Shown: piece after piece, positions 1 through 64,000 of the stretch
How the letters are laid out: each line of letters begins with the position of its first letter
Numbering within the stretch: position 1 is the first letter of the stretch
Assembly (NCBI RefSeq): GCF_040958095.1
Contig: NC_091173.1
Location: forward strand, 19,767,082 to 19,831,081
Source: Procambarus clarkii
Lineage: Eukaryota; Arthropoda; Malacostraca; Decapoda; Cambaridae
DNA length: 64,000 nt
Reading direction: 5' to 3'
Notes under the pieces: model-generated
Told to the model about the DNA's origin: nothing
The model's database searches: none
Seen by the model: only the letters and a program-made list of their open reading frames with translations
Position numbers and translations under genes: made by a program

Positions 1-1369
1 TCTAGGACTGACTTGAGCATGCCAGTAACAATTCACTTGATCAATATTGCGCCTGAGCATCGGAGCGTCTTCACCGTTCTCAGGTGGATATATATATACG
101 TTGCCTTAAAGCTGATAATAACGATCGCGATGCCATATACTAAAGTTTACATTGTGGAAGAGACATGTCTGTGGGCGACAAGTAGTGTCTTAAAGCTCAT
201 GGTAACTGTGGGAGCTTCGTGCATCTTAGAATCTCTTAGAATCTCTTAGACCTCTTAGAATCGTTTCTGGTCTGCTGAGAGGTGCGCAAGAGGCCAGACC
301 ATGCAATAATCAGTTTGAATATGTATTCTTATGTTTTTAGATTAGGTATCATTGTTAAGTTACTTTCATTATTTTGTTATTTATTTTTCGTGATTTCTCT
401 GTAAAACGGATTGCGTCTCCATTTAAACTCCTCCTCCTCCTAATCACGCACTTGTCCAACTAATAGTTAGTGCCACGTGTCATTTGGTGATTAGTGGAGT
501 GGCAGGAGACAGCGTAATCGACGAATCAGAGCACGAGTGGCAGGTGCTGGGGTATAGTGCGTCAGTGTGCCTCTGCGTCACAAGTCGACCTTCAGAGTGG
601 AGGCTGTTACCTGTTAGACCTGTGGGAGGAGCCAAGTTGACACGCGACGACATTCAGGTATCAAACACTAGATACTAATGCGTTGGTGGGAGTGTTATCA
701 ACGTTATGGAGAGCCCCCCTCTGCTTTATTTTAGCAATTACGGGCTCACCATAGCCCGTGCTACTTGGAACTTTGTTCTAGGTAGCGAATCTTAAACAAC
801 AACAATTATTTAGCAACCTATCGTCCAAGAGTGCTAGCATAACAATTGTGTCGTGGAAAATATGGACGATTGCTCCGAAAAAAGTCCATTTTCTTCACAG
901 CACAAGATTGCAACCGCCAAATTAATCTTTTCCTAGACCTGGTTTAATAAATATATGTATTAAATTAGGTATGATTGCCTATTAAGGCCTAGGACTGGAT
1001 AGGTTTATGATTAGTCTATTCCAGTTTGTGTTATGTCCTTCAGAAAAATCCAAAATAATATAAAACTTGAACCATTTTTAGGAACAACAGTCAAAATGTT
1101 GTACGTTTCATCCATAGTAGTTAAGAGTACAATGATTTGTGATGGATGGGTTGTCAGGCTTTATTGATATTGAGGCGAATATCTCATAATTTATTGACCA
1201 AACTAGACTAGGGTGTGGACTATGCTGTAGATATTTCACACCTCACTCTGCAGCTTCCTTTATTTTTGTGTGTTCTCGTGCATATGCAAGGTTGGCAAAC
1301 ATAAGAATTTGCTGTAGTAATCTGAATAGGAAGTCATTTAATACGTTGTATATCACACGTTGGACCAAT

Positions 1370-1475
1370 ATCTGCCCGAAACGCTGCGCGTACTAGTGGC
1401 TTTACAAGATTGTAAATACTATCCTATGTATTCTCTCTAACCCAATGTACCTTCTTGTATATAAATAAATAAATA
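1370..1475 (+). repeat. 3' part of a tRNA-derived SINE
   Basis: The segment with 'CTGCCCGAAACGCTGCG' followed by 'GTACTAGTGGCT' and ending in a (TAAA)n-like tail closely matches the 3' part of the better preserved SINE at 37785-38040. The tRNA-like head is missing, so this is a 5'-truncated copy. Confidence 0.5.
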
Positions 1476-1559
1476 TACGGCATCGTCGTCGTTCCTATCT
1501 CCTTAACCGCAAAACAACACTTGGGAAAGTCTAGAGGTATGCCTCTAGACTTAGTCACA

Positions 1560-1715
1560 GTGTTCAGAGGCATGAGTTATGAGGAAAGACTAATGGAATT
1601 AAGCCTCATGTCATTGGAAGTTAGTCAAGGAAGTCATGATTATCATATTTCAAGGAAATTTCTAGTTCAGTTAAGGACAAATTATTTGGAATGGGTGGTA
1701 GACGAACGTTGTTAG
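1560..1715 (+). pseudogene. CR1-like LINE ORF2 C-terminal fragment
   Basis: The frame reads RGMSYEERLMELSLMSLE and ends LEWVVDERC. The motif (R/Y)xMSYEERLxxLxLxSLE is typical of the extreme C-terminus of CR1/Jockey-like reverse transcriptase polyproteins in decapods. It recurs in this window near 12380, 23640 and 47390 (minus strand). No other RT motif is joined to it, so it is a degraded 3' fragment. Confidence 0.5.
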
Positions 1716-2044
1716 TCATTCCAATATGCTGCAAAGTGACTTGGTTAAAGTAAACATCCACAGCTTCAAATGTAGCTACGACGGAACTCAACAGCAACAG
1801 GCTTAGAAACTTGTCCATAATTACAATTGAAAGTTAAAAGGCGGGACCAAGGAGCTGATTCCCAACCTCCGCAGCACAATTAGACTACATAATCGTACAA
1901 TAAGCAACATACATCGATTTATGTACATTGTTACGGACCAGTTCTAATATGTATACACTGCCTTGATGTTTATGTTACTAGAATATTTTATTATGTTAAG
2001 TGTTTAGTCAGTTTATATCACAGTTAAGCAGTGCTGATTGAATC

Positions 2045-2290
2045 ATGTACAGACAATTGCGGGACAAACTCACATTAAAGGTGTGCGCACAGAGGAGGAG
2101 CAGGCTGGGAACTTCCAGGCCAGCAGGGCAAACGTGTGCACTCCGTGAGGTCTCAACCACGACTGAACGTGGAGCAATTTCTGACAATATATCCATTGCC
2201 CTGGGGGAATTACTGACTTTACCATCGTGGCAGGATGGGGAAACCCCACTGGACAACGTCTTTAGTTATAAGATGACTCGAATCCTCACC
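2045..2290. repeat. Dispersed repeat family A, copy 1
   Basis: This stretch shares ordered blocks with 9245-9425 and 17620-17840: 'AAACTCACATTAAA', 'GGAACTTCCA', then 'TATATCCATTGCCCTGGGGG' followed by a short GAATT/ACTGAC block. The shared order over about 200 bp shows a dispersed repeat. No coding domain is recognised. Confidence 0.5.
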
Positions 2291-2621
2291 ACCACCACAA
2301 ACTCGCTGTATATTTGAGTGATATGTCAGAGCAGTGCATATGTCAGATTCGAGTAAATATGCATCGTGAACTGGGTATTAGGAGGAAACATTTGTAAATA
2401 TTGTGTGCCAGGCAATACGTAATGTATTCACTGTTGCTGGGCCAGCAAGCAGAACACCCACTCAGGCCACTTCTTGCTCCCCGAGTTAACTATGTGCGCC
2501 TGGCATTCCCAGCTGGAACAACGACCCAAGCTAAGCTCATATGGTTCGAACAACTTTCTAATGACTTCTCCAAAACATTACTCGATTTAGTCCAACCTAG
2601 AGTTACATCTCCTATATCTAT

Positions 2622-3752
2622 ATGTCATGTAAACAAAAAGATATCACTCAACTGGTTGAAAGTAAGATTGGTAATATGATTTTCACCAAAGAAGACGTCA
2701 ACAATCGCCCTAAAACATTTAAGGAGTATCTTGTTTTCAGTTTTCCCAAAGAGTTTCCTGTTGATAGAGCTTTTAATCTTGAAGGGGTCTATAAGGCAAG
2801 ACGAATATATAAGGATGGTGAACCTCTCAACAGGATCATCATCGTCTGGAAAGGCAGCGAACCTTCCTCCTCAACAATATTCCTTTCATTTGGAAGTTTC
2901 ATCCCACCAAGTTCTATCAGACCTTGGGTGTCCTCTGCTGTTGTTTATGATTGCCACGGTACTCATCATGTTTCCAAGTACTGTCGACGTGACTCTGTAT
3001 GGGCTCTGTGCTGAACACCACGATGCAAGGTAGTGTCCACACAGGGACCCTGCTATCCCTGTGGACGATGAGGTAGCCTACCCTGCGTTCAGAAATTTCC
3101 CCGGTGTTTGTTTGAAGGCGTAAATGTTTGGCATGGGAACTGCGCTCGACGCCTAGTCCTCCCTAACACGAGTAGGAAGCCAGTGTCGTCTGGTCCAGCT
3201 GCAGAAGGCACCCAGCAGGACGCTCCTGATGTCACCTCTAGTAAGCAGTTTCCAATCATCGTTGGACTAAAGCAAACAAAGATACAGAAGAAATTGACTG
3301 GTTAAAAATGCAAATTTTTGAATTGTAAAGTAAAATAAAGACATTAGAGAGGAATCTGCCCGGTGATAGTGGTGAGGTGAGTCCTGCTAGTGATAGTGAT
3401 AAAGTAAATTCTCCCAGCACCTGTTGAGATGCGAGTGACACTCTTGCAGGTATTGAGGCTACTCCACCTAACTCTACGGAACATGAGTGTCACATCTCCA
3501 TGGGGAATTGTGTTAGTCATTGATCCCTCACTGACACACCCACTAGATCATGATGAAACTCTGGACGTGTTTAAAGATAAAGAGTTTAAGAAAATACCAA
3601 CTCATGCTCTGGTAAAATACATCCTAGGCAAAAGTGATATTACTAAGAACACACGCGAAAAAGCTGGTTTTGTTGTTCAAGTGTTTAACGAGCTTAAATA
3701 TACCTTCATTCCCTTGATACTTAACCATGGCTCATCAAACAAAAACAATTAA
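2622..3752 (+). pseudogene. LINE ORF1 (gag-like) remnant
   Basis: An N-terminal block (FTKEDVNNRPKTFKEYLVF, then DGEPLNRIIIVWKG) leads into a region reading HGTHHVSKYC and then ALCAEHHDAR. I read this as a degraded CCHC zinc-knuckle pair (C-x2-C-x4-H-x4-C). The first cysteines are lost and the frame shifts near 2850 and 3030. A later frame at 3429-3752 ends just before the ORF2-like WNIRSV start, as expected for an ORF1-ORF2 junction. Functional coding is not preserved. Confidence 0.55.
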
Positions 3753-4053
3753 GTTTCTTTCTTGGAACATTCGAAGTGTTTATCTTCGGATAAATGACGC
3801 ACCCGCATGTTAACGTAATATTTTAAGGGTTAACAAATGTTAATCTTCTTGTTTGAGAAGCTGTTCACTTGAGACAGTTAAGCAAGTCCCAGGTATGTCT
3901 GGATACAAGTGACAGGATGAACAACACAGCGGGTTTTCTTCTTATTGGGGAGTGTTGTACATGCTGCTATGGCGGTATGTCCACTCACAAGATGGGTGGC
4001 GCTGCCCAATAAAGTCGCCCCTCGGGGCAAAATTAAAAATTAACTAGAAGCTA

Positions 4054-4535
4054 TTGACAGTCATCTTCAAAATCTCAAACTCAACTGAATCCTATGATTT
4101 TACTGATGGTTCTGTGCAATTGGGCACTGGTAGAGCAGGTTGTAAATGTGCAATATATAAAGGGAATGAAATGATCATGTCTAGTACACAGATTAAACGA
4201 CTGGGCATCACGACACAGTCTGAGCTGTTGGGTATTTATCTAGCCACTGAGTACCATAAGCTCAATGGGGGTTCAGTGATATTGTGTGACTCTAAAAGTG
4301 TTCTGCATCCTTAAATAACCCATCATAATTAATGTCTAAAGTAGCTTGTAATATTAAATTTAATGTAATTTTTGCCAATGATAATAACTTTTGTATAAAA
4401 TTTGTGTGGATCCCATCCCATGTTGGAGTTGGAAAACATGATTTTGTAAATAGATTGGCCAATGAGGCTTGCGAAAGAAAATTGTTTATGACTTTGACTA
4501 ATGCAATTATTAGAAAAATACAAATTAAATAAGTT
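4054..4535 (+). pseudogene. LINE RNase H domain remnant
   Basis: The first frame has the RNase H landmarks in order: FTDGS (first Asp), TQSELLGIY (Glu) and LCDSKS (second Asp). It stops at 4314. A second frame from 4332 continues with KFVWIPSHVGVGKHDFVNRL, the conserved IPSHVGV block. The last catalytic Asp of that block appears as Asn (FVNRLA). The frame change and this substitution indicate a dead domain. Confidence 0.65.
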
Positions 4536-4619
4536 ACTTCAGATTTAGAAGAACTTAGAAATGCCCAGAGACCTGAAAGCTGCGGTATTAAAAGCTATGA
4601 CAATTTTTGTAATAATAGG

Positions 4620-4898
4620 TATTTGTATGGTCAGCACAGTAACCGGACCAGGCAATGGAATGCAGTCATTGCGCAAAATCGCCTTGGCTATAGACGCATC
4701 TGGCAGGTTAGTGAGGCTGAGCCACTACCAGAATATTCAGATTGTAAACTCTGTGACAAACCTTTAATGCATTCACTAGAACACTATATTGTTGAATGTG
4801 AAATCGTAAAAGACTTTAGACCTCCTGGCCTCTTGTACCACCAACTGTGTACAGTTGGCTGGTTGGCGAGGAAGCTATTGTTGGTGGGCCTAGTATAA
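4620..4898 (+). pseudogene. LINE ORF2 C-terminal zinc-binding tail
   Basis: The frame contains NRLGYRRIWQV, then CKLC, H and HYIVEC, ending with IVKDFRPPG. A very similar order (LGYRYLWQV, CKLC, HYITECPVIRPFRP) appears at 21690-21982. The two are therefore 3' ends of related LINEs. The CxxC-H-C arrangement is the usual C-terminal zinc knuckle after RNase H. Confidence 0.6.
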
Positions 4899-4999
4899 CC
4901 CTCTAAGAGGTTGATAAGCCTTACAACCCACTACCAAACCACACCAGGTAGTTCAGAGTTGTTACCTAACAATAACTACACTTCGTATTCATGCAGTAG

Positions 5000-5532
5000 A
5001 TATATTCATACAAAATGTTGTCTTTTGTTATCGTTCCACTATTTAACTGGTCCTCCAGACCCCACATAAACGGTTTCAGCTTTCAGGAAAATATACTGGT
5101 CATTACTGTAAGTGGGTATACATCAGTATACTTTATTAACAATACAAGATCAGCGCTGGACAATATTTAAATGTAACACGGGTATTATCTTGCTCTCTAG
5201 TGCAGTTTTTCGTAGTGATTCATTGTATTATTATTATTGATTGTTTTATACTGAACTGTATAATTACTGATTGTGTTTTATACTGAATTGTATAATTATT
5301 GATTGTTTTATACTGAATTGAATAATTATTGATTATGTTTTATACCGAATTGTATAATTATTGATTATGTTTTATAATGAATTGTATATTAAATCTACGT
5401 AATTGTGACTGTATATAATTTTAACATATGTTTAAAACGTTAATACAAACAATTTTAAAATTCCATACTATTCAGTGTGGAATAAACTACTATTTTTCTG
5501 ATGTATAATTATAGATATACTGACATACTTGT
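5000..5532. repeat. AT-rich spacer with degenerate ~32-bp tandem repeat
   Basis: Between about 5225 and 5400 a unit containing 'TTTTATACTGAATTGTATAA' recurs about five times with substitutions. The rest is AT-rich without a gene and lies downstream of the first crustin. Confidence 0.6.
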
Positions 5533-5551
5533 GAGACGCGAGTTATTTAAG
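5533..5551 (-). promoter_or_regulatory. Conserved 3'UTR block of crustin gene 1
   Basis: Read on the minus strand, a TAAATAACTCG-containing block occurs about 135 nt after the stop codon. The second crustin has the same core (AAATAACTCG, then a TCTC) about 82 nt after its stop at 13276-13296. Sequence around it is much less alike. It may be a 3' processing or mRNA-stability element; the function is inferred only from position and conservation. Confidence 0.35.
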
Positions 5552-5685
5552 ACGAAAAAAACTCCTTATATGGCAACACGGAATATGGCATCACTGGCAA
5601 TAACTGTTGCCCGGTATGGCTCTGATAATTCTCCTGATATTCTCTGATATTCTCCTGGTAATTCCTTTCCTTTCCCGGTGGTCCG

Positions 5686-7401
5686 CTAGACGGTGGCTTT
5701 GCACACTTCGGTCTGGACACAGGCATCAAAGCAGCACTTGCGGCCCGCCAGACACTCGCTGTCCGACGAGCACTGGACTGGCTGCGATCTGAAAACAGCG
5801 GGTGGGCAGCCAATCCGTACAGGGGGACAGCGTCCTCCTGCAGGAGGAAAATTACACATTAGTAACGTAAAAACATAGGAAGAATGTTTTGTTATTTTAT
5901 GCAATACTGAAGAAGTTCCGTAGGTTTGGCCACGTTATTTTACGATTGGTATTTTGATATATTTTCATTTTGTACTTTGGATTTGTAAAAATGACAAGAA
6001 AAATCGACATTTGCATGCGACACTGTTTTTTTATAAACTCACTAATGGTACTGGATCTAGTGTTCCTGGTTACTAAATTGCTTAATGTGGTACACATTAA
6101 TAGTCCGATCTATTTGCTATACTCATGGCACACTCAAGTGCGTACATATCTCTAAATATGAATCATGCGTGATTATTCATCATCCTTATTTGCTCTAGAC
6201 TCATCAAGACGACTTGATAATGGCCCAGAACGGACCGAAACGTCGTCATTTCTCCATTTCAGGTGTGTAGGTCCGGTGTGAACGCTTCAGCCACGTTATT
6301 GTGACTCATCGGCTACACATACTTGTAGCATATATGTGCCTGAAGCTCTATACGCGTACTACAAAATTGTGAAAAATGGTAACAAAGCCCATTTCATGAG
6401 GATTCCATCTGACTTTGACCTGATGATAGAATTATTCAGTTAGCCAAACAATATACCTTCAAAGAACTTTTTAAAGACCTTGTAGCGCTGAAACAACGTA
6501 GATTAGTAGAGCTACATATATATCTAATAGTTGACCAGATCACACACTGGAAGGTGAAGGGACGACGACGTTTCGGTCCGTCCTGGACCATTCTCAAGTC
6601 GATTGTGAGAATCGACTTGAGAATGGTCCAGGACGGACCGAAACGTCGTCGTCCCTTCACCTTCTAGTGTGTGTAGTCTGGTCAACTTTAGCCACGTTAT
6701 TGTGACTCATCGCCTGTTTATCTCTAATAGTTTGCATCACCTACCGATGTTAACTTGATGTATACTGTGTCAGCGAAATTATTCTCACACCCTGCACCGC
6801 TATGTGGAAACATTCACAAATTGTTCACATTCCGTATTTCATACAGAGTGACGAACTACTTTAAATTCTAGCAGACTTTCCGTAGTTTGGTAACTGCTGG
6901 TAGCGCATGTAAGTGAAGGAACACCCCCCCCACGGCCCACAGCATGGAGGTGGATGCATGGTAGTCGGAATAAAATTGTAACTTGCTCAGTCAAGTAACT
7001 CACGCTCTTAGAGCCTCTTGAGATCACGGTGACGACGTAATTTAATAAACTGGGAGTAGACCGTTGATTTATATGCAACACTATGCAACTAGTTCAGTGT
7101 TGTAACTTGCATAGTTAAACGAATTTTGGAGGTTCAGCTCCTGAAGCTTGTATGTGCTTCTGTAACTGTCTCCGCTACCACTCACAGGATGGTTATAGGG
7201 TCCACAACCATTGACAGGATCGGTATGGGGGTTCACTACCGCTCCTAGGACGAGTAAAGAAGCACATAATAGTAAATAAAGTGGTGTACAACTACCTCTT
7301 TGTAATCTGTCGCGCCATGGGAATCTGCCACGCTGTGCAGCCACCTCCGAACACAGGAGGAGACCCAGGGTTAAGACGAGGGCAAGACGTAAACAGTTCA
7401 T
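5686..7401 (-). CDS. Crustin, type I/carcinin-like (single WAP domain), two coding exons
   Basis: Predicted secreted antimicrobial or protease-inhibitor-like peptide. Coding exon 1 (7401..7296) starts MNCLRLALVLTLGLLL, a signal peptide ending near residue 22, then a short basic linker (QRGRFPWRDRLQR). It ends in phase 1 at a GTAGTT donor. Exon 2 (5837..5686) follows a CTCCTGCAG acceptor in the matching phase and encodes a WAP (four-disulfide core) domain with exactly eight cysteines, including the paired KCC, ending VCKATV and stop. Joined length is about 85 residues, normal for carcinins. I chose MNC because the sequence just upstream is a splice acceptor (TTACTCTTGCAG), implying an upstream 5'UTR exon that I could not place. 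The donor is weaker than consensus, so the exon 1 end is less certain than the rest. The 1.46-kb intron carries hairpin repeats. Confidence 0.82.
6208..6312 (+). repeat. Partial copy of hairpin repeat family
   Basis: This diverged half-copy of the GACCAGACCACACACT hairpin family contains 'GGACCGAAACGTCGTC' and ends 'CAGCCACGTTATTGTGACTC', which also flanks the copies at 6531 and 35060. It lies in the crustin 1 intron. Confidence 0.6.
6531..6686. repeat. Hairpin repeat (foldback element), copy 1
   Basis: The left arm runs TTGACCAGATCACACACT through 'GACGACGTTTCGGTCCGTCC' to 'CTCAAGTCGATTGTG'. The right arm is its near-perfect reverse complement, ending AGTCTGGTCAAC. Arms of about 70 nt meet with almost no loop. 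Related copies lie at 35101, 43703 (one arm) and 44749. It carries no coding capacity. Confidence 0.8.
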
Positions 7402-7419
7402 CGCACGGGCCTGCAAGAG

Positions 7420-8580
7420 TAAGATTAGTCCATGTTATAAGCGCTCATTTTCACGACTCTTAGGGCTCGGAAAAATACACCAGTAGCAGCTCACTTTAGT
7501 GATAAGTACACACACTGGCTGGTTGGTCAGTAAGCAAATGTAGTGGCCTAATAACCCTTAAGAGGTTGATAGGCTTTCAGTCCAACATCAAAAAAGCATC
7601 GGAATGTTCAATTCTCGCATTGCCCGTTATTTGTGGCTTTATAAAAGAAAATGAAATTTAAGAAACACTGAAATCAGAACCGCTGTTATTGTTATAAATT
7701 AAACATTACTGTTATTTAGAGAATGTCACAGTAGCGTGGCTGAAAATTCGTAGCCCAACACTCGCATATGAAAGTAAAGAAAAGATGACGTTTCTGTCTG
7801 TTGTGGACTTTTATCAAGTCGGAAAGATGAGTGTGTGAGGAAGTACAAAAGAAAGGTACTCTGAGGGGGGGACAATTCAGATGGTGATAGAAGTAGGTGA
7901 GAGGAAACGTTTTAGTCTGAGGGCTTAACGCAGCCTCATGATAAACGGTCAAAACTTTTTTGTTTATCTATGCAGGTGGTAGAGGAGGGCACGTGTAGAG
8001 TTGGAGAGTTTGTGTGTATTTTGGGTTTTTTCCAAGTGTGTCACTGAGGAAGGTGGTGTGGTGTGTTATAAGTCTGTGTATTTGTCAGCTAGGGTTTTCC
8101 AGTATGTATTGAGTGTATGTTTCCTCTTTTATGGTGGCTGTCATTGGTGTGGTGGTCCTGCCGGTGTGTATGTGTGTGCGTTGGCAACCCATCATACTGC
8201 CTTGTTTTGTATGGGTTGTAGTTTCATGTGGTTTGTTTTGGCCGGCAGGGAGAGTGCAGGTGGTGTGTAACTGATGAGTGAATATATTAGGACTTTGTAT
8301 AGACTTTGATTGTTGTTATTCTCTGGGACTCGGGTTTTTTAATGAGGTGTTTCCGATCATCGAGGGTGTTTAATATGCGGTTGTGTAGTGTTGTGAGGTC
8401 CCCACAGTACTTGGCCGTATCTGTGCGTGTTCTGTACTAGGCTATTCTGGAAGCATATGAGGAAGCGTTTTGATCACATGGGGAAAGTAAGAGAGTGGAG
8501 GTAAATGTGCAGCATTTTGAGTGGTTAGTTTTTTTGGGTATTCATGCTTCTGCAGCCTATGTTATTGTGTGTTGTAAGTG
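7420..8580. other. Intergenic, no supported gene
   Basis: This is the region upstream of crustin gene 1. A first non-coding exon and promoter of that gene are expected here but I cannot locate them. 7980-8470 is GT-rich on the plus strand and low in complexity, and its open frames look spurious. Confidence 0.5.
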
Positions 8581-8589
8581 GTGCAGCTG

Positions 8590-8762
8590 GGTGTACTCAC
8601 CTAGTTGTGCTTGCGGGGGGGGGGGGTGAGCTTTGGCTCTTTGGTCCCGCCTCTCAACTGTCAAGGAGAGGGGGTGTATTCACCTACTTGTGCTTGCGGG
8701 GGTTGAGTTCTGCTCTTTCGGCCCGCCTCTCAACTGGCAATCGATTAACTGATTTTTTCCCA

Positions 8763-8850
<88 letters not shown>

Positions 8851-9090
8851 ATCGGGACCAAAGAGCCAGAGCTCAACCCCCGCAAGCACAATTAGGTGAG
8901 TACACACACACACAGAGGAAGCAGCCCGTAACAACTGTCTAACTCCTAGGTATCTATTTACTGCTAGGTAACAGGAGCATCAGGGTAAAAGAAACTCTGC
9001 TCATTTTGTTTCCGCCATAGCCGGGGATCGAACCTGGACCCTGGGATTACGAGTCCCAAGCGCTGTCCACTCAGCCACAGGCCCCCCTAA
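8590..9090 (-). repeat. tRNA-derived SINE with internal (AC)n
   Basis: Reading the minus strand from about 9090, a tRNA-like head contains an A-box (TGGCTGAGTGGA) and a B-box (GGTTCGATCCC). It is followed by the body 'TTACCTAGCAGTAAATAG', seen in the SINEs at 33142, 38290 and 47520. The 3' region contains the (AC)n tract 8764-8848, bracketed by inverted copies of the 'GGGGGTTGAGC' to 'TTTGGTCCCG' module (8596-8648 and 8853-8899). Confidence 0.75.
8764..8848. repeat. (AC)n microsatellite
   Basis: About 85 bp of nearly uninterrupted AC dinucleotides with a single AT variant, embedded in a SINE 3' region. Confidence 0.97.
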
Positions 9091-9244
9091 GCAACATACA
9101 GATGTATACAGCCACAGGTTTATACATCTGTGTGTTTATCCATTCCAAGTCTGTTACACCCGGGGGATCGAACCCGAGATCCTCAATTGTGAATCAATTT
9201 CATTCAATTTAAATTGGTTAAGATGTTTTTATACTTACGAGACA

Positions 9245-9425
9245 AATTTACGTGAGAGCAGTGGAACTTCCAAGATATTGGAACTGGGTACGGAACTTCC
9301 AAGATATTGCGTGCACTCTCGGAGGCGGTCTGGCTACAACTGCTTGAATGTGGAGCAAGTACTCGGTATATATCCATCGCACCGGGGGAATTACTGACTC
9401 ACGAACAAGGAAAATTTTGATCTCG
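9245..9425. repeat. Dispersed repeat family A, copy 2
   Basis: It shares the GGAACTTCCA, GTGCACTC, GAATGTGGAGCAA and 'GGGGGAATTACTGAC' blocks with 2045-2290, in the same order. The GGAACTTCCAAGATATTG segment is locally duplicated. Confidence 0.5.
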
Positions 9426-9596
9426 ATCGACTAGCTGAGAGGCGGGAAATCTAATTATTTTATTCCTTAGTTAAAGACGAGAGTCCGAGCCCTATTCTTA
9501 CAGTACACGTAGCATAATGTCAGCATCGATAACAGTACAAATTGTCACCCACACTATCGTGGAAATAAACATTATAAATCGTCTTTATTGGAGCCG

Positions 9597-9672
9597 TCTG
9601 CGTAGTACAGTGGTTAGGCTTTTTGCCTCACGCGCGTGGGATCGATCGAGAGTTCGAATCTCCTAGTGCCTA
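9597..9672 (+). repeat. tRNA-like SINE head
   Basis: An A-box-like 'TAGTACAGTGGTTAGGC' and a B-box-like 'GAGTTCGAATCTC' are spaced about 40 nt apart. Acceptor-stem pairing is poor and the sequence runs into non-tRNA DNA, so I call it a SINE head or tRNA pseudogene rather than a working tRNA. Confidence 0.5.
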
Positions 9673-10359
9673 AGTAAATTAAATCGATAACAGTATTTAG
9701 TATGAACTGAGTTTATGGGCAACTCTCTTAAATGTGAGTGTGTGTGTCGAGGACTGCGCATTATGTACAGTATTGCCACACGTCAAATATGTCCTCTGCC
9801 TCTAGCCTAGGCCCATTGTCCTTGACAGGGGGTCCAGCCAGTCCCATTTACCGCCAAGAACACAGGTTGTCAAAGCAGTGGGGGTTCAAACACCGGATAT
9901 GAAGGTACTAGTTGTAAATATATGTATATATTTACAAGATGCAGGTTGTGGTCTGTGGTAAACCCTTACAGTGTAGCCGAGTGGACATTCCCTCTATGCT
10001 GCGCCAGCGTCGTGGGGGCACGGAACGGAATCAACAAAAACTGGTTAGTTTTGGAATAAACATAAAATCTGGTTACCGCACCTTCTTTACTTGTTCCTTC
10101 ACTTTTCTTTCGTTCCTTCACTCTTCCTCTCGTTCTTTCACTCTTCTTTCTTGTTCCTTCACTCTGCCTCCGTGTCCCTTCACTCCGTCCCGTGCCCGTC
10201 ACTCCGTCTTCACTTTTTTGCAAGCCAGATTTTGGTTAACTTTGTAATAACGTTTTCAAACATGTTTTGAGTGACTTGCAACGTAATTTTCCTTCTTTGC
10301 TAATTATTCACATTTGTCGTGTATTTGATGGGAGTCCGGTGTTAAACGGTCATTATGAC

Positions 10360-10480
10360 AGCAGCCCGTCCTCTCGAGCGCTCACAACATCACTAAATTG
10401 TTGTACTAAATTGGCCGAACCGTAGCCTAACCGAAGACCCATGAATAGAAAACGGGATGTCACGTCAGTGTTGCGAGCCG
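10360..10480. repeat. Dispersed repeat family B, copy 1
   Basis: It contains 'GTCCTCTCGAGCGCTC', then a 'GACCCATGAATAGAAAACGG' block followed by GATGTCACGTCA. The same blocks recur at 18980-19105 and, more diverged, at 12617-12760. Trinucleotide-like GGT/GCT repeats follow at 10490-10580. Confidence 0.6.
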
Positions 10481-11379
10481 CTATGATGGTGGCGAGTGGT
10501 GCTAGCTGCTGGTGATGGTGGTGGTGAGTGGTGTTAGCTGCTAGCTGCTGGTGGTGGTGGTGGTGAGTGGTGCTAGCTGCTGGAACGTTGGGCATATTAG
10601 CAAATAGTAATTGTCCAAGCTGCGTGTAATCGTCCGCAATGCTGTACTTGCCATTTTTGTTCTGTCGTGTTGATCTCTCACACGCCAAAGCATGTGGATA
10701 ACCTTGGTGGAACCTGTTATTCAGTTCTTCACCTCTGTTGTCCTCAGGCAGCTGGAGAACAGGGGAGATGGGTTGGAGTGGGATAGGTTGGAGAGGCATG
10801 AGTTGGATAGGGACGTGTTCCACATAAATCGCTCTTCACTGTTGATCTGCTGTACCAGCAGTGTGTATAGAGTAATTCTGTTGTTTATATTATTTGTAGC
10901 AATTTTCTTTTGCTGCTGAGTTTCGCTATATAACAGCAGCCACACATTATTTTCATCGGTAAATAGCAATACAAATTTGACGAGAATATTGGTTTTGTTT
11001 TCACCGCTAAACACAGCCTTTTTCACCGCTAAACACAGTCTAGTTGCGCTGACACGCTGCTGTAAAGCCTCACACGGTCATTCTCTAGTAAAAGGTAGAA
11101 TTGCAATTTGGGGCAAGGGACCCAGGCTACTCCACAGTTACATCAGGACAAGCGTGGGAAACGATCAGGTGATGAAGCTGAGGACGGAGAAGACGTACTT
11201 AGAGAATGAAATGGAAATATGTGAGAAGTTCGATATGAGATTCCAAGTCTTCACAATAGTGCAAAGGGAAATGCGTAACTGTGAAGGACGGAGTCAAATC
11301 AGAGTATTAAAGTATTTTGACATTACCATAAAGAGAGGAGTCACCTGTTGGGCATGACTAGGGCTGTAGGGGTCTCACA

Positions 11380-12600
11380 AGATCTCACTGTAGCTACTAG
11401 GAGGGTGCTGATGCCTTGTGGTGGCCACTTACTGTGATATGTATAAGTCACCTAAAACAGGAACACTGCCTGAAAGTAGGAAGACGGCTTATAAAATGTT
11501 ACTGTACTAAAAGGGAGGTAGACTGGCAGCAGTAAATTACAGCCCAGTGTAGCATTGTTGCATATCATGCAAGGTAATGGAAAAGATCATACGAAAGAGG
11601 CGTGTTGAACATCCGGAGACAAGAGCCTTTATGACGCAATAACAGCACGAGTTCTAGACGACATATTTTGCATCGTAAAAGTCATAGAACTTCATGATCT
11701 GGCGACATAATTTACAGACAGGACAGGGAAGGCTGGGGTGCATCTGTAATTTTTGGGCTGTCAGGAAGCCCTCGACGTAGTTCTCCAAGCTCACAAGTTG
11801 GAGAAGCAGGAAGGAGTGTAGTGGATAACGAAGTATCCAAGCAGCAGAAAAGTGTCACAGTGAGAGGAGATACTTCAGAACAGCGAGATGTTACCACCGG
11901 GGGACCCAATGAGATCAGTAGTAGAAGTTGTCCTGTATCTGATCTACGTCAGTGACCTCCCAGAGAAGATAGACACCTCACTTTCAGTGTTGACTGATGA
12001 CTTGGACAAGCTGAAAGAATTACCCAATAAGTGGCTACTTGAGTTCTACTCGAGCAAGAACAAAATAACGAAGCTTAATGTAAGTTATCCAACGGAAGAG
12101 GAAAGCCTACTAGAATCATATTGAGAAAAAGTGGGGGGGGGGGGGAAAGGTTGTCACATGGAGCCTATCCCCCGAAGCCTATGTCAAACAGTTATCAGCT
12201 GCATATACAATACAAAACTGTTTGAATAAATGTAAATAAGGAGTCAGAACCATGAATATCATATATGTCAGAACAGTTCTATAAAATACAATGCCAGCTT
12301 GGAGTCCTTAAACGTTGAACGCACAGCAGGGCTGGAAAAAGTTCAGATGTATGTCATCAAACTAGTCGCGGAGCTGAGAGGTATGAATTACGTGGAAAAA
12401 CTAGTAATTAAATATCACTAATTGAAAGAAGAACCAGGGAACACGATCACAACACAAAAATCCTCAAACAATTTGGAATGGGTGGTACGCGAATTGGGCA
12501 CAGAGCTATAAAACCTAAGTACCCAGTGAACAACACAGACATTGGAAATAATGTTTTCCGAGCAGTAAACAAATGGATTTCTTAATTTCCCTAAGAAATT
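11380..12600 (+). mobile_element. Degraded CR1/Jockey-like LINE
   Basis: Reverse-transcriptase motifs are spread over several frames: a KVMEKIIRK-like piece near 11570-11620; LYLIYVSDLPEKIDTSL near 11930-11985, followed directly by LDKLKELPNKWLLEF and SKNKITKLN near 12000-12085; and an RT-tail piece VQMYVIKLVAELRGMNY near 12335-12390 with LEWVV near 12475. The catalytic (A/F)xDD segment between IDTSL and LDKL appears deleted. Many stops show a dead copy. Confidence 0.6.
11888..12124 (+). pseudogene. LINE reverse transcriptase fragment
   Basis: The frame reads VVLYLIYVSDLPEKIDTSLSV and then LDKLKELPNKWLLEFYSSK, the usual RT order around motif C, but the FADD-type catalytic box is reduced to VLTDD. 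It is flanked by further RT fragments and is a decayed piece of the LINE spanning 11380-12600. Confidence 0.6.
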
Positions 12601-12616
12601 AAGTGGCTCAGACGCA

Positions 12617-13260
12617 CACTATAACAGCAGCCTGCCCTCCCTAAGGTTTCCCAACGTCAAGAAAACGGTCATCTCGTCGTCGTCTCCTAACCTACCAGAG
12701 GACCCAAAACAGAAAACAGGTCTGTACGTCACTTCCAAGTACGACAATTTTTGGCCTTATGTAACGCATACGATCGAACTGCGACGTTCTTTGTAAGAGG
12801 ACAGGTTGATACCAGACATCAAATGTAGATATTGCAGCGTAATAGGCTAGGGAACGTGTTTGTCAGTCCATAACAGGTTCAGAGATAGGAAAAGGGGGAA
12901 ACAAAAAGAGCTTTAACGCCTGCAAGCACAACTAACTGGGCACATAAACAGTTAAAGCTTGGAGGATAATACAGTAGCTACAAATGAAAATAAATGAACA
13001 AGAATAGATTTATTAATAATACAAAGATCGGGCACGATCAACAACTTCCTGTTTCAATTTTCATAATCGTATATTATCTATTACAAGTTTTATTTCATAA
13101 TTACAGGACTATGTTTGTATGTAGATGATGGCAGTAGTTTATAAATTTAACTTATGTTGGATGTTCAGGTAACGGAACGTTATTTAATTAAAATATGTAA
13201 GAAACATTTGAATTAAGTTGGCTACTTTTAATAGCACATAATACATAATACTGATAAAGG
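12617..13260. other. Repeat family B relic and AT-rich spacer
   Basis: 12617-12760 is a diverged copy of repeat family B (compare GACCCAAAACAGAAAACAGG with 10430). 12760-13260 is AT-rich with no recognised gene and lies downstream of the second crustin. Confidence 0.45.
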
Positions 13261-13275
13261 TTAATATGCCAAATT

Positions 13276-13296
13276 GAGAGATACGAGTTATTTAGG
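13276..13296 (-). promoter_or_regulatory. Conserved 3'UTR block of crustin gene 2
   Basis: On the minus strand this reads CCTAAATAACTCG and then TATCTCTC. It matches the block 135 nt past the stop of crustin gene 1 and sits 82 nt past this gene's stop. Confidence 0.35.
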
Positions 13297-13377
13297 TCCA
13301 GAGACCATCGTATTTAATGCCCAGGAGGAAACCCCAAGGGACAAGAGGAGGTGCCGGTGATGGCTCCCGGAGTTCCA

Positions 13378-14221
13378 CTAGACGGTGGCTTTGCACACTT
13401 CGGTCTGAACGCAGGCATCAAAGCAGCACTTGCGGCCCGCCAGACACTCGCTGTCCGACGTGCACTGGACTGGCTGCGATCTCGTAGACGGGCAGGCTAA
13501 GCGTGCTGGGGGGCAGCTCCCTCCTCCTCCTCCAGGTGCTGAAGGACGAACACAAAACATTAATGTTGAGTATATAAAGGAATAATTGTAGTTTTAGTCC
13601 CTGCTGGTGAAACTATAGAAGGGTTTTGCTTGCATTTATGCAGGAGTGTTGTGGAGATAAGTGAACAACCAGTCTCTTACAGTGTACAGAGGTCTGTGAG
13701 ACCTATTTCCATTACGTCGTCTGGTATTTAAATTAAGAATCGATTGTTGCATTTAACATCACGTTTATAAACTCACTGATAATAGCATTAGATCCGGTGT
13801 TCCCGCTCGCTCCGTTGGTTCCTGTGGCACCGCCGCCTCCGATGTTTCCTCCAGGGAATCCATTGCCTCCTGGGAATCCACCGCCCCCTTGGAATCTACC
13901 GCCCCCTTGGAATCTACCGCCCCCTTGGAATCCACCAGCCCCTTGGAATCCACCGGCCCCTTGGAATCCACCGCCCCCTTGGAATCCACCGCCCCCTTGG
14001 AATCCACCGGCCCCTGGGAATCCACCGCCCCCTTGGAATCCACCAGGCAACCCACCGCCACCTTGGAATCTGTTGCCTCTGAAGATGCTTCCTGGTCCTC
14101 TGCCACCTCCCCCAAAGTAACCGTAGGGCCGGTATGAACGACGGTGACTGTAGTAGCCATGGGCGTCAGTGCCCAGGAGGAGACCCAGGGACAAGACCAC
14201 GGCCAGAAGCACACAGTTCAT
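13378..14221 (-). CDS. Crustin with long Gly-rich region and C-terminal WAP domain
   Basis: Predicted secreted antimicrobial protein of about 201 residues. Coding exon 1 (14221..13777) gives a signal peptide (MNCVLLAVVLSLGLLLGTDA), a basic/aromatic patch (HGYYSHRRSYRPYGYF), then roughly 90 residues of Gly/Phe/Gln repeats (GGFQGGGGF-like). It ends in phase 1 at a perfect GTGAGT donor. Exon 2 (13538..13378) follows a CCTTCAG acceptor in the same phase and encodes an eight-cysteine WAP domain ending VCKATV and stop. The intron is only 238 bp. Type II crustins normally have a Cys-rich stretch between the Gly region and the WAP domain. None is visible here or in the intron, so the architecture is unusual. 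From SQPVQC to the stop the WAP exon matches crustin gene 1 in all but one residue. An upstream acceptor (CTCTTGCAG) implies a 5'UTR exon. An alternative in-frame start (MCAT) lies 12 nt upstream. Confidence 0.85.
13840..14075 (-). repeat. Coding 15-bp-type tandem repeat of the crustin Gly-rich region
   Basis: Units of about 15 nt encode GG(F/L)QG-type pentapeptides, repeated more than ten times with small variants. The repeat keeps frame, so it changes only the length of the Gly-rich linker. Copy number is likely polymorphic. Confidence 0.8.
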
Positions 14222-14564
14222 CGTCGCACACATCTGCAAGAGTAAGATCCAGCCCACGTCAGAATGACTTATTCTCAGAATTGTAGTAGGACTCTGATTC
14301 AAACACGTCGGGAACAGTTCAGTAGATTAGTTTAAGGCCTGTGCATTAGCGCGTCTTCACAGTGGCCAGGTGTGAGTGTGGCACAGTGCCGTCTTGACGC
14401 ATGGACACACTGGGCAGTTGCCCAAGGGAGCCCCATGATTCTATGAGGGCCCATGCTGCCATATTGTTCATGAGAGATCTTTTGGTAGAGTGGATTATTA
14501 CCCTTTTCAAATTACATCAATAATATGTGCATAATTGAGGGTAATCTTCCACTTTAACGGACGG

Positions 14565-14812
14565 GCGGGGCCCATCATCTGGGTAAGGAGCCCCATGCCC
14601 ATCATCTGGGTAAGGAGCCCCATGCCCATCATCTGGGTAAGGGGGGCCCCCATGCCCATCATCTGGGTAAGGGGGGCCCCCATGCCCATCATCTGGGTAA
14701 GGGGGGCCCCCATGCCCATCATCTGGGTAAGGGGGACCCCCATGCCCATCATCTGGGTAAGGGGCCCCATACCCATCATCTGGGTAAGGGGGCCCCCATG
14801 CCCATCATCCGT
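14565..14812. repeat. ~30-bp minisatellite
   Basis: The unit 'CATGCCCATCATCTGGGTAA' plus a variable G/C run (GGGGGCCCC or GGAGCCC) is repeated about eight times. The open frames across it in both directions are by-products of the repeat. Confidence 0.9.
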
Positions 14813-15261
14813 GTAGACGGCCTTGTGCTATCATACACTCTTAAAGCTTATAATAATATGTGCTTAGGTCTTTAGGTTCACCTTTCGACAGCCTACTAGA
14901 ACGTTATTAGGGTGATGGTCTCGCCCTCTGTAGCCTGCACTGGGACACTCTGATAGTACTGCGTCATAAAACAACATAATACTTGCAAGAATCCTCCCAG
15001 CACAACTTCTTGGGTCAGAATATAACCCTATCTGGATTAGTTTCCAGTTTTGTGGCATAATACAAAGTTATGAAGGAAAATCTCAAAACAATGTACTCTG
15101 AATTATTACATTTTAGTGATTGTGACATTCTCTGACGTAATCAAAATACAGTATACCAACATGTACTTACCTCATGTTACTTTAATTTATTATTTAGGAG
15201 GTATTTTAACCTGTACAACAGGTTGGGCAGTGGCAGTTTTGCTAGTGAGTCTGCCTTTTCA

Positions 15262-16150
15262 TTACCATCTATGCCAATGTGACTTGGTATCCAATTTAGG
15301 ATGATTGACAGCCCTTGATTGTGGGCTTCTTTTTCCTGTATGTAGGATTTCTGTAAGTTTTATATTATCTTTGTGCTGGCTGAATAACAATGCCTGGAGC
15401 GAAGATTTAGGGTCGGTATGAATGATGACATCATGTAAATTTGTCTTAATTTCATAATTTATGGCCTCCTTTAGGGCATATAATTCTGTTTGCAATGCAC
15501 CCACTATTCATGCTCCAGTGAGCTTCATGGTTGTTAGTGTAAACTGCTGCCACAGCAGAACCTCTTTCTTGATCAACTGATCCGTCTGTGAAGATGTGAG
15601 TCGTTGTAGGTCTTGAGATGGTTTCCATTTGTTTTTCTATGACTACTTTGAGCCTCTGCGAGTCACATGCTGAGTTTTTAACTGGTAATCCTTCAAGGAA
15701 TATCTTTAGACTCGAATCTTCCCATAGAGGAGGCTGCCAAAAGTGTTAATATGGGCTATCTTCCCCTTTATTTTGAATAGTCCGTTTCAAGTCCACTTTC
15801 TTTAGAATCTTGACTAGATTATCCGCCCATGCCCTTGTTCTATAATCTATATTAAAGGTTTCTATGAAGCGATCTGTGTATGCTGTCTTTGATTGACCGT
15901 CAGGCGGTGGTTCCAATAAGTTTTGCTGTCATGGTGGCTATCCTTTGTGTGATCCTGTTTCCTAAGACTGGTAATTTGGTTTCCATTCTTAGATTTTCTC
16001 GCCGCGTCCATATAGGTGCTCCCAGCATTGTTCTGAGGGCATCATTTTGAGACACTTCCAGTTTCTCCCATTGGTTATCACTGAGGGATGTAAAAGTAGG
16101 AGCAGCATAGTCAATGAGTGACCTAACTGCTTGAACGTAGTATATTTTGA
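15262..16150 (-). mobile_element. LINE ORF2 3' region (RT thumb and RNase H), frameshifted
   Basis: Reading down from 16150, one frame gives IYYVQAVRSLIDYAAPTF, then LEVSQNDALRTMLGAPIW and TKLPVLGNRITQRIA, the region after the RT catalytic core. Further along, HIFTDGSVDQERGSAVAA starts an RNase H domain. After a frameshift near 15500, LQTELYALKEAINYEI and IIHTDPKSSLQALL supply the Glu and second Asp. All three visible catalytic acids are present, but the frame is broken. It probably belongs to the same broad group as the LINE at 2.6-5.0 kb. Confidence 0.65.
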
Positions 16151-17620
16151 GTACTGGTAGAGATGCACCCTCTCTAAGACTTGTTTTAGAGGAGCCGTCG
16201 GAACACGTGACGCGATCCGATACTCGTCATGTGTTTTTATTCAACGGTCCGGGCTGTTACGGCGCACTTATCGCTGGGGGTCACGGGGAAATTGTTACAT
16301 TTTTCCGTTTTCCGGTTGGTTCTTCGGACGGGAAAACGGTGTCCGGCGCCGAGAGGTGTCGAGGGTTGGTGGGTCTTTGTGGGCTCCCGGTGTGTCCTTG
16401 GGGTGTGGTGGGCGGTTGACTCCTGCTCTGCCGGAGAGCACTACAAGGCGTCTTTTGCATATTAGCCCATTTGTGTGCGAGTTTAGGAGGGTCCATCGCA
16501 TTTCTGCAGCGACTTTGTTTGTCTATCTTCTGTATTCTGTGTGGGGTGGAGGGTGGAGCGCCTAGCGCCTCCGGAGGAACTCCTGGGACTCCCCAAACAT
16601 ATACCAGTGTGTTTGTCTGCCGTGTTTATCGGTGACTTGCGTACGGCCGCAGGGCTTTGTTATTTACCATCCAAGGGAGCGCCGGGGCACATCCGGTACC
16701 TGATCTGCCATCGTGGGCCCTAAATCATTCAACAGACCACCATATATTCGACCTTCAGTTACGCTTCCAATCACTCTCATCAAACTGAACAACGCAGTCT
16801 CGTAATTGACATTTGACATTAAAGCCTATGCCTGTTAAACTTCAACAATTATTTAGTATATGCCAGGTATACATAACGTAGTGACTGCCTTGAAGGGGCG
16901 ATTTTGTCTGGGTTCAGTTTCAACCCATTAGTTGGTAATCGCATCGTAAATTACCAATTACATTAATAATTGCATTAACCAGCATAAACTGCTTCCAGGA
17001 AAACATGAGCAATGTGACGGGAAGGTTCTAAGCCAACTAACTAACAGGAATCAGAAGTCGTCCGTTGGTGATATTCACTGTTTTTAAGCTTATGATAAAA
17101 TTGGTTACCTTGCCGCATGGTGTAGGTTAACGACGTTGGTTGTGTGTTCCACCAAGCTTATAATAACGAAGGTAAAAACAATCACCTAAAGCATATTTTA
17201 ACAAAGGAGAAATGCACTGCCTTAAAATTCATGGTAACAAGAGTGACATATACTGTTAAAAGCTTTTACTAACGATGGTCACAGTCACTTAAAATGCTTA
17301 TAATAACGATAATGACAGACTTCCTAATAGCGTTATGCAACGGTGGTCAAATACACTAGAATAGCTTGTGGTAACGATGGCGACATCCGTACACGGCCAT
17401 AATGGTTTGAAAACATTGTTATGATACATAAATATGAACAAAAGTGTTCCAGTATACTCCGCGTTAATCAATGTTTACAAAATAATACTAACACACAGTA
17501 CTCACATTTCTCTATCAATTTCCTGTTGGAACACTTCCGTTTATCACCATAAATTGTTAGGTTAACAGCCAATACACTTCTCAATCATATCGGAAACAGT
17601 TGAGAAAAGATTAAAGTACT
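16150..17620. other. Intergenic, no supported gene; degenerate short repeats
   Basis: 16200-16720 is GC-richer and open in several frames, but I recognise no domain. It could be part of an unrecognised retroelement. 17040-17400 holds loosely repeated units of about 50 bp around 'AAGCTTATAATAACGA', resembling a similar patch at 100-200. Confidence 0.4.
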
Positions 17621-17840
17621 AGGGGGGCAGAAACTCACATTAAAAAGTGCGCGCGGTAGAGTGTAGAGAGTCAGGTAGCTAGGGAGCGTGCGCACTCAGG
17701 GGTGGACTGGCCAAGACTGCGATCACCGACCAGTTTCTGGCTGTATATCCATTACCTTGGGGGGGAATTTCTGGCTAGGGACTTCCCCCTTCCCTATCTG
17801 CTACGGAGCGGGGAACCCATTGGTCAATTCATTCCTTAAT
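17620..17840. repeat. Dispersed repeat family A, copy 3
   Basis: It contains AAACTCACATTAAAA, GTGCGCACTC, 'TATATCCATTACCTTGGGGG' and GGGGAACCCATTGG blocks, in the same order as in 2045-2290. Confidence 0.5.
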
Positions 17841-17976
17841 TCCAAGAGGGTCAGAATCCCTTAACTCACTTTTTCAGTGTTTTTCTTTTATTGGGATGAA
17901 AGCCTATCAGCCTCTGCAGGGTTATTGCAGCCTATCAGCAAGTATATTTTAGCCCTAATTATAGAGCTGCCACAAG

Positions 17977-18103
<127 letters not shown>

Positions 18104-18979
18104 GGGGTGTAGGCTTATCAACAGCTGAATGGTTATTAAATATTACCATAATAGCTTTCTGCTCAACCGGTAAGTGTACCGAACAGAGTTTAGGTTTAAA
18201 GTACATTGTAAACATACACGGTGTGGCAAAATACACCTTTCAGTGCAGATATGTGTAGGACATACACTGTCAGTGTAGATATGTAAAGGACATACATTCA
18301 GTGCACATATTCTAGTATATTGCTTAAGGGCTAGCAACTAGACGAGGGATGTTGAAGCGTTGACACCAGCTACTGAGCAAACATCAAGTATACAAAGGTA
18401 TATTCTAGCCTTGAACATAGTCTATGACTAAATTTAATTATGTATACACCAATAAAAATTGAGGGTACACATATCAGTCTATGTATATATATATATACCT
18501 TACGATACGAGGCACACCTTTTAATTATACCCGTTGGTTTAGTGTCGGGCTTAAAGCCTATCAATTTCCGCAAGGTTATTAAGGCCGCGTCAAAGGGCCC
18601 CCCTGACCAGCCAGTAAATATACTTTAGCATGGACAAGTAAACTCTATTTAGACTCTTAAGAGTTTAAACTATTTATTTAAACTCTCCATGTATTTACAC
18701 CAAGCAGTCAATACACCTCTCAGTGTATATAAACCGGTTCTTATCCCGGTTTTCACGTTGTAGCAGTCACTGGTATAGTGACTGCGATGTTAGGGGGCAC
18801 TTTCCTAAATACTAAATATTATTAATTTTGTATAGCATTGCGATGCGACGGTGTAAACACGCGTGTTACCCCTCCAACTGGTGATGGGCGACCTTGTGAG
18901 GGCTCCCGCCAGCCTGCCTCGTGTCTTAGAACACACCATTACAACGCCAGTGCAATAACTTTGTCGTTACCTACAGTAG

Positions 18980-19105
18980 TCCATCCTCTCGAGCGCTCCC
19001 AACGCCGTCACGCTGATGTACGAAATTATCCGGACCTAACGTATCCCAGGACCCACGAATAGAAAACGGGGACATCACGTCATCTCTGCGAGTCGCTCTG
19101 GTTTT
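18980..19105. repeat. Dispersed repeat family B, copy 2
   Basis: It shares CCTCTCGAGCGCTCC, 'GACCCACGAATAGAAAACGG' and ACATCACGTCA with 10360-10480 in the same order. Confidence 0.6.
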
Positions 19106-19109
19106 TTAG

Positions 19110-20930
19110 TATATAAGTTTTTTTTTTTTTTTGCCTTAGGGGGATTCGAACGTCAATATGTGATGGACTATTCAAAAGGACGAGTTGACCTGAACCTTTG
19201 TGCCTCAAAGTCCTCCGGTCTGAGGGAAAACTAAAGTATTTTCGTATGATTATAATTTGTTCGTGCAAATAGGCTTTTTTTTTTACAGTACCACTTATTT
19301 CTACGATGCTTAGTTTATACTTTACCATAAAAAGCCATTGCGACTATATAGCACTTGGAAGGGGCCAGGATAAGGATTTGGGATGGGACGGGGGGGGGGG
19401 AGGAATACCCGGGTTGTTTAAACACGGGTCACATGTTGCAAGATGCTACCAAATACCCCCCCCCCCCCTCCCCCCTCCCGATATTTCCGGGTTGCAGCGC
19501 TCTCAACACACACACATGTTCAGAGACAACTAAAACTGGTTAGGTTAGGTTAGTGCTCCAATGAACCGACTCACTCTGGTTACTTTGGCTTCTTAAAATA
19601 TATTATAAACAAGCATTTAATACCAGGAGATGTCACTCTGCCCCCCCCCCGTGTTATATCACTGCCCCCCGTGTTATATCACTCTGCCCCCCCGTGTTAT
19701 ATCACTCTGCCCCCCCCCCCCCGTGTTATATCACTTCCCCCCCCTCCCGTGTTACGTCACTGCCCCCCGTGTTATTCCTCGTGTGTGTAACAGTGACGTG
19801 TGGGTGGCAGCAGCAGGCGGCGAGGGAAGGACAAGGAAGACGAGGCATCTGGGAAGGGAGTTCACTGAGGGGGTTTCCCTCCCGTACTGCCTGGCTGCTT
19901 TGTCTAGCTCCTGCAGCCGGGGAGGTCACGGGAAGGCGAGAGTGAGGGAGGTTTTTTTATTATTATTATTATTTTCTACCACAGACGTGGCCACACATTT
20001 ACAATGCTAACCAGCATATATACATTTTCTTCTGTCCTCCATGGACAGGGTTAGAGAAGTGTTAAACATATAGTTCAAGGGTTTATTGAACACTCAACCA
20101 CAGAAGGTGATTCGGTGGTTTTAAAATGCTAAGCTAACCTACATACGTAAATATATAGATACACAGATTTACGTATGCCCTACATAAAGTGTTTGATGTG
20201 TCTTACAGTGTCATTAATGTACATTCACAGAGGTGAAATGTAATTCTGATCAGCTTCCATATATACTTTATACCCATACATATACATACACACACACATA
20301 TACATACATATATACACACACATGCATTCACATACATTTGTCTCATTTACTCTGACAGGGTGAGATAGCTGATAAAGAAACTAGTGTGCAATTAAGCACT
20401 TAATCACTGAAGGTGATGAAGGTACTTTTACAAGCTCAGGTTATATAGTTACATCATATATATACATTGTATAATTGATATATTACATGGTCAATCTTGG
20501 ATAAAAGTCCAATATATCACCAGTGTTCCAGTACTCATATACTAATTACAGAGTTCAGCATACCTTAGCCCAGGAGGGCGAAAGTCAGTCAGTATGGGAC
20601 ATTCTACAATATAATGTTCAAGAGAGTGCATGTTTTCCCTTTCACAAAGTTGACACATTGTGTACTCGACATTTGGCTGACGTATGGAGTACTTCACCTA
20701 AGTACCTCACCTCCTTCTATACACACCTCACATCGACGTGATATATCTTGAGAAAATCATTGGAGCAAGATTACGGGCTCGCCATAGCCCGTGCTACATG
20801 GACACTTCGTCCTGAGTAGCTAAATCTGAAACAACAACATTGGAGCAGAAGTGCATGCGGGCTGTTTGTAAAGCCTATGATCGGTGCCTACAGACTTCCT
20901 AGTGGACCCTGGCGGTTTCCGGGTCTAATA
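19110..20930. other. Intergenic, low-complexity rich
   Basis: It holds homopolymer runs (T at 19118, G at 19391, C at 19456), a short tandem of CCCCGTGTTATATCACT (19630-19770) and a repeat tail at 20765-20840 with the 'CATAGCCCGTGCTAC' block also seen at 750. No gene is supported. Confidence 0.5.
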
Positions 20931-20934
20931 GCCT

Positions 20935-21012
20935 ATAACCTCTTATAGCCTAGGGTAAGAAGCGTGTTTGGCGTTAACCAGGACGCTGGTTCGATCCACG
21001 TCCTGCTCCAAT
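20935..21012 (+). repeat. tRNA-like SINE head fragment
   Basis: A B-box-like 'GCTGGTTCGATCCACGTCC' follows 'AGCGTGTTTGGCGTTAACC'. The segment 35770-35850 on the minus strand has the same CTGGTTCGATCC and TGCTCCA end. The upstream half is degraded. Confidence 0.45.
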
Positions 21013-21659
21013 AATTTTTTTCTCATTTCTACAATCTATTTAGACGTTGGAAAATACTTTGTCAAGGTCTGGAGACTTGTATAGCTTTAGATTTCTTAAC
21101 TTATTTGCAACTTTCTTCGCAAGAAACTATTAGTTTCATGTAGCTTTACTCTATCAATAAATTTGATCAACTGCAGGTACATGGACTCAGGACTGGACCA
21201 TAGAAAACAAGTAATTTCTGGCAGATGACTTTTTTATTATGGTCCAGTCATCTCACTAACCTTGGTTTGTTGACACGTGGGAAAACCTCACGGGGTTGAT
21301 CCTCCTCTGCCTTGTTATGCCCGGTTCCCTTGGTATTCTCGCCTGCCTTGTTATCCTCTCCTGCCCCGTTATCCTCACCTCTCTTGTTATCCTCGCGCCC
21401 CCTTGTTATCCTCGGCTCCCTTGCTCTCTGTTTTATAACATTTCTCGTTTAATTTTTGTTTATATCTACCAATTTCCTTTATTCATTTGTTCCATTTCTT
21501 CCTGTTAGATCTTTTACTTTCATGCTCGTCCATATCTGATTATTATTAATATGCCTTCAGAATACATATGGAATGTTATGCATCGCAGAATGAATGGAAA
21601 TGGTAAATATTGGGAGAAGGCGCTAGGCTAGTATGGCCATATAGCACTTGGCTAGGGCA

Positions 21660-22170
21660 AACTGATTATAGAGAAGCGGTGCCCAACCACTTTGACCAAT
21701 CGACTGTGCGACACAGTGGTTGCCAGGATCAAGTTGGGTTACCGTTACCTGTGGCAGGTGGCTACAGGTGACGGATCTCCCAATCCTCAGCACACCAGGT
21801 GCAAACTCTGTGAGCAGGAACTGCGGCATGATCTCCCACACTACATTACGGAATGCCCAGTTATCAGACCATTCAGACCCGTTGATATGAGGTACCTGGA
21901 GCTTAGCAATTATTTTATTCACTCTCGTGTTCTTGAAGATATCCTCATATTGCACCCACAATTTACCACTGCAGGCTACTGAACATATGGCCCTGTATGA
22001 CTAACCATCCTGTGAGATGGGGGACTTTTAGTATCACTGCTGCCTTATTCACTCTTGTGTTCATGATGATATCCTCATAATGCACCCGGAGTCTGCCAGC
22101 GCAGACTGCTTATCACATGCCTCTGCATGACTAACCATCCTGTGTGATGAGGATTTTTAGCACCACGTAG
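21660..22170 (+). mobile_element. LINE 3' end with zinc-binding tail and duplicated 3'UTR
   Basis: The frame 21692-21982 reads LGYRYLWQVATG, CKLCEQELRHDLPHYITEC and IRPFRPVDMRYLEL, matching the LINE tail at 4620-4898. Downstream, a segment of about 130 bp (TTATTCACTC through ACTAACCATCCTGTG) occurs twice in tandem, at about 21912-22020 and 22045-22160. The rest of the element is missing, as in 5' truncation. Confidence 0.6.
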
Positions 22171-22600
22171 CTAGCTTTTTGACACACTGCACTCCCCTTA
22201 ATATAGTCTAGGGCAGCTGCACAAATGCACAAATAACTTTAACAAAAACTCGAACGCCGGCCCCTGGTACGGCAAAATGAATATTCCTACGTCCATTTCC
22301 TGTCTAGACGTGATACAGCGACCGGGAAGAGAGCTGTATGAAGAACATTGGGTTTGCTCATTAAAGAATGTTCTGTTTTATTGAAAACATTATACAAGCT
22401 GTGAAATGTTGTTATTTTTTATTGATAACTTTGTTTGTAGTTATTGCATAAACAGACCAAATGTAACATTTAGAATACTAAACAATTGTATTCATACAAC
22501 TTTCAGTTATATGGAAAAAAACATGTATAAAATTCCCCAACTTGCTGGTTTCATAACTTAATTCGGGTCTCGTAGCGTCGTAACCTTAATAATTGGCCTT

Positions 22601-22712
22601 CAGTTTACACTCGACACAGTCACATGAGTTTACCCTCGACACAGTCACAAGAGTTTACCCTCGACACAGTCACAAGAGTTTACCCTCGACACAGTCACAA
22701 GAGTTTACCCCT
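22601..22712. repeat. ~24-bp minisatellite
   Basis: The unit GAGTTTACCCTCGACACAGT plus CACA occurs about four to five times in tandem. Confidence 0.85.
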
Positions 22713-22807
22713 TGTCAGTTTACCTTGCAAGAAATACATGTGGTATGACCAGTACTTCAACGCGAGTACCAGGGCACCCCTGAAGTGGGGCCAGAGGTCG
22801 TGGGCCC

Positions 22808-22915
22808 AGCCATGACTGATGCTGTCATGGCTGGCAGGTGACTGATGCTGTTATGGCTGGCAGGTGACTGATGTTTTCATGGCTGGCAGGTGACTGAAGG
22901 TCTCATGGCAGACAT
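22808..22915. repeat. ~26-bp minisatellite
   Basis: The unit CATGGCTGGCAGGTGACTGA plus TGCTGT occurs about four times with minor variants. Confidence 0.8.
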
Positions 22916-23239
22916 GTACACGTTGGCTTGAAGGAAAGAGTCAATATATGAGGTCGAACGATGTCGTCTACAGCCTGAAGAGACGAACTACGAACTAGGG
23001 CGGCAGCCTGGGGGACATGTCCCTCCTGTAGAGAGAGGAAGAAGGGGAGAGGTGAACAGAGGGACGTGGACCAAACAATCCGTGGAGGGTATCATTTACA
23101 GTGCGTATAATTCAATATAATACAAAATAGTAGTAGTAGTCCCGCTGCAAATATTACACTGCACAATCTGGTCATCAGAGGCAGCTTCTTCCTACCATGA
23201 TGTTGGTGTGACGCGAGGTGGGGAGGATTTGAGTTTCTG

Positions 23240-23535
23240 GTGAGGGTGTGTTGGGTGGGGGTGTGTTGGGTGTGGGGTGGAGTGGGTGGGGGTGTTGGGT
23301 GTGGGGTGGAGTGGGTGGGGGTGTTGGGTGTGGGGTGGAGTGGGTGGGGGTGTGGGGTGGAGTGGGTGGGGGTGTTGGGTGTGGGGTGGAGTGGGTGGGG
23401 GTGGAGTGGGTGGGGGTGTTGGGTGTGGGGTGGAGTGGGTGGGGGTGTTGGGTGTGGGGTGGAGTGGGTGGGGGTGTTGGGTGTGGGGTGGAGTGGGTGG
23501 GGGTGTTGGGTGTGGGGTGGAGTGGGTGGGGGTGT
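23240..23535. repeat. ~28-bp G/T-rich minisatellite
   Basis: The unit GGGTGTGGGGTGGAGTGGGT plus GGGGGTGTT is repeated about ten times with some partial units. It is strongly strand-asymmetric (G on plus, C on minus). Long frames across it in every phase encode only GVGW/TPPH repeats and are not genes. Confidence 0.93.
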
Positions 23536-23635
23536 TTTGGATCATGAGCCACCAGCGTCGAATCCTTATCTGACTAAACAGAAAATAAGATTATAGAAAG
23601 TCTGGAATCTGGCACTAGGCTTGTACTGGAGCAGA

Positions 23636-23790
23636 GAAGAATGAGTTACGAGGAAAGACTAAAGGGACTGAACTGCAGGTCACAGGAAGTAGGAAGAAAG
23701 ATTGGAGACATGATTACCTCGTACAAAATACTCAGGGGGGAACTGGCAGGGTAGATAGACATCATACTGCGGATTCAAATGGATATATGA
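23636..23790 (+). pseudogene. CR1-like LINE C-terminal fragment
   Basis: The frame gives RRMSYEERLKGLNCRSQE and then DMITSYKILRG, matching the SYEERL motif near CR1-like RT C-termini. It stops soon after. Confidence 0.5.
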
Positions 23791-23919
23791 CACTACTTAA
23801 AAAATTTCGGGGAATATTCACCACTCGATTGCAAGTTTTGGAACTCAAGAGCTGAAGCTCATCCCCCGAAAGCATAATTTAAGGAACATACACATAGTGT
23901 GTGAAGAGAGGGGGGGGGG

Positions 23920-24110
23920 GCCTCGCGGCTGAGTGGACAGCACTTTGGGGTCGTAGTCCTAAGGGCCCCAGGTTCGATTCCTGACAGGCAAAAACAAATG
24001 GGCAGAATTTCTTTCACCCTGGTGCACCTAGCAGTTAATAGGTACCTGGGAATTAGACAGCTGCTACGGACTGTTTCCTGGGGATGTGAGTGTGTGTGTG
24101 TGTGCGTGCG
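23920..24110 (+). repeat. tRNA-derived SINE
   Basis: The head has CGGCTGAGTGGACAGC (A-box) and 'CAGGTTCGATTCCTG' (B-box), followed by the shared body 'ACAAATGGGCAGAATTTCTT' and TAGCAGTTAATAGGTACCTG. It ends in a GT-rich tract. Confidence 0.8.
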
Positions 24111-24514
24111 TGTGAAAGAGAAATATATGCAGTAGACATAATAGAGGAAAAATAAATTGGTGAGAGAGGCGGGGTCCAAGAGCTAATAGCTCAATTCTAC
24201 AGATACAAATAATAAAAACAAATAGCAAATACACTGACACTCTTCTGAAAGTCACAAGGAACAATCATAACATCAACAGCATACAGTTCAGTCATGCTGT
24301 CAGCTCTGAAACTATATTGAAGGAAATAATTATTACCTAAACCTCGATTACTTGGGACAAAAGCCTCCACCACAGACCGAGTGACGTAAGATATGTGTAA
24401 CTCTTGCAGGGTCCACATATTCTGGATCATTTTGTCCCATTACTTCACCAATGTGAGTATATGATTACTTATGACTTATACATTCGAACCGGATATCATA
24501 CACTTCCTCTTGTG

Positions 24515-24515
24515 A

Positions 24516-24577
<62 letters not shown>

Positions 24578-24579
24578 TT
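24515..24579. repeat. (GT)n microsatellite
   Basis: About 65 bp of GT repeats with a TATAT interruption. It lies about 90 bp beyond the splice donor of the secreted-protein exon at 24671-25004. Confidence 0.93.
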
Positions 24580-24670
24580 GGGTGTTCCAGCTTGCATTGG
24601 TGGGGGATTTGTGAGTGGAAATTTCGGTTTTACATCTGCCATATTACGTCACAGCTGAAATGGAACTTAC

Positions 24671-25004
24671 CAAAGGACTTAGCCCTGACGTCTACGTTGT
24701 CTACCAGAGAGAACCCGGGATTGTTGCTTCCTCCGTCTCCTGGAGGGACTACACCCATGCTGGGGGTGTGTCCGGGGGCGCCTCCAGGGGCGCCTCCAGG
24801 GCTGACGACGGGGACCCCGGAGGTGGACGTCTTGTGTACTAGCCACTTCCCATACACAGGCCGGACCTTGTAATGGTAGTGTCCCCCTGACTTCTGACGG
24901 TGGGAGATGCTGTGAGAGCTCCTGTAGAAAGTGCTGCAGGTGGTGTCCACCAGCAGGAGGACAAGACCCAAGGTCAAGAGTAAGGCGACAGGCTGACGGT
25001 GCAT
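24671..25004 (-). CDS. First coding exon of a small secreted protein (crustin-like gene layout)
   Basis: The exon starts MHRQPVALLLTLGLVLLL with a hydrophobic core and a likely cleavage after TTCS. A His/Lys/Arg-rich stretch (SSHSISHRQKSGGHYHYK) follows, then a Pro/Gly linker (SPGGAPGGAPGHTPSMG). It ends KSF plus one nucleotide at a strong TTTG|GTAAGT donor, which is phase 1. The two crustins use the same phase at the same place, and all three have a splice acceptor shortly upstream of the ATG (here CTTCCCACAG). This suggests a third antimicrobial-type secreted gene. I found no WAP-coding exon between 20 and 24.6 kb, so the downstream exon is lost, very divergent or of another type. The molecular function is unknown. 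Confidence 0.6.
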
Positions 25005-25029
25005 CCTTGCTAGCGACGGTGACAAGCTG

Positions 25030-26630
25030 GAGACGGTGCTGTGGGAAGTGAGAGAGGGGGGGAGCTGTTAAGTCGATATTTCCGTCGCTTCTGGCATATC
25101 TTTTGCAAGTTCATCCCCCCCCCCCCCCCACACACACCCTTTGACACGTGCCTCGTGTTATGGCTATTATCATTTATAATCATGTAAAATAGGGACAAAT
25201 TCATGAGATAATCATAAATTATTTTGATTTCGGGATTGGGGAATATGTATAATTCGTCATTGAGTGACACTGGCCAATAAACTCTGGCAAAATTTAAATA
25301 ACACCAAAATGGTCCTAAGTGTTGACAAATGAACCCCCACACAAAAGTTATAACGTTAAGCTACACACACACACACTTCAGAGTGAGTATATACTGAGGC
25401 CGTACAAATAAGATCGAACCCGACATCCATGGACTCGCCAGGCATACGTGGGGGTTCGATCCCATTATATTAACCTGAAAAGTTTCTCATGGATACATGA
25501 CGTACTTGTAATTTCACGTTGCAATTTCTACTGTACCTGCAAACTACAACGCCAACTTTCCTTACTTGGAATAGTGTGATGCCTCACCGGTCCTTATGGA
25601 CTCGTTATTCTCCGCCAAAGAAAAGTTAACCAGGACTGGTGTGTGTCGCCTCCTGCGGCCCAGTTTATATACGTGTCTCACTCTCTGGTCCGGAGGATCT
25701 GACGCAGGGAGCTTGGTGCCGACCGCCGCTGGGAAGTCCAAGGCTTTACCACTTCGGATCCTCTTTGTCAAACACCTGCGATCCTGTCCCGTGGCCATGA
25801 CGGTCGAAAATAGTCCAAGGATAGCAGCGTCGTTATCGTGTAATTATACTACCTTAATCATCGTGGAAGTGACGGAAATACTATTAGCTTTTTTTTGTCA
25901 TTTTAGCGCTCTGGTTGTTTCCTCCTTGGGTGGTTCTGGGGGCATCAACGCCCTCTTGTTAATGTCTTGCTGGTATTGTCAGGATGTTCTAGTTGAAGGG
26001 TCCTTAATGGCTGTCTACTGACTAAACTCGTTTTATAAGATTCCTTTGAGAGTTGGCCAGTTCTGGAGCTTGTTTTGTTTGCCGTCACACACTATTAAGT
26101 TACTTTACGTTACGTAAAGTAACGTTACGTTGCGTTACTTGGCAACGTCTGCGCTACAGACAGCATCCTGGGGAAGATCAGTATACGTGTCCTTTCCGGG
26201 GACCTGGATAAGGCTCCATACCGGCCTCTTGTCCCCGACAACGGGAATTATAACGCATAATATCTATATATGCGGACATCGAGACCTCTGCTGGCGCCGT
26301 GTTCCAGCGAGGCGTGGCTGAGGTCCGTCAGTCTGTGCCTTACACAGACTACGGTCTGGAACAAACCACGCTGCTTATCTCTGGATTGGTCTAGTTTGTG
26401 CTTTTTTAGGTGTAGTGAAGAGGCCGGATATATATACTGGAAGGGAGGGGATCTTACACAAGCCAGCTGGTGTCCGGTAAACATCCCGAGTGTTGCCAGC
26501 CAGCTGGTTCTTGTCTTGGGGCGCCTGGGTGCGGGTGTAAACAGGTATTGGTCGTCCAAAGTAAAAATAGGACCTCGCAGCGGGGGGTTTCCTGTCCTAT
26601 TGCTGAACACAAATGTTCCTCTGTAACTAT
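25030..26630. other. Intergenic, no supported gene
   Basis: This is the upstream side of the secreted-protein exon. A tRNA-like B-box 'GGGGGTTCGATCCCA' lies near 25448. 26100-26140 is a run of overlapping ACGTTACGTAAAGTAACG palindromes. The open frames carry no recognisable domain. Confidence 0.45.
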
Positions 26631-26633
26631 GTT

Positions 26634-26946
26634 TGTGACGGCCCTCTTTAACTACACTGTGACGGCCCTCTGTAACGACACTGTGACGGCCCTCTTTAAC
26701 TACACTGTGACGGCCCTCTGTAACTACACTGTGACGGCCCTCTGTAACTACACTGTGACGGCCCTCTGTAACTACACTGTGACGGCCCTCTGTAACTACA
26801 CTATAGCGGCCCTCAGTAACTACACTGTGACGGCCCTCTGTAACTACACTGTAGCGGCCCTCAGTAACTACACTGTGACGGCCCTCTGTAACTACACTGT
26901 AGCGGCCCTCAGCAACTACACTATAACGGCCCAGTGTAACTACACT
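26634..26946. repeat. 24-bp minisatellite
   Basis: The unit GTGACGGCCCTCTGTAACTA plus CACT is repeated about 13 times. Variants (TAGCGGCCCTCAG) alternate with the main unit in the second half. The unit is a multiple of three, so it keeps frames open in both directions. Confidence 0.95.
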
Positions 26947-27049
26947 GCTCACAGCATGGTACCAGGTCGCCGCGCCTCACGTACTGTTGGTCAGAGATTA
27001 CCTGAAGGACGCCGTCATCAGGCACTGTTGATGTAGATCCACGTGTCTC

Positions 27050-28600
27050 TCCTAGACATAGCGGGGAGGGTGAAGGAACAGGGAGAGAGGAAGATTAGAT
27101 AAGAAGTAGGAAGCAAGAAATGACAGGCTGTGGGGAGGGGGGGGGGGAGGGGAGATGATGAGAGAGAGAGAGGTAGTAGGAAAAGCAGGAGGGATAGTAG
27201 GAAAAGAGGAAGGCCTGGAGGAGGCTGGGGTCCATGTGAGCAGGTTTTGGAGGGAAGTGGTGGATGGTTGGGGGAGGGGGGGGTGTAGTGTAGCAGGTAA
27301 AGTCACGGTCAAGGGGACATTGACTCCCCCTCCCTCCCCCCCCCCCCACCATCCTTGTTATCCCCTGCACTATATTGTATAATTGGAGGGGGGGAGGGTA
27401 GTAAGAAGGTGTTCTTTGTTCGTGTGTTATTTTTCGTTCTGGTTTTAATGCTATTGGTGGGACTGAAGTAAACTTAAACCCGTGGACGGTAATACATTCT
27501 CAAAACTGGATAAGCTTTTCTTAACCGCGTTTATATTTTGTGAGCAAATAATTTGTGGTTAATTTGTTAATACACAGGTGGCCTGTTGGGGGCGGGACAG
27601 AGACGGGTGAGCACGCTGCGTTATGAGCATTATTGTGTGATGCTTCACACAGCATGTTCTGCCTCTCTGTGAGCATCACAGAGAGGCGGAGTACACCACT
27701 CACTGTACATACACTGAGTTTACTTCAAGACTACAGTATACTTTCTGGTTGATCCTTAAGGTATTGTGGTTGCTTTGATAGTCCTCCAATGTTTGATAGG
27801 CATTAAACCCAACATCAGACCAAGCTGCATGTTTTGCGACTGACAGAGAGCCGTCGACACAGTTACCCCCCCCCCCCCCCCACAGTAAAGCAGGCAGGAG
27901 TGACAAGGAAGGTGTGTGGCTGTGACTGAGGGAGTACCTAAGCAACAGGAGACAGCGAGTCACAGTGAGAGTGGAGATGTTTAAAGATGCGAGACGTCAC
28001 TAGCGGAGTTTCATAGGAATCATACTTATTCCCTTATATATGTAAATTCTGTTCTGTTCTCCACTGCAAGTTTATATTATTTTATTTTCATCGTTGAGTT
28101 TGGTGTGTTTAAAACTTTTATGTTCCTCTCTGGACATATGTAGGAGAATCAATAAGCTTTTACCAGAAGCCAGCATGGGGCTTCATCCTCAGCTGTGCAC
28201 CCGCTGACCCCAGCTGCGCACCCGCTGACCCCAGCTGCGCACCCGCTGACCAGGTGAGGAACTTTTCTCCCTGTGAATGTTGACCTTGGCAACGCTGCAG
28301 GGTCGCTGGCGCCTGCGCCTTGCACTTCCCAGGACGGACGAGAAGATGGGCCCCCATCACTAGTCTCCTCCGGGAGTCCATAAGTGTTCTCTACCCCTCA
28401 ATCTATGCTGTCTAAATTAGGACATAGGTTTAGTAAAACAAGACTGGTTGACGTTCGAAGTAAACCCATGGTATAGACCTTGCATCCTTCTGGGAATGAT
28501 GGGTGGACACCCACCCCATCCCCCCCATTCCCTCCTCTACTGGCCTAATGTTCATGATGGTCTCTCGTGAGCGGAGGTCAGCTTCCGCCACATGCAATAA
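27050..28600. other. Intergenic, low complexity, no supported gene
   Basis: It contains purine-rich (GGGGA/AGAG) stretches, several C or G runs of 10-14 nt and a three-unit 20-bp repeat (CCAGCTGCGCACCCGCTGAC) at 28190-28252. A small hairpin around 'CTCTGTGAGCATCACAGAG' is at about 27665-27685. Confidence 0.5.
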
Positions 28601-28629
28601 TGTTGACATCATATAGTGAGCCCAGGTCT

Positions 28630-28850
28630 ACCTGGGTCCTTTAGGGAACAGTTACAAGTGGAGTGCCCCAGGGCTATGTTCTGGGTCCTTTTGGGAACAG
28701 TTACAAGTGGAGTGCCCCAGGGTTATGTTCTGGGTTCTTTTGGGAACAGTTACAAGTGGAGTGCCCCAGGGCTGTGTCCTGGGTCCTTTAGGGAACAGTT
28801 ACAAGTGGAGTGCCCCAGGGCTCTGTTTTCAGTCCTATATTGTTAAACAT
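28630..28850 (+). repeat. ~57-bp tandem repeat derived from a reverse-transcriptase motif
   Basis: About four units read GGGAACAGTTACAAGTGGAG and then TGCCCCAGGGCT..GT(C/T)CTGGGTCCTTT. In one frame this is VTSGVPQGxVLG, the conserved SGVPQGSVLGP block of LINE reverse transcriptases. The motif alone has been amplified in tandem. No flanking RT domain is seen. Confidence 0.7.
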
Positions 28851-28859
28851 GAATTTGGT

Positions 28860-30300
28860 CGCAAGGTGAGTGAGGCATCAGCTCGCCACCCACGTGTTCT
28901 TCAGGCCAACCTGTGTTCTCGTTGTGTTTGTTCTGTAGTTTGGTGTTCATCAGGGCGCCTTGTCAATGGTGGCTGCGTCAGTCGTCAGTGTGTGCCTCTG
29001 GAACACGTCCTGGGTGTGGGTAGCTTGTGTGATGGCCGGTTGGTGGTGTGTGTGATTACCTGTGCGGTGTTTGTTCTCCTGCATGTGTTTGTTCTCTGCG
29101 TTGTATGATTACCATTTTGATTTTGTCATTCCAGGGACCCCATCCTGGCCTGAAGTCACCCTTCACTTACCCATCTGGCCGCTTAAGGTAAGTGTGTGCT
29201 GGAAGGGTTCCCTTCTGCACTCGAAGTCGTCGCCTAGGTAAGTGCTTGGATACTGTTGTATTCACCTAGTTGTGCTTGCGGGGGTTGAGCTTTGGCTCCT
29301 TAAGGCCCGCCTCTCAACTGTCAATCAACTTTTTTTCCCCACACACACCCAGGAAGCAGCCGTAGCATCTGTCTAACTCCCAGGAACGACGACGACCTTC
29401 TCGAGGTCGAGAGGGTCTGGAACAGCCGCGCGTACGTCCCATAAAGCGAGCATCCTACTCGTAGCCAAACGTCAAATCAATTGAGGTAGATCCCAGGCAA
29501 TGATGTTTGACCTTTTATTTTCATGCTGGAGGAATGTTGGTATTTTTTTTAATGTTCTTTTAGAATAGTCATTATGAAGGTAACAGAGCCCACGTATCTA
29601 ATGTAATCAATCCTATCCTAGTCTTACGGCTCACATATGTACTAGATTAGGTCTAAGATTGTGTACGGTAGGCTTTGAATTGCTTATGTGGGCTTAGGTC
29701 AGGGTCGATTAGGTTGTTGCTGTTTTTGTATGGTTTTTAGCATACCAATGGTGCCAAACAGGGACTATTTTTTGTGTCGGGGCCGCAGTAGGTTACCCCT
29801 TGGAGTTATCTTGCGGTGGTTCCGAGGCTTAACCTCCCCGCGGCCCGGTCTCTGACCAGGCCTCGTGGTTGGTGGTCTGGGGCAATCAGACTGCGGCTGC
29901 TCGTAGCCTGACGCGTGAATTACAGCCTGGTTGATCAGGTATCCTTTGGAGGTGTTGATCAAGTTCTTTTTTGAACGTCCGTGAGAGTTTCCCAGCAGTT
30001 CATATTCCATTCCATCATGAAATGTATAACCCAAATGGAATGATGGAATGGAATCCAATGGAATGAAACTCAGAATTAGAGTATAAATACTCTAATTTGG
30101 GGGGAATTGGTTGGCAGTTAGTAACATATCACTATATAATGATATATAGTGATATATAACGAGTGACCAGCGTTTCTGAATATAGAACTTTTTGAATAAC
30201 AGTTGCAACACTTTTGAATTAAAACAAAAAGCTTATCATAATGGGATATATATATATACAAAACTGTTGTTTTTGTCAAAAAGGATGATAGAAGCAAAAA
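28860..30300. other. Intergenic with SINE and dispersed-repeat pieces
   Basis: 29255-29390 is a SINE 3' module ('TGTGCTTGCGGGGGTTGAGC' to TCTCAACTGTCAATCAAC). 29780-29990 belongs to the dispersed family with 'CCGCGGCCCGGTCTCTGACC', also seen at 31445 and diverged at 59420. 30000-30060 holds short (AT)GGAATGG repeats. No gene is supported. Confidence 0.55.
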
Positions 30301-30371
30301 CTTGATAATGGAAAAATACTCGACCAGGGAAACTTACATTGCATCACATGTCGTTCTGATGTGCAATATTT

Positions 30372-31027
<656 letters not shown>

Positions 31028-31429
31028 CAGAAGATATCAATTACGAGCCGGAACTCCTTGGTGTGAGGTACGAGGTTCAGTAACCAGAGGCATTACATGA
31101 CTAAGTCTCCAGGACGATTAGCGGTCACTGGGCGTTACTGATGACGTGAAGGTCCATCTGGGGTGCCGGCCAGGAGCACAACTCCATATGTAACGCTGGT
31201 CGTATTAGTCAACTTTTGAGAGTAACTGGAAGAGCAAACTGTTGAGTGTTTTTTTATTTACTTTTCCCTAAAGCCCCAATTCAGCAGTACGACATTATGG
31301 CTGTCAATTCATTTTTGTAAGTGCAGGAATCGTCAGTATTACAATTTTTATTTAAACGAGAATATAATCACGGACGAATATTCTTATTCTCGTTACATGT
31401 TCACTGAGAGTTTAATCCTACCTTGTGTA

Positions 31430-31500
31430 GCTTCCAGGGATCAACGGCCCCGCGGCCCGGTCTTCGGCCAGGCATACTTGCTGGTTGGTCAGACGGTTGT
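31430..31500 (+). repeat. Dispersed repeat fragment (CCGCGGCCCGGTCT family)
   Basis: It shares GGGATCAACGGCCCCGCGGC, CCGGTCTTCGGCCAGGC and a TTGGTCAGACGGTTGTTGCC-like end with 29780-29990 and, diverged, with 59400-59580. No coding content is seen. Confidence 0.5.
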
Positions 31501-31661
31501 TGCCTTATTAATATTCCTCCCACTGTTAACAATAAGCCTAAAGTTCCAACACCAAACCAAGTTAACTCGTCCTCTTAACTAATCCGTCTCATTTTGTACG
31601 CTATGGTACCCCAAACTCAAACAGTTCAAATAGCTTCGGCTATCACCTCCTTTTGTCCGGT

Positions 31662-31791
31662 CGTGATGGTCGAGTGGATAAGGTGTCCTGTACACACCAG
31701 TTGCATTGTGCTCCTGGCAGTTTGGGTTCGAGTCACTTCTGGGGTGTGAGTTTTCAGTTGCATATAGTCCTGAGGACCATTCAGGCTTGTT

Positions 31792-31880
<89 letters not shown>
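31662..31880 (+). repeat. tRNA-derived SINE with (AT)n tail
   Basis: The head contains TGATGGTCGAGTGGATAAGG (A-box) and 'GGGTTCGAGTCACTTC' (B-box). The tail CATTCAGGCTTGTTCGCATA runs straight into (AT)n at 31795-31880. The SINE at 33986-34140 (minus strand) has the same tail and also abuts (AT)n. Confidence 0.75.
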
Positions 31881-31883
<3 letters not shown>

Positions 31884-32113
31884 AAGGTATAGGGTATATA
31901 TATATATATGTGTAACCTTGGGGCTGTATGTGGGTTTTTGTCAACGCCTTTTTTTTTGTATTCCAATTTGGGCATTTCCTGAACCTTGAAACTTTTTTAA
32001 TAGTTCAATTTTTCTTAACTTTGAGATGACGTATGTTGTGAATCTTTAGGACATCTTGTGTTGTATTAATACGTTTGTTCTGCTATGTGCGTGTGTGTGG
32101 TGCGCGCGCGAGC

Positions 32114-32114
<1 letters not shown>

Positions 32115-32204
<90 letters not shown>
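32115..32204. repeat. (GA)n microsatellite
   Basis: About 90 bp of pure GA following a short CG-rich lead (TGCGCGCGCGAGCGC). Confidence 0.97.
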
Positions 32205-32209
<5 letters not shown>

Positions 32210-32210
<1 letters not shown>

Positions 32211-33055
32211 AGGGTTAGGAAGGAAGGGCGAGATGGAATGGATAGATAACTTATTCAATTTTAAACACACAATGTGTTTGTCTTTTCATGAAGCAAAATA
32301 TGTTCAGATGTTAAAATATGGTCGGGTGTTGCATGTGTTCGTTCTCCCATGTTCTCCCATACTTCAGCAAGTTCTCCACACTCACTCTCCCATGTTTACC
32401 TGAGGGTCAGTATCTCTAATGGCCTCTATGAGGACAGGAAGCCAGCGACTTGTCAACAGTCCCTCTCATTTTTCTTGAAGATTTTATCGAACTTGATCTT
32501 GAATTGCAGCGGTGTTTAGGCCTTCACGGCTTGGGCGAGTAGGCGGTTCCATGGGTTTCTAAGTCGATGGGTGAAATGTCATCTCCCGTTTTGTCCTACA
32601 TTGTGGCTTGAGCTGAAAACCGGTGCTCCTTGTGTGTGTTACATCTGACCTTTTGGAAGAAGTGGTTTCGATCAATGATCTCCAAATTGTTCAGTCTATT
32701 AAAAGTTTCGGTGAGATTACTTCTTCTCATGTCTGGTTTGTATTGTCAACCCCCGTGGCCCTGAACTGTTCCTGGTATGGGAGTCGACTCAATACAGCTA
32801 TCCATTCCATTTGCTAGTTAAGTATACCCACGTGTGTCTGTTTTCCAGCACCTTATCATATCCAGCTACTATCCTCCCTCGCCTCCACGTCCCCTCTACA
32901 CTCTCCTTTAACCCCCTCCCCCTCCCCCAACCCCACACACACTTCCCTCACCCCACACACACTCCCCCCACCCCACACACACACACACACAGACTCCCAC
33001 ACACTCCTGTCACCAGCTCCTCTTCCCACACTCCCACTCCCTCATGCACACACTC
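32210..33055. other. Intergenic; probable antisense LINE 3' region at 32400-32740
   Basis: 32500-32740 resembles LINE 3' coding sequence read antisense (phrases such as GGCGGTTCCATGGGTTTCTA and TTCGGTGAGATTACTTCTTC), but I cannot anchor it to a motif. 32870-33055 is CCCCACACACAC-type low complexity. No gene is supported. Confidence 0.35.
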
Positions 33056-33056
33056 C

Positions 33057-33059
<3 letters not shown>

Positions 33060-33137
<78 letters not shown>
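33060..33137. repeat. (AC)n microsatellite
   Basis: About 78 bp of AC repeats immediately upstream of a SINE head. Confidence 0.97.
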
Positions 33138-33141
<4 letters not shown>

Positions 33142-33440
33142 GGGGCGTCGTAGCCTGGTGGATAGCGCGCAGGATTCGTAATTCTGTGGCGCGGGTTCGA
33201 TTCCCGCACGAGGCAGAAACAAATGGGCAAAGTTTCTTTCACCCTGAATGCCCCTGTTACCTAGCAGTAAATAGGTACCTGGGAGTTATTCAGCTGTCAC
33301 GGGCTGCTTCCTGGTGTGTGTGTGTGTGTGTATGTGGTGTGGGAAAAAAAAAAGTAGTTAGTAAACAGTTGATTGACAGTTGAGAGGCGGGCCGAAAGAG
33401 CAAAGCTCAACCCCCGTAAAAACACAACTAGTAAACACAC
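33142..33440 (+). repeat. tRNA-derived SINE, near full length
   Basis: The head has TCGTAGCCTGGTGGATAGCG (A-box) and 'GGGTTCGATTCCCGC' (B-box), followed by 'CCTAGCAGTAAATAGGTACC' and CAGCTGTCACGGGCTGCTTC. A short (GT)n and an A run lead into the antisense module TTGACAGTTGAGAGGCGGG...GCTCAACCCCCG. This is the clearest copy of the family also seen at 8590, 23920, 38290 and 47520. Confidence 0.82.
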
Positions 33441-33888
33441 ACACAGCACTACCAGAACTCAACCCCCTAAGCACAACCAGGTGAATACCACTCCCTCCGA
33501 CCACCATTACTCCCACATATCCCATGTGGGAACACCAGGTAGGAGGTAGTACACGTCGACGCGTTACCAATAGGGGAGATCCCCGGGATGACATCTCCAG
33601 GGTAGAATACCAACTTTTTGTTTGTTACCCCGCCGGTTGCGCCTGTTGGGCACAGATGCTGTGTCTAGGTGTGTCTTAACTCAACCTCGGAAGGTAGTAC
33701 CTATTGGTACTATGGATGGTTTGAATAAAAAAGAGGGGGGGATGGGAATAAGGCTTCCAAAAAAAAATATGGTTTGAATATTTTAAAGTTTTACAGGATA
33801 TTATAAAACTGAAACAGCCTAAGCATAGACTAAGTCCTAAACAAAAATAGGTTCTGATGTAACATACGTGTTTTAACCTAATTGAATA

Positions 33889-33904
33889 TTATATATATAT
33901 ATAT

Positions 33905-33989
<85 letters not shown>

Positions 33990-34140
33990 TCAAGTCTGAA
34001 TGATCCCCAAGCCAACATGCATCAGAAAACTCTTGACCCCTGAAGGATTCGAATCAGGTCAGCCAGGACCTCATATCACAAGTTCCTCACTAAGAACAAA
34101 GGATTCTTTGTAGTAACTAAACCACCTACTCATTTTCCGG
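33889..34140 (-). repeat. tRNA-derived SINE with (AT)n tail
   Basis: Reading the minus strand from 34140, GTAGGTGGTTTAGTTACTAC (A-box) and 'CTGATTCGAATCCTTC' (B-box) are followed by a body ending CATTCAGACTTGATGCATAT. That end abuts a roughly 98-bp (AT)n tract at 33889-33986. Confidence 0.75.
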
Positions 34141-34319
34141 TCCTTCTATTCATCATTACTTACTAATTAGTGCCAAAACGTTTTGAACTACAATTGTTAT
34201 TCTTCAAGCATAATTTTTCCCTTCCTGCCCCGGGGATACTCGAGACTGTGTACACAGTTAAGTGCGTGCACTTAACACATTCTTTGCTATTGCTATACAC
34301 AGTCTGTACTGCACTTTAT

Positions 34320-34460
34320 ACAGTCGACTCACAACCGAATACTTCTGGGTTCGATTCCTCGACAGGCGGGAACGTTTAGGCACTTTTCCTTACATACGAT
34401 GTTTATGTTCACCTAGCAGTAAATAGGTCCTTGGGAGCTATCCAACTGTTGTTGGTTACT
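34320..34460 (+). repeat. SINE fragment
   Basis: The B-box-like 'GGGTTCGATTCCTCGACAGG' is followed by the body 'CACCTAGCAGTAAATAGGTC'. The head is decayed. The similar segment 61985-62200 shares TTTGTTCATCTAGCAGTAAA. Confidence 0.6.
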
Positions 34461-34482
34461 TGCTGGCACACATTCAGGCGTT

Positions 34483-34690
34483 GATCAACTGAGGAGGTTG
34501 GGGGGTTGCAGCTGTACCAACTGTACCATAAGTGATCAACTGAGGGGGTTGGGGGTGCAGCTGTACCATGTGTACCATGAGAGATCAACTGAGGGGGTTG
34601 GGGGTGCAGCTGTACCATGTGTACCATGAGAGATCAACTGAGGGGGAAATGGGGGTGTGCAGCTGCATCATGAGAGATCAACTAGAAACA
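34483..34690. repeat. ~55-bp minisatellite
   Basis: The unit GATCAACTGAGGGGGTTGGG plus GGTGCAGCTGTACCA and GTGTACCATGAGA occurs about four times. Confidence 0.9.
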
Positions 34691-34734
34691 TTTTGATCTC
34701 ATGTCATTAACATGTTCTCTCAGAGGGACATGTT

Positions 34735-34995
34735 TACTCATTCATCAAACATTTATGAGTCCACTACGAAACATGTACATCTTTCCTTAATCATTTCTTT
34801 TTATTTTGTATCTATTAAACAGTTTAGGAACTTGGAAACTTCGCAACCCGAGGTTATTATTGTTACAGAATATCTCGTAGCTCTTCGGAGCTCATAACAG
34901 TTTAATAACAGTAAACTAAGCCGCCTTGACTGAGGAAAGATGTACAGGCTTCGTATGTGGACACTGAAAGTGTTTAATGAATACTAGCTATAGAC
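34735..34995. repeat. Diverged MITE related to 39014-39285
   Basis: It shares ACATGTACATCTTTCCTTAA, TATTAAACAGTTTA, 'TAGCTCTTCGGAGCTC' and TAAGCCGCCTTGA in the same order as the intact MITE at 39 kb. The outer terminal repeats are lost. Confidence 0.6.
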
Positions 34996-35049
34996 TCTCA
35001 GCAAGTAAACAAACTACAGAAGGAATGTAACTTTCAGAAACTCTTCGGC

Positions 35050-35235
35050 AAACTCTTCAATCTTGCAGGCGATGAGTCACAATAACGTGGCTGAAGAATG
35101 TTGACCAGACCACACACTAGACGGTGAAGGGACGACGACGTTTCGGTCCGTCCTGGACCATTCTCAAGTCGATCATTCACAATCGACTTGAGAATGGTCC
35201 AGGAAGGACCGAAACGTCGTCGTCCCTTCATCTTC
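35050..35235. repeat. Hairpin repeat (foldback element), copy 2
   Basis: A left flank CAGGCGATGAGTCACAATAA leads into TTGACCAGACCACACACTAG (from 35101) and the arm with 'CGACGACGTTTCGGTCCGTC'. The right arm begins near 35185 and is truncated near 35235. Confidence 0.8.
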
Positions 35236-35466
35236 AATCTTGACGGCAACGAGAAGACAAACCCACAGACAAGCAGCTTCGAGAGGACAGGTAGACAGTC
35301 ATCTTGGAATGCATTGAGGATGGCCGACAGCGTAGTAGGAAAAGTCATCGACAGGTATTCAAGTGACACAATAGGAAAGACGAGGGGTAACTAAGTCAAC
35401 CTCCAGTGGGCGCGGAAACCCCCGCCAGGAGAGGGTTGAACACTGGGAAAATTCAGGTCTTCAGTA

Positions 35467-35660
35467 AACATCGAAGTGCAGGTGGTGTTACTCTTTGACA
35501 CTCGAGGTGCCGGTGGTGTCGCTCTTTGACACTCGAGATGTCGGTGGTGTCACTCTTTGACACTCGAGGTGTCGGAGGTGTCACTCTGACACTCGAGGTG
35601 CCGGTGGTCTCACTCCTTGACACTCGAGGTGCCAGTGGTGTCACTCTTTGACGCTCGGGG
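35467..35660. repeat. ~30-bp minisatellite
   Basis: The unit GACACTCGAGGTGCCGGTGG plus TGTCACTCTTT is repeated six to seven times with single-base variants. Confidence 0.9.
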
Positions 35661-35769
35661 TGATTGTGTAACCCTTGGTGCTGCAAAGGATCTGAGACAA
35701 GCATATACAGCAATGCATCTGTATAATAATGTGTATGCAAACACTGGTTAATTGAGATCTGAATTGAGA

Positions 35770-35850
35770 AAATCGCTGGAGCATGACGGGGATCGAACCA
35801 GCGTCTTGCGTAGCACCAGAGGCGCGCCGTAACCAGGCAAATCCATTAAG
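35770..35850 (-). repeat. tRNA-like SINE head
   Basis: On the minus strand a GCCTGGTTACGGCGCGCCTC A-box-like segment is followed by 'GCTGGTTCGATCCCCG' (B-box), with a TGCTCCA end. This is the same family as 20935-21012. Confidence 0.5.
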
Positions 35851-36190
35851 TCCAGAGGCACCGAGCTGGCAGCCAACCCCAAGTTTAACAAACAACCCGG
35901 ACTCACTCTGGGGTATGTAACGGAGTTCTATACCAAACGCTCCCGTCAGATACAAAAGGCAGTCACAGTAACGCGATGTATTTCTCTTAGGAAATCACTG
36001 AATCTCCGTCCTGCTCTAATGGATCTTGCATGTGTCACGTTACTGTGATTTGCGAGTCTGAATTGTTTAGGAAATCCATTGGTTATAGACACATTATATA
36101 ACTGGTATAATTTAATACTTTTCGTTTGTCACAATAAATAATTAAGACTGGACTAAATATTAGTTATAGGTCTAGATTATAAATATTTCT

Positions 36191-36216
36191 TTAATAAATA
36201 AATAAATAATAAATAG
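36191..36216 (-). promoter_or_regulatory. AU-rich 3'UTR element and polyA signal of Ig gene 1
   Basis: Read on the minus strand this is CTATTTATTATTTATTTATT and then ATTAAA. It contains overlapping UUAUUUAUU nonamers, the class of AU-rich element that destabilises inducible mRNAs, followed at once by a variant polyA hexamer. It lies about 35 nt past the stop codon. Confidence 0.5.
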
Positions 36217-36249
36217 CATGGTGGACGAGCTGTGGCCCTCGCGGACTCA

Positions 36250-36654
36250 TCAGTGGACGTTGATGGTTGATGCGTCGACCTGGGTGCCCCTGTGGAGGAG
36301 GACACAGGTGTAGTCTCCGGCGTGTGTGCTGCTGAAGTGGTGGAAGACCAGGTAGGAGTGACGGACGTGTGCCCCGGTGCCCAGGGAGTACACGTAGCGG
36401 GTATTGTCGGACCATCTGGCCACCTTGTGACCTGTGGAGTTCCGCCACTGGACCTGGTAATGGTGCAGGTTGCTCGTGGTCGACACCTCCGCCCTGCAGA
36501 ACACGAAGGCGTTCTCCATGTAGCCAATGTCGACGGAGGTGCCGTTGACAATGACAGCTTGACGCGACGACTGGTGATGGTGGAGGGTGAGCGAGGCTGA
36601 GAGGGAGGCCAGGGAGACGACCACTACGGCAGTCACCAACGTCGCCTGCATCAT
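36250..36654 (-). CDS. Secreted single-domain immunoglobulin protein, copy 1
   Basis: This is an intact 134-residue, single-exon frame. Residues 1-22 are a signal peptide (MMQATLVTAVVVVSLASLSA). One Ig domain follows: Cys53 (VFCRAE), Trp70 (VQWRN) and the DAGDYxC-like end THAGDYTC (Asp114, Tyr115, Cys117). There is no membrane segment or GPI-type tail, and the protein stops just after the domain (STINVH). N-glycosylation sequons are NGT (37) and NST (72). Two nearly identical genes lie at 41174-41578 (same strand) and 45525-45929 (opposite strand). A TATA element sits about 125 bp upstream and AU-rich sequence follows the stop. I know no named family with this layout. A soluble recognition or decoy factor is a reasonable inference. 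Confidence 0.8.
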   Translation of the reverse strand: MMQATLVTAVVVVSLASLSASLTLHHHQSSRQAVIVNGTSVDIGYMENAFVFCRAEVSTTSNLHHYQVQWRNSTGHKVARWSDNTRYVYSLGTGAHVRHSYLVFHHFSSTHAGDYTCVLLHRGTQVDASTINVH

Positions 36655-36776
36655 GGTGCTCTGAAGTCTTCACGTGTTGAGATTTGTAAAGTGGTAATAA
36701 TTGTATTAAAAGCTGAGGAGCTGTATGTTGGTGGGTGTGCAGGTGCTGCAGTTGTGAGGACAGGAGGTGGAGCCTG

Positions 36777-36789
36777 CCAATATATAGCC
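36777..36789 (-). promoter_or_regulatory. TATA element of Ig gene 1
   Basis: The minus strand reads GGCTATATATTGG, 123-135 bp upstream of the ATG and conserved at the same distance in all three Ig copies. No intron is needed between it and the start codon. Confidence 0.6.
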
Positions 36790-36936
36790 ACACATGACGC
36801 AAGTAATACACACAGGTGCCGTTATGCTTCACAAAGGTTGTGAATGTTTCTTGGTAACACGGAGGTGGAAGGGAAGGAGACGTACCCATCCTGGAGAAGA
36901 AGTTATGGGGGGGGGGGGGGGAGGGGATGAAGAGAT

Positions 36937-36947
36937 GGGAGTCTCCC
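36937..36947. promoter_or_regulatory. Candidate Rel/NF-kB-type palindrome upstream of Ig gene 1
   Basis: GGGAGTCTCCC is an 11-bp palindrome fitting the insect Dorsal/Dif-type consensus GGGRNNNYYCC. It lies about 150 bp upstream of the TATA element. In copy 3 the matching site has two extra bases (GGGAGACTCTCCC, 45240-45252). Copy 2 has a different sequence there. It is a single short match, so chance is possible. Confidence 0.3.
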
Positions 36948-36999
36948 TTATCTCCTTACTGCCTCGGCAAATCTTGAGCCGTCAGAGATCCGTGACAGA

Positions 37000-37780
37000 T
37001 TACCAAGTCACCCGGATGATTTGTGTTACGTATATTATTTGTAGTAGTGTAATGGACTTTGTATCTCTCGCCAGTTCTCTCCACGGGAACGTCCGCTTAT
37101 CATCAGCACAGAAGGAATCTCCTGTATACTTTTCAGTGCCGTAATAGTCTTTCTCATTGAATATGGCGGATATTGTTGAACAACACGTGCTGTTTCTCAC
37201 CTTCACGTGCACTATTTAATATAGTTTAATGTGCCTGTAATTGCACATTAAACTTTGCACCTCAGGAGGAATGAACCTCAGTCGTAGCGTGTAAGATTTT
37301 TGCGTCAGTTGTATAAGTGTGGAGTATATTTACAAAATTAATAATTAAGCCTATTCATAAATACAAACTTATTTAGGTTTATTTACAAAAACTAATATAC
37401 CCTGTTTGTAAAAAAAAAATACGAAAAATCTCCTGACCCAAGCCTAATCTTGTATACAAAACTTAAACTAGTATTATGTTTTATGTTCAAATTTTAAAGT
37501 ACTTCTGTACCCTGTTCTTCGTAGCCAACACAGCCAGGATGATCCAGTAACACCACCAGAAATTTGTCCCATTCTCTCATGAAAGAGAGAACGGGACCTC
37601 TGTTGTTCAGGTGATATTTCTTATGGGAAAATTAAGAGTCTTTGGCCTCTAGTGTTTACACTGCGGTCTTTAATTGGGCTTATAAGGCATCCCGTCTTTT
37701 CACTGGACGCGATTTGTCCTTCCTAACGTTTCGCCAACTCATTACCCAGAGATTCTCACAGACGAGTCTAAGCCAAGCAA
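37000..37780. other. Intergenic, no supported gene
   Basis: AT-rich sequence without recognisable coding or repeat structure, beyond the upstream end of the Ig-gene duplication block (about 36995). Confidence 0.45.
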
Positions 37781-37784
37781 TAGT

Positions 37785-38050
37785 CTCCGTGGTGTAGTGG
37801 TAAGACACTCGCCTGGCGTTCCACGAGCGCTTTGTCATGGGTTCGTATCCTGGCCGGGGAGGATTTACTGGGCACTAATCCTTAACTGTAGCCTCTATTT
37901 AACGCAACAGTAAAATGTGTACTTGGTTGTAACAACGATTCTTCGCGGCAGGGGATCGTATTCCAGGGACCTGCCCGAAACGCTACGCGTACTAGTGGCT
38001 GTACAAGAATGTAACAACTCTTGTATATATCTCAAAAAAAAAAAAAAAAT
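37785..38050 (+). repeat. tRNA-derived SINE with A-rich tail
   Basis: The head reads TCCGTGGTGTAGTGGTAAGA (A-box) and 'CATGGGTTCGTATCCTGGCC' (B-box). The body contains 'GATTCTTCGCGGCAGGGGAT' and CCCGAAACGCTACGCG, and the end is an A run. The acceptor stem is not restored and the body continues, so it is not a functional tRNA. A truncated relative lies at 1370-1475. Confidence 0.75.
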
Positions 38051-38279
38051 AGTAGTAACATCCTGGAGCCTGCTGATTTGATGGGATGATCCATATAGAT
38101 ATGTCGCTCTTCTCGAAAGTTAAAAATGTTAACAGTTAAAGTTAACAAAGTTAACAAACAGTTAAAAAATATCAAACACAATATCAAACACACGATTTGC
38201 GGTTGTATACACAGCCGCAAATCTTGGTGATCAAATGCTGCGCTGAGGCAAATTACATCGCATTCAAAGGGGGGGGGGG

Positions 38280-38532
38280 TTATCTTGAGGTTATCTTGAG
38301 ATGATTTCGGGGCTTTTTAGTGTCCCCGCGGCCCGGTCCTCGACCAGGCCTCCACCCCCAGGAAGCAGCCCGTGACAGCTGACTAACACCCAGGTACCTA
38401 TTTTACTGCTAGGTAACAGGGGCATAGGGTGAAAGAAACTCTGCCCATTGTTTCTCGCCGGCGCCTGGGATCGAACCCAGGACCATAGGATCACAAGTCC
38501 CGCGTGCTGTCCGCTCGGCCGACCGGCTCCCC
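38280..38532 (-). repeat. tRNA-derived SINE
   Basis: Read on the minus strand, GGCCGAGCGGACAGCACGCG (A-box) and CTGGGTTCGATCCCAGGCG (B-box) are followed by the TTACCTAGCAGTAAAATAGG body. It ends with the module GGGGACACTAAAAAGCCCCG and ATCATCTCAAGATAACC, the same as at 47520. Confidence 0.8.
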
Positions 38533-38679
38533 ATGATGAACTCATCCTCCTGTTTAAAAAGTACTTTTTGTAACTCTGTGCACATAGTACAACCCTTGAC
38601 GAAAAAGGCAATTAGATAGCATTTGGAAATATTCAATTTATAAGTCTGAAAAACAAAGCTAAAAAAGCAAACTTAAATA

Positions 38680-38743
38680 TTCCTAGGCCTAGTATAGCAC
38701 ACATATGTGCTATACTAGGCATCAGATGAATTAGGCCTAGGAA
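38680..38743. repeat. Nested palindrome
   Basis: GCCTAGTATAGCAC (38687-38700) and its exact reverse complement (38707-38720) are separated by ACATAT. An outer inverted pair TTCCTAGGCCT / AGGCCTAGGAA extends the symmetry. Confidence 0.85.
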
Positions 38744-39013
38744 GGTTAGGTTAATTTAGGTTTGTCCAAATTCAGTAGTAACGATTTCTACATAATAATT
38801 GTCCATTACCTGATATATGAACAATGGTCATCATCGTTACTATAAGTACTAACTATACTGGAGGATAGGGCTGTTTAATCATACATACAGCACACATTCA
38901 CTAACCAGTGGGCGTTTTCAATAGCACACACTATACACTTTTACCCACCAGGGAGTGTTTGAATCATATAATACACCTTCCAATCCAAGGGGGAGTTTGA
39001 ATCGTAAAATACA

Positions 39014-39285
39014 CCAGGGGCTAGATTAACGAAGCAGTTACGCAAATACTTACGAACGTGTACATCTTTCCTCAATCTTTGACGGCTTTGGTTACATTTA
39101 TTAAACACTTTACAAGCATGAAATCTTCCCAATCACCTGTTGTTATTGTTATGAACAGCCTCCTGGTGCTTCGGAGCTCTTTAACTGTTTAATAATTGTA
39201 AACAAAGCCGCCAAAGATAGAGAAGAGATTTACAAGTTCGTAAGTGCTTGCGTGCGTAACTGCTTCGTGAATCTTGCCCCCCTGG
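39014..39285. mobile_element. MITE with long terminal inverted repeats
   Basis: It begins CCAGGGGCTAGATTAACGAA and ends with the near reverse complement (TTCGTGAATCTTGCCCCCCTGG). The inverted arms continue through GCAGTTACG, TTACGAACGT/ACAAGTTCGTAA and CAATCTTTGACGGCTTTG/CAAAGCCGCCAAAGAT, about 75 bp each. It is about 272 bp with no coding capacity. The centre contains the inner palindrome-like 'CTTCGGAGCTC'. Confidence 0.82.
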
Positions 39286-39780
39286 CCTGATCCGAGGGTG
39301 AAAGGTCGTGGTACACCTCTAATACAACAAACAGCTGTTCAACGTACACAACAAGACCAGCTGGAGGTGTTAAAGAGGCCAACTCCACTCGTACTCACTA
39401 CGCGGTATATAACGACGACAACAGACTCCCTTATTATGAATGAAGTGACGTCAGAACAATTCCTAATCGTTGTGAATGAGTGTGACGTCATCTATCAATT
39501 GACGGCGGGAGGGCGTGTACTCTGAAGATTTTAAGGTTCAAGTGATTACTCCCGAGCTCCGTCTTGCCAGCTGCGGGTTGTGTAACTGATCACCCCCCCC
39601 CCCCCCACCATGCTTCTATTATTAAAAACTATTGTACTAGATCCTAATCTATCCACCTCTAGTTTCTTCCACGTTCTCGCTGCCTATACGCTAAAAAGTT
39701 TGACCCGACGACTGGTAGGTCGTAAATCCTTACGAGGATTTTTGTCTTACGCCTCGGGTTGCCATCCTCGTCCCTGTCGT

Positions 39781-40338
39781 CCCCCATCCAGGGTTCCCTG
39801 GCTCGTCCCTGCCCCCCATCCAGGGTTCCCTGGCTCGTCCCTGCCCCCCATCCAGGGTTCCCTGGCTCGTCCCTGCCCCCCCATCCAGGGTTCCCTGGCT
39901 CGTCCCTGCCCCCCATCCAGGGTTCCCTGGCTCCTCCCTGCCCCCCCCCCATCCAGGGTTCCCTGGCTCGTCCCTGCCCTCCATCCAGGGTTCCCTGGCT
40001 CCTCCCTGCCCCCCCATCCAGGTCTCCCTGGCTCGCCCCTGCCCCTCATCCAGGGTTCCCTGGCTCGTCCCTGCCCTCCATCCAGGGTTCCCTGGCTCCT
40101 CCCTGCCTCCCCATCCAGGTCTCCCTGGCTCGTCCCTGCCCCCCATCCAGGGTTCCCTGGCTCGTCCCTGCCCTCCATCCAGGGTTCCCTGGCTCCTCCC
40201 TGCCCCCCCATCCAGGTCTCCCTGGCTCGTCCCTGCCCCCCATCCAGGGTTCCCTGGCTCGTCCCTGCCCTCCATCCAGGTCTCCCTGGCTCGCCCCTGC
40301 CCCCCCCCCATCCAGGTCTCCCTGGCTCGCCCCTGCCC
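39781..40338. repeat. ~31-bp minisatellite
   Basis: The unit CATCCAGGGTTCCCTGGCTC plus (G/C)TCCCTGCCCC is repeated about 18 times. There are higher-order patterns of GGGTTC versus GGTCTC variants. The large open frames (up to about 250 codons) arise from this repeat and are not genes. Confidence 0.95.
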
Positions 40339-40664
40339 TATGAATCTAGGTAAAACGTCACCTTAAAAGAGCGAGCAGTTCGTGCAGCTGCCGCGAGAGA
40401 TGAGGTGTTATCAGCGGGAGTGTCAACCCGGCATCTTCTCACCTGATTACGCTCAGTTCTTCCACGTACGTAGATCAAACCGTCAACATGCGACGTATTA
40501 TTCTAAATTCAAGCACCGCAATATCGAAGTTTTCTGTGCACCGGCTTCGATAGGTTGGGAGGGTTGTGTGGTTGGTATGTTCCTGGTTAGGCAAAGAGAC
40601 TTGCTTTTTACGGAGTAACAAATCGAGCGAATTATGTACGGTAATAGTGGTACAATGTCGAGGA

Positions 40665-40905
40665 TACTAGTATAAGGTCGAGGGTGTCAGTACATGGTCG
40701 AGGGTGTCAGTTTATGGTCGAGGGTGTCAGTACATGGTCGAGGGTGTCAGTTCATGGTCGAGGGTGTCAGTACAAGGTCGAGGGTGTCAGTACATGGTCC
40801 AGGGTGTCAGTACATGGTCGAGGGTGTCAGTACATGGTCGAGGGGTGTCAGTACATGGTCGAGGGTGTCGGTACATGGTCGAGGGTGTCGGTATAAAGTC
40901 GAGGG
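40665..40905. repeat. 20-bp minisatellite
   Basis: The unit GGTCGAGGGTGTCAGTACAT is repeated about 11 times with single-base variants. Confidence 0.95.
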
Positions 40906-41120
40906 GTAAAATGTCTTCTTCTCGTGCCCGAGGTGTTAATCGATCCTTGTGACTTCCTTGTATCAAGTACATGAGAACTGGACATTTCACATTTCAGGAT
41001 TACTCAAAACGCTAATAGGTTAGTGATACATAAAACATAATTTGATTTTGTATATTACTTATATGTAACAATGAAACAATTGACAGATCTTAGACATATT
41101 ATTATAATATAAATATTAAA

Positions 41121-41142
41121 TATATTAAATAAATAAATAGCA
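41121..41142 (-). promoter_or_regulatory. AU-rich 3'UTR element of Ig gene 2
   Basis: The minus strand reads CTATTTATTTATTTAATATA, containing the UUAUUUAUU nonamer, about 35 nt past the stop. It is followed by TATTTAATATTTATATT, shared with copy 3 but not with copy 1. Confidence 0.5.
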
Positions 41143-41173
41143 TGGTGGACGAGTTGTGGCCCTCGCGGACTCA

Positions 41174-41578
41174 TCAGTGGACGTTGATGGTTGATGCGTC
41201 GACCTGGGTGCCCCTGTGGAGGAGGACACAGGTGTAGTCTCCGGCGTGTGTGCTGCTGAAGTGGTGGAAGACGAGGTAGGAGTGAGGGACGTGTGCCCCG
41301 GTGCCCAGGGAGTACACGTAGCGGGTATTGTCGGACCATCTGGCCACCGTGTCACCTGTGGAGGTCCGCCACTGGACCTGGTAGTGGTGCAGGTTGTCCG
41401 TGGTCGACACCTCCGCCCTGCAGAACACGAAGGCGTTCTCCATGTAGCCAATGTCGACGGAGGTGCCGTTGACAATGACAGCTTGACCCGACGACTGGTG
41501 GTGGTGGAGGGTGAGCGAGGCTGAGAGGGAGGCCAGGGAGACGACCACTACGGCAGTCACCAACGTCGCCTGCATCAT
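41174..41578 (-). CDS. Secreted single-domain immunoglobulin protein, copy 2
   Basis: This intact 134-residue single-exon frame has the same signal peptide, Cys53, Trp70 and AGDYTC as copy 1. Compared with copy 3 it differs at residues 31 (Gly for Arg), 72 (Thr for Asn), 76 (Asp for Ala) and 98 (Pro for Arg). Change 72 destroys the NST glycosylation sequon, leaving only NGT at 37. The TATA element is at 41701-41713. Upstream homology with the other copies ends near 41790, whereas copies 1 and 3 stay alike for another 200 bp. Confidence 0.8.
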   Translation of the reverse strand: MMQATLVTAVVVVSLASLSASLTLHHHQSSGQAVIVNGTSVDIGYMENAFVFCRAEVSTTDNLHHYQVQWRTSTGDTVARWSDNTRYVYSLGTGAHVPHSYLVFHHFSSTHAGDYTCVLLHRGTQVDASTINVH

Positions 41579-41700
41579 GGTGCTCTGAAGTCTTCACGTG
41601 TTGAGATTTGTAAAGTGGTAATAATTGTATTAAAAGCTGAGGAGCTGTATGTTGGTGGGTGTGCAGGTGCTGCAGTTGTGAGGACAGGAGGTGGAGCCTG

Positions 41701-41713
41701 CCAATATATAGCC
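41701..41713 (-). promoter_or_regulatory. TATA element of Ig gene 2
   Basis: GGCTATATATTGG on the minus strand, at the same distance from the ATG as in copy 1. Confidence 0.6.
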
Positions 41714-41829
41714 ACACATGACGCAAGTAATACACACAGGTGCCGTTATGCTTCACAAAGGTTGTGAATGTTTCTTGGTAACACGGAGGTGAGAAAGGGG
41801 GAGGGAGGAGACATATCTTACCTGAAGAA

Positions 41830-42570
41830 GTAATGGAGAGGGGGGGGGGGACCCTTCCTAGTCATGATGGTGGGTTGCGGAATGGAAGTGCCTTTCTTAT
41901 CTTCGATGACAAGTTTTTGGCTTCCCGGGTTCCATCAATGATGCCTCCCACACTACCAAGTTTGCCGATCCATTGATTGTAATTATAACTAGAATCAACA
42001 CCGTATAGAAGAATATTGGCGACGCAGGTGTTTTTTTCTCTTTTACTCACCGATGTTTTAATGGCCGGGAGTCATATACTTGAGAGATTAACCAGTATGA
42101 AACTATACAGCTATGTACATACACGTGGATGTTACGATGACAAGCCCCACTTGTTGGATCGAACTGAAGGAGAGATAACAGGTGATTTATTGCTTTATGA
42201 ATGAAAGTGTGACGTCCCGTATCTTGGTAAGTGTAAATGATGCAACGAACACAACGGCTGCTAAGATTTCATTCAGCTTTTATATAGCTTTATGATAGAC
42301 AGCTTTTGTGAATTTCTTACTACTGCGCTCTCTGTGCCTCTGCATTGCGTCTTCATAAGCGGATTGCATGGAACCTTGGTTAGGACGTTGTATGGTCTCT
42401 TTGATAAAGACGTGCATAGGATCTTTGTTGATAGCTTGCATACCATCTCCTCAGCCTTTAATATTCTTTGGCGTATCAAGGACTTTCAAGCGACGTTTGT
42501 TTTTCTTCCGCTACAATTACTTTGACCAGCTTCGTGGTCGGAGTCGTCTTCTCTCTTGTATTCTCGTGGT
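41830..42570. other. Intergenic, no supported gene
   Basis: Several open frames of 60-80 codons overlap around 42280-42560 on both strands, but none shows a recognisable domain, signal peptide or splice structure. Confidence 0.4.
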
Positions 42571-42574
42571 GATG

Positions 42575-42812
42575 CACCAGCCCCCATCAAGATGATGCAC
42601 CAGCCCCATCAAGGTGATGGACCAGCCCCCATCAAGGTGATGCACCAGCCCCCATCAAGGTGATGGATCAGCCCCCATCAAGATGATGCACCAGCCCCCA
42701 TCAAGGTGATGGACCAGCCCCCATCAAGGTGATGGACCAGCCCCCATCAAGGTGATGGACCAGCCCCCATCAAGGTGATGGACCAGCCCCCATCAAGGTG
42801 ATGCACCAGCCT
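42575..42812. repeat. 23-bp minisatellite
   Basis: The unit GATGGACCAGCCCCCATCAA plus GGT is repeated about ten times, with GATGCACC and AAGATG variants interspersed. Confidence 0.95.
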
Positions 42813-43373
42813 TGGAAAAGTCACTTCAGAATGACTCGTACTCGTGCACCTTGGCCACGCCAGCTCAAAGGCTCCGGGAGTAGAGAGGCTCCAGTGATGC
42901 TGATGGGGTTGAGGGCGGACCTTGGGGGGGAACTTTGCGCTTACTCCGTCGCCCGGGAAGGATTGATAACCACCACCACCTGACGCACAGGGACTTATCT
43001 CTTCGGATCAGGACCCACACTGTGCAAGATATTCAGAATCCAGAAGGCAGTATCGACCTGGCCACAGAGATCTTCACAGTCTTGAGCATTGTCTCTTCGT
43101 CATCACGTGACGTGGTCTTCTGTTGCCCCGGACACGAACACCCGAGTCAAGTGCCTCTCAAGTCTTATGCCCAAGTTACTATTAACGTCACGAGTCCTTT
43201 CGGCGCCATTTTTCAACCCCCATGTTATGCGGTAAATCAGGGATAACTTCGTTAAAGAGGCCAGCCAACTTATGTCAGCTAAAAAGGTCAAAAGACACTT
43301 CGATCTGATTATGTCAGAAGACTAGAATTCGTTAATAAAGTCTCTTGGTTCGTTGGTCCAACTCTGGTCTCAC

Positions 43374-43515
43374 CCCCGTGGTGTTGTGGTATAATATGCT
43401 ATTTTCCACGCAAGTCAAGAGGACCTAAGTTCGAAGTCCTGGGCAGGTTGGATGATTGGGCACCACCTTTCCCTACCCAAGTGCCCGCCCGGGAGTAACC
43501 GGTGAACTTAGACGG
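43374..43515 (+). repeat. tRNA-like SINE
   Basis: 'CGTGGTGTTGTGGTATAATA' and 'AAGTTCGAAGTCCTGGGCAG' mimic A- and B-boxes. A non-tRNA body follows (GGCACCACCTTTCCCTACCC). It is diverged. Confidence 0.4.
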
Positions 43516-43702
43516 AGAAACATTTGTTGATTCGTATTTTGGGCATTGTTAATTCAGCACCCTATACCAGCTCTTATCCCAACGCCCCCATCCCAGCTTC
43601 TATCCCAACCTCCATCCCAGCTCCTCTCCCAAATCCTGACCTGCGCTTGTATATCCCTGCAAAGAATCGTCTTGGCATACTGACCGCACATTCTCTTGAG
43701 GA

Positions 43703-43777
43703 CAATCGACTTGAGAATGGTCCAGGACGGACCGAAACGTCGTCGTCCCTTCACCTTCTAGTGTGTGGTCTGGTCAA
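43703..43777 (+). repeat. Single arm of the hairpin repeat family
   Basis: One arm only: AATCGACTTGAGAATGGTCC through GGACCGAAACGTCGTCGTCC to GTGTGTGGTCTGGTCAAG. Unpaired, it shows that the family can exist as a single unit. Confidence 0.8.
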
Positions 43778-44029
43778 GACACATTCTCCTCATAATGTCC
43801 TTTCCTTTCGTGTCCCGGGGAACACTGTGCACTAAATGACTCTACCGGTTCCCCGTAGCTTGGCCCTGAGGTCTGAGCCGTCAGTAAGCTCGGGTTGTTA
43901 CAGCGTTAATGAGGTGATTTTTCTCTTTGGGTCGTTTATACGGCGGCTTTTGGTCCATTTATAGCACCGCCGTAATGCTGGTTAGTTTACAAGGTCAAGT
44001 GACTTTTTTGGTCTTTTTATGGTTCCCTG

Positions 44030-44240
44030 AAGGTGCCCTGATACTTTTATGGTTCTCTGGTGACTCCCTGATACGTTTATTGTTCTATAATGCTCTTTGA
44101 TACTCCCATGATTCTATAATGGCTCTCTGATCCTTTTTCGTTCCATAATGGCTTTCTGATCATTTTATGGTACCATGATGGCGTTATTATCCTTTTATGG
44201 TACCATGATGGCGTTATTATCCTTTTATGGTACCATGAAA
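44030..44240. repeat. Degenerate ~30-bp tandem repeat
   Basis: The unit CCTTTTATGGTACCATGATG plus GCGTTATTAT is clear two to three times at the right end. More diverged TTTTATGGTTCT units lie to the left. Confidence 0.7.
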
Positions 44241-44574
44241 TATATCTGATCCTTTTATCAGGTCAAATAATGGCTCGATCGATCTCATAAGCACAGTGCC
44301 GACAGCCGTGTTTGCTTTACACCGAGGATTTATTATCATTAACGACTACTTAAAACGATTCCATGAAATGTATTCCAATGGGTCATGAGAGGAAGGGGGA
44401 ATGGCTCGCTTATAATCCCAGCTTTGGTACGTTTTTAAAGACTCGAATTATCCTGTTTTCCAATTAACATTTTTGGGTAAAGCGATGTTTATGAAATAAG
44501 GTGATTACTGCACGACGAAACAACAAGAACGTGTATGTATACAGTGTGTGTGTTTGTGTATATATGTATGTATA

Positions 44575-44575
<1 letters not shown>

Positions 44576-44665
<90 letters not shown>

Positions 44666-45020
44666 ATATATATATATGTATATTTATATATATATTTATA
44701 TATATGTATATTTATATTTATATATATATATGTATATATATATTTATATTGACCAGACCACACACTAGAAATTGAAGGGACGACGACGTTTCGGTCCGTC
44801 CTGGACCATTCTCAAGTCGATTGTCAACGTCGATTGATTAACGTCGTCGTCCCTTCAATTTCTAGTGTGTGGTCTGGTCAACATACTTCAGCCACGTTAT
44901 ATATTTATATTTATATATATATTTATATTTATATATATTTATATTTATATTTATATTTATATTTATATATATATTTATATTTATATATATATATTTATAT
45001 TTATATATATATATATATTA

Positions 45021-45053
<33 letters not shown>

Positions 45054-45054
45054 C
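44576..45054. repeat. (TA)n / (TTTATA)n tracts interrupted by hairpin repeat
   Basis: A TA-rich microsatellite (44576-44745) continues as TATATTTATA-type repeats at 44898-45054. Between them sits a hairpin repeat copy (44749-44882), so the foldback element appears to lie within or at the edge of one AT tract. Confidence 0.9.
44749..44882. repeat. Hairpin repeat (foldback element), copy 3
   Basis: The left arm TTGACCAGACCACACACTAG through 'CGACGACGTTTCGGTCCGTC' and the right arm ending AGTGTGTGGTCTGGTCAACA are reverse complements. The right arm lacks the central part, so the pairing is asymmetric. Confidence 0.8.
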
Positions 45055-45390
45055 TGGACGTTTATCCTTGCAACTTGTGTAAAAAAAACGCAAAATTTTC
45101 TAGACATACGTAGTATACGCATAAGAATAATGCAGTACAATATATACACGCCCCTGATAGTGGCCAGGTAATGTGTGCGGGGCGGCATCTGTCACGGATT
45201 TCTGACGGCTCAAGATTTGCCGTGGCAGTAAGGAGATAAGGGAGACTCTCCCATCTCTTCACCCCCCCCCCCATAACTTCTTCTCCAGGATGGGTACGTC
45301 TCCTTCCCTTCCACCTCCGTGTTACCAAGAAACATTCACAACCTTTGTGAAGCATAACGGCACCTGTGTGTATTGCTTGCGTCATGTGTG

Positions 45391-45402
45391 GCTATATATT
45401 CG
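45391..45402 (+). promoter_or_regulatory. TATA element of Ig gene 3
   Basis: GCTATATATTCG, 123-134 bp upstream of the ATG, matches the elements of copies 1 and 2. Confidence 0.6.
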
Positions 45403-45524
45403 TAGGTTCGACCTCCTGTTCTCACAACTGCAACAGCTGCACACCCACCAACATACAGCTCCTCAGCTTTTAATACAATTATTACCACTTTACAAATCTC
45501 AACACGTGAAGACATCAGAGCACC

Positions 45525-45929
45525 ATGATGCAGGCGACGTTGGTGACTGCCGTAGTGGTCGTCTCCCTGGCCTCCCTCTCAGCCTCGCTCACCCTCCACC
45601 ACCACCAGTCGTCGCGTCAAGCTGTCATTGTCAACGGCACCTCCGTCGATATTGGCTACATGGAGAACGCCTTCGTGTTCTGCAGGGCGGAGGTGTCGAC
45701 CACTGACAACCTGCACCACTACCAGGTCCAGTGGCGGAACTCCACAGGTGCCACGGTGGCCAGATGGTCCGACAATACCCGCTACGTGTACTCCCTGGGC
45801 ACCGGGGCACACGTCCGTCACTCCTACCTCGTCTTCCACCACTTCAGCAGCACACACGCCGGAGACTACACCTGTGTCCTCCTCCACAGGGGCACCCAGG
45901 TCGACGCATCAACCATCAACGTCCACTGA
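45525..45929 (+). CDS. Secreted single-domain immunoglobulin protein, copy 3 (inverted)
   Basis: This intact 134-residue single-exon frame on the opposite strand to copies 1 and 2 has the signal peptide, Cys53, Trp70 and THAGDYTC. It differs from copy 1 at residues 61 (Asp for Ser), 76 (Ala for His) and 77 (Thr for Lys), plus about five silent changes. Both sequons (NGT, NST) are present. The upstream flank matches copy 1 back to about 45190, beyond where copy 2 diverges. The downstream flank matches copy 2 to about 46020, so the flanks are mosaic. Single-exon structure might suggest retrocopying, but the shared promoter argues for DNA-level duplication. Confidence 0.8.
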   Translation: MMQATLVTAVVVVSLASLSASLTLHHHQSSRQAVIVNGTSVDIGYMENAFVFCRAEVSTTDNLHHYQVQWRNSTGATVARWSDNTRYVYSLGTGAHVRHSYLVFHHFSSTHAGDYTCVLLHRGTQVDASTINVH

Positions 45930-45959
45930 TGAGTCCACGAGGGCCACAGCTCGTCCATG

Positions 45960-45980
45960 CTATTTATTATTTATTTAATA
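45960..45980 (+). promoter_or_regulatory. AU-rich 3'UTR element of Ig gene 3
   Basis: CTATTTATTATTTATTTAAT contains the UUAUUUAUU nonamer about 30 nt past the stop, matching copies 1 and 2. Further ATTTA units follow. Confidence 0.5.
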
Positions 45981-46439
45981 TATTTAATATTTATATTTTA
46001 ATATATCTGTAATCTGTCAAATGTTGAATTATTTATTTGTTAAAGAAATAATATAGTATATTAAAATCTATAAATTATATATTTTGTGCTGATTACCTAT
46101 TTATGTCATTGACTGATTTGACTCGCGAGTGTCGAAAACACACACACACACACACGTTGTTGACTGCCAATTATCTGGGCTACCTTGATCTGTTGTTATC
46201 GCAGTAATCACCATAAAGGTTTTCAGGGTAGAGCATCTGTCACACAACTGATAACCCCTCTATATGCCACCCGACATCATCCCTCTCCCCCTCCCTTCCG
46301 AACCTCATCATTGTTAGTGAGAACATTCGGAGTATTTAATGTGTCACAGCAGCAAAGTACAGTATTAACATCTACTTATTGGCGTTTTGAATGTGTAGAT
46401 GTTACATGTGTTAACACTGATCAACATGTGGATTATTTT

Positions 46440-46975
46440 ATGAAGCTGTAAATTTATTGGTGAGGCTGTGAATTTGTTGCCGGGCCTGTGGATTTGTTGG
46501 CGAGGCAGTAGATTTGTTAGCGATTTTGAAGATTTGTTGATGACGCTTTAGATTGGTTGGCAAAGCTGTAAATTTGTTGGCGAGGCAGTAGATTCGTTTG
46601 CAAGGCTGTGGATTTGTTGGCCGAACTGTAGATTTGTTGGCGAGGCTGTGGATTTGTTGGCCGAACTGTAGATTTGTTGGCGATGCTTTAGATTTGTTGG
46701 CAATGCTGTAGAGTTGTTGGCGAGGCTGTAACTTTGTTGGCAATGCTGTAGAGTTGTTGGCGATGCTGTAACTTTGTTGGCAATGCTGTAGAGTTGTTGG
46801 GGAGGCTGTAACTTTGTTGGCAATGCTGTAGATTTGTTGGCGATGCTGTAAAGTTGTTAATGAGGCTGTAGATTTGTTGGCGAGGCTGTAGCTTTGTTGG
46901 CGATGCTGTAGCTTTGTTGGCGATGCTGTAGCTTTGTTGGCGAGGCTGTAGATTTGTTGCCTGTGCTGTGGATTC
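46440..46975. repeat. 20-bp minisatellite
   Basis: The unit TTTGTTGGCGAGGCTGTAGA is repeated about 26 times with many point variants (CGATGCTG, CAATGCTG, CCGAACTG). The two open frames on the minus strand encode only N-K-S-T-A-type repeats. Confidence 0.93.
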
Positions 46976-46984
46976 TGTGGTAAT

Positions 46985-47950
46985 CTGTACTCACCCACCT
47001 AATTCTGCTTGCGGGGGTTGAGCTTCGGCTCTTTGGTCCCGCCTCTCAACTGTCAATCAACTGGTGTATAGATTCCTAGCCTATTGGGCTCTATCATATC
47101 TACATTTAAAATTGCGTATGGAGTCAGCCTCCTTCACATCACTGCCTAGTGTATTCCATTTGTTAACTACTCTGACACTAGAAAAGTTCTTTCTAATACA
47201 TCTTTGGTTCATTTGGGTTCTCAATTTCCACTTGCCCCCCTTGTGCTTCTACCAACTATGTTAAAGAAACTGTCTTTATCTACCCTATTAATTCCTGAGA
47301 ATCTTGTATGTGGTGATCATGTTTCCCATAACCTTGTGTCTTCCAGCGATGTGAGGTTTAGTTCCCGTAGTCTCTCCTCATAGCTCATAGCCCTCAGCTC
47401 GGGTACTAGTCTGGTGGCATACCTTTGAACCTTCTCCAATTTAATCTCGTGCTTGACTAGATACGGACTCCATGCTGGAGCAGCATATTCCAGGTTTGGT
47501 CTAACGTATGTGGTATACAAGGTTATATTGAGATGATTTCGGGGCTTAGCGTCCCCGCGGCCCAGTCCTCGACCAGGCCTCCTTTTGTTATACACCCCCA
47601 GGAAGCAGCCTGTAGCAGCTGTCTAATTCCCAGGTACCTATTTACTGCTAGGTAACAGGGGCATCAGGGTGAAAGAAACTCTGCCCATTTGTTTCCGCCT
47701 CCACCAGAGATCGAACCGGAAATCTAGGATTACTTACCCGAAACGCTGTCCTTTCAGCTGTCAGGCCCTAGGTTCCCAGGACGGAACCGTGGGGTTCTAA
47801 ATGATTTTAAACGAGTTAAGGTTCTAAATGATTCCTTACACAAATTTCTAAAGGCAGTTCTTATGTTGGCCAAGCTGGAATATGTCACTGATATCTTCTT
47901 GAGGTGTTCTTCTGGGAACAGGTCTGGCGTGATATCAATCTGTGGATTCT
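46985..47950 (-). mobile_element. CR1-like LINE 3' end, interrupted by a SINE
   Basis: Read on the minus strand, 47520..47330 encodes TTYVRPNLEYAAPAWSPYL, then LEKVQRYATRLVPELRAMSY, ERLRELNLTSLEDTR: the canonical C-terminal RT region of CR1-like LINEs. 47330-46985 continues into the 3' portion, ending in the GCTCAACCCCCGCAAGCA module shared with SINE tails. Upstream coding sequence resumes at about 47950-47800 after the inserted SINE. Only the 3' part of the element is present. Confidence 0.75.
47520..47765 (-). repeat. tRNA-derived SINE inserted in the CR1-like LINE
   Basis: On the minus strand it starts with a tRNA-like head (GGCCTGACAGCTGAAAGGAC A-box-like; GGTTCGATCTCTGG B-box) and passes through 'CCTAGCAGTAAATAGGTACC' to CGGGGACGCTAAGCCCCG. 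It splits LINE sequence that should be contiguous around 'TGTATACAAGGTTCTAAATG'. A GGTTCTAAATGATT block occurs twice just after it (47794 and 47820). Confidence 0.75.
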
Positions 47951-47999
47951 GTGGCGTGGCTGTGGATTTGGCAGCCTCTGGGTGAGACATCCGTGCTGA

Positions 48000-48220
48000 T
48001 GATAGTTCCTGTAGTCTGAGACAGGAAGCATGTACCTAGGCTAAATAAGGTTCTTCTAGGTCAAATATACTGACTTCCCCAAGGAGGCAACTCACAACAG
48101 TTACTTATCGCCTTCATGAATAAACAAGTTCACATTATTGTTTTTATGGGCATATTTTTTTTTTTTTTTTACTTAGTTTTGCAAAGTCTATTACAAAATA
48201 TTACCCAGTAGTTAGTGAGC
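48000..48220. other. Intergenic, no supported gene
   Basis: AT-rich with a T run at 48152. Nothing recognised. Confidence 0.45.
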
Positions 48221-48223
48221 AAC

Positions 48224-48362
48224 AGCTGAGCACGAAGCATCATGGACTGAAATTATTTATCTAGCATTATAGAGCAAATGATCTAGAACTATAGAGCAAA
48301 TATAGTATTTACTCTGTAGCGCTAGATAAATCACTTCGGTCCATGATGCTTCGTGCTTAGCT
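48224..48362. repeat. Foldback hairpin / small MITE
   Basis: The left arm AGCTGAGCACGAAGCATCAT...TTATCTAGC (48224-48265) pairs with GCTAGATAAATCACTTCGGT...TCGTGCTTAGCT (48320-48361). Arms are about 42 nt with few mismatches and the loop is about 54 nt. Confidence 0.8.
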
Positions 48363-50560
48363 GATGCTTAGCTGTCATTTTTACTCGTTAAGTATTTTTT
48401 TATTTTGTTACTCTTCATAGTATATATACATGATGAAATCTTATTTATGGTTATTTTTTATTTTGATCGGTGTTATTTTTTATTTATTCATTATGTAAAC
48501 CACAGTGAATAAATAAAAAAATATCCTGTGGGCGCTGGTTTAAAGGGTTACAGGGGCACCTTATTGGTTCAGGAACTGAATTCCATAGTTCATTTAGTTA
48601 AACAAGTCTTTTTATATCATAAGTGGTTCAAGAAGTGACAGTTTCTATACAAAGCAGTGTACCTCTGCGATGAACCACTTACACATTTACTTAACCTGCG
48701 CACATTCATTTAACATTCCACATACAAGTAGTTAGTTCACACAAGATATTGCTGGTGCCAGGTTGTCGACCCTTGACAATAGTACAGTCACACCATCAGA
48801 AGTGTTAATGTTCACATGTTAGCCAGCGGTCAAGTCATGTCAGGTGACCTAGCCTTAGGCTAAGCTGATAATTATAGATATTTTGCATTGTTCTTTCCAT
48901 TAAACAGGCCGCTGTCTAGGTGTGGTAGGAAGATAGCCAGAGGCTATCTCCTGGTAGGCTTAGCTCCTGGTTCTGCCTTTAATACTCGAGAAGTTGGACA
49001 TTGACAGATAGAGAGGAGCCTCGCCACACCAGAGGTTCCAGCAATAGTAGGCCAGAGTCCAACAAAAGGCCTGTGCTAGACTGGCCAGTCAGGTGGGGTG
49101 GGGGCTTGACTGTCTCCCAAAACCCCCCTCCCCTTCCCTCTCTTACCAACTAATACTCAAAGACCTTGGTGAGTTTGCTTGTAAGATGATGTATTCTGTG
49201 TTTCCCCAAATGAGATGTTGTGTAATTTTCTAAGGGCAGTCATTCATGTTGCTCTCAATTCTTGTGTAGTGACTAATTCTGAATTAGTGTTGATATGGGA
49301 AAAGTCAAGGGTCAAGTTATTTATCCATAAAAGAGAGCATTCATTTATTATATATTTCAAGACTTTTAATTATCTTAAATCTGATAAACTAAGATCTTTG
49401 GTTCATTTCTTGACTTGTGATAAAGTGAAAGCTAGAGTGGAGAGCACTGAAGATTATTTACTAAAGATTATGACTTGATAATTAACTGTGTGATTCACAT
49501 GGTTGTAATGTACTTAACTGTTAACATCCAGAATCTTAACTGTTGCTGAAGAGATGACTTCCATTCCTGGTCTTGTAAATAATTTTGAATGGTTGGGGCA
49601 GCCCTACTTCTACCTTCCTTCCTTCCTTCTACCTCTTTCTATCCACTAACTTCTACCTATACTCTTTACCCTTTCTATCTACAATTTACTACTAATACTA
49701 GCCCTTCTTTCTAACTCTTTCCACCCATCTTCTCTACTTCCTCTGTCCCTCACTCAAGTCTACCCTCCATCTTATTTTCTCTTTCTCAGTTTTCACTCTC
49801 ACCTTCCCCACTCTTCCTCATTCTCCACCCATCCACTAGTCCTCACACTGTTATTTCACATTGTTCTTTATTTCCTTTTATCTCTTTCACTATTCGTTAA
49901 CAATATGCCTTAATTGCCAATGTGCATTATTTGTTGAACATCAATTTACAAAATACATGTACAGTATTGCAAATTATGTTGAAAATGTACATGTATACAG
50001 GCTAAGACACCACTCATGGAGGGGTCGGCCCCCAAGAGCTAATGAATAATTAATTGACTTCAAAATTAAATGCCCACTTCTCCAGAATAACAATACAAAA
50101 TAATACTTTTACTTACCATGTTGTGTATTTTGGTTTACAAGTTAAATCTTTAAGCACTTATTTCTTATATTTTTATATTATAATAAAATAACTTTGGTGG
50201 CTTGATGTACCAATATATAAACAATACTGTACACTATTCATAAAACAGAAAATACTATAAATTATATGGTAGACTATAGTGTAGCCTATATTGAAATGTT
50301 TAGTTTGTAGATCAAACCTATGAAGGTTATTTTTATAGTTATAACAATACAATACTGTGTATACAATACTAAATATGAAAATGTACAGTTTATTAATATT
50401 TATTAAATGGTTAATATATATCACTACAACTGTGTTATAGATGTACGCATTCACCTTATTTGTTCCTACAGGATTGAGCTGTTAGCTCTTGGACCCTGCC
50501 TTTCTAACTAATAGCTAAGTTGGTAAGGCATCTCGGAATAATGCAGGTAAGGAACCTGCT
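48363..50560. other. Intergenic, no supported gene
   Basis: AT-rich sequence. 49600-49860 is strongly pyrimidine-rich (CTTCCTT/CTACC) and could act as a polypyrimidine tract. Open frames of up to 93 codons are AT-driven and lack domains. Confidence 0.45.
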
Positions 50561-52059
50561 TTTGAGATCTTGAGCATCTCTGCTGGGTCATTTGAACATT
50601 GTCTATTTGGTCTATCTCTTAGGTTGCATGTAGTTGAATATGCTTTACTGCATCCTCCAGTGTTCCATGCTTTGCTAAAGCCAATACCATGTAGTGGGAG
50701 CCCCGATGAAATCGAGTTTTCCTACTTTAGTATTTTTATGTTCGACCTTTTTTGGGGGGTTCGGTCAAAAGGCACTGTTGCTCTTGTTATTCATAGACAC
50801 ATCGCACCTGGGCATAGGAAACATCTCCATCCTTCACACCCATCAGTGTTGCTAGTCGTTGACAATCTCATATTTCTCTGAAGAAGTTGCTAGTGTCCAG
50901 ATGGAGCTACAGTACATCTCTACCCACAAGGTTTGATAACCTGGCTTTATTCGGTGTGTTCACTAGTAGTCCATTGCATCAAAAGTAGGGAGGAAGGAAG
51001 GACTAGGATTGTTGAATATGATTGCAAATGGTCTCTCTTGGTTCCATCCAATTTTGATGGAGTGGGAGCTGGACGTGACCATTTCTAGTCATGCGAGATC
51101 TTTGGCCGCCCACAAGTGGATGTGCAACCTTCATAGAAAAGCATCAGCTTTTGGCATATGTAGCTACAATTTCCAATCAGGTCTTGGCATTGGAAGTGCT
51201 TCATTTGAACTGGAAAAGTGGACTGTCATCTATCAGTTCCCTCCAGTCCAGGTGTTGCTTCCTGCGTTATCAAATTTTGAGCTTTGCGGGGCTGCATTAT
51301 TCAGCTGGCTTGTAAATGGCTAGTATAGCCCATGTATCCAGCCATCCTGTCACTTTGCCTCCCTTCTGGCAACCTTTTCCAGGTGAGTAGCAGTATGACA
51401 TACACAAATAGTTTTCTCTGCTAATCTTCACATCTCGAATTTGTGTGTTTCCTCTACCACTATCTGTATGGGAGCAGGAGGTGGAGATCCCTGTATTTCA
51501 GATGTGAGCATCTCCTTATCAGTATAAGGTTGTTTGGTGAACTTTTCACAATTTTCTGGTGCTGCAATCTTGTTCTGGTTGAGGAGTACTGCCTTATTCC
51601 TATAATTAGTGTGTTTTTGCTGGTCAGCACTTACTGAACCTGTGCATCTTTGTTTTCAGATTGGATCTGGCTTCCCCTCTTTTTGTCCTCTTCCAACCTC
51701 CCCCCACTCCTCCCTCCCCCACACTGTGGGGCCCACCTTCTTGAGGCAGCATTCCTTTTGCCATTTATGAGCTTTGTGGGTGAGCTGCATGATCTGTCAT
51801 TCTTGTTGTTTTGCCCTTGTGGACAAGTTTATTAGTATGCAGTATCTGCCCTTATTTCTGGCTGACAATGGGGCTCCTGTTCTCTGTTTGGACATCATTT
51901 TGGTAGAGGAAAAATTAATTCATACGGGTTTACACCCAACCCAGTGTCCTGTTGCAGCTTTCCGTTGCTCTTCGAGAGCAATTCTTCAGCTACACAAATC
52001 AGCCCTATTTCTCAACTTTTGCAACTTAATTCCTTGCTTATAGGCGCAACTATCACAAA

Positions 52060-52060
<1 letters not shown>
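50560..52060 (+). pseudogene. Degraded retroelement with DIRS-like RNase H region
   Basis: Around 51009-51300, two frames together follow the order of the DIRS-type RNase H C-terminal region: LNMIANGLSWFHPILMEWEL; in the next frame TFIEKHQLLAYVATISNQ and LALEVLHLNWKSG; back in the first, VIYQFPPVQVLLPAL. The intact-looking element at 54.5 kb shows the same order (GVSNVLADSLSQF, TEW, LPVYVAPF, AVGVDTFRQDW, YLYLFF). Frameshifts and stops show a dead copy. The flanking sequence 50560-51000 and 51330-52060 is open in places but not recognised. Confidence 0.45.
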
Positions 52061-53571
<1,511 letters not shown>

Positions 53572-54465
53572 TCCTTGAAACTAAAGTCTGGGGCCAAGCT
53601 TCCCAAAATTCTGGATCAGCTAGGGTACTGCTACTGGCAGCCCCTCAGCCACTATACCTGCTACAGCCTGGCTAATCAAGCATCTTTTGATCAGTCAAGC
53701 ATAACATTAGCATCTAAAATTAATATGTTGGATAAAATATCATACTCATACATAACCTTGAGAAAACTTAAGCTTGTTGGACTAGAAAATAGCAGACATT
53801 TAGTTCTAGGTTTGTATCCAGTTTTGTGGCAATGATTTTTTATATTATATACAATATATACAAAGATATATAATCAATTAAGCCATAAATTATAACTTTC
53901 ATAAGTATTCTATGGCAACATGTCACAATTATGAAATATACTGATCAAACATATCATGAGATCCACTATTCATACAATGTTAGTTTTGACACTTACAGAC
54001 TACAGTATCACGATAAAGAAAAACACCTAGCATGAATATAAATGTTAAGAAAATTTTGCATTTTGTGTGCAACACAGAGGCACATTGTTCCTGACAATGG
54101 TAAGGTACTGCTATAAACAAGCCAAGTAAAAATATTATTAATGGACAAGAATGTAGCCATTACAGTACTATACATGAATTTGAACATTTATTCAGAATCT
54201 TTAATATACTATGGACAGAAAACTAATGTATGTAGGCAAATCAAGTAAAAATATAACACCCTCTATAGCTGTTCTAAAAGTACAAAAAATCCTGTCATAT
54301 GGAGCTCACAACACAACGAGTTGGCCAATGCTGTCATGTCTATGTGTCAGTGCTCTTGATGAAGGGCAGCAGGATTATCAAGACCAGTGAATAATGAATG
54401 CACCAGAGTTGTGGAATCTATAACACTGATAATTGCATTTACAGCTAGAGTTGGTAAAAAAAAAT
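53572..54465. other. Intergenic, no supported gene
   Basis: The frame running out of the (CT)n tract to 53835 has no recognisable domain. The rest is AT-rich. Confidence 0.4.
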
Positions 54466-57400
54466 CAGCGTTGAATGCATTGACACGCCATTTTCTGGGC
54501 GAGACCCAGAGGCTCCACGGAGCTATCCAGGCTGATATGTAACCATTAACTTTCTGGCATCAGTCAAAGTGCATGGAGTTCTTGCCTACCGGGAACCATG
54601 AGCCAAAACCTGGCCCCCCCTCAGAGAGGCATGAGAAGCAATGGCCTATAGAAACCCCCGTGTGGTTGGAAGCATTCTATGTCTGCCATCGACCGGGTCT
54701 GACACCCAGAAAGGTAGGCGCCCCAAAACAAACCCCTATCCTGGTGAAAATATTGCTACCGAAAGAGGAATGAGTGAACAGAACTTCCCTAGTGAAAACT
54801 ACCAAATTAGCATCAAGTCATCACATCGCTGTATGTGCAACTTCCCCCTTCCCGGGAGGGGGGAAGGGGTAGCCCCAGACCCCCCCGTGCCGGTGATCCA
54901 ACCGACAGTTCTTAGGCTGGATGTAAAAAATATGTGAAAACACCGCCGCCCGGAGGGAGAAAGAGATGCCAGGGAGCCTCCGGGTCTCACCCAGAAAATG
55001 CAGTTTCATTACATTCAACGCTGGTATTCTGGGGGGGGGAGCCCCATTGGCTCCCCGGAGCTACAAAGATAAGAAAAAGAGGAAAGGACCCGGGAGGCAA
55101 ATGCTACGCGCCCTAACTCAAAAACAAGATAACTGGAAAACCGAAGGACCCAACAGACAACCCAGGAGACCCAAACCCTGAAACAGGAAGGAAGGAAGGA
55201 AGGGAACCCGGGCAATCCAAAGCATTCCCACCACCACAAGGGACAAAACGTGCAGAGAACAGCAGAGAGGTGCAACCAAACACAACACATGATGCACCCC
55301 GGCCCGACCAACCAAAGAAGAAGAACCTAAGGACCCCTCCGGAAAGCAGCAGACCCATTCATCACCAGAGAAAAGGAGACTGCCACAAACGAGCAAAACT
55401 ACCACTAGGACCAAATGAGCAGAAAAACTTCGGTGCCTGAGGAGAGCCTGAAGCTCCCAGAACCGACCCCCAGAGGCCAACACCAACAGGAAAAAAAAAA
55501 AGGGCTGGAAAAACAACCCTGAACCAACAACGAAGCCACCTGCACCCCATACAAGAGAAGATAGACTCGAGTCAGAACCTCAGATGCAAAGACTCGAGGA
55601 GAAGAATGAACCAGCCTCATGCCAAGCTTGACCAATCTGCTGAAAGAAGCGGAGCTGCTCGAAGACCCTCGGGTTCGGACACCAAGCAAGCAGTGCCCAA
55701 AAACAGGGCTGGGCCGGCCACCAAAGAGTCAGAAGGACAACTCTCCCCTGGTAAGTCCCTAAGTGAGTCAGGACCTGGAGCAACACCTGAACTGGAAGAA
55801 GAGGTATAGGTAACCCCACTTCGACCAATCCTGCCTGAAGGTATCAACCCCGACAGCCTCGCAGTCGGAGAAGGGCGCCACGTATACTGGGAGAAGCCTC
55901 GACCACCCCGACACAAAGAGATCCACTTCTGGAGGCTCGAACATCTGGCAGAGCCAACTGAACGAGTTGCCGTCGACTGTCCATTCCGTGGACAGGAGAA
56001 TGAACTGGGACAGACTGTCTGCCAGGACATTGGACACTCCCCAGACGTGAACTGCCAGGAGAGCCAAACCCCGAGAACTCTGCTGATGAGACACCCGAAG
56101 TGACCAGCCCCAAAGAGCCAAGGACCGCATGGAATCCCTCCCCTGGTTCAGGCACTGAATCACCGAGGAACAGTCCAAATGGAGCCGGATCGTCGAGCCA
56201 CGAGTGACCCGAACCCTTCGGAGCGACATCTACACAGCCGCAAACTCCAGCACCGTGCTGTGAGCCCGACGGAAGGACGGACCCCACCGTCCCTGGCCGA
56301 CCTGGTGAGCACTGGTCACAAAGCCCCTGCCCAGAGACGACGAGTCCGTAAACACATCGAGTGAGGTGCCAAGGCACTGAACAGCGAAAAACCCTAAGAG
56401 GAAGCCGGCAATGCAGCAACCGGAGCAAAGCCACCAGAGGTCGAACCCAGTGGTCGTGAGAGAGGTGGAAGGGACATCCCCAAAGGAACCAGAACAACCA
56501 ACAAAGCCACACTCGGGTAGACCACCAAGGCAAAGTTCAGGCTCCCGCTCAAACCCTAGGGCAACCGGCGTGTGACCTGGGAGCCCCTCAAAAAGAGACA
56601 AAGGCAGGAACACAGGTGAAGCAGAGCCGCCAGAGGAAGAGACAAGAAAGCGGTCCGAGCATCTCACACAAGATCCAGCCAAGACAGAACCTGAGAAGGA
56701 ACCAGTTGGGATGTCCGCCAGTTCACCAGGAACCCAAACCCGGCGAGCTGGGAAAGAACCAAATCCCTGGCAAGCAGACACGTGGACCCGCTGAGAGCCA
56801 AAACCAGCCTGTCGTCGAGGTAGGCCAGAACCTGAACACCTAACAGATGCAGGCAGGCCACCACGACCCGATAAGTCGTGTGAAAATGCAAGGCGCCAGA
56901 TTCAAACCGAATGGAAGGCAAACCTATCAAGCAAACTCCTAAAAGCTGAACCCCAAGGACGTGTCCACACATGGGGGCCTAGCAGGGGGCACCACCAAGA
57001 AAACAAAAATGTCTATCAAAAGACCCCAAAAAATAGAGAGGGGCAACCAATCAAAGGCAGCCCCCCCCCCTCCCCCCCACCACGCAGAAAAACAAAAACA
57101 AAAGAAAAACCCCGCAAGAGGATAACGTACCTAGGCGGAACAGAGCAGGCCGCTATAAGAGGTGAAAACTAGCTGTGCTGTACCCAGTGCCCCTACTAGT
57201 GATGAAAACCATCTCTTACCCAGAGGCAAACAAGGGCAACAGAAATTCCAGCCGACTCCAAGGGCGGCCAAATACTGAGTAGAAAAAGACATAGCGGAGG
57301 TAAATCCCAAGGAGACTTGTGAAAGGAGGCCCCAAGGGAAGATAACCCTAGGCACATGCTGCTCGAGTACCCGGCTTTCGGTAGCAATATTTTCACCAGA

Positions 57401-57655
57401 ATAGGGGTTTGTTTTAGGGCGCCTACCTTTCTGGATGCCAGACCCAATCGATGGCAGACATAGAATGCTTCCAACCACATGGGGGTTTCTATAGGCCATT
57501 GCTCCTCGTACCTCTCTGAGGGGGGCCTGGTTCTGGCTCGTGGTCCCTGGTAGGCAAGAACTCCATGCACTTTGACTGATGCCAGAAAGCTAATAATTAC
57601 ATATCAGCCTGGATAGCTCCGGGGAGCCAATGGGGCGCCCCTCCCCCAGAAAAAA
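54466..57655 (-). mobile_element. DIRS-like tyrosine-recombinase retroelement, internally deleted
   Basis: Inverted terminal repeats of about 290 bp (54466-54765 and 57375-57655) enclose DIRS-type RT and RNase H sequence on the minus strand. Next to the left repeat, 54968-55070 carries the reverse complement of the outer edge of the left repeat (GGGTCTCACCCAGAAAATG, through to CATTCAACGCTGG). It is followed directly by the reverse complement of the outer edge of the right repeat (AGCCCCATTGGCTCCCCGGA). A site complementary to both ends is the hallmark internal complementary region of DIRS elements, used as a splint for circle formation. No gag-like ORF is seen and no tyrosine recombinase is recognised. 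At 3.2 kb it is about half the usual size. Frameshifts and a stop make it non-autonomous. Confidence 0.75.
55580..56972 (-). pseudogene. DIRS-like reverse transcriptase and RNase H, broken frames
   Basis: From 56972 downward, the RT part contains GVQVLAYLDDRLVLALSG (catalytic YLDD) and LSQLAGFGFLVNWRTSQLVP. After a frameshift the RNase H begins DVFTDSSSLGRGF and GRWGPSFRRAHSTVLEF. An in-frame stop at 56232-56230 is followed by TIRLHLDCSSVIQCLNQG, GVSNVLADSLSQF, LPVYVAPFSD and AVGVDTFRQDWSKW. Another frameshift leads to VVLLTLWWPAQPCFWALLAW. The order is that of DIRS RT/RH. The RT N-terminal half is missing. Confidence 0.75.
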
Positions 57656-58330
57656 AATGAATACAAAAATCACTGAGAAATTATACCCAGGAGTTGTCAG
57701 TATTCTGAATGTTAGTTTGATTTACATATTCCAAAATGAGCTTCATTTTATGAAAATTTGTGCCTGCTGGGTTGCAAGTTGGTGGATGTAAGAACGCTCA
57801 TTCTCACGACTAGTGTCTGCTTTCTTGTTTAGAGGCTGAAGGTGGAACCTTCCCTTCAAGGAGTTGTCATGGGTGCCTCATTACATACCCCAAGATGGAC
57901 CAAGTGACCATTAGATGGCAGCATCATACCTCATCATGCTCCAAGAACTTCAAGGGGCACCTCCAACAAAATGTACTTTCTACATACCATATATATTGGA
58001 ATATGGAGGAGGTTACCATGAATGATTTACTTCCCCAAGGATCTATTGTCAGCCATTTTGTGGATTTAATAACAGGCTCCTGTTCCAGCACTATCTGAAG
58101 AAGTAATTCCTATTACAGCATGATAATGCTCACACTCATACAGTACTTAAAGCAAAGGAAACCATCTAGGAGGGCTAGTGTTTGAAGCATTCACCCCTCT
58201 ACATAAATTACTCTTACCCATTGGCTCACCAGGTTGTGTTTTCTTCTCAAGGAAGTTGCTTTGTAAATTGTGTTACACATTATGTAGCTTATGATAAGAG
58301 TTCACGGCCTCCTGTATTAAATATCTAAAA
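57655..58330 (+). other. Spacer; possible mariner-type transposase relic
   Basis: Around 57990-58180, broken frames give YHE, LLPQGSIVSHF and LLQHDNAHTHTVLKAKETI, loosely resembling the HDNARPH block of mariner transposases. No complete catalytic DDE/D set is visible, so this is only a possibility. It lies just downstream of the TRIM9-like gene's last exon. Confidence 0.25.
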
Positions 58331-58665
58331 AGGGATCAACTTGAAGGTTCTTCAATATTCAGTACAGTACTTGATTTTCAAGTACTGTACTGATAGATTT
58401 CTCCATTTCAATCAACTTGAAGTAACACAAAATCAGACAGGACTGTTGACACTTTGACATGGCATATTGTGTATGCACACAACAAGAGCTGAGAACATAA
58501 CTTTTGTTTACATTTGAATCCCCCATAGTATATACATTAAAATTTAAAATGAAATGAAGTGCAAATTACAATATTTTAAATCTATGAAAATAATTTTTGG
58601 ATACGGTACCAGAACTCTAAACAATTAAACATAAAAATAATATTCGTAGTATTTTATAATGTGCT

Positions 58666-63053
<4,388 letters not shown>

Positions 63054-63059
63054 CTTTAA

Positions 63060-64000
63060 AAATAAAATGAAAAACAGCTGCATGGCAAATATGTTTTGCA
63101 TCAGTATCTTAAGTCTAGGTGTTACACAATCATTGTAGTAAAATTAAAGTATGTACCTTCACTGAAAATAAATTTTGATCTCATACTGTCACTTTAAGTA
63201 ACTTCTGTTTATACTGTATATAATAAAGTTCTAGTACTTTTGTTCAATTTCCAGAAACTCATCGAAAATATTCAGTATATCATCTGGGTTTATTGATGAA
63301 CTATAACAATACACAATTTGATGCACAGGTAACTTTATCTGAGAATATAACACATTACCTTCTTAATTTTACACACATAAATCCCAGCTAGCCTTGTTTT
63401 TATCACATACACACATTCTACCGAACTACCCCAATTGGTTGTTTCGAAAAGCAAGAGCCTTCCTGCTTTCATAGCCCAGATCATGAACAGTCAGGGCAGG
63501 TTGACAATCTGCACAGCCATAACAAATCTTTTCAAAACATCTTGTGCCATAATGGTGCCAGGCATAAACTGCAGAATTTATTCAATACAGCCCTGAATAA
63601 CTCTTGAAGGTTCATTCAGATACTCTCTTAGGCTTTACTTGAGATCATAGGCACCACCACCAAGTCTTCCATCCCAATCTTACTTTACATCCATTTCTTT
63701 CATCAGGTCATTTGCAGCCTTGCTACTTTCCCTGTAGTCACCTCTTCTGCCCTCTACAACATGAAAACATTGTTTATTTACCATTCCTGCTTCTATGATT
63801 GCAGTCTACGAGGCCATCTCGTCCCATCAATCTACTGCTCCACAGTAATACTTTATTTTCACACACGTTTCTCACATGTGCTTGTAATATTTGATGTAAC
63901 AACTCATTGCTAATTTACAACATAACTCTGAAGTGAATAGGGTATCACCAAAAATAACAATATATGCTGCTTGAAAAATAAAATTAAAAATCAAAGAAAA
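63060..64000. other. Probable TRIM9 intron, no exon recognised
   Basis: Sequence upstream of the FN3a exon. The preceding TRIM9 exon (phase 1 donor expected) is not found before the window ends. 63400-63850 is less AT-rich and may be an old repeat, but shows no recognisable domain. Confidence 0.5.

Follow-up and report, generated by a model that had tools for sequence, protein, structure and literature searches.

Secreted proteins with a single immunoglobulin (Ig) domain are already known as such, since OIG-1 and OIG-4 of C. elegans are single-Ig proteins active outside cells (available part of PMC11385328). In decapods a soluble form of Dscam is paired with membrane-bound kin, and in a crab it acts together with the membrane-bound form and promotes phagocytosis, an effect abolished when Ig1-Ig4 is truncated (PMC5915466, in excerpt). 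In the crayfish protein PcLec3 a C-type lectin domain accompanies a signal peptide and an Ig domain resembling a variable region; its Ig part alone bound hemocytes, and phagocytosis was promoted by the full-length protein only, not by the Ig part (PMC4944128, in the passages available). The same excerpts describe snail FREPs as secreted multi-member Ig families of invertebrates (PMC4944128). In lobsters, Ig-domain orthogroups are reported to have grown within the genus Homarus (PMC13286009, partial text), a likeness drawn by domain and not by architecture.

The locus compared here lies in the crayfish Procambarus clarkii, within a window of 64,000 nucleotides, the whole stretch of DNA that was analysed. 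A sequence-only reading of this window had held that its compact soluble Ig genes fit none of the known kinds, a claim overtaken by the OIG proteins and the lobster expansions. The crayfish copies have, by eye, the OIG-type architecture of a signal peptide, one Ig domain and no anchor; it is this architecture, not sequence, that was compared. The OIG genes of C. elegans are few and have synaptic roles, whereas the crayfish family has at least 31 loci, divided between two clusters, and its coding regions are mosaic. Chordate VCBPs form a secreted multi-member V-domain family with a chitin-binding domain. FREPs and VCBPs carry a fibrinogen or chitin-binding domain, whereas the one-Ig proteins finish with the Ig domain; the second ligand-binding domain of FREPs, VCBPs and Ig-lectins is absent, the stop in all 28 intact copies falling where the Ig domain ends or 6 residues beyond. 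The lectin domain that PcLec3 needs for phagocytosis is likewise missing, the two being compared by description. The variety of Dscam stems from alternatively spliced products of a large gene, that of the one-Ig family from separate one-domain genes; the effect of soluble Dscam depends on a complete Ig1-Ig4 (PMC5915466, in excerpt). The Dscam architecture of multiple Ig and fibronectin domains with alternative exons was not found, each of the 28 intact copies ending after one Ig. No report of this one-Ig family appeared among the papers listed in searches of the open-licence PMC literature.

The three window genes

The one-Ig genes of the window and the duplicated units that contain them are as follows.

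36250..36654, minus strand: one-Ig gene A1, CDS of 134 aa
41174..41578, minus strand: one-Ig gene A2, CDS of 134 aa
45525..45929, plus strand: one-Ig gene A3, CDS of 134 aa
36133..37000, minus strand: duplicated unit with the A1 CDS plus 5' and short 3' flanks, 93.1% identity with the A3 unit
41067..41845, minus strand: duplicated unit with A2, 93.5% to the A3 unit
45187..46037, plus strand: duplicated unit with A3, the reference for the unit comparison

All three frames run intact from ATG to stop exactly where the sequence-only reading had placed them, and the near-identity it described holds, two of the proteins being 98 and 97% identical to the third. Cys53, Trp70 and AGDYTC were confirmed in each; judged by eye, each also has a signal peptide, one Ig-type domain and no anchor. 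The further claim that the genes are single-exon stands as far as coding sequence goes; on DNA evidence alone, the 5' leader appears unlikely to contain an intron. Duplication extends beyond the frame, over units of about 780-870 nt with 93-93.5% identity to the A3 unit, which end about 110 nt past the stop codon. Two frameshifted copies among the 31 were excluded beforehand, and of the 29 then compared 28 have frame +1 open; the other five frames carry stops in 29/29 copies, the figure for frame +3 being 28/29. This openness across the family is more than chance, and an alternative reading frame as the true coding frame was ruled out by the stops in the other frames.

The window copies show the landmarks of a V-type domain of the immunoglobulin superfamily, namely the B-strand cysteine, the core tryptophan and an AGxYxC-type F-strand motif, with a Cys-to-Cys spacing of 64 residues. 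Profile matches fell below curated cut-offs, both for Pfam PF00047 on the window proteins (E 0.018-0.046; best 15.8 bits vs 21.8) and for PF08204 (V-set_CD47) on a second-array copy (18.6 vs 21). Searches of PDB sequences gave best E-values of only 0.05 with the window protein and 0.03 with the family profile. The structural matches listed for a low-confidence fold model (mean pLDDT 52.4, from three near-identical alignment rows) were nearly all Ig domains, many of V-type, and included the Ig1 domains of Dpr and ZIG-8/RIG-5.

Recurrent motifs flank the window genes on both sides.

36753..36786, minus strand: TATA and initiator-like pair of A1, 132 nt 5' of the ATG (match in 1/300 shuffles)
41677..41710, minus strand: TATA and initiator-like pair of A2 (match in 3/300 shuffles)
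45393..45426, plus strand: TATA and initiator-like pair of A3 (match in 1/300 shuffles)
36190..36216, minus strand: run of overlapping ATTTA / UUAUUUAUU-like motifs 3' of the A1 stop (motif count)
41110..41140, minus strand: the same kind of run 3' of the A2 stop (motif count)
45960..45994, plus strand: the same kind of run 3' of the A3 stop (motif count)

The TATA and initiator-like pair, a post hoc pattern defined after the sequences had been read, precedes all six genes of groups A (A1-A3) and B (B1-B3), with matches in 1-5 of 300 shuffles. It was found at none of the 25 copies of groups C and D, nor at the multi-Ig exon described below. By motif count, ATTTA runs close to the stop are dense in group A only (3/3), single in C and in 22 of 24 D copies, and absent from B (0/3). 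Matches to kB-like sites, uncontrolled, were seen upstream of A1 and A3 only.

Family layout and divergence

The idea of a small, recently expanding family of anchorless one-Ig proteins was borne out, and the family proved larger than first described. The 4.03 Gb genome holds at least 31 one-domain Ig loci, 28 of them intact, all locus counts being lower bounds. The first cluster comprises seven loci, three in the window and four to its left, and all seven are intact. The second array (group D) has 24 loci, mostly in head-to-tail units of about 3.0 kb, whose full-length members are 96.3-99.9% identical to one reference unit; three of its copies are broken, and the core tryptophan is replaced in two intact ones. 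Three weak extra matches in the genome (E 0.18-0.99, with internal stops) were taken as chance, and of 15 pattern matches obtained when viral contigs were searched for relatives, tblastn confirmed none.

The second-array unit matches C24:19740229-19743006, around the copy adjoining the multi-Ig exon, at 86-91%. One fragment in the window also matches the part of that 3 kb unit outside the Ig frame.

4165..4851 (C24:19771246-19771932), plus strand: fragment matching the non-Ig-frame part of the second-array unit, 86% over 700 nt

Groups A and B share coding sequence unevenly. Left of codon 84, A3 differs from B2 at 6 of 84 codons and from B1 at 7 of 84, vs 30 of 50 and 28 of 50 to the right. 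In a permutation test covering two of the nine A-B pairs, 0 of 1000 permutations were as extreme for either pair, the corresponding counts for B1-B2 and C-D being 296 and 432. The coding starts of A and B are 95-100% alike despite dissimilar upstream DNA: no similarity is detectable among the upstream sequences of A, B1 and B2/B3, since at E <= 0.01 the A sequence matches that of B2/B3 over no more than the last 19 nt and that of B1 nowhere. The coding halves are mosaic, in the way that gene conversion produces.

Between C and D the coding sequence shows no frameshift in 4/4 comparisons, vs 8-9 non-triplet indels in the 3' flank of about 905 nt. Divergence is nevertheless equal in coding (0.077-0.092) and flanking DNA (0.070-0.090), and within D (18 of 24 copies) it is slightly higher in the coding sequence (0.0273) than in the flank (0.0245). 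The dN/dS ratio is 0.50-0.60 between A and B and between either of them and C or D (point values, without a significance test), 0.77 for C-D and 0.74 within D. The frame is maintained, yet replacements in the second array are near the neutral rate. Over columns 32-70 dN exceeded dS (A-C, 0.149 vs 0.111; B-C, 0.161 vs 0.073) on few changes, and positive selection is not claimed.

Relation to a neighbouring multi-Ig gene

The sole other clear relative found in the genome search is, at 29-32% identity, the first exon (C24:19738300-19738926, minus strand) of a multi-Ig gene that borders the first cluster. This exon encodes a signal peptide and Ig1 and continues through a second Ig-like stretch, which a GTGAG donor follows. 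Searched back against the genome at E <= 1, it recovered, besides itself, only the 31 loci, 20 of them at 2e-7 to 1.1e-5 and the remainder at 1.4e-5 to 0.0099; its best PDB sequence match was NCAM (E 0.0095). No further multi-Ig exon was recognised by eye among filtered open frames in the next 31 kb or so (21 kb + 10 kb), and a genome search with Ig_3 listed none near the cluster among the 150 of 1247 candidates scored.

The one-Ig family does look derived from this first exon, the direction from parent to family being inferred from parsimony. Founding would have been by a partial copy of the exon (signal peptide and Ig1, without an internal intron) that ended where the Ig domain ends. Because the region of the multi-Ig gene homologous to the family sits within one exon, intron loss cannot show; the A copies have 5' flank in common, as is usual for duplicates made at the DNA level. 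A truncated copy of an intron-free part of an exon could give intronless genes directly, and retroposition, though possible, is not needed.

That the frames are themselves exons of larger, intron-rich genes, as their only relative outside the family is, seems very improbable. The intact copies stop at or just beyond the Ig domain and the window repeat unit ends shortly after the stop, and on these two features the candidate was rejected; the TATA and initiator-like pair at the A and B genes, though a post hoc pattern, also speaks against it. The sequence-only reading would have been refuted had the frames turned out to be exons of a larger gene, and at the DNA level they did not.

Possible roles and rival explanations

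The preferred reading, to which a probability of roughly 0.45 is given, is that A1-A3 are members of a stand-alone family of at least 31 loci, founded by first-exon copying, spread in tandem, reshuffled by gene conversion, and encoding soluble V-type Ig binders in defence. Spread would have proceeded through tandem duplication, the second array being seeded from the copy nearest the parent, while gene conversion would swap coding segments between copies and upstream regions would turn over. The secreted domains may be extracellular soluble binders, most likely in defence, as recognition factors or as competitors or ligands (decoys included) of the parent receptor or of that receptor's partner. 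The analogies with Dscam and PcLec3 also cut the other way, as they speak against a single Ig domain sufficing.

A bolder version, a germline-encoded set of single, soluble V-type domains drawn from a neighbouring receptor's first domain, with half-domain gene conversion and changing promoters, is improbable; if true, many genes would do what Dscam achieves by splicing. With a likely source receptor close by, microbe, hemocyte or receptor binding by these domains becomes concretely testable, and expression in hemocytes or hepatopancreas would make them a compact, easily cloned soluble V-type Ig set near antimicrobial-type genes. Truncated first-exon copying would also illustrate clearly how a secreted Ig gene without introns may originate.

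Conserved, low-copy genes are typical of developmental organisers. For this reason soluble one-Ig proteins that organise synapses or other cell contacts, resembling OIG-1 and OIG-4, are an improbable match for a family of at least 31 copies with near-neutral replacement, although the leader and single Ig are comparable (PMC11385328, available part) and the Dpr and ZIG-8/RIG-5 domains appear among the matches listed for the low-confidence model. Somewhat less doubtful, though still unlikely, is largely passive amplification, in which one or a few genes work and dispensable copies are carried along by unequal crossing-over. Coding divergence as fast as that of the flanks, C vs D and within D, the dN/dS of 0.74-0.77, the three broken D copies and the two intact ones with a replaced core tryptophan would all suit it; the fully intact first cluster, the absence of frameshifts between C and D and the lower dN/dS in the comparisons involving A or B argue against it.

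The same limited credence attaches to fast-evolving secreted reproductive proteins of seminal or accessory-gland type, amplified in tandem. The family is small in protein size, secreted, tandem and near-neutral in replacement rate, and such a rate is equally typical of seminal and accessory-gland proteins. Against this stand the neighbouring WAP exons.

5689..5934, minus strand: open frame with a WAP (crustin-type) exon, a neighbour outside the Ig genes (PF00095 E 2.1e-6, over cut-off)
13381..13593, minus strand: open frame with a second WAP (crustin-type) exon, a neighbour (PF00095 E 2.5e-6, over cut-off)

The crustin-type effectors that had been reported beside the Ig genes are indeed represented in the window by WAP exons, which the first Ig gene follows at a distance of some 23 kb or more. 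A strict crustin pattern gave no match and a looser one four WAP exons, which lie between the B and A groups and not among the Ig genes. Their position favours defence over reproduction just weakly, since SCY3, a decapod antimicrobial-type gene, is expressed mainly in male ejaculatory ducts according to the part of its description available.

Size, layout and probable origin of the one-Ig family

A search, at E <= 1, of the 4.03 Gb genome to which the window belongs yielded 36 matches: 31 one-Ig loci (a lower bound on the family), a second piece of one locus, a divergent relative, and three weak hits that contain stops and were taken as chance. Seven loci lie on the window's own contig (C24) and 24 on another (C46), where the copies are of a type here called D. 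All seven C24 copies are intact, as are 21 of the 24 on C46, the remainder having a frameshift (two) or a TAG codon (one).

One-Ig genes of C24 and the divergent relative
A group (A1-A3): three genes, C24, inside the window
B group (B1-B3): three genes, C24, left of the window
C: one gene, C24, 84% identical to D
C24:19738300-19738926, minus strand: divergent relative, first coding exon (leader plus Ig1) of a neighbouring multi-Ig gene, no intron inside

The multi-Ig exon continues into a second Ig-like stretch and ends at a splice donor; among PDB sequences it matches NCAM best (E 0.0095). Searched against the genome (38 candidates, all scored), it matched the 31 one-Ig loci at 29-32% and nothing beyond them at E <= 1. 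No further exons of its gene were recognised in about 31 kb downstream, in filtered lists judged by eye. The parsimonious reading of these sequences is that the one-Ig family arose as a truncated copy of this exon.

On C46, 22 copies share one direction with a spacing of mostly about 3.0 kb; one more is inverted and another stands apart. Full-length units are 96.3-99.9% identical to the reference unit, and shorter pieces less so. Since the unit matches the region surrounding C (C24:19740229-19743006) at 86-91%, the C46 array was most likely seeded from C.

One 3 kb unit carries a 7.3 kb insertion (G000:C46:16512888-16520176, L044-L045), with unit positions 725-728 on both sides. A long frame inside the insertion resembles a retroelement gag and has a zinc-knuckle motif. 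In two intact copies (G000:C46:16528426 and 16531429) the core Trp of the Ig domain is replaced by Leu, with a Trp adjacent. A lone 700 nt fragment in the window (4165-4851) is 86% identical to part of the C46 unit beyond the Ig frame.

Mosaic coding sequences and upstream regions

Up to codon 84, A3 differs from B2 at 6 of 84 codons and from B1 at 7 of 84, compared with 30 and 28 of the 50 codons beyond, breaks that were each reached by 0 of 1000 permutations. No such break was found in B1-B2 (296/1000) or C-D (432/1000). The A-C and B-C breaks run the opposite way, 27 of 29 codons differing at the start and 42 of 102 (A-C) or 37 of 102 (B-C) in the rest. Between A and B, synonymous distance averages 0.01-0.05 over the first 70 columns but 0.51 beyond them, a pattern that suggests recent homogenisation more than constraint.

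In the region preceding the ATG, the similarity of A to B2 or B3 at E <= 0.01 extends over 19 nt at most, and at that threshold none was found between A and B1 or between B1 and B2/B3; B2 and B3 are 66% alike across 373 nt. A TATA-type box followed about 30 nt on by an initiator-like motif, a pattern defined post hoc from the same sequences, is present in all six A and B genes (matched by 1-5 of 300 shuffles) and in none of the 25 C and D copies. Minisatellite arrays flank the Ig genes or occupy the stretches separating them (window 39715-40338, 40610-40925, 42581-42857 and 46408-47007; periods about 32, 20, 23 and 20 nt).

One-Ig proteins acting outside cells are known elsewhere, such as OIG (PMC11385328), and Ig-domain expansion is reported in lobsters (PMC13286009); the family therefore varies a kind already known. 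What is unusual is its copy number, its likely exon-copy origin and the apparent swapping of coding halves under different upstream sequences. No description of it was found in a literature search of partial coverage.

Selection and possible roles

As plain ratios without a significance test, and with 22 of the 24 D copies included, dN/dS is 0.51 among the A copies and 0.31 among the B copies. Comparisons of A with B, and of either with C or D, give 0.50-0.60, whereas C-D gives 0.77 and the D copies among themselves 0.74. Between C and four D copies, divergence is equal in the coding sequence (0.077-0.092) and the flank (0.070-0.090); the former has no frameshifts and the latter 8-9 non-triplet indels. 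Such rapid change with a preserved frame fits defence, reproduction and also weak constraint.

The preferred function, with modest confidence, is soluble binding in defence. The models for it are soluble Dscam (PMC5915466) and PcLec3, whose Ig part binds hemocytes (PMC4944128), although in both a single Ig part is insufficient for the full effect. The one-Ig proteins may instead serve in reproduction, may have a synaptic role like that described for OIG (PMC11385328), or may reflect passive amplification of copies. Within the defence role, the anatomy speaks most for proteins acting as decoys or ligands for the presumed parent receptor, encoded by the multi-Ig gene.

Four exons with a crustin-type (WAP) domain, two inside the window and two immediately to its left and all over Pfam's cut-off, sit by position between the B group and the A group. 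With the search pattern that revealed them, the 130 kb around the C46 array yielded none. A frame beginning MNCLRLALVLTLGLLLCSEVAAQ (window 7081-7401, minus strand), with no Pfam match, may be the leader exon of a crustin-type gene with the WAP exon at 5689-5934.
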